Positions 1-64,000 of a DNA stretch of 64,000 nt are shown one piece after another. The notes below the pieces were generated by a model. That model was not told the origin of the DNA and ran no database searches. It was given only the letters and a program-made list of their open reading frames with translations. The translations under genes were made by a program, and so were the position numbers. How positions within the stretch are numbered: the stretch's first letter is position 1; the number at the start of each line of letters is the position of its first letter. Origin of the DNA: Yoonia maricola (GTDB lineage: Bacteria; Pseudomonadota; Alphaproteobacteria; Rhodobacterales; Rhodobacteraceae); contig NZ_PGTY01000003.1 of NCBI RefSeq assembly GCF_002797915.1, forward strand, positions 248,001 through 312,000. Reading direction: 5' to 3'.

Positions 1-814
1 GGCCGAACTTTGTGCCCCGGTCATAGACAAGGTTATATTCGGCATAGAGCCCACGGTGCACCAGCTGCGTGTCCTTATCTGCATCCGACCACGGCGTATC
101 GCGGCGTTTTTCAACCAGGGGAACATAGGCTGGTAGAAAGGCCTTGCCGATATCCTGGGTCAGCAAGAAATCTGCCTCCCAATCGCCCGTGCAATAGTCA
201 TCCATGAAGATGCCCCCCACGCCACGCGCGCGATTACGGTGCGGGATATAGAAATACTCGTCCGCCCATTTCTTGAGCTCGGGGTAATGCGCTTCCCCAT
301 GCGGATCCAGATGCGCTTTCTGGGTTGCATGGAAATGCGCAGTATCCTCATCATATTCAATACAAGGGTTCAGGTCAGAGCCACCGCCAAACCACCACGC
401 ATGTGGCGTCCAGAACATGCGGGTGTTCATGTGCACGGCGGGCGCATGTGGGTTCTGCATATGTGCCACCAGCGAAATGCCTGACGCCCAAAATCGCGGA
501 TCATCTTCCATGCCGGGGACACCACGGGCGGCCATTGCCTTTTGCGCGGATGCACCCAATTGGCCATATACAGTTGAAACGTTCACGCCGACCTTTTCAA
601 AGACACGCCCCCCGCGCATCACCGACATCAAACCACCGCCTGCATCAGATCCATCATCAGACGTCCGCTTTGTTCCGGTGACTTCAAACCGGCCCGCCGC
701 CGCCTCGCCTTTGTCGCTGTCTTCCAACCCTTCGAAAGCGGTCACAATCTCGTCGCGCAATGTGCGGAACCATGTTGATGCTTTGCTTTTTTCCGCCTCA
801 AAACCGTCTGACAT
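1..814 (-). CDS. hemF: Oxygen-dependent coproporphyrinogen III oxidase (3' end outside window)
   Basis: HemF oxidatively decarboxylates coproporphyrinogen III to protoporphyrinogen IX in the cytoplasm (heme and chlorophyll pathway). Reading from ATG at 814 there are 271 open codons without a stop, so about the last 10% of this roughly 300-residue family lies beyond base 1. Recognisable family signatures are the stretch around residues 55-75 (GGLMSVMRGGRVFEKVGVN), the HMNTRMFW and WWFGGGSDLNP motifs, and FMDDY in the middle of the protein. It is transcribed divergently from the lipoprotein gene at 915. The shared 100-bp promoter region holds two palindromes (841-852 and 877-892). Identity is secure; only the C-terminus is missing. 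Confidence 0.96.
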   Translation of the reverse strand, partial: MSDGFEAEKSKASTWFRTLRDEIVTAFEGLEDSDKGEAAAGRFEVTGTKRTSDDGSDAGGGLMSVMRGGRVFEKVGVNVSTVYGQLGASAQKAMAARGVPGMEDDPRFWASGISLVAHMQNPHAPAVHMNTRMFWTPHAWWFGGGSDLNPCIEYDEDTAHFHATQKAHLDPHGEAHYPELKKWADEYFYIPHRNRARGVGGIFMDDYCTGDWEADFLLTQDIGKAFLPAYVPLVEKRRDTPWSDADKDTQLVHRGLYAEYNLVYDRGTKFG

Positions 815-840
815 TACTGGCCTATTTCCCCTGATATTGA

Positions 841-892
841 ATAACATGTTATCTTTGTCTTTATGCACCATAGTCATCATGCAACGATGATC
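841..892. promoter_or_regulatory. Palindromes in the hemF/lipoprotein divergent promoter region
   Basis: A perfect 12-bp palindrome, ATAACATGTTAT, lies at 841-852. A second imperfect one, ATCAT-N6-ATGAT, lies about 25 bp further on. Both sit between the start codons of hemF (814) and the lipoprotein gene (915), where an operator for heme or oxygen control would be expected. I cannot match either to a named regulator; they are not the TTGAT-N4-ATCAA Fnr type. Confidence 0.3.
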
Positions 893-914
893 CAGATCAA
901 AACCGGAGAGAGCC

Positions 915-1301
915 ATGCGCCCTGCCCTAATCGTCCTGCCCTTCGCCCTTCTTGCCGCCTGTGCCACACCGCGCGAGCAATGCATCAGTGACGTCACACG
1001 CGACACCCGCGTGATGAGCAGCCTGATCAATGAGGTGCGTGGCAATCTGGAGCGTGGCTATGCGCTTGATCGGCAGCAGAACGTGCGCTCTGTGCCGAAA
1101 ACCTGCCGGGCGCGTGATGACGATGGTGAAGTTTTTCGGTTCCGCTGCGATGAAACGCGCACGGTGACGACGGTTGTTCCTGTTGCCATCGATCTGAACG
1201 CCGAACGTGAAAAGCTCGCCTCACTCGAAGAACGCTTTGCCCAATCGCAAGCGGCTTCTAATCAGGCGGTTGCACAGTGTATTGCAGTGCATCCAGAGTA
1301 A
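915..1301 (+). CDS. Small predicted lipoprotein, unknown function
   Basis: This 128-residue protein begins with a short signal peptide ending in a lipobox (LLAAC, Cys at about residue 16), so it should be lipidated and envelope-anchored. The mature part is rich in Arg and Glu, has two further cysteines in the middle (CRARDD and FRCDET) that could form a disulfide, and ends with a probable helix (AEREKLASLEERFAQ) that looks coiled-coil forming. A good ribosome binding site (GGAGAGAG) precedes ATG 915. It stops directly against the stop codon of the opposing SDR gene at 1302. I do not recognise a functional family. Confidence 0.75.
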   Translation: MRPALIVLPFALLAACATPREQCISDVTRDTRVMSSLINEVRGNLERGYALDRQQNVRSVPKTCRARDDDGEVFRFRCDETRTVTTVVPVAIDLNAEREKLASLEERFAQSQAASNQAVAQCIAVHPE

Positions 1302-2105
1302 TCAGTGGGCCGAAACAGCAGCCGGATCCAGCAAAGTACGCCCGCCATCGACCGTGATGATCTGACCGGTTACAAAGGCTGCGGCATCTGATGCCAGATA
1401 TTGCACCGCGTCTGACACTTCGCCAGGGCTCGCAATACGCTGCAATGGCGTATTGTCGACAATGGCCTCGCGCATGTCGTCCTGATCCTTGAGTGATCCT
1501 TGCAAGCTGGCACTCATCACACTGCCAAAGGCAACCGCATTGACCCGGATACCATGAGAAGCCAGTGCAACGGCCAATGATCGGGTCATTTGATCAGATG
1601 CAGCAGAACTGACCGAATAGGCAAGCAAATCCGGATGGGTCCGGCGTGCGGCAATTGAGCTAAGGTTCACGATAGAACCGATCGCTTCGCCCGTTGTCCC
1701 ATCCGCCTGTTTGATCATCCGGCGTGCGACCGCTTGGCTGACACGCAGGGCCGTCATCGCGTTTTGCTGCAACAATTCCTCGACCGAGTTGTCATCGGGA
1801 TCAAGCGGATCGGTTTCCATCACCTGCCGCGAGGCATTGACCAAAATATCAACCCGCTCAAACGCGTCTATGGTAGCGGACAGCAGATTTGCAATCGTCA
1901 GCTTCTTGCGCAGATCGCCTGCAAACACACGGATGTTCTCTGCCTTGTCGGCTTCTTCGCCAATCTCATGGCACAGCGCCTTTTCGTCCATGTCGGCAAA
2001 GACCACATTCGCCCCCATCTTCACAAAGTGGCGCCCTATGGCAAGGCCAACACCATTGGCGGCACCCGTAACAATCGCAGTCTTTCCGGAAATGGAAAAT
2101 GACAT
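1302..2105 (-). CDS. SDR-family oxidoreductase lacking the catalytic lysine
   Basis: This 267-residue protein has the classical short-chain dehydrogenase fold. The N-terminal NAD(P)-binding motif TGAANGVG is at about residues 14-21, an NAS motif near 89 takes the place of NAG, and the catalytic serine is in NLSS near 148. The C-terminal segment VTGQIITVDGG is typical of FabG-like members. The active-site block reads YSVSSAAS, so the usual YxxxK lysine is a serine, encoded TCT and read directly from the sequence. It may therefore have lost dehydrogenase activity or act structurally. The start ATG 2105 has an AAAGGAGAGG ribosome binding site. It follows the rsmC-like gene closely on the same strand and is probably co-transcribed with it. 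Confidence 0.9.
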   Translation of the reverse strand: MSFSISGKTAIVTGAANGVGLAIGRHFVKMGANVVFADMDEKALCHEIGEEADKAENIRVFAGDLRKKLTIANLLSATIDAFERVDILVNASRQVMETDPLDPDDNSVEELLQQNAMTALRVSQAVARRMIKQADGTTGEAIGSIVNLSSIAARRTHPDLLAYSVSSAASDQMTRSLAVALASHGIRVNAVAFGSVMSASLQGSLKDQDDMREAIVDNTPLQRIASPGEVSDAVQYLASDAAAFVTGQIITVDGGRTLLDPAAVSAH

Positions 2106-2126
2106 CAGACCTCTCCTTTCGGCAGC

Positions 2127-3095
2127 TTAGCGGTGCGGCCGGTTGGCGTGGAACACTTTGAACGCGTTATTACTGGCGATCATGTCTACATTGCGGAAAC
2201 ATTCAGTCAGTGTCGCCTCATATGGCAAATGGCGGTTTGCGACCATCCACAGCTTGCCGTGTGGGGCAAGCAGGCGGGCCGCTGCCTGAATGAAACCCCG
2301 GCCTAGGCTGGGATCAGCGGTACGGCCCGTGTGAAATGGCGGGTTCATCACGATGCCATCATAGGCGGCGGCGTCATGGCGCGTCGCATCTGTCCAATGA
2401 AAAAAGACGCGCGGATCATCGACATTCAATTTCGCGCAGGCAATCGACAAGGCTTCGGCCTCAATCAAATCCAGCGATTTAACCCCATCGCGCGCCAGTA
2501 CCGGGGCGGCAAGATACCCCCACCCGGCCCCCAGATCGGCCATTCGTGCGGGTAATTTCTTGGGCAAAGCCTCCGCCATAAGCGCAGAACCTGCGTCGAT
2601 TGCACCATCAGAAAACACACCAGCGGTGGTGAAATACCCATGCGCCGCTTTTTCCGGTGGTGGCGCTGACCAATCGGCGAAAGCATCCATGGCAGTAAAC
2701 CAGAAGATGCGCCCATGCCCTTTGGTCAGGGATGGGACATCACCAAGCGCCTTGCGGCACACCTTAAACAGACTATCCACGCCATCTGTCTTTTGCCCAT
2801 CAACGATAACCAGATCAGCCTTGGCGCAAGCATCAGCCACCATCGCACGCGCCAGTGCCTTGGCGCGCGGTACGATCACCACGGCGACAGACACTTTGGC
2901 CAGCTCTTGTGCAACGGGATAGCCTGCACCTTGCCAAGCTGCCACATCAGGAAAGAAACCATGCACAATCTGCACATCTGCGCGCGGTAATGCGGACACA
3001 TCATAGGTCGCAGGTGGTCGCATCAAGGCAATGTTGCCCACGGGCAACGTGATCAGGCCGTCATCAAGGGCGGTGCTTAAACGGGATTGGGACAT
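2127..3095 (-). CDS. rsmC: Class I SAM-dependent rRNA guanine-N2 methyltransferase, RsmC type
   Basis: The 322-residue protein has the two-domain layout of RsmC. A degenerate N-terminal half is followed by a C-terminal Rossmann methyltransferase domain with the SAM motif LGAGWGYLAAPVL at about residue 195 and the N2-guanine catalytic motif NPPFHTGR near 250. RsmC methylates G1207 of 16S rRNA in enterobacteria. Alphaproteobacterial members of this family are usually annotated the same way, but site specificity is inferred. ATG 3095 is preferred over the TTG one codon upstream. The gene lies between clpS and the SDR gene on the same strand. Confidence 0.82.
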   Translation of the reverse strand: MSQSRLSTALDDGLITLPVGNIALMRPPATYDVSALPRADVQIVHGFFPDVAAWQGAGYPVAQELAKVSVAVVIVPRAKALARAMVADACAKADLVIVDGQKTDGVDSLFKVCRKALGDVPSLTKGHGRIFWFTAMDAFADWSAPPPEKAAHGYFTTAGVFSDGAIDAGSALMAEALPKKLPARMADLGAGWGYLAAPVLARDGVKSLDLIEAEALSIACAKLNVDDPRVFFHWTDATRHDAAAYDGIVMNPPFHTGRTADPSLGRGFIQAAARLLAPHGKLWMVANRHLPYEATLTECFRNVDMIASNNAFKVFHANRPHR

Positions 3096-3119
3096 CAAAG
3101 GGCGAACAGCGACGGCGCG

Positions 3120-3461
3120 CTATTCTTTCTCCATCGTGCATTGGAGCGGGTGCTGGTGCCGCTGCGCAAAATCCATCACTTGCGCCACTTTCGTCTCGGC
3201 AATCTCGTGACTGAAAACGCCAACAACCGCGACACCCTTCTTATGAACAGTCAGCATCAATTCGAACGCTTGGGCGTGGGACAATCCAAAAAACCGCTCC
3301 AACACATGCACAACAAATTCCATCGGTGTGAAATCATCGTTCAGGATCAGCACCTTGTACATCGGCGGGCGTTTTGTTTTTGGCTTCGTCTCAAGCACGA
3401 CGCCGACGTCACCGTCGTCATCATCCTTTTTATCCGCCATCATCTGAAACTCTGCGCGCAT
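3120..3461 (-). CDS. clpS: ATP-dependent Clp protease adaptor ClpS
   Basis: ClpS delivers N-degron substrates to ClpAP by binding the ClpA N-domain. The core is unmistakable: [17 protein letters not shown] (residues about 35-51), where Asn-Asp-Asp forms the N-degron pocket, then [11 protein letters not shown] and the [11 protein letters not shown] helix. The N-terminal tail is acidic and variable. Translation may start at ATG 3461, or at one of the tandem ATGs at 3443/3440 (MMADKK), which have an AGAG sequence upstream; the sequence does not settle this. No clpA gene follows in this window. Confidence 0.95.
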
Positions 3462-3743
3462 TCGGTCTGCCTTGTTGGGTTGGCGTTATATATAAGGCAC
3501 AGTCCTTACATGAAAACCCCATGAAATCACAATCGTTGTGATATGTGAGACGGTTGAAATACACCCATATTGCGGGTCTCGCCCCGCTCGCAACTAAATG
3601 TTGATAATACCTATGATGAACGCATCAAAAGTCTTTGAATTTAGGGTATTTTCTGAAAACCCGACTTATGCTAGCGTTTCCGCATAACAATAAGGTCACC
3701 GGAAAAATTCGGGGCCACTGAGGCAGAAAAAGAGGCAAGCGAC
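3462..3743. promoter_or_regulatory. clpS/dacA divergent intergenic region with a 17-bp palindrome
   Basis: This AT-rich 280-bp gap separates divergent clpS and the carboxypeptidase gene. It contains a perfect inverted repeat at 3526-3542: ATCACAA, centre TCG, TTGTGAT. That is the architecture of a dimeric repressor operator. I find no coding sequence here. The palindrome is about 65-80 bp upstream of the clpS start and about 200 bp upstream of the carboxypeptidase start, so clpS control is the likelier role. Confidence 0.35.
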
Positions 3744-5222
3744 GTGACAAGTCGTCCGGGACAGTGGGCCCTTCACGGGCTATTTCTATGTGTACTTTTG
3801 GTATCTTTGCTTGTCGGGCCAATGCGCGCGACTGCAGCACCCTATGCGGCCATGGTGATGGACGCACGGACGGGCGAGGTCTTGCATTCACGCAATGCCG
3901 ACACCCAGTTGCATCCAGCATCGCTGACCAAAATGATGACGCTTTACGTGGCCTTCCAAGCCATCCAACGGGGCGAGATTACGCTGGATACGCCGGTACG
4001 TATCAGCAGCCTTGCCGCATCAGAGCCGCCTTCAAAGCTGGGTCTGCGCGCGGGTCAGACGATCCGCCTGCGCTTTTTGCTGCGCGCTGCGGCGGTCAAA
4101 TCGGCCAACGATGCCGCCACAGCCATTGGTGAGGCGATATCAGGGTCCGAAGACGCCTTTGCCACACGGATGAACCGCACCGCCCGCGCAATGGGCATGC
4201 GGAACACGAACTTTCGCAATGCACATGGCCTGACGCAATCCGGTCACCTGTCGACCGCGCGCGATATGTCTGTGCTGGGTCGCCATGTGATCTATGACTT
4301 CCCGCAATATTATAACCTCTTCTCGCGCCGTTCGGCCGATGCGGGCATCGCAACTGTGCGCCACACCAACCGCCGTTGGCTCGATAGCTATTCTGGCGGT
4401 GACGGCATCAAAACAGGCTATACGCGGGCGGCAGGTTTCAACCTTGTCGCCTCTGCTCAACGTGGGCAAGAGCGGATCATTGCAACCGTCTTTGGCGGGT
4501 CATCCACATCAGCACGCAACGCACGTATAACAGAGCTGATGGACATGGGCTTTAACCGTGCCCCATCGAGCGCCACGATCCGCCGTCCAAACCCGCCTGC
4601 AGCCATGCTGAGCAGTTCAAACAGCCAAGGCCAGGTCAATCCGGGCAAGATAGTCCGCGTCAGCGGCCTGATTTCGCGCAGCATCAGGCCAACGGCGCGA
4701 CCGACCGCAGCACCTGTGCAAGAAGAGGTGCTTGTCGCCGCTGTCGATGCAGATCTGATCAACGCCGCAATAGCAGATTCAGTTAACGCCGCCTTGGCAG
4801 AAGCACTGAGCGCACCGACACCTGCGCCAACACCTGCCCCCGTAGAAGTAGCCGCAGCCACCCCGCCCGCCGTCACGCCGGTCCCGCGACCGGTCACAGA
4901 AACACAAGTCGCAGCACTGGTTCCTGATACGACCGTCACAGACACCGGACCCGAAGTTGTCACGCGCATCTCGACCTCTGGCGGTCGCCATTGGGGCGTG
5001 AACGTAGGGCGCTATAACACGCGCTATGACGCTGAACGTGTCTTGCTACGCGTCGCATTGAACGAAATGAGCACGCTTGATGGGTCTTTGCGCCGTGTTG
5101 TGCAGCGTTCAGGTGGGTTTGACGCCAACTTCATGGGTCTAACCCGCGACGGCGCCGATCTGGCGTGCCGTCGCTTGCAAGCGCGCGGCACAACTTGCTT
5201 CATGATCGGGTCAGACGGTTAA
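3744..5222 (+). CDS. Secreted D-alanyl-D-alanine carboxypeptidase (peptidase S11) with C-terminal SPOR domain
   Basis: A penicillin-binding DD-carboxypeptidase that trims the terminal D-Ala of peptidoglycan stem peptides in the periplasm. It starts at GTG 3744 (GAGGC ribosome binding site) with a signal peptide cleaved near ATAA (residue 32). All three catalytic motifs are present: SLTK at 60-63, SAN at 120-122 and KTG at 223-225. After the catalytic domain comes a Pro/Ala-rich linker (about residues 355-395), then a C-terminal domain of about 75 residues (WGVNVGRYNTRYDAERVLL) that resembles SPOR, which binds denuded glycan strands at the division site. Family members of the dacA/dacC type are usually shorter. 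Its stop codon overlaps that of the opposing lysE-type gene by 4 nt. Confidence 0.95.
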   Translation: MTSRPGQWALHGLFLCVLLVSLLVGPMRATAAPYAAMVMDARTGEVLHSRNADTQLHPASLTKMMTLYVAFQAIQRGEITLDTPVRISSLAASEPPSKLGLRAGQTIRLRFLLRAAAVKSANDAATAIGEAISGSEDAFATRMNRTARAMGMRNTNFRNAHGLTQSGHLSTARDMSVLGRHVIYDFPQYYNLFSRRSADAGIATVRHTNRRWLDSYSGGDGIKTGYTRAAGFNLVASAQRGQERIIATVFGGSSTSARNARITELMDMGFNRAPSSATIRRPNPPAAMLSSSNSQGQVNPGKIVRVSGLISRSIRPTARPTAAPVQEEVLVAAVDADLINAAIADSVNAALAEALSAPTPAPTPAPVEVAAATPPAVTPVPRPVTETQVAALVPDTTVTDTGPEVVTRISTSGGRHWGVNVGRYNTRYDAERVLLRVALNEMSTLDGSLRRVVQRSGGFDANFMGLTRDGADLACRRLQARGTTCFMIGSDG

Positions 5223-5884
5223 GGCGCACGCGCTAAAGCTGACCTGAGCAACCCCAATCCGGCAGCGGCAAGAAGGGCGGCAACCGCGCCGTCAATCCAA
5301 CGCCTTGCGCGCTGGTAGCCGCGCATGAACCCTGCCCATGAAAACGCCAAAGCGTGAGCTGCGTAGTTCAAGAAACCAAGTGTCATGCAGACAAGCGTGG
5401 CAGCAAGTAGTCCGCTCATCGTATCCTCTGCCCCCATACCCATCGACAAAGCTGCCATCCAAGCCACGACTGCCTTTGGATTGGACAGGTTCAAGATGAG
5501 CCCTTTGATAAACCAGCGCCCTTGCGCAGCGGCTGCCAACTCCTGAGACTGCGGTGTCATGGCCGACCGCCACGACTGCCATGCCAACCAAAGCAGATAG
5601 AGACCACCAAAGACCTTGAGCGCCGTCAAAAGCACAACCGAGCTTTGCAAAATCGCGCCCATCCCGGTTGCTGCAACACCACCCCAGATAGCCAAACCGA
5701 CACCCAGCCCCATCCCAAATCGCATTGCAGCACCGCGCCCCATCCGCATAGCAATCGTTGCCACGGCGATGTTTGCCGGACCGGGCGATACCGCAACAAC
5801 AAAAAACGCAAGTGCAATAGGGGCGAGATCAAGAAGGAACGTCACGACAATACCTGAGCTGAGCGTGTTTACCAAAGCTTGCAC
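5219..5884 (-). CDS. LysE/RhtB-family amino-acid exporter
   Basis: An inner-membrane exporter of 221 residues with about six hydrophobic segments. The family signature lies near residue 33-45 (VAVSPGPANIAVATIA), followed by the glycine-rich GLGVGLAIWGG helix and the NLSNPKAVVAWMAAL motif near 133. Members export lysine, homoserine, threonine or related metabolites; the substrate cannot be read from sequence. The start is GTG 5884. It lies 30 bp downstream of yejF on the same strand and may be the last gene of that operon, which would pair peptide import with export of excess amino acids. That link is inference. Confidence 0.88.
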   Translation of the reverse strand: MQALVNTLSSGIVVTFLLDLAPIALAFFVVAVSPGPANIAVATIAMRMGRGAAMRFGMGLGVGLAIWGGVAATGMGAILQSSVVLLTALKVFGGLYLLWLAWQSWRSAMTPQSQELAAAAQGRWFIKGLILNLSNPKAVVAWMAALSMGMGAEDTMSGLLAATLVCMTLGFLNYAAHALAFSWAGFMRGYQRARRWIDGAVAALLAAAGLGLLRSALARAP

Positions 5885-5914
5885 GGCAAAGGCGCGCGGT
5901 CCAGTACCGATACG

Positions 5915-7513
5915 CTAGGCAACCTTGCCTTCAAACGCGGCGGCCATCAGGGCGCGCGTATATTCGGTTTGTGGTGCATCGAAAATCGTATCGGCATCCC
6001 CTGCCTCGACAACATCACCCTGTTTCATCACCATCACCTTATGCGATAGCGCACGCACGACCTTCAGGTCGTGACTGATGAACAGATAGGCCAGCTTATG
6101 CCGCTGCTGCAAATCACGCAGCAACTGTACGATCTGCACCTGCACAGTCATATCAAGCGCCGATGTCGGCTCATCCAGGATCAACAGCTTGGGCTGCAGG
6201 ATCATCGCACGTGCAATCGCGATTCGCTGGCGCTGGCCACCGGAAAATTCATGCGGGTAGCGGTCCATCAAGGATGGATCAAGACCCACCTCGTTCAAGA
6301 TCGCTGCCACCATATCGCGGCGGTTGCGCCCCGGTTCCACGCCATGTACGCCAAGGCCTTCGGCGACAATTTCGGCCACCGTCATACGCGGGCTGAGCGA
6401 TCCGTAGGGGTCTTGAAACACGATTTGCATGTCACTGCGCAGGGGGCGCATCTGACGTTGGTTAAGGTGCTGAATATCTGCGCCCTGAAAGGCGATCCGC
6501 CCTTCGGATCGGATTAGCCGCATCACGGCCAGGGCAAGCGTTGTCTTGCCAGACCCGCTTTCGCCCACGACACCGAGCGTCTCACCTGCCCGCACCGTCA
6601 ATGTCGCCTGATTGACGGCCTTCACATAGCCCGCCGTCCGCTTCAGCAGACCGCGCTGGATCGGGAACCAGATCTTTGCGTTATCGGTTTCCAAGATCAC
6701 CGGCGCATCAGATTGGACAGGTGCAGGCACACCGCTGGATTCCGCGGCCAGCAACATCTGCGTGTAAGGATGCTGCGGGTTGGCGAAAAGCGCAGCCGTT
6801 GGCCCCGTTTCCACGATCTCACCATCCTTCATGACGCAAACCCGATCGGCAATCTTGCGTACAATGGTCAGGTCATGCGTGATGAACAGCATCGACATGC
6901 CCTCATCACGTTTCAGATCAGCCAGCAAATCAAGGATCTGCGCCTGAATGGTCACATCCAGCGCTGTTGTCGGTTCATCTGCGATCAGCAGCTCTGGCCC
7001 GTTCGCCAAGGCCATCGCGATCATCACACGCTGGCGCTGACCGCCCGAGAGTTGATGGGGGTAGGATCCAAGGCGGCTTTCGGCATCGCGGATACCGACA
7101 CGTTCAAGCAGTTCAATGATACGTACCCGCACCGCTGCACCGCGCAGCCCTTGGTGTAACTCAATGCTCTCTGCCAACTGCTTCTCAATGGTGTGCAGCG
7201 GGTTAAGCGATGTCATCGGCTCTTGAAAGATAAAGCTAATGTCGTTGCCGCGCACGCGGCGCAGGGCAGGTTCATCCGCGCCTACCATCTCTTCGCCGTC
7301 GTATTTGATTGAGCCTGCCATGACAGCACTATCGCCCAGCAATTGCACGGTCGACAGTGCAGTGACCGATTTACCCGACCCGCTTTCGCCCACAATGGCG
7401 ACGGTTTCACCCCTATGCACCTGAAACGATACACCCCTCACCGCGTGGGTCGTATCGCCATCCTGCCGAAACGCAACGCGCAGGTTTTGCACATCAAGAA
7501 CTACATTACTCAT
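5915..7513 (-). CDS. yejF: Peptide ABC transporter, fused double ATPase (YejF type)
   Basis: This 532-residue protein contains two complete ABC ATPase domains in one chain, as in YejF/DppDF-like oligopeptide importers. Domain 1 has Walker A GESGSGKS near residue 41, signature LSGGQRQRV near 158 and Walker B LLIADEP near 178. Domain 2 repeats these with GESGSGKTT near 316, FSGGQRQRI near 425 and LLILDEP near 445. It powers the YejBE permeases encoded upstream and overlaps yejE by 4 nt. In other proteobacteria YejABEF takes up oligopeptides, including microcin C, and affects antimicrobial-peptide resistance. Confidence 0.94.
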
Positions 7514-8700
7514 CGACCATCCGTTCCGGTCGCTTCTGGCACCGTGTCAAAGACCGTTTCATCCGTGATGACATTGCCGTCGGCCACAAAGGTCTTGCGT
7601 GGGTCAAAGGCGTCGCGGACCCCTTCAAAGATGAAGACCAGCAGCGACAACATGATCGCGAAGGTAAAAAAGGCGGTGAAACCCAACCACGGGGCTTGCA
7701 GGTTTTGTTTGGCCTGCAACGTCATCTCGCCCAATGACGGGGCCGAGGACGGCAGACCAAAGCCCAGGAAATCAAGCGAGGCCAAGCCGCCAATCGCCCC
7801 GGTCACAAGGAAAGGCAGCATCGTCAGCGTCGCCACCATCGCGTTCGGCAGCATATGGCGGAACATAATGGTCCGGTCTCGTACACCCAGCGCTTTGGCC
7901 GCGCGTACATATTCCAGATTACGCGCGCGCAGGAATTCTGCCCTGACGACCCCTACAAGGGCGGGCCATCCAAACAGCACGGTGAGGAACACAAGGAGCC
8001 AGTAACTGCGCCCCAGTATCGCAAAGACAATAATGATGACGTAAAGCGACGGCATGCCCGTCCAGATTTCAATGAAGCGCTGAAAGATCAAATCAGTCCA
8101 GCCCCCGAAATAGCCCTGCACGGCACCCGCCATGATCCCAATGATCGAGGCGGCAACTGTTACTGTCAGCGCAAAGGTCACCGATAACTGGAAGCCATAA
8201 ATCACACGCGCGGTTACATCGCGCTTGGTGTCATCGGTGCCCAACCAGTTTTGCCGACTTGGTGGCGCGGGGGCGACGCCGGACACGTCAACGATAGTAT
8301 TATAGGAATAGGGGATAATGGGCCAAAGCATCCACCCGGCCTGAAAATCCCCATCAAGCGTCTGGCCGTCATCCACTGCGGCGATCAGCTCTTCTGGATT
8401 ATCGAAGCATTCTTCCAGACCTCCGGTGACAATCAAACAGTCTACTTCCGGTTCGCCATACCCTGCCTCGGTCGGGAAATCGCCGCCGAAATCGCGCTCT
8501 GAATAGAAGCTGAAGACCGGCATCATGATCTCACCGCGGTAGCTGACGGCGATGGGTTTGTCATTGGCGATGAATTTGGCAAAAAGTGACAAGCCAAACA
8601 GGACGCTGAAGATAACAAGCGACCAATAAGCACGCCGATTGCGGCGGAAATTACGCAGGCGACGCTGATTCAGGGGGGATAGGAACGGACGCTTGGCCAT
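7510..8700 (-). CDS. yejE: Peptide ABC transporter permease (YejE type)
   Basis: An inner-membrane permease of 396 residues. After an Arg-rich cytoplasmic N-terminus and a first membrane helix comes a long periplasmic insertion (about residues 60-160), characteristic of YejE rather than DppC. The C-terminal binding-protein-dependent transport domain carries the EAA loop (EFLRARNLEYVRAAKALGV), which docks on the ATPase. The ATG at 8700 overlaps the TGA of yejB by one base (TGATG), indicating translational coupling. It forms the channel with YejB. Confidence 0.94.
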   Translation of the reverse strand: MAKRPFLSPLNQRRLRNFRRNRRAYWSLVIFSVLFGLSLFAKFIANDKPIAVSYRGEIMMPVFSFYSERDFGGDFPTEAGYGEPEVDCLIVTGGLEECFDNPEELIAAVDDGQTLDGDFQAGWMLWPIIPYSYNTIVDVSGVAPAPPSRQNWLGTDDTKRDVTARVIYGFQLSVTFALTVTVAASIIGIMAGAVQGYFGGWTDLIFQRFIEIWTGMPSLYVIIIVFAILGRSYWLLVFLTVLFGWPALVGVVRAEFLRARNLEYVRAAKALGVRDRTIMFRHMLPNAMVATLTMLPFLVTGAIGGLASLDFLGFGLPSSAPSLGEMTLQAKQNLQAPWLGFTAFFTFAIMLSLLVFIFEGVRDAFDPRKTFVADGNVITDETVFDTVPEATGTDGR

Positions 8701-9779
8701 CAATTTCGCGCCTCAAAATCAATGCGCGGATCGATCAGCACATAGGTCAAGTCGGTCAGGATCCCGACAACAAGGCCAATCAGCGAAAAGGCAAAGAGCG
8801 TACCAAAAACAACCGGATAATCGCGCGCAACCGCCGCCTCGAACCCAAGGCGGCCAAGGCCATCCAGCGAGAAGAGTGTTTCGATAATCAGCGATCCCCC
8901 AAAGAATACACCGATGAAAAGCGCGGGGAAACCGGAAATGACAATCAGCATGGCGTTGCGAAATACATGCCCATAAAGCACGCGCCGTTCAGACAGGCCT
9001 TTGGCACGGGCGGTGATGACATACTGTTTCTTGATCTCATCAAGAAAGCTGTTCTTGGTCAGCAAGGTCAGTGTCGCAAAGGCCGAGATGGTCGAGGCCA
9101 GCACCGGCAGCGTGATGTGCCAGAAGTAATCCAAAATCTTCCCGATCAACGACAGATCCTCAAAATTACCAGATGTCAGACCACGCAGAGGGAAGATGCG
9201 GAAATACGATCCACCTGCAAAAAGCACGATCAGCAAGATGGCAAACAGGAACCCCGGGATAGCATAACCCACAATGATTGCCCCAGAAGTCCATGTATCA
9301 AAGGGCGTGCCATCCTTGACGGCCTTTTTGATCCCCAGCGGGATCGATACCAGATAGGCGATCAACGTGGACCATAGGCCTAAGGTAATCGACACCGGCA
9401 TCTTTTCCATCACCAGATCAAACACGCTGATGGAGCGGAAGTAGCTTTCGCCGAAGTCGAAGCGCATATAATTCCACATCATATTCAGGAACCGCTCAAG
9501 CGGGGGCTTATCGAAGCCAAACTCGCGCTCAAGTTCTGCGATAAACTCAGGTGGTAGCCCACGCCCCCCAATGTAGTCGCTGTCCGAGCCTTGCCCAACA
9601 TCAGCATCACCGCCGCCACCAGATATCCCTTCAAACACATCGCCTTGCCCTTCAAGGTTAGCAAGGATCTGTTCAATCGGGCCACCTGGCACGAACTGGG
9701 TGAGAGCAAAGTTGATGATCATGATGCCCAACAGCGTGGGGATCACAAGCAGCAAACGTCGAAGGATATAGGCGCCCAT
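8700..9779 (-). CDS. yejB: Peptide ABC transporter permease (YejB type)
   Basis: This 359-residue inner-membrane protein is the DppB/YejB-type partner. It starts with the typical N-terminus [20 protein letters not shown] periplasmic loop with a Gly/Asp-rich insert (about residues 45-72, [12 protein letters not shown]) is followed by five C-terminal membrane helices and the EAA motif ([18 protein letters not shown]) contacting the ATPase. The glycine-rich insert is longer than in enterobacterial DppB but is seen in YejB. It lies 9 bp after yejA and overlaps yejE. Confidence 0.94.
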
Positions 9780-9788
9780 CTGCGTCGC

Positions 9789-11705
9789 TTACTGAAACGC
9801 GCCTGCGGCGACCAGATCGTTGTATTTGTCCTGATTGACCCACCAGTAATCAAGATGACCAAGGCCAAACTCGGGCAGGTTTTCAGGGTATTCGTAGAAG
9901 TCGTAATAGGCGGCCCAGTTCCTGCCCAAATACCAGACAGGTACAACAAAATAATCATAGCGCATAATGCGATCTGCGGCGCGGATCAGGGCAGCCATTT
10001 CATCATAGCTGTCTGCCTCTGGCAACAAGTCACCAATGATATCGATAGCTTCTGAACAATAGGCGGCAGGGTTAAAGATATCATCCTTTTCGTCACAGCC
10101 ATACCTTTGGGAAAAGCCCCTGCCTTCTTGCAGGCCATTGGTATAGACGCCGAAGATCATGTCATAATCCTTGGCCTGCCGACGCGCCTGATATTGCGAT
10201 GGGTCAACGCGGTTATATGTGACATTCACACCCAGTCGTTTCAGATTCTCAATGTAAGGGTTGATGATCCGATCAAACGATTGCCGGGTTTCCAAAAACT
10301 CAATATCTAACGTGTTACCGTCAGCGTCGCGCAGCAGGCCATCATCGCTTGTGCTCCAACCTGCACCCTCCATCAACACAAGCGCGCTACGCAGGTTTCC
10401 ACGATCAAGCGGGCGGGTGCCAGAGATATGTGGCAGCAGGGCGTCTTGAGTAAAAATCTCTTCCGGCAGTTTGTCGCGCAGCGACTCTAGAATTTCGAGT
10501 TCACGGCCTTCGGGTAACCCTACAGCCTTGAGTCGGTCATTTTCCCAAAAACTCTCGCGTTGTTGAAACAACCCATACTGCAGATTCTCATTTGTCCATG
10601 TGAAATTATAGACCAGCCCGATAGCGCGGCGTACACGACGATCCGCAAGCTGTTCGCGGTCTAGGTTGAACATAAAGCCAGTGGCACCCGGCAATGTACC
10701 GTCCGATAGCTCTTCGCGAACAACCCAACCATTATCGATTGCCGGAAAGTCATAGGCCGTGGCCCAGTTGATTGAGCTGCTTTCTTGTCGAAACGTGTAG
10801 TCACCAGCCTTGAATGCCTCGAACGCAGCTGATGAATCCGCAAAGTATTCAATGCGGATTGTATCATAATTTCCCCGGCCGACATTGATAGGCAGATCTT
10901 TGCCCCAAAAGTCTGGATTCCTCTCGTAGATAATCGATCGTCCGACATCAATTGATCGCACCATGTATTCACCACTTCCCGGGGACACCTCTAGGGATGC
11001 TTCATCCAAACGCGCACCGGTTTCTTCAAACCAAGCCTTCGACATAACTGGAAAAATACCCATCTGGGAAAAGCGCCCTCTGATAGGCGCATCATCGTTA
11101 AAGGTGATTTTTAATGCATTATCTTCAAGGACTTCAATGTCATTGACCATCGCGCGGATGGAGCCAGCAGCAGATGGTGTGCCTTGTTCCAACAATAATT
11201 CAATTGTGAACTTCACATCTTCTGCCGTCATCTCGGTGCCATCCGAGAAGCGGATATTGTCCCGCATATTGAGGATCAACCACGACTTATCTTCAGGGTA
11301 TTCCATCGTTTCGCACAGCAAGCAATAGACGGAGCCTACCTCATCGCTGGTCACTGTCATCAGCGTTTCCCAAACTGATGATGACAGCGCACCAGGCGTC
11401 CCTGACAGGGTTGCGTATGGATTCATACTGTCAAAGGTGCCCGTGGTTGCGACGCTGATTTCTCCGCCCAGCGGCGCGTTGGGGTTTACATATTCCAAAT
11501 GCTCAAAATCAGGCCCATACTTCAACTCACCAAATTCATTGAAACCGTGACTTTCAGTAATCACCTCATGGCCATCCGCGAAAATCTCGGATCCCGCCCA
11601 AATCGCACCAACGCCGATCAACGATCCCAGCGCCCATTGTTTGAACAGGCTGGTCCGCATGTCACGCTTGGCTGCGATGGCAGGGGAACGAGGGCGATTT
11701 GGCAT
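9789..11705 (-). CDS. yejA: Periplasmic peptide-binding protein of ABC importer (YejA type)
   Basis: Extracellular solute-binding protein family 5 of 638 residues; it captures oligopeptides in the periplasm and delivers them to YejBEF. ATG 11705 is chosen because GGAG sits 8 nt upstream; the open frame extends 21 codons further without a ribosome binding site. A signal peptide spans about residues 16-44 (WALGSLIGVGAIWAGSEIFA). Family-5 landmarks are YVNPNAPLGGEI near residue 71, the LRDNIRFSDGTEMTAEDV-type block and a long C-terminal lobe ending in LGHLDYWW. It is first in a tight yejA-B-E-F operon. Confidence 0.93.
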   Translation of the reverse strand: MPNRPRSPAIAAKRDMRTSLFKQWALGSLIGVGAIWAGSEIFADGHEVITESHGFNEFGELKYGPDFEHLEYVNPNAPLGGEISVATTGTFDSMNPYATLSGTPGALSSSVWETLMTVTSDEVGSVYCLLCETMEYPEDKSWLILNMRDNIRFSDGTEMTAEDVKFTIELLLEQGTPSAAGSIRAMVNDIEVLEDNALKITFNDDAPIRGRFSQMGIFPVMSKAWFEETGARLDEASLEVSPGSGEYMVRSIDVGRSIIYERNPDFWGKDLPINVGRGNYDTIRIEYFADSSAAFEAFKAGDYTFRQESSSINWATAYDFPAIDNGWVVREELSDGTLPGATGFMFNLDREQLADRRVRRAIGLVYNFTWTNENLQYGLFQQRESFWENDRLKAVGLPEGRELEILESLRDKLPEEIFTQDALLPHISGTRPLDRGNLRSALVLMEGAGWSTSDDGLLRDADGNTLDIEFLETRQSFDRIINPYIENLKRLGVNVTYNRVDPSQYQARRQAKDYDMIFGVYTNGLQEGRGFSQRYGCDEKDDIFNPAAYCSEAIDIIGDLLPEADSYDEMAALIRAADRIMRYDYFVVPVWYLGRNWAAYYDFYEYPENLPEFGLGHLDYWWVNQDKYNDLVAAGAFQ

Positions 11706-11810
11706 TCTGGGCTCCGGGTTGAAAAACGTCTTAAATTGCATACATGAAGTAAATGATCTGTTTCGCAAATATTCAAGTTGAGTTTGTGTGAACTCATTGT
11801 GACCTACAAC

Positions 11811-11840
11811 AAAAAAGGCCGCCCAACGGACGGCCCTTTT
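11811..11840 (-). terminator. Rho-independent terminator after the cytochrome c gene
   Basis: The arms GGCCGCCC (11817-11824) and GGACGGCC (11828-11835) flank loop AAC, with one C-A mismatch. On the minus strand the hairpin is followed by six T residues (complement of 11811-11816), placing it 18 bp after the cytochrome gene stop. The T-rich tract on the other side makes it potentially bidirectional. Confidence 0.85.
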
Positions 11841-11857
11841 GAACTGAATCTTTTGAA

Positions 11858-12376
11858 TTATCCGCCGATTGTCGCTAGATAAGCAATCAGATTTGCCCGG
11901 TCTTCCACATCGCGCATACCGTTATAGCTCATTGCGGTACCGGGTGCGTAGCCGCGTGGGTTCTCAAGGAAAGCGTTCAGGTTCTCCGGCGTCCAGACAT
12001 CAGCGGCTTCTGCCAAGGCACCCGAGTACCCAAAATCATCATAAAACTGAACAGGGCGGTTCACGACACCGTATAGTGCAGGACCCGTACCATGCTGACC
12101 GGATTCGAGTGCATGGCAAGACCGGCACCCACGCCAGAGGCCTTCGCCTTCTTCTGCGCTGGCAGATGCAAACACGACCGAGAAGGGCTCTTCCTCGACG
12201 GCCTCTTCAGCCTCGCCTTCGGCACCTTCGACTTCGATAACATAGGCCTGATCATGATAGTCGCCATGCCCACCTGCATGATAAATCTCTTCCGCAAGCC
12301 AGGCACCCAGCAAGAAAACAAGGAAAGTACTGCAAAGACCACCGATCACTTTGGTCATTGTCATTGTGTCGAACAT
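11858..12376 (-). CDS. Membrane-anchored class I cytochrome c
   Basis: The 172-residue protein (from ATG 12376) has an uncleaved N-terminal membrane anchor (KVIGGLCSTFLVFLLGAWLA), an acidic linker rich in Glu/Ala (about residues 45-65), and a C-terminal cytochrome c domain. The heme attachment site is CRSCH near residue 84 and the probable distal Met ligand is in GTAMSYNGM near 148. Its layout resembles the CycM/cytochrome c552 type that shuttles electrons from the bc1 complex to a terminal oxidase at the periplasmic face. It stands alone, divergent from pheA, with its own terminator. Confidence 0.92.
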   Translation of the reverse strand: MFDTMTMTKVIGGLCSTFLVFLLGAWLAEEIYHAGGHGDYHDQAYVIEVEGAEGEAEEAVEEEPFSVVFASASAEEGEGLWRGCRSCHALESGQHGTGPALYGVVNRPVQFYDDFGYSGALAEAADVWTPENLNAFLENPRGYAPGTAMSYNGMRDVEDRANLIAYLATIGG

Positions 12377-12498
12377 GTCGCGTTCCATTCAGTTCAAAGT
12401 TTTGCGGCTATCTATCCGCTTCCCACAGCGGGTTGCAAGGTATACTGCCGCGACCTAACGCCCATTTTTGACGGGTGACAACACGGAGGTCACAGGTG

Positions 12499-13341
12499 AT
12501 GTCGCGGAAAATCGCCTTTCAAGGTGAATTGGGGGCTTATGGACACGAGGCCTGTGTCACCGCACGCCCGGATTTTACCCCCCTGCCCAGCGCCACATTC
12601 GAGGCCGCGATTGAAGCCGTGCGCAATGGTGCTGCTGATCTTGGCATGATTGCAGTTGAAAACTCCACATACGGCCGTGTTGCCGATGTGCACTCTCTCT
12701 TGCCGGAAAGTGGTTTACATATTGTTGATGAAACTTTCGTGCGCGTGCATATCAACCTCTTGGGCAAACCGGATGCCGCCCTGACTGACGTGAAAGAGGC
12801 GCATGGCCACCCGGTGATCTTGCCGCAATGCGGCGAATTTTTGCGTACCAATGGGATTACAGGGCGCACCAGTTCTGACAATGCACGCGCCGCGCGTGAA
12901 GTCGCCTCGGGCGATGATCGCAGCGTTGCGGCGCTGGCCTCTGAATTGGCAGCGGATATTTACGGCCTCAAGGTGCTGGCCCGCCACATCGAAGACCATG
13001 CCCGCAACACCACGCGTTTCCTGATCATGGCGCGAGAGCCGGATTATACCCGGCGTGGCGACGCGGGTATGATGACCAGCTTTGTCTTCCGGGTACGCAA
13101 CATCCCAGCCGCCCTTTACAAGGCGATGGGTGGTTTCGCCACCAATGGCATCAACATGACCAAACTGGAAAGCTATATGGTCGGTGGTGAATTCACCGCA
13201 ACACAGTTTTATGCAGAAATCGAAGGGCATCCCGACGACCACAACGTCACGCTGGCGATGGAAGAATTGGGGTATTTCACCGACCACCTGCATGTCATGG
13301 GCGTCTACCCTGCCGCAGCACGGCGGCACGAAAGAGTTTGA
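12499..13341 (+). CDS. pheA: Prephenate dehydratase
   Basis: Converts prephenate to phenylpyruvate in phenylalanine synthesis (cytoplasm). The 280-residue monofunctional enzyme starts at ATG 12499, 8 nt after CGGAGGT; the open frame upstream has no such signal. The PDT domain (residues 1-180) has GELGAYGHEA, the ENSTYGRV motif, and NTTRFLIM containing the catalytic Thr-Arg-Phe. A C-terminal ACT domain (about 195-270) has GINMTKLESYM in place of the commoner ESRP phenylalanine-binding motif, the usual alphaproteobacterial variant. A tiny ORF overlaps its stop codon at 13338. Confidence 0.95.
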   Translation: MSRKIAFQGELGAYGHEACVTARPDFTPLPSATFEAAIEAVRNGAADLGMIAVENSTYGRVADVHSLLPESGLHIVDETFVRVHINLLGKPDAALTDVKEAHGHPVILPQCGEFLRTNGITGRTSSDNARAAREVASGDDRSVAALASELAADIYGLKVLARHIEDHARNTTRFLIMAREPDYTRRGDAGMMTSFVFRVRNIPAALYKAMGGFATNGINMTKLESYMVGGEFTATQFYAEIEGHPDDHNVTLAMEELGYFTDHLHVMGVYPAAARRHERV

Positions 13342-13454
13342 AACGCGCAATCCGCTCACTGGCGGGGGGCTTGGTTCTCTGGATCAAGCTCGCCCGCACG
13401 CCATCCAACTCTAACCCGAACGTCAAGCATATTGACCGCAAACTGGGCCTTTGA
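13338..13454 (+). CDS. Possible 38-residue basic peptide overlapping the pheA stop
   Basis: A TTG-initiated frame begins inside the pheA stop (TTGA overlap) and runs 38 codons to TGA at 13452. The product would have a basic, moderately hydrophobic N-terminal helix (AGGLVLWIKLA) followed by an Asn/Pro-rich tail ending NVKHIDRKLGL. The 4-nt overlap is the arrangement used for translational coupling, and the codon use matches pheA. I do not recognise a family. It may be a real small protein or chance; the TTG start makes this uncertain. Confidence 0.35.
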   Translation: MKRAIRSLAGGLVLWIKLARTPSNSNPNVKHIDRKLGL

Positions 13455-13640
13455 TGCGGCAGTCATTAACCGCTGTGGTGCTGGATTGAAGGGTACTTTT
13501 AAATAAAGTTGACCAATGTCTGCTTCGCATCGTTTACTTTAGTTCAGCGCCTTAGATATCGGGCAACCTGGTTTAGCTGAAAAGCACTGTCATTATAGAT
13601 CGCTTTGTCCGTTGAACCCATAAAATCAGTTGAGAACAAT

Positions 13641-14663
13641 ATGTTTAGAGCGTTGCTTTTAGTGTTTTTCTTAAGCTTCAGTGCTAAGGCTTTTGCGGAT
13701 GAAACTTTGGACCGATTGTCGGTAGAGGAATTGACTAATCTCGGTCGCATTGCACAGGCAGAACATGACTATGCGCGGGCGCTAGAATGCTATCGTGCAG
13801 CTTTGGAAAAGGGGAATTCACCTAGAGCGGTTACCAATATTGGTCTTATGTACCTCAACGGTCATGGTGTGCCCAAAGACGTCGAACACGGCATTGAGTT
13901 GCTGCGCGAAGCTGCTGAAACAGGTCATCCGAATGCTATGATGGTACTGGGAGCCACGCTCGGCGGTCGTGGTAAGACTGAGGATGAAAACACAGAGGCG
14001 CGGGACTGGCTCCAACGCGCTGCAAACGCCGGCAATGTTCGGGCGATGTCTTTCTTGGCTGAGGCCTTTCGGTATGGAGTTGGCATTCCTTCTCACCCGG
14101 ACGATGCAAACATAGTTCGGCAGAATGCACGCGCATCTTTGCAGCAAGAAGCTGATGCAGGTGATAACGACGCAAGGCTGGCTCTTGGTAGAATCTACAA
14201 GCTGGGCATTCAAGTTCCGGCAGATCACAATAGAGCCGAGGCACTTTTTCTGGCGGGGGCCAGTTCTGGCCATGTGATCATACGGCGATATTTGGGCAGT
14301 TTGTATCTTGATGAAATGGGAAGATATGAAGACGCTTACCAGGTATTCAAGGATTTAGCTGACGAGGGCGATCATGGCGGAATGAACCATTTGCAACGCA
14401 TGTACGCCTATGGTGTAGGAGCAGAAAAGGATTTGGCCATTGCCGCAGAGTGGGCTCTTAAGTCTGCAAGAGCCACCGGGAATGCACATAGCCTGTTTCA
14501 CCCAATAAACGGCTTGCAAGCGGTTCGCCCGGAAGACCAGCACGTCTATGTTCAGGCTATCCAGACAATTCTCCGGGACGACGACTTCTATTCCGGTCCA
14601 ATCGATGGGGATGTGACGGACAGTCTTAGGCAAGCGTTGTCGCAATACATCGGTGAAAACTAA
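13641..14663 (+). CDS. Secreted Sel1-like (TPR-related) repeat protein with C-terminal peptidoglycan-binding-like segment
   Basis: A 340-residue exported protein; the start ATG 13641 gives a clean signal peptide (FRALLLVFFLSFSAKAFA). The body consists of about six Sel1-like repeats of 36 residues, recognised by Gly/Ala spacing such as NIGLMYLNGHGVPKDVEHGIELL and ALGRIYKLGIQVPADHNRA. These form an alpha-solenoid used for protein contacts. The last 30 residues (IQTILRDDDFYSGPIDGDV) resemble a PG_binding_1 helix set. Codon use and flanking DNA are visibly AT-richer than neighbouring genes, which suggests later acquisition. Partners are unknown. Confidence 0.85.
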   Translation: MFRALLLVFFLSFSAKAFADETLDRLSVEELTNLGRIAQAEHDYARALECYRAALEKGNSPRAVTNIGLMYLNGHGVPKDVEHGIELLREAAETGHPNAMMVLGATLGGRGKTEDENTEARDWLQRAANAGNVRAMSFLAEAFRYGVGIPSHPDDANIVRQNARASLQQEADAGDNDARLALGRIYKLGIQVPADHNRAEALFLAGASSGHVIIRRYLGSLYLDEMGRYEDAYQVFKDLADEGDHGGMNHLQRMYAYGVGAEKDLAIAAEWALKSARATGNAHSLFHPINGLQAVRPEDQHVYVQAIQTILRDDDFYSGPIDGDVTDSLRQALSQYIGEN

Positions 14664-14783
14664 CGGGGAGCGTTCATTCGTGCATGGCGTCGCATTGGTC
14701 GAAATGGGCTCATACTCGACTTTCGCCGTCTCTTCGCCCTAAGGTCTGGCAGTCTCATTTGGATCAGCCTCTGACCCAAACCT

Positions 14784-15248
14784 TTAATGCCCGCGCCGAT
14801 AATCATCCTCTATAGCTTTGGCAAAATCCAACACCCGTGCCTTGAACCGGCACGTTATCTTTGCCTTTGCCAGCTTTAAGGACTGGAGCAGCAACCGCGC
14901 CGTCAGCGTCTTGGCGCGCATATCAAAGCCCACCAACACACGGGTGCGTGTTGCGGACAACGCTACAACCTCCACTTCGGTCAATGCCAGCAGACCGTCC
15001 GAGTGACTTTCAATCTCTATCGCCTCTTCCGGTGCCAATTTGATCAGCTCCGCCTTCACCTTGCGCGCACGACCCCGAAATTCAAACGCGATGTCCCATG
15101 TTGTGCCTAAAGCCGCAGCGCCTTCGGTTCCGCAGCGCACTTCTACCCCCTGCCGCAGCGCGCGCCGTTCGAAGGCGGCAAAATCACTCACCCGGTTATA
15201 GACATATGAAATTGGCGCCTCGATATCTTCGCGGGTGCTGAGTTTCAT
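14784..15248 (-). CDS. SRPBCC/polyketide-cyclase-like protein
   Basis: A 154-residue cytoplasmic protein with the START/SRPBCC pattern: an N-terminal strand-helix (STREDIEAPISYVYNRVSDF), a central set of beta strands, and a long C-terminal helix (LLLQSLKLAKAKITCRFKARVLDFA). Such proteins form a deep hydrophobic cavity and bind lipids or small hydrophobic ligands; no catalytic residue can be assigned. It ends 24 bp before nudC in the downstream-to-upstream sense and may share its transcript. Function unknown. Confidence 0.8.
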   Translation of the reverse strand: MKLSTREDIEAPISYVYNRVSDFAAFERRALRQGVEVRCGTEGAAALGTTWDIAFEFRGRARKVKAELIKLAPEEAIEIESHSDGLLALTEVEVVALSATRTRVLVGFDMRAKTLTARLLLQSLKLAKAKITCRFKARVLDFAKAIEDDYRRGH

Positions 15249-15272
15249 TTGCGTTGGTCCTTGCTTTTGGCC

Positions 15273-16220
15273 CTAGTCAAGGCGATCTGACAACCATGCC
15301 TCAAGCAAGAAATGCGCAATGGCACCTTTGCGGGCAGGCAGAATGGTCTGGTGATTGCCGGCGAAGGCATCCGCCATCTCTTCGCGGGTGACCCATATGG
15401 CATCTTCGATCTCTTCTGGGTCGATTGTCAGCTTTGTGGTGAGCGCCTCACCCGCACAGCCAAACATCAAAGACGCTGGAAAGGGCCAGGGCTGGCTGGA
15501 CAGATAGGATACTGCGCCGACGCGCACACCTGCTTCCTCAAACACCTCGCGCCGCACTGCGGCCTCGATGGTTTCGCCGGGTTCGACAAAGCCTGCAAGA
15601 AGCGAATACATCCCCTCTGGCCAGCCGGGTGACCGGCCCACAAGCACGGAGTTGCCATGTGTGATCAGCATGATGACCACAGGATCGGTGCGCGGAAAAT
15701 GATGCCCTCCACAAGCTGCACAATCCCGCTGCCACCCGCCCATCGCCATCGCACTCTCAGCACCACAGCGGGCACAAAACCGGTGCGTGCGGTGCCATTC
15801 GGTCACCGCCTTTGCAGTTGCCGCCAGTTCTGCATCACGGGGCGAAAGGCGCGTCATGACTGCACGCAACTCAGCAAAAGCAGCGTCCGGGACGGCCGGG
15901 TGCCGCTGTTCTGACGGATCAAGGAAACTGTTGAGCGTCTCGTCATCCAGCCCCTCTGGCTCCCACTCGGACAGATCGGCAGAAAATACCGGCACACCGT
16001 CTTCGCGGCCCAAAAAGATGGTCGCAGCAGACGCATCTGCCATTACGGGATGATCCAGTGGCAAGCGCAGCAGATCATCACCGCAAATCAACGGTTTACC
16101 ACGCCACAAAAGCACTGCACGCGCATCGTTCTGAGCCTTCAAAGCATCGGCCGTCCCACGCATTTCTGCCGCACGATCAAGCCTTGACCCACCAAATGTC
16201 ACTGTTTCTGCAATTTTCAT
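15273..16220 (-). CDS. nudC: NAD(+) diphosphatase / NADH pyrophosphatase (NudC)
   Basis: A Nudix hydrolase of 315 residues that hydrolyses NADH to NMNH and AMP and, in E. coli, removes NAD caps from RNA. The zinc ribbon CARCG...CAAC is near residues 160-178, followed by the Nudix box (GFVEPGETIEAAVRREVFEEAG, containing the metal-binding REVFEEAG) near 215-236. The NudC-specific SQPWPFPASLM motif follows. ATG 16220 is chosen over a TTG 16 codons upstream; neither has a strong ribosome binding site. It is divergent from the nucleotidase gene. Confidence 0.94.
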   Translation of the reverse strand: MKIAETVTFGGSRLDRAAEMRGTADALKAQNDARAVLLWRGKPLICGDDLLRLPLDHPVMADASAATIFLGREDGVPVFSADLSEWEPEGLDDETLNSFLDPSEQRHPAVPDAAFAELRAVMTRLSPRDAELAATAKAVTEWHRTHRFCARCGAESAMAMGGWQRDCAACGGHHFPRTDPVVIMLITHGNSVLVGRSPGWPEGMYSLLAGFVEPGETIEAAVRREVFEEAGVRVGAVSYLSSQPWPFPASLMFGCAGEALTTKLTIDPEEIEDAIWVTREEMADAFAGNHQTILPARKGAIAHFLLEAWLSDRLD

Positions 16221-16310
16221 CGCGCCCGCATGCCATGGACCTTGCGTAAGTGCAATTATTTCAAGCAACTTGGCATGGCAGGTCCATTATTTTCTCGTTA
16301 AGGTTGTGAG

Positions 16311-18164
16311 ATGCAGGATGCTTCACCTCCGATTTCTGATGCGCCTAAGGGGCGGTTACGGGTGCTCGAGACAACCGATCTGCACATGCAGCTGTTGGAC
16401 TATGATTATTTCTCGGATCAAACCGACACCAGCATCGGTCTGATTGGTCTTGCCGACCACATCACGGCCTTGCGCAATGAGGACGGGGTGACAAGCCTGC
16501 TTTGCGACAACGGCGACCTTCTGCAAGGCAATCCGCTGGCAGACCACATTGCAGCCCACGCACGGCCTGATGAAATCCATCCAACAATCGCCGCACTGAA
16601 CACGCTGCAATATGACGCCATGACGCTGGGCAATCATGAGTTCGATTATGGGCTGGCTTTCCTGCGCAACACCCTCGCCCACGCCGCTTTTCCAATCGTC
16701 AGTGCAAACCTTACGTGTGGCGACGATCGTTTAGCTGTGCCGTTTTGTATTCTGGATCGTAGCCTTGCCTGCGATGATGGCACGACGCGGCCGATCAAGA
16801 TCGGGATCACTGGCTTTGCCCCACCGCAAGTCGCCGGTTGGGACGACAATTTCGGCAATAGTGACGTCAGAATTGATGATATCGTGGCAGCGGCAAAGGA
16901 CGTTGTGCCCAAAATGAAAGCAGCCGGGGCGGATGTGATCATCGCTCTGTGTCATTCGGGCATTGGGGCTGACACTTATGTTCCCTGCATGGAAAACGCG
17001 GCACTACCGCTGGCACAGGTCGAAGATATCGATGCTTTGCTCTTGGGCCACACGCACGAGGCCCTGCCTGACCCCACACGCCCTGCCACGGCGCAGGCCG
17101 ATTATGCGGCAGGATCTTTGCATGGCAAACCGGCGGTGATGGCAACGTTCTGCGGCAAATCTCTTGGCGTCATCGATTTGGACATGACATGGGGCGTAGA
17201 TGGATGGACCGTCGCAGGCCACAACGTGTATTTGAAAACAGCACAGTCAGCGGCAGGCACGGAGACGCCTTTGCGTCAAAAGCTTCGCCAACATGTCCAA
17301 GCCTCACATAAGGCAGCACTGGAAAAAATGCGCGCGCCCATTGCGCAAACACATGTGCCCATCGTCAGTTATTTTGCCACGGTGCAACCCGACCTCAGCC
17401 AACAGATTTTGGCGCGCGCCATGGCACACAGCGTGAAGGGCATCTTGAAAGAAACAGACCACGCATCACTTCCCGTGCTGGCAGCAAAATCATCCTTTCG
17501 TTTCGGCGGCCGTAGCGGATTGGGGCATTATATCGACATATCTCCGGGGCCTATTGCGCTACGCGACGCAGCGGCGATCTTTCCCTTCTCAGACACGCTC
17601 TGCGGGGTGCGGCGCACGGGCAAGCAGCTGCGCCTTTGGCTGGAAAGATCAGCGGCACATTACAATCAGATGCGTCCTGGCCTCGTGGATCAACCGCTCA
17701 TAAACCCCCAAAGCGCAGGTTATAACTGCGATACAATTTACGGATTATCGTATCAAATCGACCTGACGGAGCCTGCGCGGTTCAACACCAATGGGGTTGA
17801 GGTGAATCCTGATACTGCGCGCATCCAGCGCATGAGTTACCAAGGCAAGACCGTTGCCGATGACGACATTTTCATCGTTGCAACAAACAGCTTTCGGGCC
17901 AAAAGCGGCGGCGGCTTTCCAGCAATTGCACCTCAGGACATCATTTGCACGTCGCCCCACACGGTGCGGGACCATCTGATCGCCTATCTCAAAAACATAA
18001 ATACTGTGAACGACCCCGTTCATGCCACATGGTCCTTTACGCCAATCCCGAAAACATCCGCGATATTTGCCAGCGCACCACAAGCGCGGCACCATTTGCA
18101 AGATCCTCTCAGTCATGTCGGACCCCGACCAGATGGGTTCGAGACGTACCGCATCCGCTTCTGA
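16311..18164 (+). CDS. 2',3'-cyclic-nucleotide 2'-phosphodiesterase / 3'-nucleotidase family
   Basis: A CpdB/5'-nucleotidase family metallophosphoesterase of 617 residues. Metal-binding motifs in order are ETTDLHMQ (about residue 20), DNGDLLQGN (about 63), GNHEFDYG (about 107), CHSG (about 217) and GHTHE (about 246). The C-terminal 5'-nucleotidase domain contains FPFSDTLCGV and the substrate-stacking region near NSFRAKSGGGFPA. CpdB homologues are normally exported, but here the N-terminus is polar with no signal peptide, so it may act in the cytoplasm or use a missed start. Start ATG 16311 follows a weak upstream signal. Confidence 0.9.
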   Translation: MQDASPPISDAPKGRLRVLETTDLHMQLLDYDYFSDQTDTSIGLIGLADHITALRNEDGVTSLLCDNGDLLQGNPLADHIAAHARPDEIHPTIAALNTLQYDAMTLGNHEFDYGLAFLRNTLAHAAFPIVSANLTCGDDRLAVPFCILDRSLACDDGTTRPIKIGITGFAPPQVAGWDDNFGNSDVRIDDIVAAAKDVVPKMKAAGADVIIALCHSGIGADTYVPCMENAALPLAQVEDIDALLLGHTHEALPDPTRPATAQADYAAGSLHGKPAVMATFCGKSLGVIDLDMTWGVDGWTVAGHNVYLKTAQSAAGTETPLRQKLRQHVQASHKAALEKMRAPIAQTHVPIVSYFATVQPDLSQQILARAMAHSVKGILKETDHASLPVLAAKSSFRFGGRSGLGHYIDISPGPIALRDAAAIFPFSDTLCGVRRTGKQLRLWLERSAAHYNQMRPGLVDQPLINPQSAGYNCDTIYGLSYQIDLTEPARFNTNGVEVNPDTARIQRMSYQGKTVADDDIFIVATNSFRAKSGGGFPAIAPQDIICTSPHTVRDHLIAYLKNINTVNDPVHATWSFTPIPKTSAIFASAPQARHHLQDPLSHVGPRPDGFETYRIRF

Positions 18165-18168
18165 CATC

Positions 18169-18197
18169 TTGCGAAGACAGCGGACTCAGCCTATATG
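18169..18197 (+). promoter_or_regulatory. Sigma70-type promoter of the SRP RNA gene
   Basis: A -35 box TTGCGA (18169-18174) and a -10 box TATATG (18192-18197) are 17 bp apart. Initiation about 7 bp downstream falls exactly at the predicted 5' end of the SRP RNA. Confidence 0.6.
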
Positions 18198-18203
18198 CAC
18201 CAT

Positions 18204-18300
18204 TGAGAGGTTGGCGCGGGCGAGCGCCTCGCCAACCTGGTCAGGTCCGGAAGGAAGCAGCCATAACGAGCCCCGCTTGGGTCGTTGTCAGCCTCTCACC
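18204..18300 (+). ncRNA. ffs: Signal recognition particle RNA, bacterial small type (4.5S)
   Basis: The RNA component of SRP binds Ffh and FtsY for co-translational membrane targeting. The invariant apical core GGTCAGGTCCGGAAGGAAGC is at 18239-18258, carrying the GGAA tetraloop and the symmetric and asymmetric internal loops of domain IV. The terminal arms TGAGAGG (18204-18210) and CCTCTCA (18292-18298) pair, giving a roughly 97-nt single hairpin. A 23-bp inverted repeat (TTCAATCT/AGATTGAA, 18301-18323) follows directly; it has no T-run and may serve in 3' processing or termination. Confidence 0.96.
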
Positions 18301-18323
18301 TTCAATCTATTGCGCAGATTGAA
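18301..18323. repeat. Inverted repeat directly after SRP RNA
   Basis: Perfect 8-bp arms TTCAATCT and AGATTGAA enclose a 7-nt loop and begin at the 3' end of the SRP RNA. It could form the terminal hairpin of the primary transcript. No oligo-T stretch follows, so intrinsic termination is uncertain. Confidence 0.5.
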
Positions 18324-18351
18324 GAGTATGCAGATCATCCAGCAAAGGAGG

Positions 18352-18399
18352 ATGTTTATGATTGTCGCAACAAACGCCCTCCCGGTCCGGGTGCGCTGA
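18352..18399 (+). CDS. Possible 13-15-codon ORF with a very strong ribosome binding site
   Basis: The sequence AAAGGAGG (18344-18351) is a near-perfect Shine-Dalgarno. It is followed by ATG at 18352 and ATG at 18358 in the same frame, ending at TGA 18397-18399. The encoded peptide would be MFMIVATNALPVRVR, or two residues shorter. It lies between the SRP RNA and rsgA. This could be a leader peptide coupled to rsgA or an independent microprotein. Length alone cannot prove coding. Confidence 0.35.
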   Translation: MFMIVATNALPVRVR

Positions 18400-18478
18400 A
18401 GCTATTTCCGCCCCCTCGTCCGGTTCCCGCTGACGCATTGACGCCAGCGCCCCAATACCCTTTGACGAGGACAGATCA

Positions 18479-19510
18479 TTGACGCATTTGACACGCGACG
18501 CCCTTGGCTGGTCGCCCTATTACATGTCGCAACTCGACCTGGAAGAGTTGGACACCCTCACCCCTGCCCGCATTGCCACGGTCCATCGCGACCGTGTTGT
18601 GGGGTTCTCCGAAATCGGCCCGCTTGAGTTGACGCTTGATCCGGGCATCACGACCGCCGCGGTTGGTGTGGGCGATTGGGTGCTTTGCGCGCCCGCGCAA
18701 CATCGGCTGATCCGTGTGTTGGAGCGGCAGACAGAACTGACGCGCGGGACCGAGTATCATACCGGTGAGAAACAACTGATCGCAGCCAACCTTGATACGC
18801 TCTTTATCACATCATCCTGCAACAACGACTTTAATCCTGCCCGTCTGGAGCGTTATCTGGCGCTTGCCCATGACGCGATGATTACCCCAGTGATTGTGCT
18901 GACCAAGGCTGACCAAACTGATGACCCCGACACCTACATTGATCAAGCGCGTATGCTGGGGCGTGATCTTGAAGTGATCGCGATGGATGCCAAAACCGAC
19001 GATGTTGCTGTATTGCTAGAACCTTGGTGCGGGAAAGGCGAGACCGTAGCGTTAGCCGGATCTTCTGGCGTGGGCAAAACTACGATTGCGAACGCATTGA
19101 CCGGCGGGGATGCCGCAACGCAAGCCATCCGCGAAGATGATGCGCGCGGGCGGCATACGACAACTGGACGATCTTTGCACCGGATGGGAAGCGGCGGCTG
19201 GCTAATCGATACGCCCGGCATGCGTGGGCTTGGGGTCGCCGAGGTTGCTTATGGGATTGATGCGACTTTCCCAGAGATTTCTGAGTTGGCCGAGACCTGC
19301 AAATTCCGCGATTGCGAACATGAAACGGAACCGGGGTGTGCGGTTCAGGCGGGCATCTCGCGTGGCGAGGTAGACCCTGACCGACTGACCCGGTTCAAAA
19401 AACTCAAACGCGAGAATCAACATGCGACAGAGACGATTGCACAAGCCCGCGACCGCTCTCGGAAATTGGGCAAGATGTATCGTTCAGCGGTGAAGAAAAA
19501 GGGCAGGTAG
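18479..19510 (+). CDS. rsgA: Ribosome biogenesis GTPase RsgA (YjeQ)
   Basis: A circularly permuted GTPase that checks late 30S subunit assembly. Initiation at TTG 18479 is supported by GAGGA about 8 nt upstream. Domain order: N-terminal OB fold (about residues 20-100), then the permuted G motifs G4 TKAD (about 142), G1 GSSGVGKTT (about 194) and G3 DTPG (about 243), and a C-terminal zinc knuckle with CKFRDCEHETEPGC (about 278-291). Length 343 is normal. The enterobacterial neighbour psd is absent; here it sits between SRP RNA and a convergent phosphatase. Confidence 0.95.
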   Translation: MTHLTRDALGWSPYYMSQLDLEELDTLTPARIATVHRDRVVGFSEIGPLELTLDPGITTAAVGVGDWVLCAPAQHRLIRVLERQTELTRGTEYHTGEKQLIAANLDTLFITSSCNNDFNPARLERYLALAHDAMITPVIVLTKADQTDDPDTYIDQARMLGRDLEVIAMDAKTDDVAVLLEPWCGKGETVALAGSSGVGKTTIANALTGGDAATQAIREDDARGRHTTTGRSLHRMGSGGWLIDTPGMRGLGVAEVAYGIDATFPEISELAETCKFRDCEHETEPGCAVQAGISRGEVDPDRLTRFKKLKRENQHATETIAQARDRSRKLGKMYRSAVKKKGR

Positions 19511-19540
19511 CGCATGATGTAAGGTGGATCATGATCCACC

Positions 19541-20014
19541 TTACCCTTGGCACGCCCAGCGCATTTGTTCATCCGTCTCCACCGCACAAGGGCGCACGGC
19601 CCGCAACCGAAGCAAAGCCGCATCAGGGTCTTCTCCTGCCGCAATCATCAACCGCAGCACCATCATACCCGACCGCCCGCAACCACCAAAGCAATGCACC
19701 AACACACGGCCATGGCGACGCAAAACACCAAATGACTTATCCCGCACCTGCGGCCAGTCAATATCCAGAGGCACACCAAAGTCTGGCACCGGTAGATGCA
19801 GCCAATCAATCCCTTCATTGGCAAGATCACGCCCTAACGTTCCAGCACCCTTACGTTCCAATTCTGCTTGACTCGTCATCGTCAGAACCAGATCAAGTTG
19901 CCAATCTAGAAGACGCAACCAATCAGTGTAGTAGTGACGTGTTCTTCCTGGCATCGGCGTAATCGCGACCGTGCCACCTGCAACGGGCAGGCTGTGAATA
20001 ACGAACTCGAGCAT
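19541..20014 (-). CDS. Dual-specificity/tyrosine protein phosphatase-like protein
   Basis: A small cytoplasmic phosphatase of 157 residues. The P-loop VHCFGGCGRSG (about residues 117-127) matches HCx5R with catalytic Cys and Arg, and an upstream Asp (in HLPVPDFGVP) is placed to be the general acid. ATG 20014 is preferred; AAGGA lies very close upstream. It is convergent with rsgA and divergent from the DUF202 gene. Substrate (phosphotyrosine, phosphoserine or another phosphoester) cannot be told. Confidence 0.82.
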   Translation of the reverse strand: MLEFVIHSLPVAGGTVAITPMPGRTRHYYTDWLRLLDWQLDLVLTMTSQAELERKGAGTLGRDLANEGIDWLHLPVPDFGVPLDIDWPQVRDKSFGVLRRHGRVLVHCFGGCGRSGMMVLRLMIAAGEDPDAALLRLRAVRPCAVETDEQMRWACQG

Positions 20015-20079
20015 GTTCCTTGACCTTTCACTGGCAGAATGGCCTCGCAATCGCGGCTACATCGACTAGGCTCTCAATC

Positions 20080-20442
20080 ATGACACAAGAAACCGAACAA
20101 GCGCAAAAGCGAACCGACTGGGCCGAAGATCGCACAATCATGGCCAATGAACGCACCTTCTCAAGCTGGGTGGGCACCGGATTGGGCGCCATCGGCGTGG
20201 CAATCGGCCTCAAAGCCGTCTTTGGCGCGTTTGAGCCGACGTGGGCCGCCAAACTCGTCGCGAGCATCTTTCTCGCAGTCGCGATCGCGATCTTCTGGTC
20301 AGCCCGTCATCAGGCCCGTAAAACCTTCGCCCGCCTCAACAAGAGCGATATCGAGGCAACACCTGCGCGCAACTACACACTGCTTGCCAGCATCATGAGT
20401 TTTGCCTCAGTCGCCACCGGCATCATTCTTTGGTCGCTTTGA
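20080..20442 (+). CDS. DUF202 (YidH-like) inner-membrane protein
   Basis: A 120-residue protein with the DUF202 signature RTIMANERTFSSWVGTGL just before the first of three predicted membrane helices (about residues 30-50, 55-75 and 98-118). Family members are found from bacteria to yeast Vtc1-like proteins, but the bacterial role is unknown. ATG 20080 is the first Met after the divergent start of the phosphatase gene. It precedes dnaX by 67 bp. Confidence 0.85.
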   Translation: MTQETEQAQKRTDWAEDRTIMANERTFSSWVGTGLGAIGVAIGLKAVFGAFEPTWAAKLVASIFLAVAIAIFWSARHQARKTFARLNKSDIEATPARNYTLLASIMSFASVATGIILWSL

Positions 20443-20509
20443 TGTGGTAGACCTCTGGCATCACTGCCCCTAGTCTGACCCAACGCCCGAATCTCAATCC
20501 AAGGCCGCC

Positions 20510-22255
20510 ATGACCGACCAGCCCAAATACCAAGTGCTCGCCCGCAAATACCGGCCCGAAACCTTTGCTGATATGGTCGGGCAGGACGCGATGGTGCGCA
20601 CGCTGAAAAACGCGTTCGAGGCCGACCGGATAGCGCAAGCCTTTATCATGACGGGCATCCGCGGCACCGGTAAAACGACGACAGCGCGGATCATTGCAAA
20701 AGGAATGAACTGCATCGGCCCTGATGGCAAAGGCGGTCCTACGACCGAACCTTGCGGCGAATGCGAGCATTGTGTGGCGATCATGGAAGGCCGCCACGTC
20801 GATGTGATGGAAATGGACGCCGCCTCGCGTACGGGTGTAGGTGATATCCGCGAGATTATTGATAGCGTGCATTATCGCGCGGCCTCTGCCCGCTTCAAGA
20901 TCTACATCATCGACGAAGTGCATATGCTGTCGAAGAACGCCTTTAATGCGCTCTTGAAGACGCTAGAAGAACCGCCTGAGCATGTGAAATTCATCTTCGC
21001 GACGACCGAAATCAGGCAAGTGCCGGTGACTGTGTTGTCGCGCTGCCAGCGCTTTGACCTGCGCCGGATTGAGCCGGAAACCCAAATTGCGCTGCTGCGC
21101 AAAATCGCCACCGCCGAAGGTGCCGAAATCACGGATGAGGCGCTGGCACTGATCACCCGCGCCGCCGAAGGTTCGGCCCGCGATGCGCAATCGCTACTTG
21201 ATCAGGCGATCAGCCATGGCGCAGGTGAGACAACAGCCGATCAGGTCCGCGCCATGCTGGGGCTGGCAGACCGTGGACGTGTCCTTGATCTTTTTGACAT
21301 GATCCTGCGAGGCGAAGCTGCCGCGGCCCTCACCGAAATTTCCGGCCAATACGCCGATGGTGCTGACCCGATGGCCGTCCTGCGTGATCTGGCCGAGGTC
21401 TGCCATTGGATCAGTGTCATCAAGATCACACCAGAGGCTGCCGACGACCCCACGATCAGCCCCGATGAACGCACCCGGGGGCAGGCCATGGCCGCTGACC
21501 TGCCCATGCGGGTGATGTCACGGATGTGGCAGATGCTTCTGAAAGCACTCGAAGAGGTAGCGCAAGCCCCCAATGCCATGATGGCCGCCGAGATGGCCGT
21601 GATCCGGCTCACCCATGTGGCCGACCTGCCTAGCCCGGACGAATTGGTGCGCAAATTGCAAGACGCCACACCGCCACCCGCTGGGCCCACAGGCGGTAGA
21701 CCCGCCCCGCAGGGTGGTGGCAGCACGACGACGAGCAACGCACCGGCACCCACACATTCCGGCCCAACCGGCCCCTCGGCGTCTGGCGCGCAAACGGCTG
21801 TGGCGCTGGAAACCGATGCCCTGCAACATTACGCGCGGTTCGAGGATGTTGTCGAACTGATCCGCACCCACCGCGATGTAAAGCTGTTGGTTGAGGTGGA
21901 AACAGGTTTGCGCCTTGTTAGCTATCAACCCGGCCGGATCGAGGTGAACCCGACATCGGATGCCGCGCGCGACCTGATCGGGCGTCTGGGTGCGCGCCTG
22001 CAAGCATGGACAGGCAACCGCTGGGCCATCAGCGTCGCGACAGGTGGTGGCCCGACGATTGCCGAAACGCGCGACGCGGCTGAAAACGCCTTGCTGCAGG
22101 AAGCGCAAGAACATCCGCTGGTTAAAGCGGTCATCGCAGCCTTCCCCAAGGCCAGGATCACCGAAATCCGGACCGAGGCCGAGAAAGAACAGCACGCGCT
22201 GGAAGATGCGCTGCCCGAAGTGGATGATGAATGGGACCCATTCGACGAGGACTGA
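20510..22255 (+). CDS. dnaX: DNA polymerase III subunit gamma/tau
   Basis: The clamp-loader ATPase of the replisome, 581 residues. Walker A GIRGTGKT is at about residues 49-56, zinc-binding cysteines at about 68-90 (MNCIGP...EPCGECEHC), Walker B DEVHML near 132, and the sensor region with the SRCQRFDLRR motif near 178. A Pro/Gly/Thr-rich linker (about 385-425) leads to a tau-like C-terminal domain binding the polymerase. I do not see an obvious A-rich slippery site, so a frameshift-made gamma form is not indicated. It is first in a dnaX-membrane gene-ybaB-recR series. Confidence 0.96.
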   Translation: MTDQPKYQVLARKYRPETFADMVGQDAMVRTLKNAFEADRIAQAFIMTGIRGTGKTTTARIIAKGMNCIGPDGKGGPTTEPCGECEHCVAIMEGRHVDVMEMDAASRTGVGDIREIIDSVHYRAASARFKIYIIDEVHMLSKNAFNALLKTLEEPPEHVKFIFATTEIRQVPVTVLSRCQRFDLRRIEPETQIALLRKIATAEGAEITDEALALITRAAEGSARDAQSLLDQAISHGAGETTADQVRAMLGLADRGRVLDLFDMILRGEAAAALTEISGQYADGADPMAVLRDLAEVCHWISVIKITPEAADDPTISPDERTRGQAMAADLPMRVMSRMWQMLLKALEEVAQAPNAMMAAEMAVIRLTHVADLPSPDELVRKLQDATPPPAGPTGGRPAPQGGGSTTTSNAPAPTHSGPTGPSASGAQTAVALETDALQHYARFEDVVELIRTHRDVKLLVEVETGLRLVSYQPGRIEVNPTSDAARDLIGRLGARLQAWTGNRWAISVATGGGPTIAETRDAAENALLQEAQEHPLVKAVIAAFPKARITEIRTEAEKEQHALEDALPEVDDEWDPFDED

Positions 22256-22632
22256 TCTGGGGTCTTGCAATGCTGGCCCCGGCTCCGGCTTGGGCAGACG
22301 TTTGCACGGCCCTGCGCCCCGCTTGGGACGGTCAACCGGTTACAGCATTTGGTGAATTTCTCTATCTGCTGCAAACACCAGTGGTTCTTATGCTCATTGT
22401 CGCAACAGCCCTTGCTGTCCGATTTCGCAGCGAATGGGGTGGTTTGGTGGTCGTGATCGGATGGAGCCTGTCGACCTTTCTTGCAACAGGATGGGGCGCA
22501 AATGGAGACATACGAGATGCTGCAAGGATCGAAGGGTGCGTGGGCAATGCAACACTCTTCATCCTCGTTGCTGCACTGGTGTGTGTCGGCGTCGTGCTCT
22601 ACACTGCGCCTTTGAAACGAGACAAAACCTAA
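22231..22632 (+). CDS. Small membrane protein overlapping dnaX, unknown function
   Basis: The 133-residue product has a signal peptide ending APAWA (about residue 22), then two or three membrane helices (VVLMLIVATALAV; LVVVIGWSLSTFLATGW; LFILVAALVCVGVVL). Two cysteines (CTALRP and EGCVGN) would face the periplasm. It overlaps the last 25 nt of dnaX in another frame and ends 15 bp before ybaB, so it is embedded in the normally tight dnaX-ybaB-recR cluster. I do not recognise the family. Confidence 0.75.
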   Translation: MGPIRRGLIWGLAMLAPAPAWADVCTALRPAWDGQPVTAFGEFLYLLQTPVVLMLIVATALAVRFRSEWGGLVVVIGWSLSTFLATGWGANGDIRDAARIEGCVGNATLFILVAALVCVGVVLYTAPLKRDKT

Positions 22633-22647
22633 CGGGAGATCGGGAAC

Positions 22648-22992
22648 ATGCTCAAAGGATTAGGCGGGCTTGGCGATATGGCCAAGATGATGAAACAGGC
22701 GCAGGAAATGCAGGGCAAGATGGCCCAGATGCAGGAAGACCTTGAAAATATGATGGTCGAAGGTGTCAGCGGTGCCGGCTTGGTCAAAGCAACCGCGACA
22801 GCCAAGGGTGAGTTGAAGGGCCTCGACATTGATCCTTCGATCTTTAATGGCGACGACAAAGAAGTCGTGGAAGATCTGATCCTCGCTGCGATCAAGGACG
22901 CGCAAAGCAAAGCCACCGAACGTGCGCAAGAGGAAATGAGCAAGATGACCGAAGGTCTTGGTCTACCACCGGGCATGAACCTGCCTTTCTAA
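22648..22992 (+). CDS. ybaB: YbaB/EbfC nucleoid-associated protein
   Basis: A 114-residue DNA-binding protein that forms a tweezer-like dimer and is thought to shape nucleoid structure or assist RecR-dependent repair. The start matches the family ([18 protein letters not shown] helix). The core strands contain [19 protein letters not shown] and the C-terminus ends [12 protein letters not shown], the usual family tail. Position between dnaX and recR is the standard arrangement. Confidence 0.95.
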
Positions 22993-23017
22993 GGCACTAG
23001 GTCGTGTTGAACTGCAC

Positions 23018-23620
23018 ATGGGCAAGATGACAAACGGCACCGAAGACCTCGACAATCTGATCGCGCTAATGGCCAAGTTGCCAGGGTTGGGGCCCCGCTC
23101 GGCACGGCGTGCGGTTCTGCATCTGATCAAGAAACGGTCGCTGGTTTTACTGCCACTGGCGGACGCCATGCAGCAGGTTGGCGCGACCGTGCGCGAGTGC
23201 CTGAATTGCGGCAATGTCTGCACGGCTGATATCTGTGACATCTGCAGCGCCGATAAACGCGCGACAGGTCAAATCGCGGTGGTCGAGGATGTCGCCGATC
23301 TATGGGCGATGGAACGCGCACAGGTGTTCAAGGGCCGTTATCATGTGCTGGGTGGTACCCTGTCGGCTCTTGATGCTATTGGCCCGGATGAGCTGCGCAT
23401 TCCTAAACTGATCGACCGGATCAAAACCGAAAACGTCACCGAGGTGATCCTCGCATTGGGGGCCACAATTGATGGGCAGACCACTGCGCATTACATCGCT
23501 GACCAATTGCCCGGCATCACCGTCACATCACTGGCGCAAGGCGTCCCTGTGGGCGGCGAGTTGGATTATCTTGATGATGGCACAATCACCGCCGCGCTGA
23601 ACGCCCGCAAAGCGCTGTGA
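23018..23620 (+). CDS. recR: Recombination protein RecR
   Basis: Works with RecF and RecO to load RecA at gaps. The 200-residue protein has the helix-hairpin-helix [16 protein letters not shown] (about residues 20-35), a Cys4 zinc finger [16 protein letters not shown] (about 63-78), a Toprim domain with [12 protein letters not shown] (about 88-99), and the C-terminal [18 protein letters not shown] motif. Translation may start at ATG 23018 or ATG 23027. It is the last gene of the dnaX cluster. Confidence 0.95.
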
Positions 23621-23716
23621 GTGCTGGACTACAGTTCAAGATATTGCCATATCTTCGCACAAGCCTTGCCCCAATCGCACATTATGCGAACAGTATGACG
23701 AGGGATTGTGAGGACG

Positions 23717-25012
23717 ATGACAAACGACAGACGCCAACAGGATTTTGCACAACGCCTTAGCCGCATCTCGAAAGAGCGTGGTGTGGATGTCGATCCGCGG
23801 GCTGGCGAGCCTACAGGCGTTACCTCTGATTACGATTACAATGCACCACAAAAAAAACACCCGATCCGAAACGGTATTATCTGGATAGTCGTTCTCGCCG
23901 CCGCTGGTGTAGGTGGCTTTTATGGCTGGAACGCCATGCCCCAGGACCTCAAAGATATGCTGGCCAGTGTCGTATCCAGCGAAGATCCAACCGCGCGTGC
24001 GCCAGAGGATATTCCCGAAACCGATACGATGTCCGATCAGGGGGTTACGCTTGCCTCTCCCGCTGTGCTGCATACCGGGACTGAACCGCTGGCGCTGACA
24101 GATGTGGTGATGCAGGTCAGCTTGCCCACGATAGATACTGCGACCGGAAACATCATACCGGTTGTGCGCAATCCCCAATGTACGCTGCGCAGCCCGACGC
24201 AGGGTGAGACAGTGATGGGTGTACGCATTGAGAATGCGCTTTTGCCTGCACCTGTGCACGTATTTTCCAATGCACAACTTACTGACACGACGTTGCAGAA
24301 TATCAAAACCGTCACCCAGAATGGTGCTGACCCGTTGGATGATATGGCGCTGAGCGGCGAGAAAACCGTCCTCGACGTCTTCGTGACAGACACATCCGCC
24401 CCGCTTTATCTTGTGCTGCAAAACATCGGCCCCGGCATCGTCTGGACCCTTCATGCGGCGCCACAGGTCGAGATTGCCCATGTCGCGCTGATCGGGTCAG
24501 ACTTTTCCGGTGTGGCCAACCTCCCGAATGATGCCACTGTCGAGGCGCTGCTGGTCAGTGACTTCCTGCCACCACACCAATATGGGGCCGATGACGTGGC
24601 CCGCGACTGCATGATCCGCCCATGGCGGACACCACAACCCGACTGGATCGGGTCGCGCAAATCCGAGGCAGGCAGCCTGTCCTACCAAAACCAGATGTCA
24701 TCCTACGCAAAGGGTTTTGCCGCTTATAACAGCTGGTATACGGCCACACTTGGGGTAGACGCCGCCGCAAACACAGTGACCGCGCGCGATGCGGCACATG
24801 TATTGCTTGGCCCAAGACCGGATGCACCTTTTGGTTACGCCCCGCTCGCCGGACAAGATATTCACATGGTCGCAACAGATCACCTGATGACAGGTGATTT
24901 CGCAACCCGAAGCACCGCGATCACACAGTTACAGCAAGCGTTGCTTGGCGCCGCCATCGGTGGCGATATCAGCGCCCTGAACCCACCAGCGATGGAAAGG
25001 AACAGCCAATGA
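23717..25012 (+). CDS. Single-pass membrane protein of unknown function
   Basis: A protein of 431 residues: a polar cytoplasmic N-terminus of about 55 residues, one membrane helix (NGIIWIVVLAAAGVGGFYGW, about 55-75) and a long periplasmic part without recognised motifs. It contains isolated cysteines (NPQCTL and RDCMIRP) and a region of beta-rich repeats. ATG 23717 lies 11 nt after GAGGGA; a GTG three codons upstream is also possible. Its stop overlaps the next start by 4 nt (ATGA), so the two are made together. I do not recognise a family. Confidence 0.75.
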   Translation: MTNDRRQQDFAQRLSRISKERGVDVDPRAGEPTGVTSDYDYNAPQKKHPIRNGIIWIVVLAAAGVGGFYGWNAMPQDLKDMLASVVSSEDPTARAPEDIPETDTMSDQGVTLASPAVLHTGTEPLALTDVVMQVSLPTIDTATGNIIPVVRNPQCTLRSPTQGETVMGVRIENALLPAPVHVFSNAQLTDTTLQNIKTVTQNGADPLDDMALSGEKTVLDVFVTDTSAPLYLVLQNIGPGIVWTLHAAPQVEIAHVALIGSDFSGVANLPNDATVEALLVSDFLPPHQYGADDVARDCMIRPWRTPQPDWIGSRKSEAGSLSYQNQMSSYAKGFAAYNSWYTATLGVDAAANTVTARDAAHVLLGPRPDAPFGYAPLAGQDIHMVATDHLMTGDFATRSTAITQLQQALLGAAIGGDISALNPPAMERNSQ

Positions 25013-25833
25013 GACGTGGTTTTTCCCTCCTGATCTTCCTGCTTATTCTTGGGTTGCCCGTCATTGCCCTGAACTTTGGCGGATCCGAGATTACAAGCTT
25101 GATCACTGAACGGGCCACAGCACCCACGCCGCAAGCACCCGCCATTGCCGAAGAGGCTGAGCCGGATGACCCGGTCCAATGGCTTAGCGACAGGCCCGCA
25201 TTACGCGATGTTTTCATCCCCGATGAACTGACGCCAGCGCGCTATGTCGAGATTGAAACGCTCGTGCCACTCGCAGACCTGCTTGCCGCAGGTGAGGCAC
25301 AGCCTGACGAGAGCTTGCAAGAACTCTACGCCGCAGCGCGCGCCCCGACACAGTTGATGCCCTATTGCGCAGATATCCTTGCTACGATCGGCACCGTTTG
25401 TGACGTTGTTTATGCCGACGCTCACGAAACCCGCGATGGACGATGGATGATGGATGGTCGCCTAGCCTTTGTCCCGTCTGGCGATCTTGGAGCGCCGGAA
25501 ACCACAGAAAACGGTGAATTGATGCGCACGACAGCATTGCTGCCGTTCACGGGCGACCTGCGACCGCCAAACGAAGCGGCAACGCGCATCGATATGCTAC
25601 AGCAGGCCCAGTCTATCTGTGACGCGCTACGCAACCGACTGGGCAACTGTGTGGTAACGCAGGTCACATTTGACCTGCACGAGTTGTGGATCACCGATCT
25701 GGAAGCTTTGCCCGCGAACACAAACCCGCAGCGCATAGAGGCAACAGCCGCATTCACCGTCTATGCAGACTCAGCGCAGTTCGACACCACAAGCTTCGCA
25801 GATATGGTGGCAGCGCTCGCGGAACAAAGTTAA
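25009..25833 (+). CDS. Exported protein coupled to the preceding membrane protein, unknown function
   Basis: A 274-residue protein with an N-terminal hydrophobic segment (SLLIFLLILGLPVIALNF) that may be a signal peptide or anchor. The periplasmic portion has four cysteines in two pairs (YCADILATIGTVCD and SICDALRNRLGNCV) suited to disulfides. It overlaps the upstream gene by 4 nt. Both lack a known family, so this is a two-gene unit likely forming an envelope complex (inference). Confidence 0.72.
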   Translation: MRRGFSLLIFLLILGLPVIALNFGGSEITSLITERATAPTPQAPAIAEEAEPDDPVQWLSDRPALRDVFIPDELTPARYVEIETLVPLADLLAAGEAQPDESLQELYAAARAPTQLMPYCADILATIGTVCDVVYADAHETRDGRWMMDGRLAFVPSGDLGAPETTENGELMRTTALLPFTGDLRPPNEAATRIDMLQQAQSICDALRNRLGNCVVTQVTFDLHELWITDLEALPANTNPQRIEATAAFTVYADSAQFDTTSFADMVAALAEQS

Positions 25834-25857
25834 GGATCACAAGCAGCGGGGGGCGAT

Positions 25858-26478
25858 ATGGCAGACGCATCATTCTGGGACAAAGCCGCAAAGAAATATG
25901 CAGCGTCACCCATCAAGGATATGGCCGCCTATTAAGAGACGTTGGATCGCACGCGGCACTACCTGCAACCTGACGATCATGTGCTTGAGGTCGGTTGCGG
26001 CACGGGGACGACCGCACTGACCCTTGCGGCATCGGTCGGGCACATCACCGCGACTGACGTCTCTGGCAAGATGCTCGAAATTGCCGAAAGCAAGCGCGCC
26101 AACCAAAACGTGGCAAACGTCAGCTTTCAGCAATCTGTGACGACGCACCCCCTGAACGATGCGCCCTTTGACGCGATCTGCGCGTTTAGCATCTTGCATC
26201 TGGTCGATGATCTGGCCGCAACGCTGTCCCACCTTTACAGTCAGTTAAGACCGGGCGGTTACGTGATATCCAAGACCGCTTGCCTGCGTGACATGAACAT
26301 GTTGATCCCACCCATGATCAAGCTGATGAGGCTCTTTGGCAAAGCGCCGGATGTTTTGCTTTTTGATGCCCCTGCTCTTGAGGCCGCATTCCATGATGCC
26401 GGGTTTGAGGTCGTCGAAACCGGGTACTTCGGCAAAAACAAATCGGCGCGCTTTATCGTCGCGCGACGCCCTGCTTAA
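25858..26478 (+). pseudogene. Class I SAM-dependent methyltransferase interrupted by an in-frame TAA
   Basis: From ATG 25858 (after a G-rich ribosome binding site) the frame reads FWDKAAKKYAASPIKDMAAY and then meets TAA at 25933-25935. It continues in the same frame with ETLDRTRHYL, the SAM motif I VLEVGCGTGTT and the rest of a complete methyltransferase to 26478. A single base change, GAA to TAA, would explain this. The N-terminal 25 codons match the usual start of this methyltransferase group. The remaining 178 codons could be expressed only from an internal start such as TTG 25942, without a clear ribosome binding site. I treat it as a pseudogene unless readthrough or a sequencing error is shown. 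Confidence 0.8.
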
Positions 26479-26480
26479 CG

Positions 26481-26510
26481 AAAAAGGGCGCCCTGAGCGG
26501 ACGCCCCAAT
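26481..26510 (-). terminator. Rho-independent terminator between trcR and the methyltransferase remnant
   Basis: The arms GGGCGCCC (26486-26493) and GGACGCCC (26499-26506) form a GC-rich hairpin with loop TGAGC and one mismatch. On the minus strand a run of five T residues follows (complement of 26481-26485), about 20 bp after the trcR stop. It may also end the convergent transcript. Confidence 0.8.
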
Positions 26511-26528
26511 CTTGGCTACGCGATTGGC

Positions 26529-27287
26529 CTAGTCTTTCTTTTCATCGTCATCAGGCAGATTAAAGAAGCTATCCGCATCCGCCACATCGCGGTCATCGGC
26601 GGCTTCTTCTTCGCCCTCTTCATCGCGCGGATCGGCAAGGCTGAATGTCTCAAGACCGGCCATCGCACTTGGCATCTTGGGCTCGGCCGGCATAGAGAGC
26701 GATTGCTCGGTGCCGACCAGTTTGCGCCGTTCGTCGTCGGACATAGCCGACCCTTCTTTTTCCTTCTTCGCGTTGGCTTTCTGCACAGCCGCGTCCAGCT
26801 CAGATTGCTTGCACAGGCCCAGCGCAACTGGGTCAATCGGTTCGATATTGTTGATGTTCCAATGGGTCCGCTCGCGGATGGCCTGAATGGTGGGCTTTGT
26901 TGTGCCGACCAGTTTGGAAATCTGACCATCGGTCAGTTCGGGGTGAAATTTCACCAGCCAGTAGATCGACGCAGGACGATCCTGACGTTTGGACAGCGGT
27001 GTATAGCGCGGACCACGGCGTTTTTCTTCACCCGCAGCTGCGGCGTAAAACTTCAGCTTCAGCTTGTGCAGCGGATTGGCTTCAGCCTTGTCAATTTCTT
27101 CCTGCGTCAGCTGGTTGTTGGCAATCGGGTCAAACCCCTTCACGCCAGCGGCCACATCTCCATCGGCGATGCCCTGCACTTCCAGCTCGTGAAAGCCGCA
27201 AAAGTCAGCAATCTGCTTGAAGGTCAGCGTGGTGTTGTCGCACAGCCAAACAGCGGTGGCTTTGGCCATAATCGGTCTATCGGACAT
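26529..27287 (-). CDS. trcR: TrcR/DUF1013 cell-cycle transcriptional regulator
   Basis: A 252-residue protein conserved across Alphaproteobacteria and named TrcR in Caulobacter and Rickettsia work, where it binds RNA polymerase and supports cell-cycle transcription. The DUF1013 core is clear: MAKATAVWLCDNTTLTFKQIADFCGFHELEVQ (read in parts at residues about 7-38), GIADGDVAAGVKGFDP, and the second helix-turn-helix-like block LTDGQISKLVGTTKPTIQAIRERTHWN. The C-terminal 60 residues are acidic and disordered. It is divergent from the RNase T2 gene and has its own terminator. Confidence 0.93.
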   Translation of the reverse strand: MSDRPIMAKATAVWLCDNTTLTFKQIADFCGFHELEVQGIADGDVAAGVKGFDPIANNQLTQEEIDKAEANPLHKLKLKFYAAAAGEEKRRGPRYTPLSKRQDRPASIYWLVKFHPELTDGQISKLVGTTKPTIQAIRERTHWNINNIEPIDPVALGLCKQSELDAAVQKANAKKEKEGSAMSDDERRKLVGTEQSLSMPAEPKMPSAMAGLETFSLADPRDEEGEEEAADDRDVADADSFFNLPDDDEKKD

Positions 27288-27423
27288 CTTTCATCTCCAT
27301 CTTATCAGCGGACAAGCCTCTCCCGCGCCCTTAAGTTGGGCAGACTGCGGTGGCAGCCGGGTTCGCATTGTCGAGGAACTTGAGGCGTATATAATGGCGC
27401 ATATGAAAATTGGAAAGATCAAA

Positions 27424-28053
27424 ATGCACCGCCTGTTTGCTCTCCTAGGCCTAATGGCAACACCATTATCTGCACAGGACCGCGCGGGGGAATTTGACTA
27501 TTATGTCATGTCACTGTCGTGGTCGGCCAATTGGTGTGCGCTCGAAGGCGACGCACGCAACTCACCCCAATGCGATCCTGCGGCAGAGTTTGGCTGGATA
27601 TTGCACGGGCTTTGGCCGCAATACGAACGTGGCTATCCCGCAGACTGCGCAACAAGTGAACGCCCACCCAGCCGCAGTGATACAGCCGCTATGGCCGACA
27701 TCATGGGAACATCCGGGCTGGCGTGGCACCAATGGCGCAAGCATGGGGTCTGTTCCGGGCTCTCATCGGATGATTACTACGCCCTGTCGCGCGAAGCTTA
27801 TGCCCGCATCACACGGCCCGACGTTTTCCGCGCATTGAACCGCGAAGTCACGCTGCCTGCATCATTGATCGAAGAGGCTTTCTTGGAGGAAAACCCCACC
27901 TTAGAAGCTGATCAGATCACAATCACCTGCAAATCCGGCTATATCCAAGAGGCGCGCATCTGCCTGACCCGCGACTTGGATTTCCGGGACTGCGGACAGG
28001 ACGTGATCCGCGATTGCAGCATGACGGACGCGCAGTTTGATCCGATGCGTTAA
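27424..28053 (+). CDS. Secreted ribonuclease T2
   Basis: An endoribonuclease of 209 residues exported through a signal peptide (MHRLFALLGLMATPLSA). Both catalytic blocks are present: CAS I WILHGLWPQ (about residue 59) and CAS II WHQWRKHGVCS (about 101-111), with the two catalytic His. Paired cysteines (WCALE, QCDPA, DCATSE, VCSG, TCKS, RDCGQD, RDCSM) would form the usual disulfides. GGAAAG lies 6 nt before ATG 27424, so this start is favoured over in-frame ATGs at 27394 and 27403. Likely function is RNA scavenging in the periplasm or medium. Confidence 0.92.
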   Translation: MHRLFALLGLMATPLSAQDRAGEFDYYVMSLSWSANWCALEGDARNSPQCDPAAEFGWILHGLWPQYERGYPADCATSERPPSRSDTAAMADIMGTSGLAWHQWRKHGVCSGLSSDDYYALSREAYARITRPDVFRALNREVTLPASLIEEAFLEENPTLEADQITITCKSGYIQEARICLTRDLDFRDCGQDVIRDCSMTDAQFDPMR

Positions 28054-28124
28054 GTCACAAACATCAAATACACCGAAGCACTGATGACCTTTCGGACCAT
28101 ATTATCACGCTTCGCTTCTGCCGA

Positions 28125-28430
28125 TCAGAATGCGCGCGGCTCATTTTCGGCGGGTACGCGACTGCCGTCCTTGAGGATGATTTCGCCACGAGTATCCTGA
28201 CACTTGGGCGTGCCATCCCGGTTCAGGCGCGGCGTCATAAAGCCTTCAAGCCCGTCGTCGATGTACCAATGCTGACACCCATCGGGATCAACCCAGACAT
28301 TCGCCACACCATCGCGCAGGAACCCACCATCAACGCCACCATCTGTCACGTCATTATTGTCGCCCGTCCGTTCACAGGCAACCAGCACACCTGCTGCCAG
28401 GACAATCATGACACCTCGTGAAAAACCCAT
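28125..28430 (-). CDS. Small predicted lipoprotein, unknown function
   Basis: The 101-residue protein begins with a lipoprotein signal peptide (lipobox LVAC at about residues 16-19). The mature part is Asp/Gly-rich with a Trp/His-containing core (WVDPDGCQHWYIDDG) and two cysteines (GCQHW and KCQDTR) that could form a disulfide. Start ATG 28430 is preferred over the upstream GTG. It is convergent with the RNase T2 gene. The core motif looks conserved-protein-like, but I cannot name the family. Confidence 0.7.
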   Translation of the reverse strand: MGFSRGVMIVLAAGVLVACERTGDNNDVTDGGVDGGFLRDGVANVWVDPDGCQHWYIDDGLEGFMTPRLNRDGTPKCQDTRGEIILKDGSRVPAENEPRAF

Positions 28431-28535
28431 TTTTACTACCATCCGCTCTGACGCGACTCGCGTGATTTACAAACTATCCCTACCGTATGTTGAGATTTGG
28501 TTTAGGTCCACCACCAACACAGGCGCCCATGACAC

Positions 28536-29312
28536 TTAGCCAAGGACGGCTGCGGTCAACGGGCTGTCAGGGCTCGCGAGATCCTCAATCACATTGAAAT
28601 GGTGTTTACCCGCGTCAACCACTTTTGCGCATTGCCATGCTTGGGCCAATGCCTCGGCCTGCTCTAGAAAAACCGGTCGTTCATCCGCGCCGACCCACAC
28701 GGTCACGGGGCTTTTGGGCACAGGTTGATGCACCGGGCTTTCGTTGACAATCTGTTGTTCATCAAGTCTCAGGTCTGCGTTCATTGATGTGCGCATTAGC
28801 GGGGCCAGATCAGCAACCGGCGATATCGCAACGGTCTGCACAAGCCGGTCCTGCCAGCGCGCACCCGGTGTCGCCACACTGGCCATTGCGACCAACTGCC
28901 CACCAGCCGAATGCCCGCTCAGACGGATCGGGCCGGGTACGCGCAAAGACATTGCTGCAATCGCGGCCATAATTTCACGCCTGATATCGGTGATGCGTAC
29001 GTCAGGGCACAGATCATAAGACGGCATTGCAACGCTCCACCCCTGCGCCAAGGGGCCAGCCGCCAGATGCGACCAGAAGGATTTGTCAAACCTGAGCCAA
29101 TAACCGCCGTGTACAAACACCACCAAACCTTTGGACAAGCGTTGCGGGTGAAACAGATCATAACGCTGTCGTGGCCCCTCACCATAAGCCAGGTCCAGCT
29201 CGCAAAGTGTTGTGTCGCGAAAGGCCGCTGCCGCTTGCGCCCATTTGTCCGGATATGCATCTGCGCCCGGAATATAGGCCGCATTCGCATAGGCATCATC
29301 CAATTCCATCAT
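28536..29312 (-). CDS. Alpha/beta hydrolase of the kynurenine formamidase-like/esterase group
   Basis: A 258-residue hydrolase. The oxyanion motif HGGYW (about residues 67-71) and nucleophile elbow GHSAGGQ (about 133-139) are clear, and the C-terminal HHFNVIE supplies the catalytic His. HGGYW with HSAGG is the pattern of arylformamidase/KynB-like and related esterases that open N-formylkynurenine or carboxyl esters. No other tryptophan-degradation gene is nearby, so the substrate stays open. Start ATG 29312 follows AGAGGGG; the frame upstream only shadows the ALDH gene. Confidence 0.85.
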   Translation of the reverse strand: MMELDDAYANAAYIPGADAYPDKWAQAAAAFRDTTLCELDLAYGEGPRQRYDLFHPQRLSKGLVVFVHGGYWLRFDKSFWSHLAAGPLAQGWSVAMPSYDLCPDVRITDIRREIMAAIAAMSLRVPGPIRLSGHSAGGQLVAMASVATPGARWQDRLVQTVAISPVADLAPLMRTSMNADLRLDEQQIVNESPVHQPVPKSPVTVWVGADERPVFLEQAEALAQAWQCAKVVDAGKHHFNVIEDLASPDSPLTAAVLG

Positions 29313-29376
29313 GTTCCCCTCTTTACGACACCGCCCTGCTTGGGTCAGATAGCGCCGAAACCCTAGGGAGGCCACT

Positions 29377-30855
29377 ATGCTTGACGAAACCACGAACCTC
29401 AAATCCATGTTGGCGCGCCCTGATCTGGTTTGCGAAGACACGCTCGTCGCTGGTGCCTGGGTGCAGGCGGCCAGCGGCAATACCTTTGATATCACCAACC
29501 CAGCACGCGGCGACGTGATTGCAAAAGTACCAGACCTGTCGGTCGATGAGGTCGCACAAGCCATTGCCGCGGCCGATGACGCGCGCAAACCATGGGCCGC
29601 ACTTGCCGCCAAAGAGCGCAGCAACGTGCTGCGCAAGTGGTTTGACCTGATGATGAAGCATCAGGAAGATCTCGCCATCATCATGACAGCCGAACAAGGC
29701 AAACCATTGGCCGAAGCGCGCGGTGAAATCGCCTATGGTGCATCTTTCGTCGAATGGTTCGCAGAAGAGGCCAAGCGCATCTACGGTGAAACAATCCCCG
29801 GACACATGCCCGACAAACGCATCACGGTCATCAAGCAACCCATAGGTGTGGCCGTCGGCATCACGCCGTGGAACTTTCCCAACGCCATGATCGCGCGCAA
29901 AGTCGCCCCTGCCCTTGCGGCGGGCTGTGGTTTTGTCATCAAACCGTCCGAACTCACACCGCTTTCCGCGCTCGCTATGGCCAAGCTGGCGCAAGAGGCA
30001 GGCGTGCCAGACGGGCTTTTCTCGGTGATCACATCATCAGATGCCGCAGCTGTCGGAAAGGCGTTCTGCGAACACCCGGCTGTGCGCAAACTGACCTTCA
30101 CAGGCTCTACCCAGGTGGGTCGTATCCTGCTGGCCCAAGCCGCCGATCAGGTGATCAAATGCTCGATGGAACTGGGCGGCAATGCGCCCTTCATCGTTTT
30201 TGACGACGCCGATCTGGATGCTGCGGTCGAAGGCGCCATCGCCTGCAAATTCCGCAACAATGGCCAAACGTGCGTCTGTGCGAACCGCATCTATGTGCAG
30301 GCCGGTGTCTATGACGCTTTTGCTGCAAAGTTCAAAACAGCCGTCGAGGCACTTAAAATCGGAGACGGGATGAGCGATGGTACTACGCTAGGCCCGCTGA
30401 TCGAACCGAAGGCCGTGACCAAGGTGCAGTCCCATCTGGAAGACGCCCTGTCCAAGGGCGCTGAGATCCTGACAGGCGGCAAACCTCATGATCTGGGCGG
30501 GCAGTTCTTTGAACCCACGATTGTAACGAATGCGACCAAAGAGATGTTGGTCAGCACGGATGAAACCTTTGGTCCCTTCGCACCGCTGTTCAAATTTGAT
30601 GACACTGATGATGTCATCGCACAGGCCAATGACACGATCTTTGGGTTGGCCTGCTATTTCTATGCGAGCGATCTGAGCAGGGTCACAAAGGTGGCCGAGG
30701 CGCTCGAATATGGGATTGTTGGGGTAAACACCGGGATTATCTCAACCGAAGTCGCCCCTTTCGGCGGGGTGAAACAATCTGGCCTAGGTCGGGAAGGATC
30801 CAGCCACGGGATAGAAGACTATCTTGAGATGAAATACATCTGCACGAGCGTTTAG
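29377..30855 (+). CDS. gabD: NAD(P)-dependent succinate-semialdehyde dehydrogenase
   Basis: An aldehyde dehydrogenase of 492 residues converting succinate semialdehyde to succinate in GABA catabolism; cytoplasmic. Motifs: GITPWNFPNAMIARK near 163 (NAD binding), FTGSTQVGR near 235, the catalytic Glu in MELGGNAPFIVF near 262, and the catalytic Cys in NNGQTCVCANR near 296. The CVC pattern, with two neighbouring cysteines, is typical of the GabD branch, which can be redox regulated. It is divergent from the hydrolase; no GABA transaminase is in this window. Confidence 0.92.
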   Translation: MLDETTNLKSMLARPDLVCEDTLVAGAWVQAASGNTFDITNPARGDVIAKVPDLSVDEVAQAIAAADDARKPWAALAAKERSNVLRKWFDLMMKHQEDLAIIMTAEQGKPLAEARGEIAYGASFVEWFAEEAKRIYGETIPGHMPDKRITVIKQPIGVAVGITPWNFPNAMIARKVAPALAAGCGFVIKPSELTPLSALAMAKLAQEAGVPDGLFSVITSSDAAAVGKAFCEHPAVRKLTFTGSTQVGRILLAQAADQVIKCSMELGGNAPFIVFDDADLDAAVEGAIACKFRNNGQTCVCANRIYVQAGVYDAFAAKFKTAVEALKIGDGMSDGTTLGPLIEPKAVTKVQSHLEDALSKGAEILTGGKPHDLGGQFFEPTIVTNATKEMLVSTDETFGPFAPLFKFDDTDDVIAQANDTIFGLACYFYASDLSRVTKVAEALEYGIVGVNTGIISTEVAPFGGVKQSGLGREGSSHGIEDYLEMKYICTSV

Positions 30856-31237
30856 GCATTCCCACTTGTAAGGCCACCGCCATGATCCAGGGTGGTGTCC
30901 CTACGGTACCTGATCGATCGGATGGACGCCACGACGCACCAGATATCGTAAGTGCGATATGACGCGCGTGGCTGGTCGCGATGCACGGCAGGTTTGCGAT
31001 CGTCAAAGCGTCACATCATCCGCAGGGGGTCGTGCAGACAACGCCCACCGAAGCTTTCTGCACCTCCAGGATATCTATGAGGCAAATATCCGCTTATCTT
31101 ATGGCGTGGATAAACTGAGGGCAGTGTGTCTCTCACACGCTGCGCCTCAATTGCACCACATTTTGGACATTTTTTGCCCTTTTGTCTTCTGAATAGATAA
31201 CGAAATATTGAACGATTCTAAATTCTGGGGCTTTGTA
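30856..31237. other. Long intergenic region without a convincing gene
   Basis: About 380 bp between gabD and the DUF1800 gene. The open frames here (e.g. 77 codons at 30959-31192) have poor composition and no ribosome binding site. Two small inverted repeats occur: ATATCG-N6-CGATAT at 30943-30960 and GTGTG-N5-CACAC at 31124-31138. The last 60 bp are AT-rich and should hold the promoter of the DUF1800/DUF1501 pair. Confidence 0.5.
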
Positions 31238-33745
31238 ATGGCAAAAATGACATATTTTGTGGCGAGTACTGCGCTTGCCGTTCTCTTAGTTCAACTTGCA
31301 GAACCTGCAAATGCGGATAGCTCCGAAAATGCCGCTGCCGGAGGCACAGAATCGTCCAATGACGTCATTGAGGTGAACAGCGAACAAAGCTTTACCTACA
31401 ACATAGAGCGCGCCGGAAATGTCATGATTGTGGTGGCGCCGCGTGATCCGGTTAACGTTTCAGTAAACGGCACACTTGTCCTTGCACTTACAGATCTCAA
31501 TTCTTCGGCGGGCACGCCGATACAAGCCGTTGTTGATCTAACTGCAGGTGACCACATCATAACTGTCGAATCCGTAAAGCCCGGCACCGATATGACCGAC
31601 GCGGTCTTAGTCGCCTTCGATGGGGGACAACCCGTTGCTTTGGCAGACATCGCATCCACAACCGCAACGGCCGATGTAAACAATCTTTCAGCGAATGTGG
31701 TAGCGGCCGCATCGACAGCGACACGCAGCATTTCCTCTTCAGACCCACTGGTACAAAATTCCTCTGTGGACGGCTTGCAGTCCAGTAGCAGCGCATTGGC
31801 CGCATCTGAAATGAGCGGCAGCAATAACAGGGCCAACGCAAGCACAAGTGTCTTTAATCAGAATGGAGCGGGTGATGATACGACCTCCCGCGACTTCCGA
31901 TCCGCAATTTTGGATGCCATCGCTGAATCTTCGGGGGTTCCGTCATCAGAAACACCCGAGACGCCGACGCAACCTACAACGCCAGGTACCTTTGAAAATC
32001 CGGCGTTCGGCCCTAGCGTTTCAAGCCCTTTGTCTCCGCCAACGGATGTCGCCATCACCCAGGCTATTCAACTGACGTCCGCAGCAACTGACGACGGCCT
32101 GCTGGCATCAACGGGACAAACCCTGTTCGGTGCCGTACAGGACCCGATGACATATGACATTGTCACTGCGACCATCGCACCCTCTGGCCGGACAACCACC
32201 GTCGATGTCGGTGCAATGCGTGGCCAGTTCGCCGTCCGGCTCTTTGCTGAGGACATGACAGAGGCGACAACGGTCACATTGACTGCTTCAAATAGCATGA
32301 ACGATGCTGTGACGCCTGCGACCATCAGCTATAATTTTGATGTGGCCTACCCAAATGATGGTATCGCAATGGCGCTGTCGCGCCTTACCTATGGCGCAAC
32401 TCCTGACCTTTACGCACGCGTGCGCGCGATCGGGTTTCAGGCCTATGTTGAAGAACAGCTTGCTCTGAGCGGCCTTGATGAGACGGCGCTGAACCGCGTT
32501 TCAGGGCTTGGGCGCGGTAACAGCCGCACCGAGATCATGCGCTCTTACAGAGACAACAACATGGCACGCGCAACGCTTACAACAGCCCAACTGCGCGAGG
32601 TCATGGGGACGTTCTGGTCGAACCATTTCCATGCCAATAACAAAGAAACAAACATCTACCTGCCAAACCTTGACGACCGCGACTTCTTTAGAACCAACGC
32701 ATTCGGCAACTTTGAAGATCTGCTTCTCTATTCCGCACAAAGCCCCTTGATGTCGCAATACCTCGACAATGATGTGAACACGGCCAATAGCCCGAACGAA
32801 AACTACGCACGAGAGATACTTGAGCTGCACACGGTCGGTGTTGACGGTGGCTATGGTGACGATGACGTCATCGCAATGAGCGAGATATTCTCTGGCTGGG
32901 GCTGGGAAAAAGTGACCGATGTCCCAAGTGCTGCTGCTGATACCTATGGTTTCCTGTTCCGGGCGCAAAACCATGTTCAGGGTGACAAAGACCTGCCTTT
33001 CCTTAACACGACGATCAGTGGACGCAGCGGTGCGGATGGGGTTCTTGAAGGCGAAGAGGTGATCTCGATCCTTTCGACCGATGACCGGACGAAGGCGTTT
33101 GTGTGCGGCAAGATTGTCCAGAAATTCGTGGCCGATGATCCACCAGCCTATTTCATCGAAGTTTGTACGACAGCCTGGACCCAAAGCAATGGGTCATCCA
33201 GAGAGATGCTCCGCGCCATCCTGCTTGATCCAGCCTATATCACAACGGTTGAGTACCAGCGGGCAATGGCAAAAACCCCGATCGAATTCGCGGCATCTTA
33301 CTTGCGTGCACTTGGCGCTCAGCCCAGCGGTAATGCAGCAAACCACATCCGCAATATCTCAACAGTTGTCGCCAATGCCGGATGGGACCCGTATTATTTT
33401 GCAGCGCCGACGGGTATATCTGAAGTGTCATCCGCATGGCTGAACTCGGCTCCTATGATTACGCTCTATAACGGTCTGGCCGACATTCCGGGTGATCCGA
33501 GCCGTTACGGCCACGACCTGCCCGGCGACATTGCCGATGCGGGTCTTGAGACCGCCGAAGAGGTTGCAGCTTACCTGCTTACGGTTGGTACTGCTGACCG
33601 GTTCTATCGGGATGAATACGAAGCCATGGTCAATGTCCTGAAAGGCGAAGACGGCATCTTCGAACCCATGCTCTCTGATGAGACCGATGCGATCAACCGG
33701 GCTGCAACGCTCTTGCTCGTTTCACCCAGCTTTCTCGCTCAGTAA
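31238..33745 (+). CDS. Exported DUF1800-domain protein with large N-terminal extension
   Basis: A protein of 835 residues starting at ATG 31238, 7 nt after GGGG. A signal peptide (FVASTALAVLLVQLAEPANA) precedes a beta-rich domain (about residues 45-140), a Ser/Thr/Pro-rich linker (about 155-270), another beta domain, and the DUF1800 domain from about residue 377 (MALSRLTYGATPDLYARV) to the end. DUF1800 marks in view include FWSNHFHANNKE, NYAREILELHTVGVDGGY and DVIAMSEIFSGWGW. DUF1800 is found next to DUF1501 in many bacteria and its function is not established. It lies 22 bp before the DUF1501 gene. Confidence 0.88.
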   Translation: MAKMTYFVASTALAVLLVQLAEPANADSSENAAAGGTESSNDVIEVNSEQSFTYNIERAGNVMIVVAPRDPVNVSVNGTLVLALTDLNSSAGTPIQAVVDLTAGDHIITVESVKPGTDMTDAVLVAFDGGQPVALADIASTTATADVNNLSANVVAAASTATRSISSSDPLVQNSSVDGLQSSSSALAASEMSGSNNRANASTSVFNQNGAGDDTTSRDFRSAILDAIAESSGVPSSETPETPTQPTTPGTFENPAFGPSVSSPLSPPTDVAITQAIQLTSAATDDGLLASTGQTLFGAVQDPMTYDIVTATIAPSGRTTTVDVGAMRGQFAVRLFAEDMTEATTVTLTASNSMNDAVTPATISYNFDVAYPNDGIAMALSRLTYGATPDLYARVRAIGFQAYVEEQLALSGLDETALNRVSGLGRGNSRTEIMRSYRDNNMARATLTTAQLREVMGTFWSNHFHANNKETNIYLPNLDDRDFFRTNAFGNFEDLLLYSAQSPLMSQYLDNDVNTANSPNENYAREILELHTVGVDGGYGDDDVIAMSEIFSGWGWEKVTDVPSAAADTYGFLFRAQNHVQGDKDLPFLNTTISGRSGADGVLEGEEVISILSTDDRTKAFVCGKIVQKFVADDPPAYFIEVCTTAWTQSNGSSREMLRAILLDPAYITTVEYQRAMAKTPIEFAASYLRALGAQPSGNAANHIRNISTVVANAGWDPYYFAAPTGISEVSSAWLNSAPMITLYNGLADIPGDPSRYGHDLPGDIADAGLETAEEVAAYLLTVGTADRFYRDEYEAMVNVLKGEDGIFEPMLSDETDAINRAATLLLVSPSFLAQ

Positions 33746-33767
33746 GCGGTACAGACAAAGGATAATA

Positions 33768-35075
33768 ATGATGAGAACACGTCGCGAATTCCTCAAATCA
33801 GCCGCTGCTGCCGCAACCCTTGCGGGCGGTGCAGGCGCACCCCGCTTTTCTTTTGCGCAAGAAGCAGGCGGCAAAACCTTCGTTAAGGTCTTCATGCGCG
33901 GCGGGGCAGATGGTTTGCATCTGTTTCCCAAGGTCAGCGATATGAACTATTACAATGCACGCGGGACCATCGCGATCGAACCGCCCAATGGCGACAGCGA
34001 GTCCGCGGTGGACCTGGGCGCAGGGCTCGCCCGCGCGATGAACCCCAACCTTGCAGCACTGTCTGAAATCTGGGATTCAGGTCGGATGCTGGTGATGCCC
34101 GCCTGCGGCCTTCCAGCAGGCAACCGGTCGCATTTTGATGCGCAACGCTGGATCGGCAACGGTGCGCGCAGTAACCTGATCGATGGCTATCTCAACCGCT
34201 ACCTGCAGGAAACGGACACAGGTTCAGAAGCGCTGCGCGGTGCTGTTCTGGGCAAAGGGAGCATGTCAACCGAACTGCGGGGCGGCATGACCGTACCGGT
34301 GATCGCCAACGGCACCGGGTTTGATATTCAGACCGATGATTTCTGCTTCGGAAGCGGTTGCGCCGACAACAGGCTCACTGAAATTATGAACGAGATCGCA
34401 GCCACCGAGGACGCGTCTTTCGACTCGATTGCGTCACGTGCGCGGGATGCGCAGCGGGTGACCTTGGCGAATATCGACAGCGTAACGCAAGCTGCGGCAG
34501 GTTATACAACCGATGCGGATGGTCTGGAATACGACGGAAGCCCACTGGGCCGCGGGCTCCAGCTTGTTGCCCAGCTTCTCAAGGCCGAAGTACCGCTTGA
34601 AGTTGCGGCGCTGGATTGGAACATTGGGTGGGACACCCATACCAATCAGACAGCGGGCGGGAGCCGTCCATTTACGGACCAGTCTTTTTCCTATCACAGC
34701 GGCATGACCGCCGGCGCGCGAAACTTTGTCACGTTTTTCCGCGATATGGGTGCGCTGCTAGACAATGTTGTCGTGCTCGTCTGCACCGAATTTGGCCGCA
34801 CGGTACGCCAAAGCGGGACCGGCACCGATCACGGTGATGCGTCGTCGTGGTTCGCCTTTGGTGGCCCAACCCAAGGCGGCATGGCTGATGATGTAGCGAA
34901 CCTGTCAGAGGAAAATCTGAACTCACGTCGGTATCTGCCGGTCATCAACGATTACCGCGATGTTGCAGCAGAAATTATGGTGCGCCATGTCGGCATGCCG
35001 GAAGATCTCATCTCGACGGTCTTCCCCGGTCAGGTCTTCACCGACAACGGTTTCTTTACGCGCCCAACCGGGTGA
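33768..35075 (+). CDS. Tat-exported DUF1501 protein (alkaline-phosphatase-fold relative)
   Basis: A 435-residue protein with a twin-arginine signal (MMRTRREFLKSAAAAATLAGG), so it is exported folded, probably with a bound cofactor or metal. DUF1501 motifs in order are KVFMRGGADGLHLF (about 40), NRSHFDAQ (about 120), NIGWDTHTNQ (about 285) and TEFGRT with GTDHGDA (about 342-360). These Asp/His-rich blocks look like the metal site of the alkaline phosphatase/sulfatase fold. Start ATG 33768 follows AAGGA. It is co-transcribed with the DUF1800 gene; the pair probably acts together. Confidence 0.88.
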   Translation: MMRTRREFLKSAAAAATLAGGAGAPRFSFAQEAGGKTFVKVFMRGGADGLHLFPKVSDMNYYNARGTIAIEPPNGDSESAVDLGAGLARAMNPNLAALSEIWDSGRMLVMPACGLPAGNRSHFDAQRWIGNGARSNLIDGYLNRYLQETDTGSEALRGAVLGKGSMSTELRGGMTVPVIANGTGFDIQTDDFCFGSGCADNRLTEIMNEIAATEDASFDSIASRARDAQRVTLANIDSVTQAAAGYTTDADGLEYDGSPLGRGLQLVAQLLKAEVPLEVAALDWNIGWDTHTNQTAGGSRPFTDQSFSYHSGMTAGARNFVTFFRDMGALLDNVVVLVCTEFGRTVRQSGTGTDHGDASSWFAFGGPTQGGMADDVANLSEENLNSRRYLPVINDYRDVAAEIMVRHVGMPEDLISTVFPGQVFTDNGFFTRPTG

Positions 35076-35381
35076 CGCATGAAAAGCCGGTGCGGACCTA
35101 GCAACAGTAGTGATCACATCGATGGCCTGCTTTCTTCAAAACTTGCAAGATACAGGACCATCTTGCAGATCATGTATTAAATGGCCGCAACAGCAAAGAT
35201 GATGCAAGAACTGAGGCCCGCCAGTTTGCGACCCAGGGTCAGGACCAATTAAATCTGCCACAAATAAGGACATATCAGTGTGATACTTTTGCCGAACAGT
35301 ATCAGAACTACTTTAATTCAGTTGACCATAGCTAAACAGCGTGGAAATCACGCAGGCATCATAAAGGAAGAGGTGTTACAC
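35076..35381. other. Intergenic region upstream of the beta-barrel gene, no gene seen
   Basis: The 306 bp hold no supported ORF. A perfect inverted repeat TGATAC-N12-GTATCA lies at 35281-35304, about 80 bp before the barrel gene start, and could be an operator. The region is AT-rich toward its 3' end, as expected for a promoter. Confidence 0.4.
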
Positions 35382-35900
35382 ATGAATAAGTTGTTTTTTG
35401 TTTCTGCACTCGCGATCTGTGCATCAGCCAATGCGGCTGTCGCTGAAGGGTTTTACGCAGGCGCAACACTTGGTTCAGTCGAACTTGACGTTGATGATGT
35501 AGAAGTCCAGAGCACAAACTTGAACGCTCTGATTGGCTTTGAGGTCAATCAAACATTTGCGGTGGAAAGTGAATTCAGCTTTGCCGTTGTAGAAGACGAA
35601 ATTGACGTTGACGGTGGCACCGTAGATGCAAGCACCAACTATGCTGGTATTTTTGCAAAGGCATCTTTCCCGCTGTCGTCCGAATTCTCTGCGCATGCAC
35701 GCTTGGGTTTTGTGAATGTCACTTTTGAAGCGGATGGCGACGGCGGATCTGCAAGCGCTGATGATTCAGGCGTTGCTATCGGTGCTGGGGCTCAGTACGC
35801 GGTCTCGCCAACTATTGCTATCCGTGGTGATGCAACGTTTGCAGACATTGATGGCGTAGATCTTACAACATTGACCATCGGGACAGTGTTTAGCTTCTAA
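35382..35900 (+). CDS. Small outer-membrane beta-barrel protein
   Basis: A 172-residue exported protein: signal peptide (NKLFFVSALAICASANAAVA) and then alternating hydrophobic strands separated by acidic loops, ending in aromatic Phe (IGTVFSF), the C-terminal signal recognised by the Bam machinery. The first strand GFYAGATLGSVELD resembles OmpA/OmpW-like small barrels. Loops are rich in Asp, Glu and Val (VDDVEVQ, DEIDVDGG). Start ATG 35382 follows GGAAGAGG. It carries its own terminator. Ligand or partner unknown. Confidence 0.85.
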   Translation: MNKLFFVSALAICASANAAVAEGFYAGATLGSVELDVDDVEVQSTNLNALIGFEVNQTFAVESEFSFAVVEDEIDVDGGTVDASTNYAGIFAKASFPLSSEFSAHARLGFVNVTFEADGDGGSASADDSGVAIGAGAQYAVSPTIAIRGDATFADIDGVDLTTLTIGTVFSF

Positions 35901-35924
35901 GCAGACACGATCTGATAAAAAATT

Positions 35925-35966
35925 GCCTAGGCTCTAACCAGTGCCTAGGCATTCAAGTGTTTTTTG
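35925..35966 (+). terminator. Terminator after the beta-barrel gene
   Basis: Perfect 9-bp arms TGCCTAGGC (35925-35933) and GCCTAGGCA (35944-35952) with a 10-nt loop lie 24 bp after the stop. Six T residues occur at 35961-35966, slightly displaced from the stem. Confidence 0.75.
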
Positions 35967-36169
35967 GTGCTGCAATCTCTTGTATGCTCAAGCCGGCACC
36001 ATCCTTCGACAACCAGACATGCGTATAAACCAAATGATCCTACGCAAATTAAGTCGCGGTTATGCGAACAGCGGTATTTAGAAAACGACCGACCAGGCTG
36101 ACCAGACAAATCCAAAAAATTTCAAAGTAATTCCAAGGATTGACCTCTCTCTCGCGTCAAACCACCGTG

Positions 36170-36712
36170 ATGCGCATGATGACAAGCGATGAGGACCTAG
36201 CAACAGCAGCCGCAGCCGGTGACGGCGCGGCCTTTGCCAGCTTGCTTGATCGTCATTATGATAGGCTCTTTGCGTTTTGCTTTCGCATCACCGGATCGCG
36301 TAGCGAGGCCGAAGACCTCACACAGGATATATGTGCCGCATTGCCCGCCAAGCTGGGCAGTTACCAAAGACGGGCGAAAGTCACCACATGGCTGTACCGT
36401 GTCGCCGTCAATGCAGCACACGACAGACGCCGCAAACGCACCAGCTATGCCAAAGCGACAACTGGATGGGGCGATTGGGAAGTAAACCGGAACGCCGCCA
36501 ACGAAGACACTGCTACGAAAATGGACTGGCTGACTGCCGCGATGGGCCAACTCTCTGACGATCTACGCGACACACTGGCCCTTGTGCTTGATGACATGAC
36601 ACATGCACAAGCCGCCGAGGTTCTGGGCGTGTCCGAAGGCACAATCAGCTGGCGTATCTCAGAGGCGAAAAAAGCGCTCCGCACATTCAAGCAAGAAGAG
36701 GACATGGTATGA
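36170..36712 (+). CDS. ECF-type RNA polymerase sigma factor
   Basis: A sigma-70 family protein of 180 residues with region 2 (LLDRHYDRLFAFCFRITGSRSEAEDLTQD, seen in parts near residues 23-50) and region 4 helix-turn-helix (MTHAQAAEVLGVSEGTISWRISEAK near 140-165). It lacks region 1.1 and region 3, as in ECF sigmas. Three in-frame ATGs at 36170-36179 and a TTG at 36140 leave the exact start open. The ATGA overlap with the next gene couples it to a membrane VWA protein instead of a recognisable anti-sigma factor; that protein may be its control partner. Confidence 0.92.
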   Translation: MRMMTSDEDLATAAAAGDGAAFASLLDRHYDRLFAFCFRITGSRSEAEDLTQDICAALPAKLGSYQRRAKVTTWLYRVAVNAAHDRRRKRTSYAKATTGWGDWEVNRNAANEDTATKMDWLTAAMGQLSDDLRDTLALVLDDMTHAQAAEVLGVSEGTISWRISEAKKALRTFKQEEDMV

Positions 36713-38958
36713 CCGACGACCTGAATGACCTCAAAGCGATAATGGATCAGGCAACGCCGAGCCCCGATACGGCCAGGCGGGCTGAAAACATCGCACTGGC
36801 GCAGAAAAACTTTAATGATCTCCAAGGATCGCGTCAGGACGTGCGTCCCACTGCTGTAACCGGGCCAAAGGGCCTTTGGACAGGAGTGAAGACAATGCTG
36901 AACACGACGATGATATTTGCGACATCAAAAGGTGGGCTGACAGCAACAACCGCGCTGGTCGCTTGCGGGTTTTTGGTGCTGACGCCGCAAGGGCAGGATT
37001 TGCTGCGGCCCCCATCGGCACCCCAGATCACGATGACAGAGTTTGACAGCACAACTATGCAGCCACGGCTCGAAAATGGCCCTATGACGGCCGAAGAGTT
37101 GTCACGCAGTGAGATCATTCAAGAGGCACCAAGCGGTGCGGAAGGTCAGATACTACTGGGTCCGCTAGAAACTCCCACGGAAGATCTCGACTTCACAGAT
37201 CGGTCAGACGCAGCGCCCAGGGTATTGCCTCAGCTGAGGGACGACGCAGTTGTTCCGCAGATGCAAGAGGCGGAGATTGTAGAGAGCCTTCCGGAAGTTC
37301 GGTCACGTATGACGGAAAACAACTTATCTGCGCCTTTGGCATCGCCCGCGACCACCGGAACGACTGCTCCTGAGGTGGACGCAGAGCGTGAAACAGTCGT
37401 ACCACCATCAAGTAGCGCCACTTTTGGCCAGCTTTCAAGCGGTGGACTTTATCCAAGTAGCGAACAACAGACGCCTTCCACAGAGTTACAAGAAGCGGAA
37501 ACGATTAGAGTTCCTGGTACCGACGTACTTGACCTGATAGACGATGCGTTAGGGGTTGCAGAGCCTGACACAGAAGCTTTCCCGCAAGCTGACAATAACC
37601 CGCTCAAGATTACGGCAGACGACCCCGTTTCAACCTTCTCCATCGACGTCGATACCGCCGCCTATGCTGTCGTCCGATCATCACTGTCGCGCGGCCAACT
37701 ACCGCCCGCCGCAGCCGTGCGCATAGAAGAGCTGATGAACTACTTCCCCTACGACTATCCGGCACCCGATGCAGGCGAAGCCCCTTTCCGCCCCACGGTC
37801 ACGACATTTCAGACCCCATGGAACGCGGATACGCAATTGGTCCATATCGCCCTACAAGGCCAGATGCCCGAGATTGCAGAGCGGCCACCTTTGAACCTCG
37901 TCTTCCTCATCGACACATCTGGCTCAATGGATGATCCGACCAAACTTCCACTGCTCAAACAATCATTCCGGCTTATGCTGGATCAGTTGCGCCCCGAAGA
38001 TCAGGTGGCCATTGTAGAATATGCAGGCAGCGCAGGTGAGGTGTTGGCGCCGACCAATGCGTCCGAGCGTACAACGATCCTGCAAGCGATCCAGTCGCTT
38101 GGCGCGGGTGGGTCTACCAACGGCCAAGGCGGTTTAGAGCAAGCCTATAGCGTTGCGGAAACAATGCGCGCTGATGGTGAAGTGAACCGTGTGATCCTTG
38201 CGACTGACGGTGATTTCAATGTCGGGCTGAATAATCCTGATGCGCTCAAGGATTTCATCGCGGATAAACGCGACACAGGGACCTATCTCAGCGTTCTTGG
38301 TTTCGGGCACGGTAATCTGGACGATGCAACGATGCAGGCCTTGGCCCAAAACGGAAATGGAACAGCTGCCTACATTGACACATTGTCAGAGGCACAGAAG
38401 GTGCTGGTTGACCAGCTTTCCGGCGCGCTTTTCCCGATTGCAGGTGACGTGAAGGTGCAGGTTGAGTTTAACCCCGCCCAAGTCGCTGAATACCGGTTGA
38501 TCGGCTATGAAACCCGCGCGCTGAACCGCGAAGATTTCAACAATGATACCGTAGATGCGGGTGAATTGGGCGCCGGGCATGCGGTGACCGCAATCTACGA
38601 AGTGACCCCGGTTGGCAGCCCCGCACAATTGAGCGATCCGCTGCGCTATGCGCCAAACACCGTTGCTGCGACCTCGGATGAGTTGGGCTTTCTGAAGCTA
38701 CGCTACAAAGAACCCGGCGACGCTGTCAGCCAGTTGATCGAAACGCCCATCACCGGCAGCAGCATCCCCGGAACTGAGGCGAACTTTGCAGCAGCCATTG
38801 CCGGGTTCGGTCAATTGCTGCGCGATGAGGCTTACTTGGGTGACTGGGGTTACGATCAGGCGATCGCCTTGGCTAATGCGAACAGGGGCGATGATGCCTT
38901 TGGCTATCGCACCGAGGCTGTGCAATTGATGCGGCTGGCGCAAAGCCTATCACGTTAA
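36709..38958 (+). CDS. Single-pass membrane VWA-domain protein (YfbK-like), probable sigma-factor partner
   Basis: A 749-residue protein. Residues 1-75 are polar and cytoplasmic, 76-93 form one membrane helix (LTATTALVACGFLVL), and the rest would be periplasmic: a low-complexity linker (about 100-280), the YfbK N-terminal region (STFSIDVDTAAYAVV near 305), a VWA domain whose MIDAS motif DTSGS is near 401-405 with T and D ligands downstream (GGSTNGQGG; LATDGDFNVG), and the DUF3520-like C-terminus. VWA/MIDAS domains bind divalent metal and protein ligands. The 4-nt overlap with the ECF gene and the topology suit an anti-sigma or sensor role; this is inferred. Confidence 0.88.
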   Translation: MTDDLNDLKAIMDQATPSPDTARRAENIALAQKNFNDLQGSRQDVRPTAVTGPKGLWTGVKTMLNTTMIFATSKGGLTATTALVACGFLVLTPQGQDLLRPPSAPQITMTEFDSTTMQPRLENGPMTAEELSRSEIIQEAPSGAEGQILLGPLETPTEDLDFTDRSDAAPRVLPQLRDDAVVPQMQEAEIVESLPEVRSRMTENNLSAPLASPATTGTTAPEVDAERETVVPPSSSATFGQLSSGGLYPSSEQQTPSTELQEAETIRVPGTDVLDLIDDALGVAEPDTEAFPQADNNPLKITADDPVSTFSIDVDTAAYAVVRSSLSRGQLPPAAAVRIEELMNYFPYDYPAPDAGEAPFRPTVTTFQTPWNADTQLVHIALQGQMPEIAERPPLNLVFLIDTSGSMDDPTKLPLLKQSFRLMLDQLRPEDQVAIVEYAGSAGEVLAPTNASERTTILQAIQSLGAGGSTNGQGGLEQAYSVAETMRADGEVNRVILATDGDFNVGLNNPDALKDFIADKRDTGTYLSVLGFGHGNLDDATMQALAQNGNGTAAYIDTLSEAQKVLVDQLSGALFPIAGDVKVQVEFNPAQVAEYRLIGYETRALNREDFNNDTVDAGELGAGHAVTAIYEVTPVGSPAQLSDPLRYAPNTVAATSDELGFLKLRYKEPGDAVSQLIETPITGSSIPGTEANFAAAIAGFGQLLRDEAYLGDWGYDQAIALANANRGDDAFGYRTEAVQLMRLAQSLSR

Positions 38959-38968
38959 ACCGCACCTT

Positions 38969-39000
38969 CACTCACCTTAGCTAGTTAGGTAGGGTGAGTG
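38969..39000. repeat. Inverted repeat between the VWA gene and the ankyrin gene
   Basis: The arms CACTCACC (38969-38976) and GGTGAGTG (38993-39000) flank a 16-nt AT-rich loop, ending 6 bp before the ankyrin ribosome binding site. No T-run follows. It may be a transcript stabiliser, a weak terminator or an operator for the ankyrin gene. Confidence 0.45.
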
Positions 39001-39017
39001 CATTGAAGGAAAACACC

Positions 39018-39398
39018 ATGTCAAAGCGCCCTAAAACCCGACAAAGCCTGGATGAAATTCTGGCGTCATGCTCAGACACGCTGTTTCCCGACAAGATGGG
39101 GCGCGCACCCGTCAACATAGACAGCAAGGACGTTGAAGGCGACACAGCGTTGCATGTCATGCTATGGCGCGGTGATACCTATGGCGCCGTTTCCCTCATC
39201 GACGCCGGTGCCGAGGTCGACGCTGTTGGCGATATGTCGGAAACGCCACTTCATATTGCCGTGCGCAAGGCAAATGCCAAGGTCGTGGCGCATCTATTGG
39301 CCGCTGGCGCCAACCCTGACATCATATCTGAATTCGGCCAGTCACCCAGATCAATCGCAAGCGACGCGGGCGGTGAGATCGCGAAACTCTTTCGCTAG
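39018..39398 (+). CDS. Ankyrin-repeat protein
   Basis: A 126-residue cytoplasmic protein with about two and a half ankyrin repeats: GDTALHVMLWRGDTYGAVSLIDAGAEVD, then MSETPLHIAVRKANAKVVAHLLAAGANPD (quoted from residues about 44-100 in pieces), and a partial third with GQSPRSIA. Ankyrin repeats mediate protein-protein contacts. ATG 39018 follows AAGGA; the upstream GTG start is not needed. No signal peptide. Partner unknown; it lies downstream of the sigma/VWA pair and may be read through from it. Confidence 0.88.
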   Translation: MSKRPKTRQSLDEILASCSDTLFPDKMGRAPVNIDSKDVEGDTALHVMLWRGDTYGAVSLIDAGAEVDAVGDMSETPLHIAVRKANAKVVAHLLAAGANPDIISEFGQSPRSIASDAGGEIAKLFR

Positions 39399-39400
39399 CG

Positions 39401-40408
39401 TCAACTGATCAAGGTTTTGGCGAGCGGCAGGATTTGCCGCTCAATCAGCCCTTGCAGGTCACCGAAGTAACCACCACTGCGGGCCGGGCGCAGCGGATCA
39501 GACGTGATTGCCAACGTCAGTTCAATCTCCGGTGCGACACAAATAATCTGCCCGCCGTAGCCGCGTGCCAAAGCATATCCCACACCAGCCCCTTGCCCCA
39601 AAAACCAGCCGTAACCATAGCCCAACCCCGAAAAGGCAGATTGTGTGCGCCGCTCAAACGACCGCGTGACCCAGTCAGCGCTCAACACCTGCGCGCCACC
39701 AAACTGCCCGCCCAAGCGGTACATCTCGCCAAACCGGATCATCCCATCAGGTGTCAGCGCCATTTCATTGCCACCGAGGTAGCGCCCTTGCGGATCGCGG
39801 GTCCACGCAGGGATTTCGAACCCCAACGGATCGCCCAACCGACTGCGCGCCAAAGACAATAGCGACTGCCCGGATACTTCACTGAGAACGGCGCCCAGAA
39901 TGTGGAACGACCCCGTCGAATACAGCATGCCAGCGCCCGGTTCCGCCACAAATGGCCGCCCCAGCGCATTGGCCACCCAATTGCTGCTGCTCACCCAACC
40001 GCCATAGTTCCGCCCCGAGGTCCGCTCTAACCCTGCTTGCATGGTCACAAGGTTTTCCATCGTGATCTCTGCAACGCGCGGGTCTGCGTTCGACGGGATC
40101 AGACGCGGGGCCACATCACCCAAAGTAGCCGTCAATGCGGGCAACTCATCCCGATTCAACGCAGCCCCCGTCAACGCCGCCACAAAGGTTTTGGAAACCG
40201 ATTTGATCGGCACCGCCCGGTTCAGCCCCGGTCCGCGATAGTGTTCGGCCAGCACTGTCTGTCCCGATTGTCGGATTATCAGCGCATGGCATTGGTCAAA
40301 CCCGCGCGCAACGTCAGTGACGCCAGCCCAAGGGGCGGTCTGTGCCAGCATGGGTGTGGCTAAACTGGCCAGTCCGGCGGCAAGAAAACCGCGGCGTTTC
40401 ATCTGCAT
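39401..40408 (-). CDS. Exported serine hydrolase of the beta-lactamase/PBP4 family
   Basis: A class C beta-lactamase-related serine hydrolase of 335 residues with an Arg-containing signal peptide (MKRRGFLAAGLASLATPMLA), possibly Tat. The SxxK motif SVSK is near residue 71. A YST tyrosine motif (MLYSTGSFH) near 164 takes the YxN position, and a C-terminal GGQIIC block corresponds to the HxG/KTG strand. Substrate could be a D-peptide, ester or beta-lactam. Start ATG 40408 has GGTGGA upstream. It ends against the convergent ankyrin gene. Confidence 0.88.
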   Translation of the reverse strand: MQMKRRGFLAAGLASLATPMLAQTAPWAGVTDVARGFDQCHALIIRQSGQTVLAEHYRGPGLNRAVPIKSVSKTFVAALTGAALNRDELPALTATLGDVAPRLIPSNADPRVAEITMENLVTMQAGLERTSGRNYGGWVSSSNWVANALGRPFVAEPGAGMLYSTGSFHILGAVLSEVSGQSLLSLARSRLGDPLGFEIPAWTRDPQGRYLGGNEMALTPDGMIRFGEMYRLGGQFGGAQVLSADWVTRSFERRTQSAFSGLGYGYGWFLGQGAGVGYALARGYGGQIICVAPEIELTLAITSDPLRPARSGGYFGDLQGLIERQILPLAKTLIS

Positions 40409-40481
40409 CTCAAATCCACCGTGATTATTTGTGGTGAAGATAGATCATCCGCACCAACCCACCACTCACAATTTCGCGCGG

Positions 40482-41165
40482 TCAGTGGCGATAGGCAGCC
40501 GTTTCGTAAAATTCGCGCAAAGTTTGCCCTTTTTGGGGGCGATACCGGTCCAATTCGCGCAAGTCTGAAATGCGATCCAGCCGGAACATACGAAATGCTG
40601 CGCGCAGCTCGCACCAGCACACAGCCGTCCAGACCTTACCCCAAAACCAGACACCTAAGGGGCGCACGACGCGCGACGTCATGTTGCCTACCTCATCGGC
40701 ATAGTTCATTTCCAATCGGATATGCGCTTCTGACGCAGCCTCGAACCGGTCAAGATAGTCACGCCAATGCCCTTGCTGTTCGGCACCTTCCATCACGTGC
40801 ACATTGACTTGACCGACCTGCCTGCGCGCATCATCGGGCAAGACGGCATCGATCTTGACCAAGGCCTCTTGCGCAGCGGAGGCCATTTTGGTGCCACCCC
40901 ATGTTTGCAGGATTCGCGCACCTGACACCAGCGCCACAATCTCATCATGGGTGAACATCAGCGGCGGCAGATCGTAGCCGTCGCGCATCAGATACCCAAC
41001 ACCCGCCTCGCCCTCAATCGGGACGCCAGAGCCAATCAAATGGGCCACGTCGCGGTAAATCGTCCGCGGCGTGACCTCCAGCTTTTCGGCCAGTTGTGCT
41101 GCCGTCGTCAGCCGACCGCCCCGCAGAAACTGCAATATCTGGAAGAGGCGGTCGGCGCGGCGCAT
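40482..41165 (-). CDS. YafY-family WYL-domain transcriptional regulator
   Basis: A DNA-binding regulator of 227 residues: N-terminal DeoR-type helix-turn-helix (LTTAAQLAEKLEVTPRTIYRDV, read as residues about 18-40), then a WYL domain (residues about 130-215) ending in DLRELDRYRPQKGQTLREF, which is typical of the YafY group. It begins at ATG 41165, immediately after the VOC gene's TAG, so both are one transcript. WYL domains sense small ligands or nucleic acid. An inverted repeat upstream of the VOC gene (41576-41614) is a likely autoregulatory operator. Confidence 0.9.
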   Translation of the reverse strand: MRRADRLFQILQFLRGGRLTTAAQLAEKLEVTPRTIYRDVAHLIGSGVPIEGEAGVGYLMRDGYDLPPLMFTHDEIVALVSGARILQTWGGTKMASAAQEALVKIDAVLPDDARRQVGQVNVHVMEGAEQQGHWRDYLDRFEAASEAHIRLEMNYADEVGNMTSRVVRPLGVWFWGKVWTAVCWCELRAAFRMFRLDRISDLRELDRYRPQKGQTLREFYETAAYRH

Positions 41166-41531
41166 CTAGGCTGCCGCCTCGAAGAGGCCGATGGAGTTTC
41201 CGTCAAGGTCCTTGGCATAAGCAAAGCGGCCAGCAGGGATCTCGATTGGTGGGCTAACCACCTGACCGCCCGCCTTCCAGCAGCGATCAATACCCACTTC
41301 CAACTTTTCTTCGATAGCAAGATGAATAGTATTCCCGCCATCAGCCGCAGGCTTGCCCGGATAAAGATGCGCACCTGCACTGTTCTCTGAACCGCCCAGA
41401 ACGGCCATTGGGTTCGGACCAGAATTGTCGATCTCTAACTGATACCCAAAGACATCGTTATAGAACGCGACGGCTTTCTCCATGTCGGTTACCGGAATTT
41501 CGCCCCAGGCCATAATTGTACGATCGCTCAT
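41166..41531 (-). CDS. VOC-superfamily (glyoxalase/bleomycin-resistance-like) protein
   Basis: A 121-residue metalloenzyme-like protein with paired beta-alpha-beta-beta-beta modules: GEIPVTDMEKAVAFYNDVFGY at residues about 11-31, and the second module near DRCWKAGGQVVSPP and FAYAKDLDGNSIGLFE. Members isomerise, dioxygenate or bind small molecules. It is transcribed just before the YafY regulator with no gap, and such VOC/YafY pairs recur in Proteobacteria. Substrate not predictable. Confidence 0.9.
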   Translation of the reverse strand: MSDRTIMAWGEIPVTDMEKAVAFYNDVFGYQLEIDNSGPNPMAVLGGSENSAGAHLYPGKPAADGGNTIHLAIEEKLEVGIDRCWKAGGQVVSPPIEIPAGRFAYAKDLDGNSIGLFEAAA

Positions 41532-41575
41532 GTTTCATCTCCTTGTTTGAGGTTGATGAACATCTTTAATCATAC

Positions 41576-41614
41576 CCCTACTGACAGCGTTGTGTCAGCA
41601 TCATTTCAGTAGGG
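41576..41614 (-). promoter_or_regulatory. Nested inverted repeat, probable operator of the VOC-yafY unit
   Basis: Outer 9-bp arms CCCTACTGA (41576-41584) and TCAGTAGGG (41606-41614) enclose part of an inner repeat CTGACA-N6-TGTCAG (41581-41598). The motif CTGA/TCAG therefore occurs several times in 39 bp, about 45 bp upstream of the VOC start. A dimeric regulator such as the encoded YafY protein could bind here (inference). Confidence 0.5.
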
Positions 41615-41620
41615 CGTCGG

Positions 41621-42376
41621 CTATGTGTCAGTAATCCAGCCAAGACCATCAACCGTAGTCGTGCGCGGCGTGTACTCGCCTGCTACCCAGCCTTGATAAT
41701 CTTGGGCATCCAAATCAGCAAAGAAAGCCGGATAGTCGATCTCACCCTGATCCGGCTCACCCCGGTCGGGCATCTGGGCGATTTGCACATGGGTCGTGAT
41801 GTCACGCGTCGCCGCCCATGTGCCCAAAACATCGCCAGTGATCTTGGCAGCATGGAAGGTATCAAATTGCAAACGCAGGTTGGGGGCATCAATCGCCGTG
41901 ACAATCGCGCGTCCCAGATCGAAATCATTCAGGAAATATCCCGGCATCGTTTCAGTGTTAATTGGCTCGATGGTCAGGCTTTGGGTCGGTGCCTCGGCTG
42001 CAGCCCAGCGCAGGTTGTTAAGATAGGTTTCTTTCGCCTCAGGCCCCTCGGCGACGCCTGACATGATATGCAAATGCCGCGCGCCCAAAGTCCGCGCGTA
42101 GCGCAACGCGCGGCCAAAATCCTTCTTGAACCGTTCTTCCAAACCCGGCACGGCGGCAAAACCCTGATCGCCACCGGTGTAATTTGGCGGCGGGCAGTTG
42201 ATCAGCGCCATCTGCAATTCATGCTTGCCCAGTTCATTCACGATATCCTGCGCGTTCACATCATACGGAAACAATACCTCAACCGCTTCAAAACCTGCCT
42301 CTTTGGCGGCCTCAAACCGTTCCAGAAAGGGCAGCTCTGTAAAAAGCCAGGTCAGGTTGGCGCAAAATTTGGGCAT
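41621..42376 (-). CDS. hyi: Hydroxypyruvate isomerase (TIM-barrel, Hyi family)
   Basis: An AP-endonuclease-2/TIM-barrel isomerase of 251 residues interconverting hydroxypyruvate and tartronate semialdehyde in glyoxylate metabolism. Family motifs are the start MPKFCANLTWLFTELPF, EVLFPYDV near 38, the HIMSG block near 103, IEPINTETMPGYFL near 137 (metal-binding Glu), and QFDTFHAAKI near 170. AAGGA precedes ATG 42376, so the longer open frame is not used. Related OtnI enzymes are not excluded. It fits with the glycolate oxidase genes at 52.6-56.5 kb, although not linked to them. Confidence 0.88.
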   Translation of the reverse strand: MPKFCANLTWLFTELPFLERFEAAKEAGFEAVEVLFPYDVNAQDIVNELGKHELQMALINCPPPNYTGGDQGFAAVPGLEERFKKDFGRALRYARTLGARHLHIMSGVAEGPEAKETYLNNLRWAAAEAPTQSLTIEPINTETMPGYFLNDFDLGRAIVTAIDAPNLRLQFDTFHAAKITGDVLGTWAATRDITTHVQIAQMPDRGEPDQGEIDYPAFFADLDAQDYQGWVAGEYTPRTTTVDGLGWITDT

Positions 42377-42497
42377 GAAAGATCCTTGAGTGCTGTTGGC
42401 GCATTCGCCCTGCAAAAGACTGAAATTCATCGATTTTTGCAAGTCGAACGCAGAATGCCTATTTCGTTAGATAGGGTAGCACGATGGGGTGATCAAA

Positions 42498-42689
42498 ATG
42501 AGACGTTTAATAGCCTTTGTTGTCACACTGCTGATGCCAATCATTCTAATCGGCGGTGGCGGCAGCTTGACCGGCTGGGGTATAACAAACAACTGGACCA
42601 TGCTGGTATGGGTGGGGCTTGCCATGATCGCCGCCGGTGTGCTTTGGGGGCTGTTCCTGTTCTTTTGGGCCAGCGATGGTTCGTTTTAA
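42498..42689 (+). CDS. Small two-helix membrane protein
   Basis: A 63-residue protein from ATG 42498 (ribosome binding site GGGGTGA). It has two hydrophobic helices (LIAFVVTLLMPIILIG and VWVGLAMIAAGVLWGLFLFFW) joined by a Gly/Asn turn and almost no soluble part. The end overlaps the stop of the convergent DUF1285 gene by 4 nt. I do not recognise the family. Confidence 0.65.
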   Translation: MRRLIAFVVTLLMPIILIGGGGSLTGWGITNNWTMLVWVGLAMIAAGVLWGLFLFFWASDGSF

Positions 42690-43273
42690 TCCAACTCAGC
42701 TGATGGGATGATCGGGAAAAATGCGCCTTGCGATCTAATACCGAACCACTGCGTGCCTTCATATGGTGCATGCTCGCCAATCTCGACAAGGCGGTAGAAC
42801 GACTTGCGATCTATCAGCGCCTCAAGATTGGCCCGCACCAGCACATAAGGTGACGGCTCTCCGGTTTCAGGGTCACGCACGACGCGGATCGGATGATCGG
42901 GCCCTGCGATCATGCGGTCACCCACATTGGTTTCAAACGCCAACCCATCGTGGCACGGATTAAAATCGACCGCGACGAATGGTGCATCGTCAACCGTGAT
43001 CCCCACTTTCTCGACCGGGGTGACAAGGACATAATCATCGCCATCACGCCGGAGAATCGTTGAAAACAGCTTCACCAATTCCGGCCGCCCGATGGGCGTA
43101 CCCATATAAAACCACGTCCCATCTCGCGCGATCCGCATGTCGATGTGCCCACAATGCGGTGGGTTCCACAGGTGAACGGGCGGTAAACCGCCTTTTTGCG
43201 CAGCACGTGCGCTACTTGCGATGCTTTCTGCCGATGGTGTCACAATCTTTTGTGTGGTCATTGTTTTTGCCAT
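42686..43273 (-). CDS. DUF1285-domain protein
   Basis: A 195-residue cytoplasmic protein, conserved in Proteobacteria, function unknown. DUF1285 marks are the VHLWNPPHCGHIDMRIARDG block near residue 30 (quoted in part), the FYMGTPIGRPELVKLFSTIL block, TPVEKVGITVDDAPF, and the C-terminal WFGIRSQGAFFPI. Starts at ATG 43273 or 43261; neither has a good ribosome binding site. It is divergent from the moxR operon and may be co-regulated with it. Confidence 0.88.
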   Translation of the reverse strand: MAKTMTTQKIVTPSAESIASSARAAQKGGLPPVHLWNPPHCGHIDMRIARDGTWFYMGTPIGRPELVKLFSTILRRDGDDYVLVTPVEKVGITVDDAPFVAVDFNPCHDGLAFETNVGDRMIAGPDHPIRVVRDPETGEPSPYVLVRANLEALIDRKSFYRLVEIGEHAPYEGTQWFGIRSQGAFFPIIPSAELD

Positions 43274-43330
43274 TGGGTGTGATGGGATTATCTGTTGTGA
43301 TGCAACATATAGTTCAACCGGAGGAAAGTC

Positions 43331-44338
43331 ATGGCCAACAATGCCGATCTCGTCGTTCAGATTGAAAACCTGGGCGCAAAACTGGCAGAAGCGCGGAGCA
43401 GCATTTCCGCCCGTTTCATTGGCCAACCACGTGTTGTGGACCTGACCCTGACGGCGTTGATTTGTGGCGGGCACGCGGTACTGATCGGTCTGCCCGGTTT
43501 GGGTAAGACACGGCTGGTGGATACGCTTTCAACCGTGATGGGGCTGAACGGCAATCGCATCCAGTTTACACCTGATCTGATGCCCGCCGATATCCTGGGC
43601 TCTGAAGTGCTTGAAACCACCAATGATGGCTCACGCAGTTTCCGCTTTATTGAAGGCCCGATCTTTTGTCAGCTTCTGATGGCAGATGAGATCAACCGCG
43701 CCTCCCCCCGCACCCAATCTGCACTCTTACAGGCGATGCAGGAAAAAGAAGTCACCATCGCCGGTGAGCATCGGCCCCTCGGTGTCCCCTTCCATGTCCT
43801 TGCGACGCAAAACCCCATTGAGCAGGAAGGCACGTACCCGCTGCCCGAAGCACAGCTTGACCGTTTCTTGGTACAGATTGATGTGCCATACCCGGATCGC
43901 GAGACAGAGAAAGACATCCTGATCGCGACAACCGGCGTCGAAGAGGCAGAAGCGACAGCCGTATTCACGGCGCAGGAGCTCCTTGACGCACAAACCTTGC
44001 TGCGCCGGATGCCCGTCGGTGAGAACATCGTCGAAATGATCCTTGATCTTGTGCGCGCCTGCCGCCCCGACGATGAAAACGCACCTGATATCATCCGCCA
44101 AAACGTCAGCTGGGGCCCAGGCCCGCGTGCCGCACAAGCGTTGATGCTGACCGTCCGCGCGCAAGCGCTGCTTGAGGGGCGCCTCGCGCCATCTGCCGAA
44201 GACGTGCGCGCGATGGCCGTACCCGTTTTGGAACACCGCATGGCGCTGTCATTTGCAGCACGCGCGCGTGGCGAAAGCATCCACCATGTGATCAACACCG
44301 TCGCCGACCAAATCACGACAGTGGCTGACGCTGCATGA
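43331..44338 (+). CDS. MoxR-family AAA+ ATPase
   Basis: An AAA+ chaperone-type ATPase of 335 residues. Walker A GLPGLGKT is near residue 54, Walker B MADEINRASP near 117, sensor 1 ATQNPIEQEGTYPLPEAQLDRF near 158-180 (read in parts), and the C-terminal helical lid contains SWGPGPRAAQALML. MoxR proteins assemble or activate partners that carry VWA domains, often DUF58 or Bat proteins, as here. It has a strong GGAGGAA ribosome binding site and overlaps DUF58 by 4 nt. First gene of a five-gene operon to 50950. Confidence 0.94.
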   Translation: MANNADLVVQIENLGAKLAEARSSISARFIGQPRVVDLTLTALICGGHAVLIGLPGLGKTRLVDTLSTVMGLNGNRIQFTPDLMPADILGSEVLETTNDGSRSFRFIEGPIFCQLLMADEINRASPRTQSALLQAMQEKEVTIAGEHRPLGVPFHVLATQNPIEQEGTYPLPEAQLDRFLVQIDVPYPDRETEKDILIATTGVEEAEATAVFTAQELLDAQTLLRRMPVGENIVEMILDLVRACRPDDENAPDIIRQNVSWGPGPRAAQALMLTVRAQALLEGRLAPSAEDVRAMAVPVLEHRMALSFAARARGESIHHVINTVADQITTVADAA

Positions 44339-45207
44339 CACAACCCCTCGCCCTGAGATCCGACGCCGAGGCGCTCGCCGCCCCGCTGCCCCCGCTTCTG
44401 GCGGAGGCAGAGCATTTGGCGTCTGCGGTTCTGTTGGGCGAACACGGACGCAGGCGGGCGGGCACGGGTGACACCTTCTGGCAATACCGCCCCGCACAAC
44501 CCCATGATGAGGCGCGCAGCATCGACTGGCGGCGGTCAGCCCGGTCAGACGCCAATTTCGTCCAGGACAAAGAATGGCAGATCGCGCAGTCGATCATTCT
44601 CTGGGTGGATCAGGCGGCGTCGATGTCATTCGGGTCCGATGAAAACCTTCCCACAAAAGGGCAACGCGCCCGTACGCTTGGCCTTGCCTGTGCGATCCTG
44701 CTGATCCGTGGCGGTGAACGTGTGGGCCTGACCGGGTTACGCCTGCCACCACGCCGGGGCGAGGCGCAACTGATGCAGATGGCGCAGTTGCTTAGTCAAG
44801 AAGACGACACCGACTATGGTGCACCCGAAGCGCAAGGCATGTTGCCGCATTCGCGTGCTTTGTTCATCAGCGACTTTCTGGGCGATATCAAACCAATTGA
44901 AGACGCTCTGTTGCGGGCCGCCGATCGCGGCGTTGGTGGCGCCCTCTTGCAGGTGCTGGACCCACAAGAGGAAGCATTCCCCTTCGATGGGCGGACTATT
45001 TTCCAAAGTATGACCGGTGCGCTACAGCATGAAACGCTCAAAGCTGGTGATCTGAAAACGCGCTACCTCGACCGGCTGGCAGAGCGCAAAGACCACCTCC
45101 AGAACCTCGCCCGCGTCACTGGCTGGCAGTTCCAGACACACCACACCGGCGAAAGTGCCACGAACGCGTTGCTATGGCTCTATGGCGCGTTGGAGCATCA
45201 CAGCTGA
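44335..45207 (+). CDS. DUF58-domain protein
   Basis: A 290-residue protein with the DUF58 signature RRAGTGDTFWQYRPAQPHDE leading to IDWRRSARSD near residues 40-72 and a VWA-like core (ILWVDQAASMSF near 92) with a degenerate metal site. DUF58 proteins are regular partners of MoxR ATPases and are predicted cytoplasmic or membrane-associated. The stop TGA overlaps the next ATG by one base (TGATG). Exact role unknown. Confidence 0.92.
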   Translation: MTQPLALRSDAEALAAPLPPLLAEAEHLASAVLLGEHGRRRAGTGDTFWQYRPAQPHDEARSIDWRRSARSDANFVQDKEWQIAQSIILWVDQAASMSFGSDENLPTKGQRARTLGLACAILLIRGGERVGLTGLRLPPRRGEAQLMQMAQLLSQEDDTDYGAPEAQGMLPHSRALFISDFLGDIKPIEDALLRAADRGVGGALLQVLDPQEEAFPFDGRTIFQSMTGALQHETLKAGDLKTRYLDRLAERKDHLQNLARVTGWQFQTHHTGESATNALLWLYGALEHHS

Positions 45208-47963
45208 TGTGGTTAATCGGCCCCATAGGTTTCGCAGCCCCTTGGCTGCTGCTCGGCCTCATTGCGCTGCCGATCCTATGGATATTGCTACGCGCGGTCC
45301 CCCCCGCGCCCATCCGCCGCCGCTTTCCCGGTGTGGCGCTGCTCCTTGGCCTCACAGACGACGAAAACCAAAGCGACCGCACGCCGTGGTGGTTACTGCT
45401 GCTGCGTATCCTCGCCGTTGCAGCCGCGATCATTGGCTTTGCTGGTCCCGTTCTGAACCCTCAAAACGCGCGCGAAGGGTCTGGTGATCTTGTCATCATC
45501 CTCGATGGCTCATGGGCTGGCGCACCCAGCTGGCAGGCGCGTATTGATCGCGTGGATACGCTTCTGACCGAAGCCGCCTTGGCCGACAGACGCACCGCAG
45601 TCATTAATCTCAGCGCGCTACCCGCGACAGAAGAACTCCCCTTCGCCGCACCCGGCGACTGGCAAAACCGCCTGCCCGGCATCCAACCCCAACCATGGCA
45701 ACCCATTGACCCTGCGGCATGGTTCACTGAAACGACAGGCAATTTTGAAACCTATTGGATTTCTGACGGGCTGGATTGGGACGGGCGCGAAGACCTGCTG
45801 GCCGCGTTGGAAACCCGTGGCGGTGTTACGGTATTCCAAACGCCACGTCAAAATCTGGGCCTGCGCCCCGCGCGTTTTGAAGATGGCGAGGTGATTGTAT
45901 CAGCCACCCGTTCCCCTGTGGGTAATCCGCTTGAAACGACGATCACAGCCATTGGCCTTGATCCTGCTGGGGTCGAACGGCAACTTGCTGCGGTCCCGCT
46001 TATTTTTGAACCCGGTGAAGCCGTGGCGGAGACCGCGATGGTGCTGCCGCCTGAGTTGCGCAACCGGATTACGCGATTTGAAGTCACCGGACGACGCTCT
46101 GCCGGGGCTGTCAGCCTGACCGATGATGCGCTCAAACGACGCGAAGTGGCGCTGATCGCTGGGCGTGACGACCGCGAAGGTCTGGAACTGCTCTCGCCCT
46201 TATTCTACCTGCGCGAGGCGCTGGAGCCGACCGCCGACATCATCGACGGCACGCTGGATGATATTCTGCTCGCTAACCCCGACGTCATTATTTTTGCCGA
46301 TGTGGCCAACCTCGCGGGGACCGAAGCAGAGGCGGTGCTGGAGTGGGTTGAACGGGGCGGTATGCTCTTGCGCTTTGCAGGCCCTCGTCTTGCTGCCTCT
46401 GATCAAGGGCGTAACGTTGTTGATCCGCTCCTGCCGGTTCGTCTGCGCTCTGGTGGTCGCTCTGTCGGTGGCGCGATGAGCTGGGGAGAGCCGAAAACGC
46501 TGGCCCCCTTTGCCGAAGACAGCCCGTTTTTTGGGCTGCCTATCCCTGATGACGTGACCGTGACCAGTCAGGTCATGGCCCAGCCTGATCCCACGCTCGC
46601 CGACAGCGTGATCGCGCAACTGACCGATGGCACCCCGCTGGTCACACGTACACTTGCGGGGGACGGGCAGATTGTCTTGGTGCATGTCACCGCCAACGCT
46701 GAATGGTCCAGCCTGCCGCTGTCAGGCCTTTTTGTGCAGATGCTGGAACGGCTGGCCGTCTCGACCCGCCCCTCAACACCGGACGCCGCCGAACTTGCGG
46801 GTACAACATGGCTGCCCAATCGGGTGATGGATGGTTATGGCAGCCTTGAAGATGGCAGTGCGCTGCCCGGTGTGGCTGGTGAAGTGCTGGCCGAAGGTAT
46901 CCCCGGCCCTGACCTGCTGCCCGGCCTTTATGCAGGCGGTGACCGCCAGCTGGCGATTAATGTGATTGGAGAAGACACTGTGCTGAACGTCGCTGGGTGG
47001 CCCACTCGTATTGCTATCGAAGGTATGGACGTTGTGCGCGAAACAGCCCTCAAGGGCTGGCTGCTGAGTGCGACCATGATGCTTTTGCTGATCGACGTGA
47101 TCGCCTCGCTTGCCATTGGCGGCAGGCTCAGAGGGCCGCGCGCTGATGTGGCTGCGGCATTGGCCGTTGCGCTTCTTTGGACGCCAGACGCACAGGCACA
47201 AACAGCCGAAGACTTCGCCCTGCGCGCCACAACCGAGGTTGTCTTGGCACATGTTCTGACAGGCGACGCAGAGATTGACGAGATTTCCCAAGCTGGGCTT
47301 CTGGGGCTGTCGCAAACCCTGTTCCGACGCACATCCATTGAACCCGCAGCCCCCATTGGCGTTGATCTTGAAAACGATGAATTGGCATTCTTTCCTTTTC
47401 TTTACTGGCCGGTCACTGCCGATCAGCCCCTGCCCAGCCGCGAAGCCTATGCCAAGCTGAACCGTTACCTGCGCTCCGGCGGGATGATCATGTTCGACAC
47501 CCGTGACGCAGATAGCGCACGCTTTGGATCGGGCTCGCCCGAAGGGCAACGCCTGCAGGCCATCGCCCGGTCATTGGATATTCCGGGGATTGAGCAGATT
47601 CCACCTGATCATGTCCTGACGCGCACCTTTTATTTGCTACAAGATTTCCCTGGTCGCTATGCCAGCCGCGATGTTTGGGTCGAGGCCGCACCTATCAATG
47701 CCGAACAAGTGGACGGCATGCCTTTCCGCAACCTGAACGACGGTGTGACGCCGGTGATCATCGGCGGCAACGACTGGGCGCGCGCCTGGGCGGTCGATGC
47801 CAACGGGCGGCGCATGTTTCCCGTGGGGCGCGGCATGTCTGGTGAACGCCAGCGCGAGATCGCACTGCGTTTCGGCGTGAACGTGATCATGCATGTGCTG
47901 ACGGGCAATTATAAATCAGATCAGGTACATGTGCCTGATCTGCTGGATCGATTGGGGCAGTGA
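45207..47963 (+). CDS. Large membrane protein with BatA-like N-terminus and C-terminal DUF4159
   Basis: A 918-residue inner-membrane protein. The N-terminus carries two helices typical of BatA/aerotolerance proteins (GFAAPWLLLGLIALPILWILL; WWLLLLRILAVAAAIIGFAG), followed by a degenerate VWA region (DLVIILDGSWAG) and a periplasmic central part. A further helix near residue 620 (LLSATMMLLLIDVIASLAIGG) leads to DUF4159 (about 665-918) with FPFLYWPV, GGMIMFDTRD and HVLTRTFYLLQDFPGRY. DUF4159 proteins are usually encoded with MoxR and DUF58. The start TGATG is coupled to DUF58. Confidence 0.9.
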   Translation: MWLIGPIGFAAPWLLLGLIALPILWILLRAVPPAPIRRRFPGVALLLGLTDDENQSDRTPWWLLLLRILAVAAAIIGFAGPVLNPQNAREGSGDLVIILDGSWAGAPSWQARIDRVDTLLTEAALADRRTAVINLSALPATEELPFAAPGDWQNRLPGIQPQPWQPIDPAAWFTETTGNFETYWISDGLDWDGREDLLAALETRGGVTVFQTPRQNLGLRPARFEDGEVIVSATRSPVGNPLETTITAIGLDPAGVERQLAAVPLIFEPGEAVAETAMVLPPELRNRITRFEVTGRRSAGAVSLTDDALKRREVALIAGRDDREGLELLSPLFYLREALEPTADIIDGTLDDILLANPDVIIFADVANLAGTEAEAVLEWVERGGMLLRFAGPRLAASDQGRNVVDPLLPVRLRSGGRSVGGAMSWGEPKTLAPFAEDSPFFGLPIPDDVTVTSQVMAQPDPTLADSVIAQLTDGTPLVTRTLAGDGQIVLVHVTANAEWSSLPLSGLFVQMLERLAVSTRPSTPDAAELAGTTWLPNRVMDGYGSLEDGSALPGVAGEVLAEGIPGPDLLPGLYAGGDRQLAINVIGEDTVLNVAGWPTRIAIEGMDVVRETALKGWLLSATMMLLLIDVIASLAIGGRLRGPRADVAAALAVALLWTPDAQAQTAEDFALRATTEVVLAHVLTGDAEIDEISQAGLLGLSQTLFRRTSIEPAAPIGVDLENDELAFFPFLYWPVTADQPLPSREAYAKLNRYLRSGGMIMFDTRDADSARFGSGSPEGQRLQAIARSLDIPGIEQIPPDHVLTRTFYLLQDFPGRYASRDVWVEAAPINAEQVDGMPFRNLNDGVTPVIIGGNDWARAWAVDANGRRMFPVGRGMSGERQREIALRFGVNVIMHVLTGNYKSDQVHVPDLLDRLGQ

Positions 47964-47964
47964 T

Positions 47965-50031
47965 ATGACAGGCACACTCGTTCTTGATCCGCTGATCCCG
48001 CTGGTCCTGCTTTATGGCGTGGCTGGCCTTGCGCTTCTATCTCTGATCCTTGCGGTCTGGCGACGGTTGCCGGGCTGGTGGTTGCGTGGCTTGGCGGGGC
48101 TCGCCTTGCTGGCGGCGATCGCTAACCCCAGCATCCAGCAAGAAGACCGCGAACCGCTGAGCGATATTGTGATGATGGTGGTGGACGAAAGCGCCAGCCA
48201 GCGCATCGGCGACCGGTCTTCACAAAACGCCGAAGCTGTTGCGAATATTGAAGCTGAAATCGCCCGCCAACCCAACACCGAATTGCGCACGGTCACGCTT
48301 GGTGATGGTGAAGGTGATCTTGGCACCACCCTGATGACAGCCCTGTCAGAGGCACTGGCCGAAGAACCCCAAGCACGCGTTGCGGGTATTATCCTTGTGA
48401 CCGACGGGCGGCTGCACGACATAGAACGCACACCAAGGCTGCCCGCCCCGATGCACACCTTACTGACAGGCCAACCCGATGATTGGGATCGACGTCTGAT
48501 CGTTGAAAACGCGCCCGCCTTTGCGATCCTTGGTGAAGAAGTAAACCTGACCCTACGGATCGAAGACCAGGGCGCAGCACCAGAGGCAACATCGGTACCC
48601 TTGTCGGTTTCAATTGATGGCGATGCGCCTTTGACCGTGCAAGTGCCCGTGGGCGAAGACATTCAGCTGCCTATCACGCTGCCGCATGGCGGCATGAACG
48701 TACTGCAATTCAGCGTGCCCGAAGTGGAGGGCGAGTTGACGAACCGCAACAATGCAGCCGTTGTGCAGATCAACGGTGTGCGTGACCGCCTGCGTGTATT
48801 GCTGGTATCGGGTGAGCCGCATCCGGGCGAACGCACATGGCGCAATTTGCTGAAATCCGATTCATCGGTCGATCTGGTACATTTCACAATTCTGCGCCCC
48901 CCCGAAAAGCAAGACGGCGTGCCCGTGAATGAACTTTCCCTGATCGCATTCCCCACGCGCGAGCTGTTTCTTGAAAAGATCAACGACTTTGATCTGATCA
49001 TCTTTGACCGCTACCGCAGACGCGGCATCCTACCCAGTGCATATCTCGACAATATACGGTCTTATGTCGAACAAGGCGGCGCGGTCCTTATCTCATCAGG
49101 GCCTGAATATGGGTCCGCCGAAAGTATCTATCGTTCACCGCTGGGGCAAATCCTGCCGGGCGCGCCCACGGCGCGGGTGTTTGAAGAAGGGTTTGTGCCA
49201 CAAATTACCGATCTTGGCGCGCGCCACCCGGTGACCGAAGGGCTGGATGAGCTATCGCCCAACCCCGATGGCGAAGGCCCCGGTTGGGGGCGCTGGTTCC
49301 GTCTGGTTGATGTGTTAGTGCCAGAAAATGCGATGACTGTGATGTCAGGCTTGGATGAACGCCCGCTTCTGACGCTGAACCGCGTTGGTGAAGGGCGGGT
49401 GGCCCTGATCGCCTCGGATCATTCGTGGCTCTGGGATCGTGGCTATGAAGGCGGCGGGCCGCAATTGGAACTGCTGCGCCGCTTGGCCCACTGGATGATG
49501 AAAGAACCCGAACTGGAAGAAGAAGCACTCTGGGTCGAACCCACAGGTCAAACGATGCGCATTATCCGACGTACGCTGTCATTGGATATGGGCGATGTGA
49601 CCGTCACCCATCCTGACGGGACAGAAACCACCTTACGACTTGAAGAAGTGTCCCCCGGTCGCTTTGAAACCTTGTGGGAAGCCCCTGAAATTGGTCTTTA
49701 CCGGCTGAACGATGGGGAAGAAAGCGCCGTCATCGCTCTTGGCCCTGCAGCACCGCGCGAATTTGAGCAAACCATCGCTGACAGCGTTTTACTGGACCCG
49801 CTGGTGGACAGCACACGCGGCGGCGTTATCCCGATCTCTGCCGGTAATATTGACATCCGTACCGTGCGCGAAGGGCGGCCCGCCGCCGGACGCGGCTGGA
49901 TCGGGATCACGCCGCGCGATGCATTTCGCACAGCCGAGATTAATATCACGCCGCTTTTGCCTGCATGGGCGTTTTTGTTGCTGGCAGCACTTTTGATGGT
50001 CGGAGCCTGGCTACGTGAAGGGCGCCGATAA
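47965..50031 (+). CDS. Membrane protein with VWA-like and glutamine-amidotransferase-like regions
   Basis: A 688-residue protein. Two N-terminal helices (LVLLYGVAGLALLSLILAVW; WLRGLAGLALLAAIANP) precede a VWA-like region with MMVVDESASQR (a DxSxS-type metal motif, about residues 70-80) and ILVTDGRLHD near 140. A class I amidotransferase-like fold follows (VLLVSGEPHPGERTW near 275; DLIIFDRYRRRGILP near 340; GGAVLISSGPEYG near 370) without an obvious catalytic cysteine. A C-terminal helix (LPAWAFLLLAALLMVGAWL) closes the protein. It follows DUF4159 by 1 nt and is a probable partner of MoxR. Confidence 0.85.
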   Translation: MTGTLVLDPLIPLVLLYGVAGLALLSLILAVWRRLPGWWLRGLAGLALLAAIANPSIQQEDREPLSDIVMMVVDESASQRIGDRSSQNAEAVANIEAEIARQPNTELRTVTLGDGEGDLGTTLMTALSEALAEEPQARVAGIILVTDGRLHDIERTPRLPAPMHTLLTGQPDDWDRRLIVENAPAFAILGEEVNLTLRIEDQGAAPEATSVPLSVSIDGDAPLTVQVPVGEDIQLPITLPHGGMNVLQFSVPEVEGELTNRNNAAVVQINGVRDRLRVLLVSGEPHPGERTWRNLLKSDSSVDLVHFTILRPPEKQDGVPVNELSLIAFPTRELFLEKINDFDLIIFDRYRRRGILPSAYLDNIRSYVEQGGAVLISSGPEYGSAESIYRSPLGQILPGAPTARVFEEGFVPQITDLGARHPVTEGLDELSPNPDGEGPGWGRWFRLVDVLVPENAMTVMSGLDERPLLTLNRVGEGRVALIASDHSWLWDRGYEGGGPQLELLRRLAHWMMKEPELEEEALWVEPTGQTMRIIRRTLSLDMGDVTVTHPDGTETTLRLEEVSPGRFETLWEAPEIGLYRLNDGEESAVIALGPAAPREFEQTIADSVLLDPLVDSTRGGVIPISAGNIDIRTVREGRPAAGRGWIGITPRDAFRTAEINITPLLPAWAFLLLAALLMVGAWLREGRR

Positions 50032-50035
50032 AGAA

Positions 50036-50950
50036 ATGATCGCCACAATCTTGAAAGTATTGGGGGCGATCACCCTCGTACTGACCGCGTTGGTGGGTTG
50101 CCAGACAATCCGCAATTCAGGGCAAGAACCGTTGCCCGCCCCAATAGACGGCACACTGCGGATCGCCACCTACAATGTGCATTACATCATTTTGGGACGC
50201 GACACCGGGGATTGGTCCGTGGGCGATTGGGAGCGGCGCAAAACGCCGCTTGATCTGGCATTCAAGGCTGTCGGTGCCGACGTCATCGGGTTTCAGGAAA
50301 TGGAAAGCTTTGCACGTGGAAGCAATGGACGGGTCAACCTGACACTTGATTGGTTGTTGGCAAATAATCCTAGTTATGCAGCCGCCGCTGTCGGTGACCC
50401 GTCTATATTTCCGTCAACGCAACCGATCTTCTACCGCCGCGACCGCCTGACGGTGCTTGATCAAGGCTGGTTCTTTTTCTCTGATACGCCGGATGTGATC
50501 TATTCGCGCACCTTCAACGGATCATTCCCCGCTTTCACGTCCTGGGCCCAATTTCGCGACAACGCCAATGGAGAAGTCTTTCGCGTTATCAACCTGCACA
50601 CCGACTATGCCAGCCGTTCCAACCGCATCCAGTCTATTGAACTGGTGGCCGAGCGGATTGCACCTTGGATCGGTGATAATGAAACCCTCTTTGTGATCGG
50701 CGACTTTAATGGGCGGATTGGCGATACCGTCATCGACATCCTTGTAGACGAAGGTTTGGATTTCGCACCTGTGAAGGGATCAACCTTCCATTTCAATCGT
50801 GGCATCAACCTGTTCGGGGCAATCGACCATATTGCGAGCGCCGGCAATGCCCAGCTTGCCAACCCGCCTGTCGTGTTACGTCAAAAATTCGCAGACGAAT
50901 GGCCAACTGACCACTATCCTGTTGTCGCAGACTACCGGCTCGGCGACTAA
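50036..50950 (+). CDS. Lipoprotein with endonuclease/exonuclease/phosphatase (EEP) fold
   Basis: A 304-residue lipoprotein (lipobox ALVGC near residue 23). EEP motifs in order are IATYNVHY (about 48), GFQEMES (about 89, metal-binding Glu), INLHTDYASRSNR (about 188), GDFNGR (about 223) and DHYPVVADY near the end. Such enzymes hydrolyse phosphodiesters in nucleic acids, phospholipids or sugars. It starts 4 bp after the upstream stop, making it the last gene of the moxR operon. An extracytoplasmic phosphodiesterase at the end of a MoxR operon is notable. Confidence 0.88.
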   Translation: MIATILKVLGAITLVLTALVGCQTIRNSGQEPLPAPIDGTLRIATYNVHYIILGRDTGDWSVGDWERRKTPLDLAFKAVGADVIGFQEMESFARGSNGRVNLTLDWLLANNPSYAAAAVGDPSIFPSTQPIFYRRDRLTVLDQGWFFFSDTPDVIYSRTFNGSFPAFTSWAQFRDNANGEVFRVINLHTDYASRSNRIQSIELVAERIAPWIGDNETLFVIGDFNGRIGDTVIDILVDEGLDFAPVKGSTFHFNRGINLFGAIDHIASAGNAQLANPPVVLRQKFADEWPTDHYPVVADYRLGD

Positions 50951-50959
50951 AGTGGCGCG

Positions 50960-51322
50960 TCAGCAAAAGGGGTTCCAACGACAATACCACTTCACCTCAT
51001 CATCACTAACATCGACTTCGGTTTCAGTCTCTTGCCCCCAAGGCCACCAACCTTTTCCCGCTTCCGGCTCCACAACCGGTTCCACGGCACGATTGAAAGG
51101 CCAAAAATCGAACCAGCTGCTGAACCAACCCGTGAAACTATCGACTACGTAAGTCAAAACGAACAGCACAATGATGGCCAGCAGCACGAAAAAGATAACA
51201 CGTCCAAACGATTTGCCGCCTTCTTTGGCGGCATTAAAGGTAAAGAGTTTGAGCGAACGGCTTAATACCTCGCGCCATGGTCTCTTTGATACGCAATCTT
51301 CATCTTGTTGGGGTTTAGTCAT
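50960..51322 (-). CDS. Single-pass membrane protein, unknown
   Basis: A 120-residue protein: basic cytoplasmic N-terminus (RPWREVLSRSLKLF), one strong helix (VIFFVLLAIIVLFVLTYVV), then a Trp/Phe-rich periplasmic segment (GWFSSWFDFWPFNRAV; GWWPWGQE) and a C-terminal CRWNPFC pair that could make a disulfide. It is convergent with the EEP lipoprotein gene, ending 9 bp away. No family recognised. Confidence 0.7.
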   Translation of the reverse strand: MTKPQQDEDCVSKRPWREVLSRSLKLFTFNAAKEGGKSFGRVIFFVLLAIIVLFVLTYVVDSFTGWFSSWFDFWPFNRAVEPVVEPEAGKGWWPWGQETETEVDVSDDEVKWYCRWNPFC

Positions 51323-51441
51323 CAGTCATCTTCTCACCGGGTCAGGACGTCACACGGCTCCTGACAAATGAATGCGGCAATAGTAAGAGCCGTATCTTAT
51401 GAGATAGGGTGGCAGTGGCTGCTGCAACACAGCAGTGAACG

Positions 51442-51780
51442 CTACTCTGTCAGAACAACCTCAAACAATTCATCCGACCAGCCATCCACATTGCAACGCG
51501 CCCGGACGTAAACAACGGTGGCCTCTTCCGGCACGATGACACCTGATAGCGACCGCGTGAAAGGTTGTTCTGTCTCATGAGGATGCAAAAGCTCTCGGAT
51601 GCCAAGGCTATTGCCATCGGCATCCAACACCTCCCACCCATCGGCATAATGGTCCCAGCCCGTATCAGGGTGGGACAGTGTAACACTGAACCGATCCCCA
51701 TCAACGGTAACGTTTTCAACAACCGGGCCATCTGCAAAGACAGGGGCGGCAAGCAAGGCAAAGACAGATGTATACTTCAT
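51442..51780 (-). CDS. Secreted small protein with an immunoglobulin-like core, unknown
   Basis: A 112-residue exported protein with a short signal peptide (YTSVFALLAAPVFA). The mature portion is beta-rich (VENVTVDGDRFSVTLSHPDTGWDHY) and compact, with a conserved-looking GWEVLDADGNSLGIREL region. ATG 51780 has GAGGAA upstream and overlaps the DUF599 stop by 4 nt, so it belongs to that transcript. Function unknown. Confidence 0.72.
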   Translation of the reverse strand: MKYTSVFALLAAPVFADGPVVENVTVDGDRFSVTLSHPDTGWDHYADGWEVLDADGNSLGIRELLHPHETEQPFTRSLSGVIVPEEATVVYVRARCNVDGWSDELFEVVLTE

Positions 51781-52475
51781 GTATTTTCCTCTAGCAGAAT
51801 ACGGCGTGGCAGTGATGCAAATTCCCGTGACCAGACAATCCAGACCACCACAATCGTCGCAATCATCAATGCGACAGGACCCAATAACCAGGCAAGCGCG
51901 CCCAGCGCGAAATACATCGCACGCAAGCCGCGGTTAAAGTTGATTGCCGCACGGATATTCAACTCTGCCGCCTGTGCCGCGCGCGGATAGGCGGCCGGAT
52001 CTGCGGGATCATTTGGGACTGCGGCCATCATCACGGCACAATATCCGAAAACACGATTTGCCCAGACAAATTTGAGGAAAGCATTGGTCAAAAACAGCGC
52101 CACAAGCCCCAGCTTCAGTTGGAAGATCAAAACCGGTATCGCCATTTCGGTGACTTCCGCGGCCACACCCCGCAAAGGCTCCGTGTTCCCGGCAAGGGCC
52201 AGAACACCACCGATTGCCAGCAGGCAGGTTGACGCGAAAAATGATGTCCCCTGACGCAGGCTAGCCAAAATCTGGCTATCAAAAATGCGCGGTTCTCTGG
52301 TCACAAAGACCTTCATCCAGCCGCGCCGTCGTTCCGACATCAAAATAGTCACCGAGGGGCGTTTGGCGCTGGGATGCTCAATCACCCATCCAATGACGAT
52401 CCAGACGATAACAATTGCGCCCGCTGCGGCCCAATCAAGAGGCGAAACAAGCGTAAGATGATCCAATATTTGCAT
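51777..52475 (-). CDS. DUF599 inner-membrane protein
   Basis: A 232-residue protein with four or five membrane helices. DUF599 features are the N-terminal helix with LDWAAAGAIVIVWIVIGW, the cytoplasmic RRRGWMKVF block, DSQILASLRQGTSFFASTCLLAIGG (in parts), and a C-terminal long helix after RAAINFNRGLRAMYF. The family is broadly conserved and unassigned. It is divergent from glcD and co-transcribed with the small secreted protein downstream. Confidence 0.88.
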   Translation of the reverse strand: MQILDHLTLVSPLDWAAAGAIVIVWIVIGWVIEHPSAKRPSVTILMSERRRGWMKVFVTREPRIFDSQILASLRQGTSFFASTCLLAIGGVLALAGNTEPLRGVAAEVTEMAIPVLIFQLKLGLVALFLTNAFLKFVWANRVFGYCAVMMAAVPNDPADPAAYPRAAQAAELNIRAAINFNRGLRAMYFALGALAWLLGPVALMIATIVVVWIVWSREFASLPRRILLEENT

Positions 52476-52505
52476 GAGCTTTTATGTACACTCTACAGTT
52501 GAGAC

Positions 52506-52543
52506 TTGCTATATTGCAAAATTGGTAATATATTTTTACCAAT
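52506..52543 (+). promoter_or_regulatory. glcD promoter with overlapping 23-bp palindrome
   Basis: A -35 TTGCTA (52506-52511), 17-bp spacer and -10 TATATT (52529-52534) form a sigma70-like promoter about 25-30 bp upstream of the glcD ribosome binding site. The -10 lies in the centre of an inverted repeat: ATTGGTAA (52521-52528), N7, TTACCAAT (52536-52543). TGGT/ACCA half-sites are typical of FadR-type GntR regulators such as GlcC or PdhR, but their usual spacing is shorter. Position over the -10 fits repression. Confidence 0.5.
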
Positions 52544-52566
52544 AATACCCAAAAGGGAGTCGCCAG

Positions 52567-54000
52567 ATGGAAATGCCAACACCAGACGCAAGCGTCATGT
52601 CACGCAAAGCACAGATCGTGGAACGCTTGTCCGAAGTGCTGCCCCGTGATGCTGTCATCTCGGATGAACGCGAGACGCGGGCCTACGAATGTGACGCGTT
52701 AACGGCATACAAATGTCCGCCGCTCTGTGCTGTGCTGCCAGCAAACACAAAACAGGTCTCTGATGTCTTACGCATCTGCCATGAAATGGGCGTGCCGGTC
52801 GTGCCGCGCGGCTCTGGCACTTCACTTGCCGGTGGCGCATTGCCCACGGCTGATTGCGTGATTCTTGGCGTAGCCAAGATGAATGACGTGATCGAGACGA
52901 ACTACGATGATCGTTACATCCGTGTGCAAACTGGTCGCACTAACCTTTCAGTAACTGGCGCTGTCGAAACCAACGGCTTCTTCTACGCCCCCGACCCCTC
53001 CAGCCAATTGGCCTGTGCGATTGCAGGCAATATCGCGATGAACTCAGGCGGGGCGCATTGCCTGAAATATGGTGTGACCACAAACAACCTGATGGGTGTC
53101 ACCATGGTCCTGATGGACGGCACCGTGGTCCAGATCGGTGGCGCACATCTGGATGCAGGCGGTTTGGATATTCTTGGTGTGATCTGCGGGTCCGAAGGGC
53201 AGCTTGGCGTTGTCACTGAAGCCACCCTGCGGATCCTGCACAAACCCGAAGGCGCGCGCCCCGTTTTGATGGGTTACGACAGCTCGGAAGTGGCCGGGCA
53301 AGTTGTGACCGACATCATCAAGGCAGGCATTCTGCCCGTAGCTATCGAATTCATGGACCGTCCTTGCATCGAAGCGACCGAGGCTTTTGCGAAGGCAGGC
53401 TACCCCATGTGCGAGGCGCTTTTGATCGTTGAAGTCGAAGGCTCAGACGCGGAAATCGACGCGCAGTTAAAGCTGATCATGGAGATTGCCGCCAAGCATA
53501 ACCCGGTTGAGCTACGCGAGGCCAAAGACGCTGATGAGGCGGGCCGTATTTGGCTGGGCCGTAAGTCCGCTTTTGGCGCGATGGGCCAGATCAACGACTA
53601 TATGTGCCTTGACGGCACGATTCCTGTGTCTTCTCTACCTTTCGTCCTCAAGCGTATCGGCGAAATGTCCAAGGAGTTTGGTCTTGATGTGGGCAACGTT
53701 TTTCACGCAGGCGACGGCAATATGCACCCGCTGATCCTGTTTGATGCAAACAAACCCGGCGATCTGGAGCTTTGCGAAGATTTCGGTGCCGAAATCCTGA
53801 AACTTTGTGTCGAGGTCGGCGGCTGCCTGACCGGCGAACATGGCGTTGGCATCGAAAAGCGTGATCTGATGAACGTGCAATATGATCCTGCTGATCTGGA
53901 AGCACAGATGGCGATCAAGGATATCTTTGATCCTGCATGGTTGCTGAACGCGGCAAAAGTATTCCCGCTGAACACATCCGAAACACGTCGCGCCGCGTGA
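52567..54000 (+). CDS. glcD: Glycolate oxidase FAD subunit GlcD
   Basis: FAD-binding subunit of the membrane-associated glycolate (or D-lactate) dehydrogenase complex. The 477-residue protein has the PCMH-type FAD domain with VPRGSGTSLAGGA (about residues 79-91) and IAGNIAMNSGGAHCLKYG (about 154-171), and the C-terminal GlcD-type cap containing HAGDGNMHP (about 379-387) and GEHGVGIEK near 425. GGGAG precedes ATG 52567. It heads glcDEF, oxidising glycolate to glyoxylate and passing electrons to quinone via GlcF. Confidence 0.95.
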   Translation: MEMPTPDASVMSRKAQIVERLSEVLPRDAVISDERETRAYECDALTAYKCPPLCAVLPANTKQVSDVLRICHEMGVPVVPRGSGTSLAGGALPTADCVILGVAKMNDVIETNYDDRYIRVQTGRTNLSVTGAVETNGFFYAPDPSSQLACAIAGNIAMNSGGAHCLKYGVTTNNLMGVTMVLMDGTVVQIGGAHLDAGGLDILGVICGSEGQLGVVTEATLRILHKPEGARPVLMGYDSSEVAGQVVTDIIKAGILPVAIEFMDRPCIEATEAFAKAGYPMCEALLIVEVEGSDAEIDAQLKLIMEIAAKHNPVELREAKDADEAGRIWLGRKSAFGAMGQINDYMCLDGTIPVSSLPFVLKRIGEMSKEFGLDVGNVFHAGDGNMHPLILFDANKPGDLELCEDFGAEILKLCVEVGGCLTGEHGVGIEKRDLMNVQYDPADLEAQMAIKDIFDPAWLLNAAKVFPLNTSETRRAA

Positions 54001-54031
54001 TACCATCAGTATTTTCGAAAAGTAGATCAAG

Positions 54032-55135
54032 ATGACGCCCAAAACCGAAACAGAGCTGGCTCAGATGATTGCCGGCGCCAATGGTCCCTTGCGTATCAAA
54101 GGGGGCGGCACGCGGGCTATTGGCCATTGCGAAGGCGACGCATTGAACACCTCCGCGATGAGCGGGATCAGCCTCTATGAACCAGGCGCACTGACGATTG
54201 TCGCGGGCGCCGGTACACCGTTGGCTGAGGTCGAGAAGGTATTGGCGGCTGAAAACCAGCGTATCGCGTTTGAACCGATGGATCACCGCGCCTTGCTGGG
54301 CACCAAAGGCGAACCGACGTTGGGTGGCATGGCGGCTGCCAATGTCTCTGGTCCACGCCGTATTTCTGTCGGGGCCTGTCGTGATTTCATGCTGGGCGTG
54401 CGGTTCGTTGACGGCGCTGGCAACATCATCAAGAACGGGGGACGGGTGATGAAAAACGTCACCGGCTATGACTTGGTCAAGCTGATGACAGGGTCTTACG
54501 GCACATTAGGTGTGCTAACGGAAGTATCCCTGAAAGTGCTGCCTAACGTTGACTGCGTGGGCACATTGCGGCTGCATGGGCTGACCGATGCGCAGGCGAT
54601 TCAGGCGTTATCCGCGGCACTTGGCTCACCGTTTGAGGCAACGGGGGCTGCGCATTTTCCCAAAGGTCCGGCCGGTGATCCAGTCACGATGCTTCGGATC
54701 GAAGGTTTCGAGGACTCGGTGAACTACCGTGCCGGGAAGCTCACCAGCTTACTGAAGCCCTACGGCGACGCCGAGATGACTGTCGATGACGGAGCAGCAT
54801 GGACCGACGTACGCGACGTCACCACATTTGCCGATCAGCCCGGCAACGTCTGGCGTATCTCAACCAAACCGTCAGACGCTGCAGAACTCGTTTCGCGCAT
54901 CGACGCAAAGGCAGTTCAATACGACTGGGGCGGCGGCCTTATTTGGGCGCTTACCGATGAAGGCCGCGACCTACGATCTGCCTTGGGCACCTTCGACGGC
55001 CATGCGACCTTGATCCGGGGTACGGCAGATGTACCAACATTCCACCCCGAAGTACCCGCCTTGGCCGCGATAACAACCGGCCTGCGCGCCAAATTCGACC
55101 CCCGCGGTATTCTGAATTCCGGGATCATGAGCTGA
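54032..55135 (+). CDS. glcE: Glycolate oxidase subunit GlcE
   Basis: Second FAD-binding-type subunit, 367 residues and related to GlcD but shorter. Visible blocks are RIKGGGTRAIG (about residues 20-30), LGGMAAANVSGPRRI (about 96-110), GRVMKNVTGYDLVKLMTGSYG (about 139-160, in parts) and a C-terminal WGGGLIWA. It lies 31 bp after glcD and overlaps glcF by one base (TGATG). Required for enzyme activity in E. coli. Confidence 0.94.
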   Translation: MTPKTETELAQMIAGANGPLRIKGGGTRAIGHCEGDALNTSAMSGISLYEPGALTIVAGAGTPLAEVEKVLAAENQRIAFEPMDHRALLGTKGEPTLGGMAAANVSGPRRISVGACRDFMLGVRFVDGAGNIIKNGGRVMKNVTGYDLVKLMTGSYGTLGVLTEVSLKVLPNVDCVGTLRLHGLTDAQAIQALSAALGSPFEATGAAHFPKGPAGDPVTMLRIEGFEDSVNYRAGKLTSLLKPYGDAEMTVDDGAAWTDVRDVTTFADQPGNVWRISTKPSDAAELVSRIDAKAVQYDWGGGLIWALTDEGRDLRSALGTFDGHATLIRGTADVPTFHPEVPALAAITTGLRAKFDPRGILNSGIMS

Positions 55136-56454
55136 TGCAAACGACCTTTACGCCCGAACAACTCACCGATCCCGCAATTAGGCGGTCCAACGAAATTCTA
55201 CGCTCTTGCGTACACTGCGGCTTTTGCACCGCTACTTGCCCGACCTATCAGGTGCTGGGCGATGAACTCGACAGCCCGCGCGGGCGAATTTACCTCATCA
55301 AGGACATGCTCGAAAACGAACGCAAGCCGGATGAAAAGACGGTCAAGCATATTGACCGCTGCCTGTCTTGCCTTGCCTGCATGACGACCTGTCCCTCTGG
55401 CGTGCATTACATGCACCTTGTCGACCATGCGCGTGCTTACATCGAAAAGAACTATGATCGCCCGTTTTCCGACCGTGCCTTGCGCTGGATCCTCGCCCGC
55501 ATTCTACCCTACCCCATGCGGTTCCGGGTTGCGCTGCTGGGCGCCAAAATCGGCCGCCCCTTTGCGCGGCTGATGCCGGATGCCCGCCTACGGGCCATGC
55601 TGGAAATGGCCCCAAAAACAATCCCACCGGTCAGTCGCAACGACGACCCGCAAACCTTCCCCGCCAAGGACAAAAAGATGCGGGTCGCCCTGATGACGGG
55701 GTGTGCCCAAAAAGCGCTGAATACTGATATCAACGATGCAACCATTCGCCTGCTGACGCGGTTGGGCGCAGAAGTCGTAGTGGCCGAAGGTGCAGGCTGC
55801 TGTGGTGCGCTGACCCACCACATGGGTAAGGAAGACGAAAGCCACGCAACAGCGGCCAAGAACATTCGCGCCTGGGCCAAAGAAATGGATAACGACGGAC
55901 TGGATGCTATCGTCATTAACACCTCTGGCTGCGGGACGACGGTGAAGGATTACGGTCATATGTTCCGCAATGACGCGCTGGCCGACGACGCAGCACGGGT
56001 CTCTGCCATCGCAATGGATGTTTCTGAAATCCTAATGAAGCTGGACATGCCCGAAGGCGAAGACAAAGCGACCAAAGTTGCATATCACGCCGCCTGCTCT
56101 CTCCAGCATGGTCAACAAATCAAGACCTTCCCGAAGGACCTGCTCAAAAAGGCAGGTTTCACAGTACTGGAGCCGGCCGACAGCCATCTTTGCTGTGGTT
56201 CCGCGGGAACCTACAATCTGATGCAGCCGGAAATCTCTAAGCAACTCAAAGAGCGCAAAGTCCAAACGCTGGAAGCGCTCACACCCGATATCATTTCAGC
56301 GGGTAACATTGGCTGCATGATGCAAATCGGTGGTGGAACCGAAGTGCCTATCGTCCATACGGTCGAGTTGCTGGATTGGGCAACGGGTGGACCACAGCCA
56401 CCGGCCCTAACGGCGCCGGGAAAACGCGAGCCGCAAATCCCAATGCTGCGATAA
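55135..56454 (+). CDS. glcF: Glycolate oxidase iron-sulfur subunit GlcF
   Basis: A 439-residue electron-transfer subunit. Two 4Fe-4S motifs are present: CVHCGFCTATCP (about residues 22-33) and CLSCLACMTTCP (about 75-86). Two CCG domains follow: GCAQKALN with GAGCCGALTHH (about 187-226) and HAACSLQHGQQ with HLCCGSAGTYN (about 318-361). It passes electrons to the quinone pool. Last gene of glcDEF; no malate synthase gene (glcB) follows. Confidence 0.95.
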   Translation: MQTTFTPEQLTDPAIRRSNEILRSCVHCGFCTATCPTYQVLGDELDSPRGRIYLIKDMLENERKPDEKTVKHIDRCLSCLACMTTCPSGVHYMHLVDHARAYIEKNYDRPFSDRALRWILARILPYPMRFRVALLGAKIGRPFARLMPDARLRAMLEMAPKTIPPVSRNDDPQTFPAKDKKMRVALMTGCAQKALNTDINDATIRLLTRLGAEVVVAEGAGCCGALTHHMGKEDESHATAAKNIRAWAKEMDNDGLDAIVINTSGCGTTVKDYGHMFRNDALADDAARVSAIAMDVSEILMKLDMPEGEDKATKVAYHAACSLQHGQQIKTFPKDLLKKAGFTVLEPADSHLCCGSAGTYNLMQPEISKQLKERKVQTLEALTPDIISAGNIGCMMQIGGGTEVPIVHTVELLDWATGGPQPPALTAPGKREPQIPMLR

Positions 56455-56493
56455 TGTCATAATGATGCCTCAACTGTCGGCGACACTTGTCGC

Positions 56494-57318
56494 ATGGAGA
56501 AGGTAAAAACAATACAACGACTGGTGTTCGCAGCGATCATTTCGCTTGGAATGTCTGTGTCCACGACAGCGCAAGAAACAGATCTCGTTACCCTCGAAAC
56601 CCGTCAGGACAGCCAGGGCTGGGAAGCCGTCGGCCGTTTAGACATCCGCGGTAAGGGGTTTTGCACCGCTGCGCTGATCCGTGATCGGCTGATTTTGACC
56701 GCTGCTCATTGTCTTTATGACATTGACGGTACGTTGATCGATCCACGCCGCTTCTCCTTTCAAGCCGGGCTGCGGGATGGGCTGGCACAGGCCACACGGT
56801 CGGTCAGTCGCGCCGTCGCACACCCTGACTATACCCATAGTGGTGAGGCCGCGAATGCACGCGAAGTCGCTATTGATATCGCCGTGCTGGAACTGGATCG
56901 CCCGATCCGCAGCACCCGCATGCGACCCTATCAAATTGCCCAGCGCCCTATCAGTGGCGATCAGGTTGGCGTGGTCTCCTACGGACGCGGACGCGAAGAT
57001 GCACCTAGTCTGCAACAGGTTTGCAATGTACTGGGGCGACAAACCGGGGTCATCGTGATGACCTGCGATGTTGAATACGGCTCAAGCGGATCACCGGTCT
57101 TCATGATGAGCGAAGGGGAGAAGCGGATCGCATCCGTGGTGTCCGCCATGGCGCATGTCAACGGACAAAAAGTATCGCTCGGCACCTCCCTTGAAGGTCC
57201 GCTAAACGCTCTGCTCAGCCATTTTGCCACACTCGGACCTGCCCGTCCCGGCGGCACACAGCGCCTGATCAACGTAGATGAGCGCAACGATACCGGGGCG
57301 AAATTCGTTCGCCCCTGA
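56494..57318 (+). CDS. Exported trypsin-like serine protease
   Basis: A S1-family protease of 274 residues with a signal peptide (LVFAAIISLGMSVSTTAQ). Catalytic triad: His in LTAAHC near residue 69, Asp in DIAVLELD near 129, Ser in GSSGSPVF near 197. Two cysteine pairs (FCTAAL/HCLYD and VCNVL/TCDVE) suit disulfides. The oxyanion hole GSSGSP has Ser in place of the usual Asp of GDSGGP, as in V8/glutamyl-endopeptidase-like proteases. It is probably periplasmic and acts in envelope protein turnover. Confidence 0.9.
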   Translation: MEKVKTIQRLVFAAIISLGMSVSTTAQETDLVTLETRQDSQGWEAVGRLDIRGKGFCTAALIRDRLILTAAHCLYDIDGTLIDPRRFSFQAGLRDGLAQATRSVSRAVAHPDYTHSGEAANAREVAIDIAVLELDRPIRSTRMRPYQIAQRPISGDQVGVVSYGRGREDAPSLQQVCNVLGRQTGVIVMTCDVEYGSSGSPVFMMSEGEKRIASVVSAMAHVNGQKVSLGTSLEGPLNALLSHFATLGPARPGGTQRLINVDERNDTGAKFVRP

Positions 57319-57322
57319 CCCC

Positions 57323-57351
57323 CTTGAAAGCCAGGAATGATATTCCCAAAT
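57323..57351 (+). promoter_or_regulatory. Heat-shock (RpoH-type) promoter of the hsp20 gene
   Basis: A -35 CTTGAAA (57323-57329), 15-bp spacer and -10 CCCAAAT (57345-57351) resemble the alphaproteobacterial sigma32 consensus (CTTGAA and CCCCAT-like). It lies about 100 bp upstream of hsp20, a known heat-shock gene class. The 5' leader can form a small hairpin (GACAA/TTGTC, 57384-57399). Confidence 0.5.
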
Positions 57352-57449
57352 AATATGGACGGGGACGCCGATGATGGGTCCTCGACAAACCGGCTTGTCC
57401 CTATGGGAAAGCTACAACATTGTTATCGCTTAAGAAAAGGATGACCCAA

Positions 57450-57917
57450 ATGCGTGCGTTTGACCTGACACCCCTCTACCGTGCCACTGTTGGCTTTGAC
57501 CAAGTTGCTGATCTGATGGATCGCGCCCTTGCCAATGACGTCGGCCAAAACAGCTATCCCCCTTACAATATCGAAAAAACCGATGACGACGCATGGCGCA
57601 TTTCCATCGCGGTCGCTGGCTTTTCCGACGACGACCTCGCGATTGAGGTAAAAGACCGCTCATTGCAAGTCACAGGCCGGAAAGCCGCTGATGAGACCGA
57701 GCGCAACTACCTGCACCGCGGCATCGCCACCCGCGCCTTCGAGCGTCGTTTCCACCTGGCCGACCACGTCCGCGTAACAGGGGCTGCCCATGAAAACGGC
57801 ATGCTGCACATTGATCTCGCGCGCGAAGTGCCTGAAGCACTGAAGCCACGCCGGATTGAGATTACGTCTGCTGGCAAGACGGATGCAAATTTGGTTGAAG
57901 CGAAGTCAGTGAACTAA
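57450..57917 (+). CDS. Small heat shock protein, Hsp20/IbpA family
   Basis: An ATP-independent holdase chaperone of 155 residues. The start MRAFDLTPLYRATVGFDQ is typical; AAAGG lies 8 nt before ATG 57450. The alpha-crystallin domain runs from YPPYNIEKTDDDAWRI (about residue 35) through IAVAGFSDDDLAIEV, RNYLHRGIATRAFERRF, ending at the GMLHIDLAREVPE strand near 125. The C-terminal I-x-I motif is RRIEI. Carries its own RpoH-like promoter and terminator. Confidence 0.94.
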   Translation: MRAFDLTPLYRATVGFDQVADLMDRALANDVGQNSYPPYNIEKTDDDAWRISIAVAGFSDDDLAIEVKDRSLQVTGRKAADETERNYLHRGIATRAFERRFHLADHVRVTGAAHENGMLHIDLAREVPEALKPRRIEITSAGKTDANLVEAKSVN

Positions 57918-57940
57918 GCAATAACCATCTCGATAGATAG

Positions 57941-57973
57941 CGCGCCATCCGCGAGGATGGCGCGTTCCTCTTT
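57941..57973 (+). terminator. Terminator after hsp20
   Basis: Perfect 10-bp arms CGCGCCATCC (57941-57950) and GGATGGCGCG (57955-57964) with a GCGA tetraloop are followed by TTCCTCTTT. This is a strong intrinsic terminator 23 bp after the hsp20 stop. Confidence 0.85.
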
Positions 57974-58029
57974 GGTAAGGATACTTCAATGGTAGCTTTG
58001 AGCCCACTTTGTTTGATGCTGCACCAACC

Positions 58030-58560
58030 ATGAATGACGGCTTTGACAGGTGGCGCTACTCATTGCCCACACGTATCAACAGTATTATGACAGTTAAGAT
58101 TGAGGCTCAAATAGCGGCGCACGCTGACGGTTTGTATGATGCTCTTCGTGATGAGCGGATATACAAATTCCTCGATGAGGCACCGCCAAAATCAGTTGAA
58201 GCGGTTCGCGAACGTATTGAACGGCTTCTCCTCGGTGCACCTGCGTCGAGTGGTGAGATTTGGATGAACTGGACAGTTACCGAGGCTGATACAGTCGTCG
58301 GTTATACGCAAGCAACGATCCAGAAGGACGGCACTGCGAGTTTGGCCTATGTGCTATCGCCACGCGTATGGGGACGATCAGTTGCGTATGCCGCATGTGT
58401 CCTCACGCTTGCAGATATTAAAGATCGGACATCAGTAGTTGAGATTGTCGCAGACACTGAGGCTCACAACACGCGCTCTCAGGCACTGCTTGAAAGACTA
58501 GGCTTCCGCCGCACCCATGCCGAAGGGCAAGACGTGTTTTACAAGCTGACATTCGAGTAG
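58030..58560 (+). CDS. GNAT-family N-acetyltransferase
   Basis: A 176-residue acetyl-CoA-dependent acetyltransferase. The GNAT core shows the substrate strand-helix (AHADGLYDALRDERIYKFL), the motif A region near residue 100-125 (LAYVLSPRVWGRSVAYAACV) and the C-terminal motif B NTRSQALLERLGFRR. The motif A pyrophosphate loop (RVWGRSVA) is weaker than the usual Q/RxxGxG/A. Start may be ATG 58030 or ATG 58087. Codon use is AT-richer than the neighbours, and substrate is unknown. Confidence 0.85.
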   Translation: MNDGFDRWRYSLPTRINSIMTVKIEAQIAAHADGLYDALRDERIYKFLDEAPPKSVEAVRERIERLLLGAPASSGEIWMNWTVTEADTVVGYTQATIQKDGTASLAYVLSPRVWGRSVAYAACVLTLADIKDRTSVVEIVADTEAHNTRSQALLERLGFRRTHAEGQDVFYKLTFE

Positions 58561-58621
58561 ATATAGAGAACGGCGGTTAAGTCCCGCATAGCTGCCCTCT
58601 GCAAATAGCCATTTTAAACGC

Positions 58622-61438
58622 CTAATGCGCCTCGGCCCAGTTCGCACCCTGCCCTGCATCCACGGACAGCTTTACATCCAGTTTCACCGCCGGGTCGCTC
58701 GCATTCTCCATCACGTCGCGCGCTGCGCCGACCAGGTCATCGACCGCCCCTTCTTCGACCTCAAAGATCAGTTCATCATGCACCTGTAGCAGCATCTTTG
58801 CGGGCAGCCCTTCTATCGCCGCAGGCATTCTGATCATCGCCCGCCGGATCACGTCTGCCGCTGTCCCTTGGATGGGTGCGTTGATCGCCGCCCGTTTGGC
58901 AAAGCCTGCATGCGGGCCTTTGGCATTGATCTCTGGCGTGTTGATCTTGCGGCCAAAGAGCGTCTGGACGTAGTTATTCTCTTTCGCGAAGGCGATAGTG
59001 TCATCCATGTACTTACGAATCCCCGGGAAGCGTTCGAAATAGCGGTCGATGAACCCCTGCGCTTCGCCGCGCGGAATGCGCAGATTGCGCGCCAGACCAA
59101 AGCCGGAAATGCCGTAGATCACACCAAAGTTGATCGCCTTGGCCTGCCGCCGAATGTCCGGCGTCATCTCGTCCAGTGGCACATCGAACATCTCCGACGC
59201 CGTCATCGCATGAATATCGATCCCGTCCAGAAACGCCTGCTTCAGCGCATCAATCCCCGCGATATGGGCCAGAATGCGCAGCTCGATCTGAGAATAGTCG
59301 AGGCTGACAATCACTTTGCCCTCTTCTGCTACAAAAGCCTCTCTGATGCGCCGCCCTTCCTCGGACCGGACTGGGATGTTCTGCAAATTCGGATCGGTGG
59401 ATGCCAAACGTCCGGTGTTTGCACCGGCAATGGAGTAAGACGTATGCACACGCCCTGTCTCTGCATTGATGTGCTCTTGCAGCGCATCCGTATAGGTGGA
59501 TTTCAGCTTTGACAGTTGCCGCCAATCCAGGATGCGGCGGGGCATGTCGTGCAGCGTGGCAAGGTCTTCCAACACGTCAGCCCCGGTGGAATAGGCCCCG
59601 GTTTTGCCGGTTGATGGCTTTTTGCCATCTGGCATTTCCAGCCCCATTTCATCGAACAGAATCTCACCCAACTGCTTGGGCGAGCCCACGTTGAAAGGTC
59701 GCCCGGCCATCTGTTGTATCTCATCCTCCAACCCTGCCATTTTCTGCGCGAAAGCATTCGACATCCGGCTCAGCGTATCGCGGTCAACCTTGATGCCGTG
59801 CCGTTCCATCTGCGCCAGCACAGGCACAAGCGGGCGTTCCATCGTTTCATAAACGGTGGTCACCCGGTTCACATGTAATTGGGGCTTGAACTGCTGCCAT
59901 AGGCGCAGGGTGATATCGGCATCCTCGGCTGCGTATTTCACAGCATCATCGACGGGCACACGGTCAAAGGTGATCGCTGATTTTCCGCTGCCTAACAAAG
60001 GCTTGATCGGAATGGGCGTATGCCCCAGATACCGCTCCGACAGCGTATCCATCCCATGATTATGCTTGCCGGCATTCATCGCGTAGGACATCAGCATCGT
60101 GTCATCAATCGGGGTCACGTCGATATCCAACCGGGCGAATATCTTGGTGTCATACTTCATGTTCTGACCGATTTTGATGACCGCTGGGTCCTCCAAAACC
60201 GGTTTGAGCATGGCCAGACATTCCGCGATATCCATTTGCCCTTCGGCCATCTCGTCCGACCCGAAAAGATCATCCGACGCGGCAGACTTGTGGGCCAGCG
60301 GGATGTAACAGGCCTGCCCGGCCTCAACGCAAAGCGAAATGCCAACCAAATCGGCGATCATTTCGTTCAGGCCTGTTGTTTCAGTATCGACGGCCACATA
60401 CCCACGCTCTCGAATGCGGTCGATCCAGACCTGTAACGCGGCGGCATCGCTGACACATTCGTAAGCGTCAGGATCAAAGCCGACAGCCTCTGGCGCCGCG
60501 ACTTCGCTTGCAGCAGGCGCTGCCGCTTCTATCGCAGGAGCCTCAACACCCAGCTTGTCGGCAATCCTCTTGGTGACCGTGCGGAATTCCATTTCAGCCA
60601 GAAAGCCCATCAAGACATCTGGGTCTGGGTCCTGCACCTCAAGATCATCAAGGCCGAATTCCAGCGTCATATCGCAATCGAGTTGCACCAGCTTTTTCGA
60701 CAATTCAATCTGCGCGCGGTTCTCAATCAACGTCTCACGGCGCTTGGGCTGCTTAATCTCACCTGCGCGGTCCAGCAGGCTTTCCAGATCACCATATTCG
60801 TTGATCAAAAGTGCCGCGGTCTTGATCCCGATCCCCGGCGCACCCGGCACGTTGTCCACGCTATCACCAGCCAAGGCCTGCACATCCACCACGCGCTCCG
60901 GCCCGACGCCAAATTTCTCAACTACACCGTCACCATCGATGCGCTTGTTCTTCATAGGGTCGAGCATTTCGACCCCATCCCCAATCAACTGCATCAGGTC
61001 CTTATCCGACGACACAATCGTCACCCGCCCCCCCGCATCGCGCGCCTGATGGGCAAGGGTCGCTATGATATCATCCGCCTCAAACCCCTCCATCTCTTCG
61101 CACGCTATATTGAACGCCTTGGTGGCGACACGGGTCAGAGGTATCTGCGGGCGTAAATCCTCTGGCATTGCCTCGCGGTTGGCCTTGTATTGATCATACA
61201 TATCATTGCGAAACGTATGGCTGCCTTTGTCAAAGATCACCGCGACATGGGTCGCTGCATCAGCGCCATTATTCCCCTCAACATAACGCTGCAACATGTT
61301 CACAAATCCGCTCACCGCGCCCACTGGCAGGCCATCGGACTTGCGCGTCAGCGGGGGAAGCGCATGATAGGCGCGAAAGATGAAGGCCGAGCCGTCAATA
61401 AGATGCAGGTGACAGCCTTTGCCGAATTTCGTTTCCAT
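58622..61438 (-). CDS. polA: DNA polymerase I
   Basis: A 938-residue replication/repair polymerase removing primers and filling gaps. The 5'-3' exonuclease domain (residues 1-295) shows LIDGSAFIFRAYHALPP and GFEADDIIATLA. The 3'-5' proofreading domain (about 340-530) has DTETTGL and YAAEDADITLRLW, with catalytic Asp and Glu intact, so proofreading should be active. The polymerase domain has DPNLQNIPVR, SLDYSQIELRILAHIAG and the C-motif LQVHDELIFEVEE. Start ATG 61438. The Cys-free, Ala/Pro-rich insert near residues 305-325 is variable. Confidence 0.96.
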   Translation of the reverse strand: METKFGKGCHLHLIDGSAFIFRAYHALPPLTRKSDGLPVGAVSGFVNMLQRYVEGNNGADAATHVAVIFDKGSHTFRNDMYDQYKANREAMPEDLRPQIPLTRVATKAFNIACEEMEGFEADDIIATLAHQARDAGGRVTIVSSDKDLMQLIGDGVEMLDPMKNKRIDGDGVVEKFGVGPERVVDVQALAGDSVDNVPGAPGIGIKTAALLINEYGDLESLLDRAGEIKQPKRRETLIENRAQIELSKKLVQLDCDMTLEFGLDDLEVQDPDPDVLMGFLAEMEFRTVTKRIADKLGVEAPAIEAAAPAASEVAAPEAVGFDPDAYECVSDAAALQVWIDRIRERGYVAVDTETTGLNEMIADLVGISLCVEAGQACYIPLAHKSAASDDLFGSDEMAEGQMDIAECLAMLKPVLEDPAVIKIGQNMKYDTKIFARLDIDVTPIDDTMLMSYAMNAGKHNHGMDTLSERYLGHTPIPIKPLLGSGKSAITFDRVPVDDAVKYAAEDADITLRLWQQFKPQLHVNRVTTVYETMERPLVPVLAQMERHGIKVDRDTLSRMSNAFAQKMAGLEDEIQQMAGRPFNVGSPKQLGEILFDEMGLEMPDGKKPSTGKTGAYSTGADVLEDLATLHDMPRRILDWRQLSKLKSTYTDALQEHINAETGRVHTSYSIAGANTGRLASTDPNLQNIPVRSEEGRRIREAFVAEEGKVIVSLDYSQIELRILAHIAGIDALKQAFLDGIDIHAMTASEMFDVPLDEMTPDIRRQAKAINFGVIYGISGFGLARNLRIPRGEAQGFIDRYFERFPGIRKYMDDTIAFAKENNYVQTLFGRKINTPEINAKGPHAGFAKRAAINAPIQGTAADVIRRAMIRMPAAIEGLPAKMLLQVHDELIFEVEEGAVDDLVGAARDVMENASDPAVKLDVKLSVDAGQGANWAEAH

Positions 61439-61476
61439 CTGAAGTCATCCCCACATTGCTTGCGTAAGGTTTTGCC

Positions 61477-61929
61477 ATGATCCGTCTCATCCTTCCAGTG
61501 ACCATCTGCTTTGCAGCACCACTTGGTGCCGAAACCTGCGAAAACGTGCCTTATAGTCAGGAAAACTGCGTGCGGGTCTTGGCATGCATCGGCGATCAAG
61601 GGCTCTACTTCGATGGCGAAGCGCGCGGTTGGGACGAGGGCCCCGCAAGCGGCCTGATTTCAAACGGTGTGACTTGCACAGGCACCTGGACCGCCGACGG
61701 TCCCTTTGGGGCCGGCATGGGTCAAATGACATGCGAAGATGGTGTCGATATCGGGGTGATCTACCACACGCAGGACAATGAAACCGGCACGGTGATTGGA
61801 AGCGGCAGTGACAGCCTTGGCCAGCCGGTTCAAATCTGGTCAGGTGAAAACGTACTGGAATTCCTCACACCCGAAGGCGAAGTCAGCGCACGCCTGCCCT
61901 GCATGAGCGGGCCTATCCCGATGAGTTAG
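61477..61929 (+). CDS. Secreted small cysteine-containing protein, unknown
   Basis: A 150-residue exported protein with signal peptide ([17 protein letters not shown]). The mature domain has six cysteines ([29 protein letters not shown]), a spacing suggesting three disulfides, and a Gly-rich repeat ([18 protein letters not shown]) resembling MORN-like or lipocalin-like sheets. ATG 61477 has AAGG upstream. It is convergent with the zf-CHCC gene, overlapping it by 4 nt. No family identified. Confidence 0.72.
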
Positions 61930-62105
61930 ACTTTGCCTTCAAAGTCTTTATGCACCAGCTTGGCATCGCAATAAGGGCATTCGATCCAACCATGTTCCTG
62001 CGGGATTTGCAGCCAAACGCGGGGATGGCCCAGCGCACCTTCGCCACCGTCACAGGCCACACGCCAGTCATGTACAATCTTTGTTTCGGGTGCAGGTGTG
62101 GACAT
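61926..62105 (-). CDS. Zinc-finger CHCC (NDUFS6-like) small protein
   Basis: A 59-residue protein with zf-CHCC ligands: Cys in [15 protein letters not shown] near residue 18, His in GHP near 27 and the CPYC pair near 45. The motif matches the zinc domain of NDUFS6, an accessory subunit of mitochondrial complex I found in Alphaproteobacteria, so it may serve NADH dehydrogenase assembly or Fe-S handling. ATG 62105 is preferred because the longer frame is only a shadow of the ABC gene upstream. Confidence 0.88.
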
Positions 62106-62192
62106 GATCACTCTCATCTGGTTGCGGCAGGGCACGCCCGGCCTTAAGTCTGTGCAACAGATACCGCAGCAGCGGCGCAAGGGAAAGACGGC

Positions 62193-63122
62193 ATGAGCGA
62201 CAACGCGATAGAAATTCATGGGTTGAAAAAGACCTATGTCGCCACCGGGCGCAGCCCCGCAAAAGAGGCGCTGAAGGGGATTGACCTTACCATTCCGCGC
62301 GGGTCTATTTTCGGGCTGTTGGGGCCAAACGGGGCGGGCAAATCAACATTGATCAATATCCTTGCGGGGCTGGTCGTGAAATCCGCGGGGACTGTCAAAA
62401 TCTGGGGCTTTGATCAGGATAAAAATCCCCGGCAATCACGCGCCGCCATCGGGGTGATGCCGCAAGAGCCGCATCTTGATCCGTTCTTTACCCCAGCCGG
62501 GTCTTTGGACGTGCAAGCAGGGCTTTACGGCGTGCCGAAAGCGCAGCGCAAAACAGCAGAGATCCTCGAACTGATAGGACTGACTGACAAGGCTGACGCC
62601 TATGCCCGCTCCCTTTCTGGTGGCATGCGGCGCAGGCTCCTGTTGGGCAAGGCACTGGTTCATTCACCCCAAATCCTTGTTCTGGATGAACCCACCGCAG
62701 GCGTCGACATCGAACTCCGTAATATGCTGTGGCAAAACGTGCGCAGGCTGAATGATGAGGGTATGACGATCATCCTGACGACCCACTACCTCGAAGAGGC
62801 GGAAGAGATTTGCGACGATATCGCTATCATCAACCATGGTGAGGTGATCATCAAAGATAGCACGGCCAATCTGCTGGGGCGTCTGGACAGCAAAACACTG
62901 GTTATCACTCCGGAAGCTGACACAGACTTACCTGTCCTGCCCGATACAATCACCGGCCAGAAACATACCGACGGCACACTTGCATTTACCTACAAAAGCG
63001 GCGCGACCCCCGCAGATCAAATACTGTCACTGGTCCGCGATGCCGGGATCACAATCAAAGACGTCAGAACAGAGGAAGCGGACCTCGAAGACGTCTTCCT
63101 GTCGCTGACGTCATCACGCTGA
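62193..63122 (+). CDS. ABC transporter ATPase of the ABC-2/NodI type, without adjacent permease
   Basis: A 309-residue ATP-binding subunit. Walker [10 protein letters not shown] is near residue 43, Q-loop VMPQEPHL near 88, signature LSGGMRRRL near 143, Walker [13 protein letters not shown] near 162, and H-loop THYLEEAEE near 197. The C-terminal 80 residues form the variable domain. Such ATPases drive ABC-2 exporters of polysaccharides, drugs or lipids, but no ABC-2 permease lies on either side here; it must use a permease elsewhere or act alone. GGGAAAG precedes ATG. Confidence 0.9.
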
Positions 63123-63184
63123 CCCCTGACTTTCTTCGTCCATTCAAACTTCCGCCGGAGGCATCAAAATTTCTTCAATTTTGA

Positions 63185-63547
63185 TTAATCTTGCAGCATC
63201 CGCCCCAGCTGACGCCCGCCCAGAATATGCATGTGGTAATGTGGTACATCCTGCACGCCGTGCGTGCGGGTGTTGGCAATGCTGCGGAAACCGTCTTTGA
63301 CATCCGTAATCTGGCACACCTCGGCCACGGCCTGCATAAATCCTACCTGTTCTTCCGCCGAAGCGTCTCGCGCAAAGTGATCAAGGCTGACATAGGCCCC
63401 TTTGGGAATAATCAGCACATGCACCGGCGCCTGCGGTGCGATATCTTCAAAGGCCAGCGCATAGTCGTTTTCATAAACAGTCTTATTGGGGATCTCCCCG
63501 CGCAGAATTTTGGCAAAGATGTTCTGGTCGTCGTAGGCGTATTCCAT
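63185..63547 (-). CDS. HIT-family nucleotide hydrolase (Hint-like)
   Basis: A 120-residue histidine-triad protein. The catalytic HxHxH motif appears as HYHMHIL (about residues 105-111), preceded by HGVQDVPHYHMH. The N-terminus FAKILRGEIPNKTVYE and the VLIIPKGAYVSLDHF helix are typical of the Hint/PKCI group, which cleaves nucleoside phosphoramidates. ATG 63547 follows GAGGA; its ribosome binding site overlaps the stop region of the upstream gene, so they are co-transcribed. Confidence 0.94.
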   Translation of the reverse strand: MEYAYDDQNIFAKILRGEIPNKTVYENDYALAFEDIAPQAPVHVLIIPKGAYVSLDHFARDASAEEQVGFMQAVAEVCQITDVKDGFRSIANTRTHGVQDVPHYHMHILGGRQLGRMLQD

Positions 63548-63555
63548 GTCAGTCC

Positions 63556-64000
63556 TCAATCAACAAAAAGATGGGGGGTATCGGCAAGGGTGCGGGCGAC
63601 ATCTGATGAAACGCTCAGAAACTGCGCAATCGCATGGGCGTTTTCATCCGATGTAGCGCTTTCCTTGATACGGGTTGTATGCGCAAATTGCGCGTCACGG
63701 ATCGCATCGCGCTCGTAAATCATATCGTGGCGGATCGTTGGCAATAGGCGCTCAAGCGTGGTGTTGCTGGTCTGCGGGCCTGCCAGACCGACACGCCTCG
63801 CATGACCCACTAGATAGTCATCATCAAAACTGCACTCGATCTCCAGCATCCGCACTGTTGCCCGATCCGCAAAGAAATCAGCCATCAGATCAAGGCTGGA
63901 TGTATCGAGGCAAATCACCAACCGGTCACTATCATAATGATCAAAGAGCATCCGCATCAATGCCCGCCGATGACGACCACGCTTTTGCAAGGTGCTCTCG
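63556..64000 (-). CDS. Unknown protein, truncated at the window edge
   Basis: The last 148 codons of a protein whose 5' end lies beyond base 64000; no stop occurs upstream in frame. The segment is acidic, with a long region FDHYDSDRLVICLDTSSLDL and a C-terminal helix (ENAHAIAQFLSVSSDVARTLAD). It has no motif I can name. It ends just before the HIT gene and is likely in the same transcript. Confidence 0.6.
   Translation of the reverse strand, partial: ESTLQKRGRHRRALMRMLFDHYDSDRLVICLDTSSLDLMADFFADRATVRMLEIECSFDDDYLVGHARRVGLAGPQTSNTTLERLLPTIRHDMIYERDAIRDAQFAHTTRIKESATSDENAHAIAQFLSVSSDVARTLADTPHLFVD

Follow-up and report, generated by a model that had tools for sequence, protein, structure and literature searches.

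A probable ECF sigma/anti-sigma pair in Yoonia maricola with a candidate anti-sigma segment fused to a VWA (YfbK) protein and a predicted promoter and start nested within its gene

Introduction

The locus described here, which lies in a window (i.e., the whole stretch of DNA analysed) of 64,000 nucleotides from Yoonia maricola, raises the question of how an ECF sigma factor might be held in check when the gene coupled to it encodes a membrane VWA protein of the YfbK family. CnrY, RsiW and NepR are short helical cytoplasmic anti-sigma elements, of which NepR is soluble, and neither CnrY nor RsiW is known to carry a VWA domain. An earlier note on this DNA proposed that the VWA protein acts as a one-chain anti-sigma factor and sensor. 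The findings below point with fair confidence to an autoregulated ECF sigma/anti-sigma pair in which one protein joins the anti-sigma factor to a periplasmic VWA (YfbK) sensor, with a nested start for the sensor part. They also suggest, on balance, a two-layer gene, conserved as DNA inside and beyond the class, in which the frame for the anti-sigma/sensor protein would also carry a promoter for the sigma factor that it inhibits, a ribosome site and a start codon.

Results

Organization of the locus

The ECF sigma and VWA/YfbK open reading frames were confirmed at 36170-36712 and 36709-38958, respectively, with the previously noted overlap of sigma stop and VWA start in ATGA (Table 1). The sigma factor, which scored above cut-off for Sigma70_r2 and r4_2 in Pfam and for TIGR02937, is approximately 180 aa long and contains sigma2 and sigma4 regions only. 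GTG 36167 or ATG 36170 is its probable start codon, and its mRNA may be leaderless. The order of Pfam domains in the VWA protein (vWF_A N-domain, VWA, YfbK_C) is that of the YfbK family, and the same three-domain core was matched in Escherichia coli YfbK, E. coli being the control genome. A MIDAS consists of DxSxS and a later T and D. The corresponding residues of the VWA protein (D402, S404 and S406 of the DTSGS at D402-S406, T470 and D500) did not vary among 61 aligned sequences, the window sequence being one of them. The metal motif seen earlier in DTSGS is a putative metal site.

Table 1. Features of the sigma-VWA locus, numbered from the first position of the window.
Feature	Position	Strand	Remarks
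P1, ECF-type promoter motif CCAAGGA-N15-CGTC	36133..36158	+	Exact match, directly 5' of sigma gene
ECF sigma factor (sigma2 and sigma4)	36170..36712	+	GTG 36167 is an alternative start
Membrane VWA/YfbK protein, full-length, 749 aa	36709..38958	+	Coupled translationally to sigma via ATGA
Two predicted cytoplasmic helices, residues 4-15 and 21-39	36718..36825	+	Candidate sigma-binding part; AlphaFold and weak profile similarity
P2, putative internal promoter motif CCAAGGA-N15-CGTC	36822..36847	+	Within codons 38-47, peptide QGSRQDVR
Ribosome-binding site AGGAG and internal ATG (Met63)	36882..36897	+	Predicted start of short VWA isoform without cytoplasmic helices
Single membrane helix, residues 74-91	36928..36981	+	Signal anchor of predicted short isoform; lipobox-like LVAC in this strain
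vWF_A N-terminal domain PF12450	37567..37845	+	Pfam
VWA domain with MIDAS motif DTSGS at 37912-37926	37894..38397	+	Pfam and alignment
YfbK_C domain PF12034	38425..38949	+	Pfam

AlphaFold placed a third helix at residues 55-70 after those at 4-15 and 21-39, and a disordered linker at approximately residues 104-283 with an ordered core beyond. The single membrane helix reported earlier for residues 76-93 was found again, its AlphaFold position being 74-91. Positive residues preceding this helix suggest a cytoplasmic N-terminus. The protein thus has the layout of a membrane anti-sigma factor, i.e., one membrane helix, a short cytoplasmic part and a gene coupled to that of a sigma factor. Membership in the zinc-binding class I (ZAS) anti-sigma factors, which carry HxxxCxxC in the cytoplasmic part, was ruled out by the lack of any Cys or His in residues 1-75. 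A reading of the helix as that of a lipoprotein only (LVAC, residues 83-86) was also set aside, the Cys not being general and a lipobox-like motif being present in 41 of 163 short forms.

Pairing of sigma and VWA genes

The pairing of sigma and VWA genes in the family (Rhodobacteraceae) is obligate and not due to chance, as was evident from a synteny survey of the kind suggested in the earlier note: 88 of 198 genomes contained both genes and 108 contained neither, the exceptions (one of each gene) both being at contig ends. The genes were adjacent in 86 of 89 VWA-bearing genomes, and the three non-adjacent cases (G021, G069 and G159) were interrupted by contig ends. Among loci from named records, the gene overlap was -4 in 71 of 78. 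A long VWA gene, always with the N-terminal domain, adjoined 78 of the best 80 of 569 sigma loci, the other two being a locus that ends 475 bases past sigma (L219) and a truncated sigma match (L232). Sigma factors linked to the long form fell into one clade (SH-aLRT 99) of a tree that held 75 of the 80 candidates entered, and long-form VWA cores fell, together with three other rows, into one clade (98). Two members of the VWA clade (L182 and L195) lacked both the sigma factor and the N-terminal segment, while a third (L183), a contig-edge locus, was counted neither way.

At loci with readable flanks, the cytoplasmic N-terminal segment was noted only beside this sigma factor, and short secreted VWA forms had no sigma gene upstream. 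Searched against 385 genomes of the class, the N-terminal profile gave 16 matches, 13 of which were these proteins and three of which were borderline (E 0.002-0.008); absence of the segment from short forms outside the class was judged by reading the N-termini listed, since a simple phmmer test also missed the segment in distant long forms. A conserved unrelated anti-sigma gene, which had been named as evidence against a one-chain protein, was not found, no third gene family being present in more than 20 of 40 wide loci. The claim that no anti-sigma gene lies in the window holds for what the Pfam check covered, i.e., four neighbouring genes rather than the whole window.

Separate counterparts of the N-terminal segment

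Some genomes outside the class have the gene order VWA, sigma and a separate protein with a short N-terminus. All 12 wide VWA-then-sigma loci outside the class had a further gene directly 3' of sigma, and hydropathy indicated a membrane helix in 11 of the 12 encoded proteins. Given this separate membrane protein behind VWA-linked sigma factors, the window protein resembles a candidate anti-sigma factor fused to a VWA protein. A small protein also followed 10 of the 12 next-closest ECF sigma factors, with a membrane helix flagged by hydropathy in five of the 10; the other two (L300 and L301) were excluded from this set for differing next genes, as was L185 from the N-terminal set for a misassigned start. 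Similarity of the N-terminus to the separate proteins was weak by hhalign, with probabilities of approximately 5% for those outside the class and 14% for those beside the next-closest sigma factors. Of the 12 proteins encoded by these third genes, three were trimmed to 130 aa and compared with Pfam and NCBIfam; one of them gave a weak NCBIfam 'anti-sigma factor' match (17 bits versus a cut-off of 100). The two clades of VWA-linked sigma factors were not sisters in the tree, and their union was not rejected (AU p 0.166).

The sigma factor was compact in the read-through model, as it is in the CnrH/CnrY, SigW/RsiW and EcfG/NepR complexes, which it matched with VIA Z of 15.6, 17.1 and 16.5, respectively, over 152-157 residues; the compact form also matched SigG1, which was solved without an anti-sigma factor (7qh5, Z 15.1). 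Complexes of RseA, MucA and RskA aligned over one domain or with high rmsd. In co-evolution tests, column covariation was enriched, but the top pairs were variable, clade-marking columns, and tree distances of sigma correlated with those of the N-terminus no better than with those of some VWA segments.

The VWA protein might instead be a co-expressed target, with the sigma factor reading P1 and P2, its activity being set otherwise and the helices merely tethering or stabilising. Such an arrangement would fit the AlphaFold models, in which the N-terminal helices were the same with and without sigma (block pLDDT 75, 86, 91 and 90 versus 77, 85, 92 and 79), as well as the failure to find a known anti-sigma domain in the N-terminus by Pfam at E values up to 10 or a match to the N-terminal profile among PDB sequences (best E 0.15). 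We regard it as unlikely, however, given that the helices were noted only with sigma and that two clade members lack both, that a short-N-terminus protein stands behind VWA-linked sigma factors outside the class, with a small form behind most of the next-closest ones, and that the 40 wide loci offer no other conserved neighbour gene. A one-chain anti-sigma factor and sensor is the best reading of the VWA protein, and the proposal to that effect is partly supported, i.e., by obligate pairing, by restriction of the N-terminus, at loci with readable flanks, to proteins with a sigma partner and by the split parts outside the class.

A shared motif 5' of the sigma gene and within the VWA gene

The conserved peptide QGSxxxxR is encoded by CCAAGGA-N15-CGTC, the motif also found 5' of the sigma gene. 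P1 was present in all 34 upstream regions listed of 79. Among 170 operons, which are related and not independent, P1 was exact in 150 (inexact in 20) and within one mismatch in 161, while P2 was exact in 117 (inexact in 53), in a single reading phase throughout, and within one mismatch in 159, as compared with 1 of 845 control windows. In a thinned set of 75 operons with sigma factors less than 70% alike, P2 was exact in 57 and within one mismatch in 73. Codon usage at P2 in 130 genes with QG.....R was nearly fixed: CAA in 126 (background 0.35), GGA in 124 (0.09) and CGT in 129 (0.14). Where the peptide has QE in place of QG, the DNA is mostly still CCAAGAA..CGTC, and in an outgroup with a longer N-terminus (L063), P2 is shifted along with the membrane helix. 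Judged by these codons, QGSxxxxR is conserved as DNA, and much of the conservation of residues 38-63 is a DNA signal.

Both motifs show the pattern of ECF promoters, being two-part, of fixed spacing, conserved and located at the sigma factor's own gene. P1 is probably autoregulated by the sigma factor, and P2 is most likely an internal promoter read by it, yielding a VWA isoform without the anti-sigma helices. Neither the two promoter motifs nor the start nested in the proposed anti-sigma segment (residues 1-75) had been recognised in the earlier note.

Further matches to the motif were noted 5' of a MuiA-family gene in some genomes, the window's included. Among the 30 of 48 MuiA-bearing genomes that had loci and were scored, the motif preceded this gene in 7 of the 15 with the sigma-VWA pair and in none of the 15 without it (one-sided Fisher 0.003). 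No large regulon was indicated by a genome-wide motif count in 198 genomes, which revealed little beyond P1 and P2. The mean number of matches was 4.0 for the 89 genomes with the sigma gene and 2.1 for the remaining 109, an excess accounted for by P1 and P2, and 6 of the 9 matches in the window's genome were inside open frames. As a means of finding a regulon, the count was rejected, chance matches being common (see the mean for pair-less genomes).

A predicted internal start

After P2, and just ahead of the membrane helix, lie a ribosome site and an ATG. When the best Met among codons 51-85 was taken from each operon, it had a Shine-Dalgarno match of at least 5 nt in 118 of 163 cases, as compared with 74 of 1939 later Met codons counted singly. 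In 166 of 170 operons a Met stood ahead of the membrane helix, at a median distance of 8 residues, and a ribosome site before the internal Met was also noted in outgroups inside and outside the class. Met63 is therefore the predicted start of a short VWA isoform.

P2 could also be a real sigma-dependent promoter that serves dosage or sigma uptake, the protein from ATG63 being irrelevant or not made, and Met63 may be a plain residue ahead of the membrane helix. This we think quite improbable, in that the ribosome site, best-of-operon as the comparison is, is far over the background of single Met codons and recurs in the outgroups, and mRNA from P2 could not encode the full-length protein. That QGSxxxxR, conserved as a peptide inside and outside the class, is a protein motif (e.g., a sigma contact) with a coincidental likeness to P1 was rejected as very improbable on codon evidence, i.e., synonymous codons that are fixed although the background usage strongly favours others, a CGTC at a spacing of exactly 15 nt and DNA mostly kept when the peptide changes to QE.

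Discussion

For the preferred reading, an anti-sigma/sensor protein with a nested sensor isoform, we envisage that in the resting state the full-length VWA protein would hold the sigma factor at the membrane by means of its two cytoplasmic helices and would release it once an envelope signal acts on the VWA part. Freed sigma would then read promoters of the CCAAGGA-N15-CGTC type, as sharing of the motif suggests: P1, for more sigma and more full-length inhibitor; P2, for an mRNA with the ribosome site and ATG63, from which a VWA protein lacking the anti-sigma helices, either secreted or anchored, would be made; and, in some genomes including the window's, the promoter of the MuiA-family envelope gene. 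With P2 read by freed sigma and a nested start, the sensor proteins made would therefore be unable to hold sigma, and these short forms might compete with the inhibitor for the signal or act as effectors.

The likeness of the window's system to CnrH/CnrY, SigW/RsiW and EcfG/NepR lies in the compact form of the modelled sigma factor, a form that SigG1 adopts alone, and the difference lies in the fusion of the candidate sigma-binding helices to a periplasmic VWA/YfbK core. The YfbK proteins noted outside the family are mostly short, secreted or lipoprotein-like and have no sigma gene upstream, whereas the window's is extended on the cytoplasmic side and paired with a sigma factor. A YfbK-type VWA protein, from an unexplained envelope family, would thereby probably serve as sensor in an ECF sigma system, and the sigma factor gains a predicted promoter and first target genes.

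Streptomyces SigR/RsrA is an autoregulated ECF system in which an upstream promoter gives rise to an isoform, sigma-R', with an N-terminal extension (PMC4921905). Like it, the window's system would be autoregulated and would use two promoters to make one protein in two forms, but in SigR/RsrA the sigma factor gains an N-terminal extension while in the window's system the inhibitor/sensor would lose its N-terminus via the internal promoter. If the nested promoter works, the feedback layout would be one in which a sigma factor makes the sensor of its own inhibitor minus the inhibiting part. In searches of open-licence literature we found neither that layout nor a VWA-linked anti-sigma factor described, and the terms von Willebrand and VWA were absent from the main text of PMC7406223, PMC8103513 and PMC6180224. 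The locus also serves as a warning that strong conservation of a peptide can stem from a hidden promoter.

A link between an ECF sigma factor and a MuiA gene, like that suggested here, is found in Pseudomonas aeruginosa SbrI, which switches on muiA in an envelope-stress setting and whose inhibitor is named SbrR (PMC10418997). In Mesorhizobium huakuii, bacteroids show a rise of 13.9-fold for yfbK and of 15.6-fold for a sigma-70 gene whose tag adjoins that of yfbK (PMC3973600, Table 3).

A promoter motif inside the VWA coding sequence

The ECF sigma gene and overlapping VWA gene described in an earlier note were confirmed as ORFs that share the bases ATGA, and the VWA protein was the only PF12450 protein of the window genome (G000). 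What is new at this pair, as predicted from the sequence, is that the coding sequence of the putative inhibitor harbours a promoter motif of the same sigma together with a nested start. The block CCAAGGA...CGTC was present about 10 nt before the sigma start codon in the 34 upstream regions printed of 79. In G000, CCAAGGA-N15-CGTC occurred 9 times (3 for the reversed control), i.e., at P1, at P2, at one site 42 nt upstream of a MuiA-family gene and at six sites inside open frames. On average, genomes that carry the sigma had 4.0 copies of the motif and those that lack it had 2.1; P1 and P2 therefore explain most of the excess.

Features of the sigma/VWA pair and adjoining DNA in the window
Feature	Position	Remark
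DUF1800 gene, then DUF1501 gene	31208-35075	upstream of the pair
PF13505 outer-membrane beta-barrel protein gene	35280-35900	directly upstream of sigma
P1	36133..36158 (+)	before sigma gene
ECF sigma ORF	36170 (or GTG 36167)-36712	two-region ECF factor
VWA ORF	36709-38958	three YfbK domains
P2	36822..36847 (+)	VWA codons 38-47
Inverted repeat CCAAAGG/CCTTTGG	36860-36879	short; between P2 and internal ribosome site; also in some relatives
Internal ribosome site AGGAG (predicted)	36882-36886	VWA gene
Internal start ATG, Met63 (predicted)	36895	VWA gene

Among 170 distinct operons, P1 was exact in 150 and P2 in 117, the latter always in one reading phase, and elsewhere in the operon loci the exact motif was found 2 times in 2.02 million strand-bases. 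With one mismatch in 11 allowed, P2 was noted in 159 of the 170 operons as opposed to 1 of 845 control windows, and in 73 of 75 operons thinned by sigma identity. Among outgroup loci, both motifs were exact in L083, L087, L089, L093, L179, L180, L186, L187, L197, L198, L063 (where P2 had shifted along with the membrane helix) and L147, only P2 in L120, L121, L181 and L002, only P1 in L098, and neither in L090, L184 and L188.

The codons at P2 in 130 genes with QG.....R were CAA (126), GGA (124) and CGT (129), for which background frequencies were 0.35, 0.09 and 0.14, and most QE variants of the peptide carried CCAAGAA..CGTC in their DNA. The conserved QGSxxxxR is a DNA signal, because these codons are fixed against background and the DNA is mostly kept in the QE variants; a protein motif was rejected on this codon evidence.

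Downstream of P2, many members carried ACAGGAGT-N6-ATG, and the distance from CGTC to the first in-frame ATG was 45-53 nt in 77 of 117 operons. Shine-Dalgarno matches of at least 5 nt were noted at the best Met of codons 51-85 in 118 of 163 operons, compared with 74 of the 1939 more distal Met codons, which were counted singly and not as the best of each operon. In 166 of 170 operons the membrane helix was preceded by a Met, at a median distance of 8 residues. Translation from Met63 is predicted to yield the usual secreted type of YfbK protein.

Association of the sigma gene with the long-form VWA gene

A synteny survey, suggested in the earlier note, was run in the Rhodobacteraceae and revealed both genes in 88 of 198 genomes, PF12450 and the sigma orthologue each being found in 89. 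These orthologues, all at E 2.7e-36 or better, were set clearly apart from other ECFs, the best of which reached 7.7e-20. In the exceptions, a contig end cuts the VWA gene (G159) or a sigma at a contig end adjoins a partly overlapping VWA-matching fragment (L309, G028:C52), which reflects either a deletion or an assembly fault. The sigma gene was directly upstream, on the same strand, in 86 of 89 family VWA loci, the other three (G021, G069 and G159) being cut by contig ends. In the best 80 of 569 loci from named records, retrieved with the sigma alone, a long VWA gene adjoined the sigma in 78, with an overlap of -4 in 71 of these; of the exceptions, L219 stops 475 bases past the sigma and L232 is a truncated sigma match. 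The nearest named relatives by sigma identity were Yoonia, Loktanella and uncultured Rhodobacteraceae. The pair also appeared in MAGs labelled Acidobacteria or Thermoanaerobaculia (L275, L282 and L285; sigma 63-66% identical to that of the window), by transfer or in mis-binned contigs.

Elsewhere, many YfbK proteins are shorter forms that begin with a signal or lipoprotein sequence and lack an upstream sigma. Among 385 alphaproteobacterial genomes, 46 of which had PF12450, an N-terminal profile gave 16 matches (13 long-form proteins and 3 borderline). In the VWA core tree (n=82), 24 long forms fell in one clade (98) with three other rows, two lacking both N-terminus and sigma (L182, L195) and one cut by a contig end (L183). 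In the ECF sigma tree (n=75), the 25 VWA partners, which come from genomes within and beyond the class, grouped in one clade (99) whose only additional row is a duplicate copy of a partner gene. Thus, the VWA N-terminus goes with the sigma. Tandem pairs of YfbK-type VWA genes occurred in L084, L123 and L182, with no sigma in the available stretch. In L191 (G585:C7:37000-47000) two genes that by eye resemble those of a sensor kinase and its response regulator come after a short YfbK VWA gene; besides sigma factors, a two-component system may thus be linked to this family.

The VWA protein as a putative fused anti-sigma factor

Outside the class, in the same phylum, probably in Gammaproteobacteria, a short lipoprotein-like VWA gene is followed by an ECF sigma gene and another gene (e.g., L167-L175, L189, L190 and L196). 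All 12 wide loci of the type contained this third gene, and in 10 its protein had a membrane helix preceded by a short N-terminus (the helix lies later in L172 and was absent by the threshold used in L196). The sigmas of this split version formed another clade (94), and union with the partner sigmas, a group chosen after the tree was seen, was not rejected (AU p 0.166). The next-closest family ECFs were followed in 10 of 12 cases (L296-L299, L302-L307) by a 111-132-residue protein with a similar start, in 5 of 10 with a membrane helix flagged by hydropathy; these proteins, whose periplasmic part is small or absent, are candidates for minimal anti-sigma factors. The profile of the cytoplasmic part of window-type proteins matched weakly those of the small proteins (19.0, best shuffle 12.5) and the third genes outside the class (16.1, best shuffle 14.3), each score exceeding all 40 of its column-shuffled controls. 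Among 40 wide window-type loci, no third gene family was present in more than 20. Given the split version, the similar small proteins and the lack of a conserved third gene family, the window protein reads best as an anti-sigma factor fused to a VWA protein. The earlier proposal of a one-chain anti-sigma/sensor is thus supported indirectly, by comparison.

AlphaFold, given the window sequence and 60 homologues, placed helices at residues 4-15, 21-39 and 55-70 and a membrane helix at 74-91, with a disordered linker separating the latter from a confidently modelled VWA/YfbK core; the top PDB matches were ArnA/ArnB and other VWA proteins. When sigma and N-terminus were modelled as one read-through chain (L229; pTM 0.70, two-helix block pLDDT 86-91), both sigma domains superposed on anti-sigma-bound sigmas, i.e., SigW/RsiW (Z 17.1), EcfG/NepR (16.5) and CnrH/CnrY (15.6), at rmsd 2.7-2.8, whereas polymerase-bound sigmas superposed only at 21-28 A; RseA, MucA and RskA complexes gave one-domain alignments or high rmsd. 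This compact model is not proof of sigma binding, because SigG1 without an anti-sigma also fits (Z 15.1, 3.4 A) and the N-terminal helices were equally confident without sigma. Tree distances of the sigma tracked those of the N-terminus no more closely than those of some VWA segments, and column covariation was enriched but had its top pairs in variable columns that mark clades.

A plausible history would begin with a gene for a secreted VWA protein under a sigma-dependent promoter of its own; in-frame fusion to an upstream anti-sigma gene would then have left this promoter in place.

Putative targets and expression

Among the 30 scored of 48 family genomes with a MuiA homologue, the exact motif preceded this gene in 7 of the 15 that carry the pair and in none of the 15 that lack it (one-sided Fisher 0.003); the MuiA homologue encoded in the window genome matches TIGR02231. 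According to PMC10418997, muiA of Pseudomonas aeruginosa is driven in envelope stress by a different ECF sigma, SbrI. Table 3 of PMC3973600 lists, for Mesorhizobium huakuii bacteroids, MCHK_2864 (yfbK) as up 13.9-fold and MCHK_2865 (sigma-70) as up 15.6-fold; their names and adjacent tags suggest that they are this pair, and a comparable pair was found in a genome of the same class (L186).
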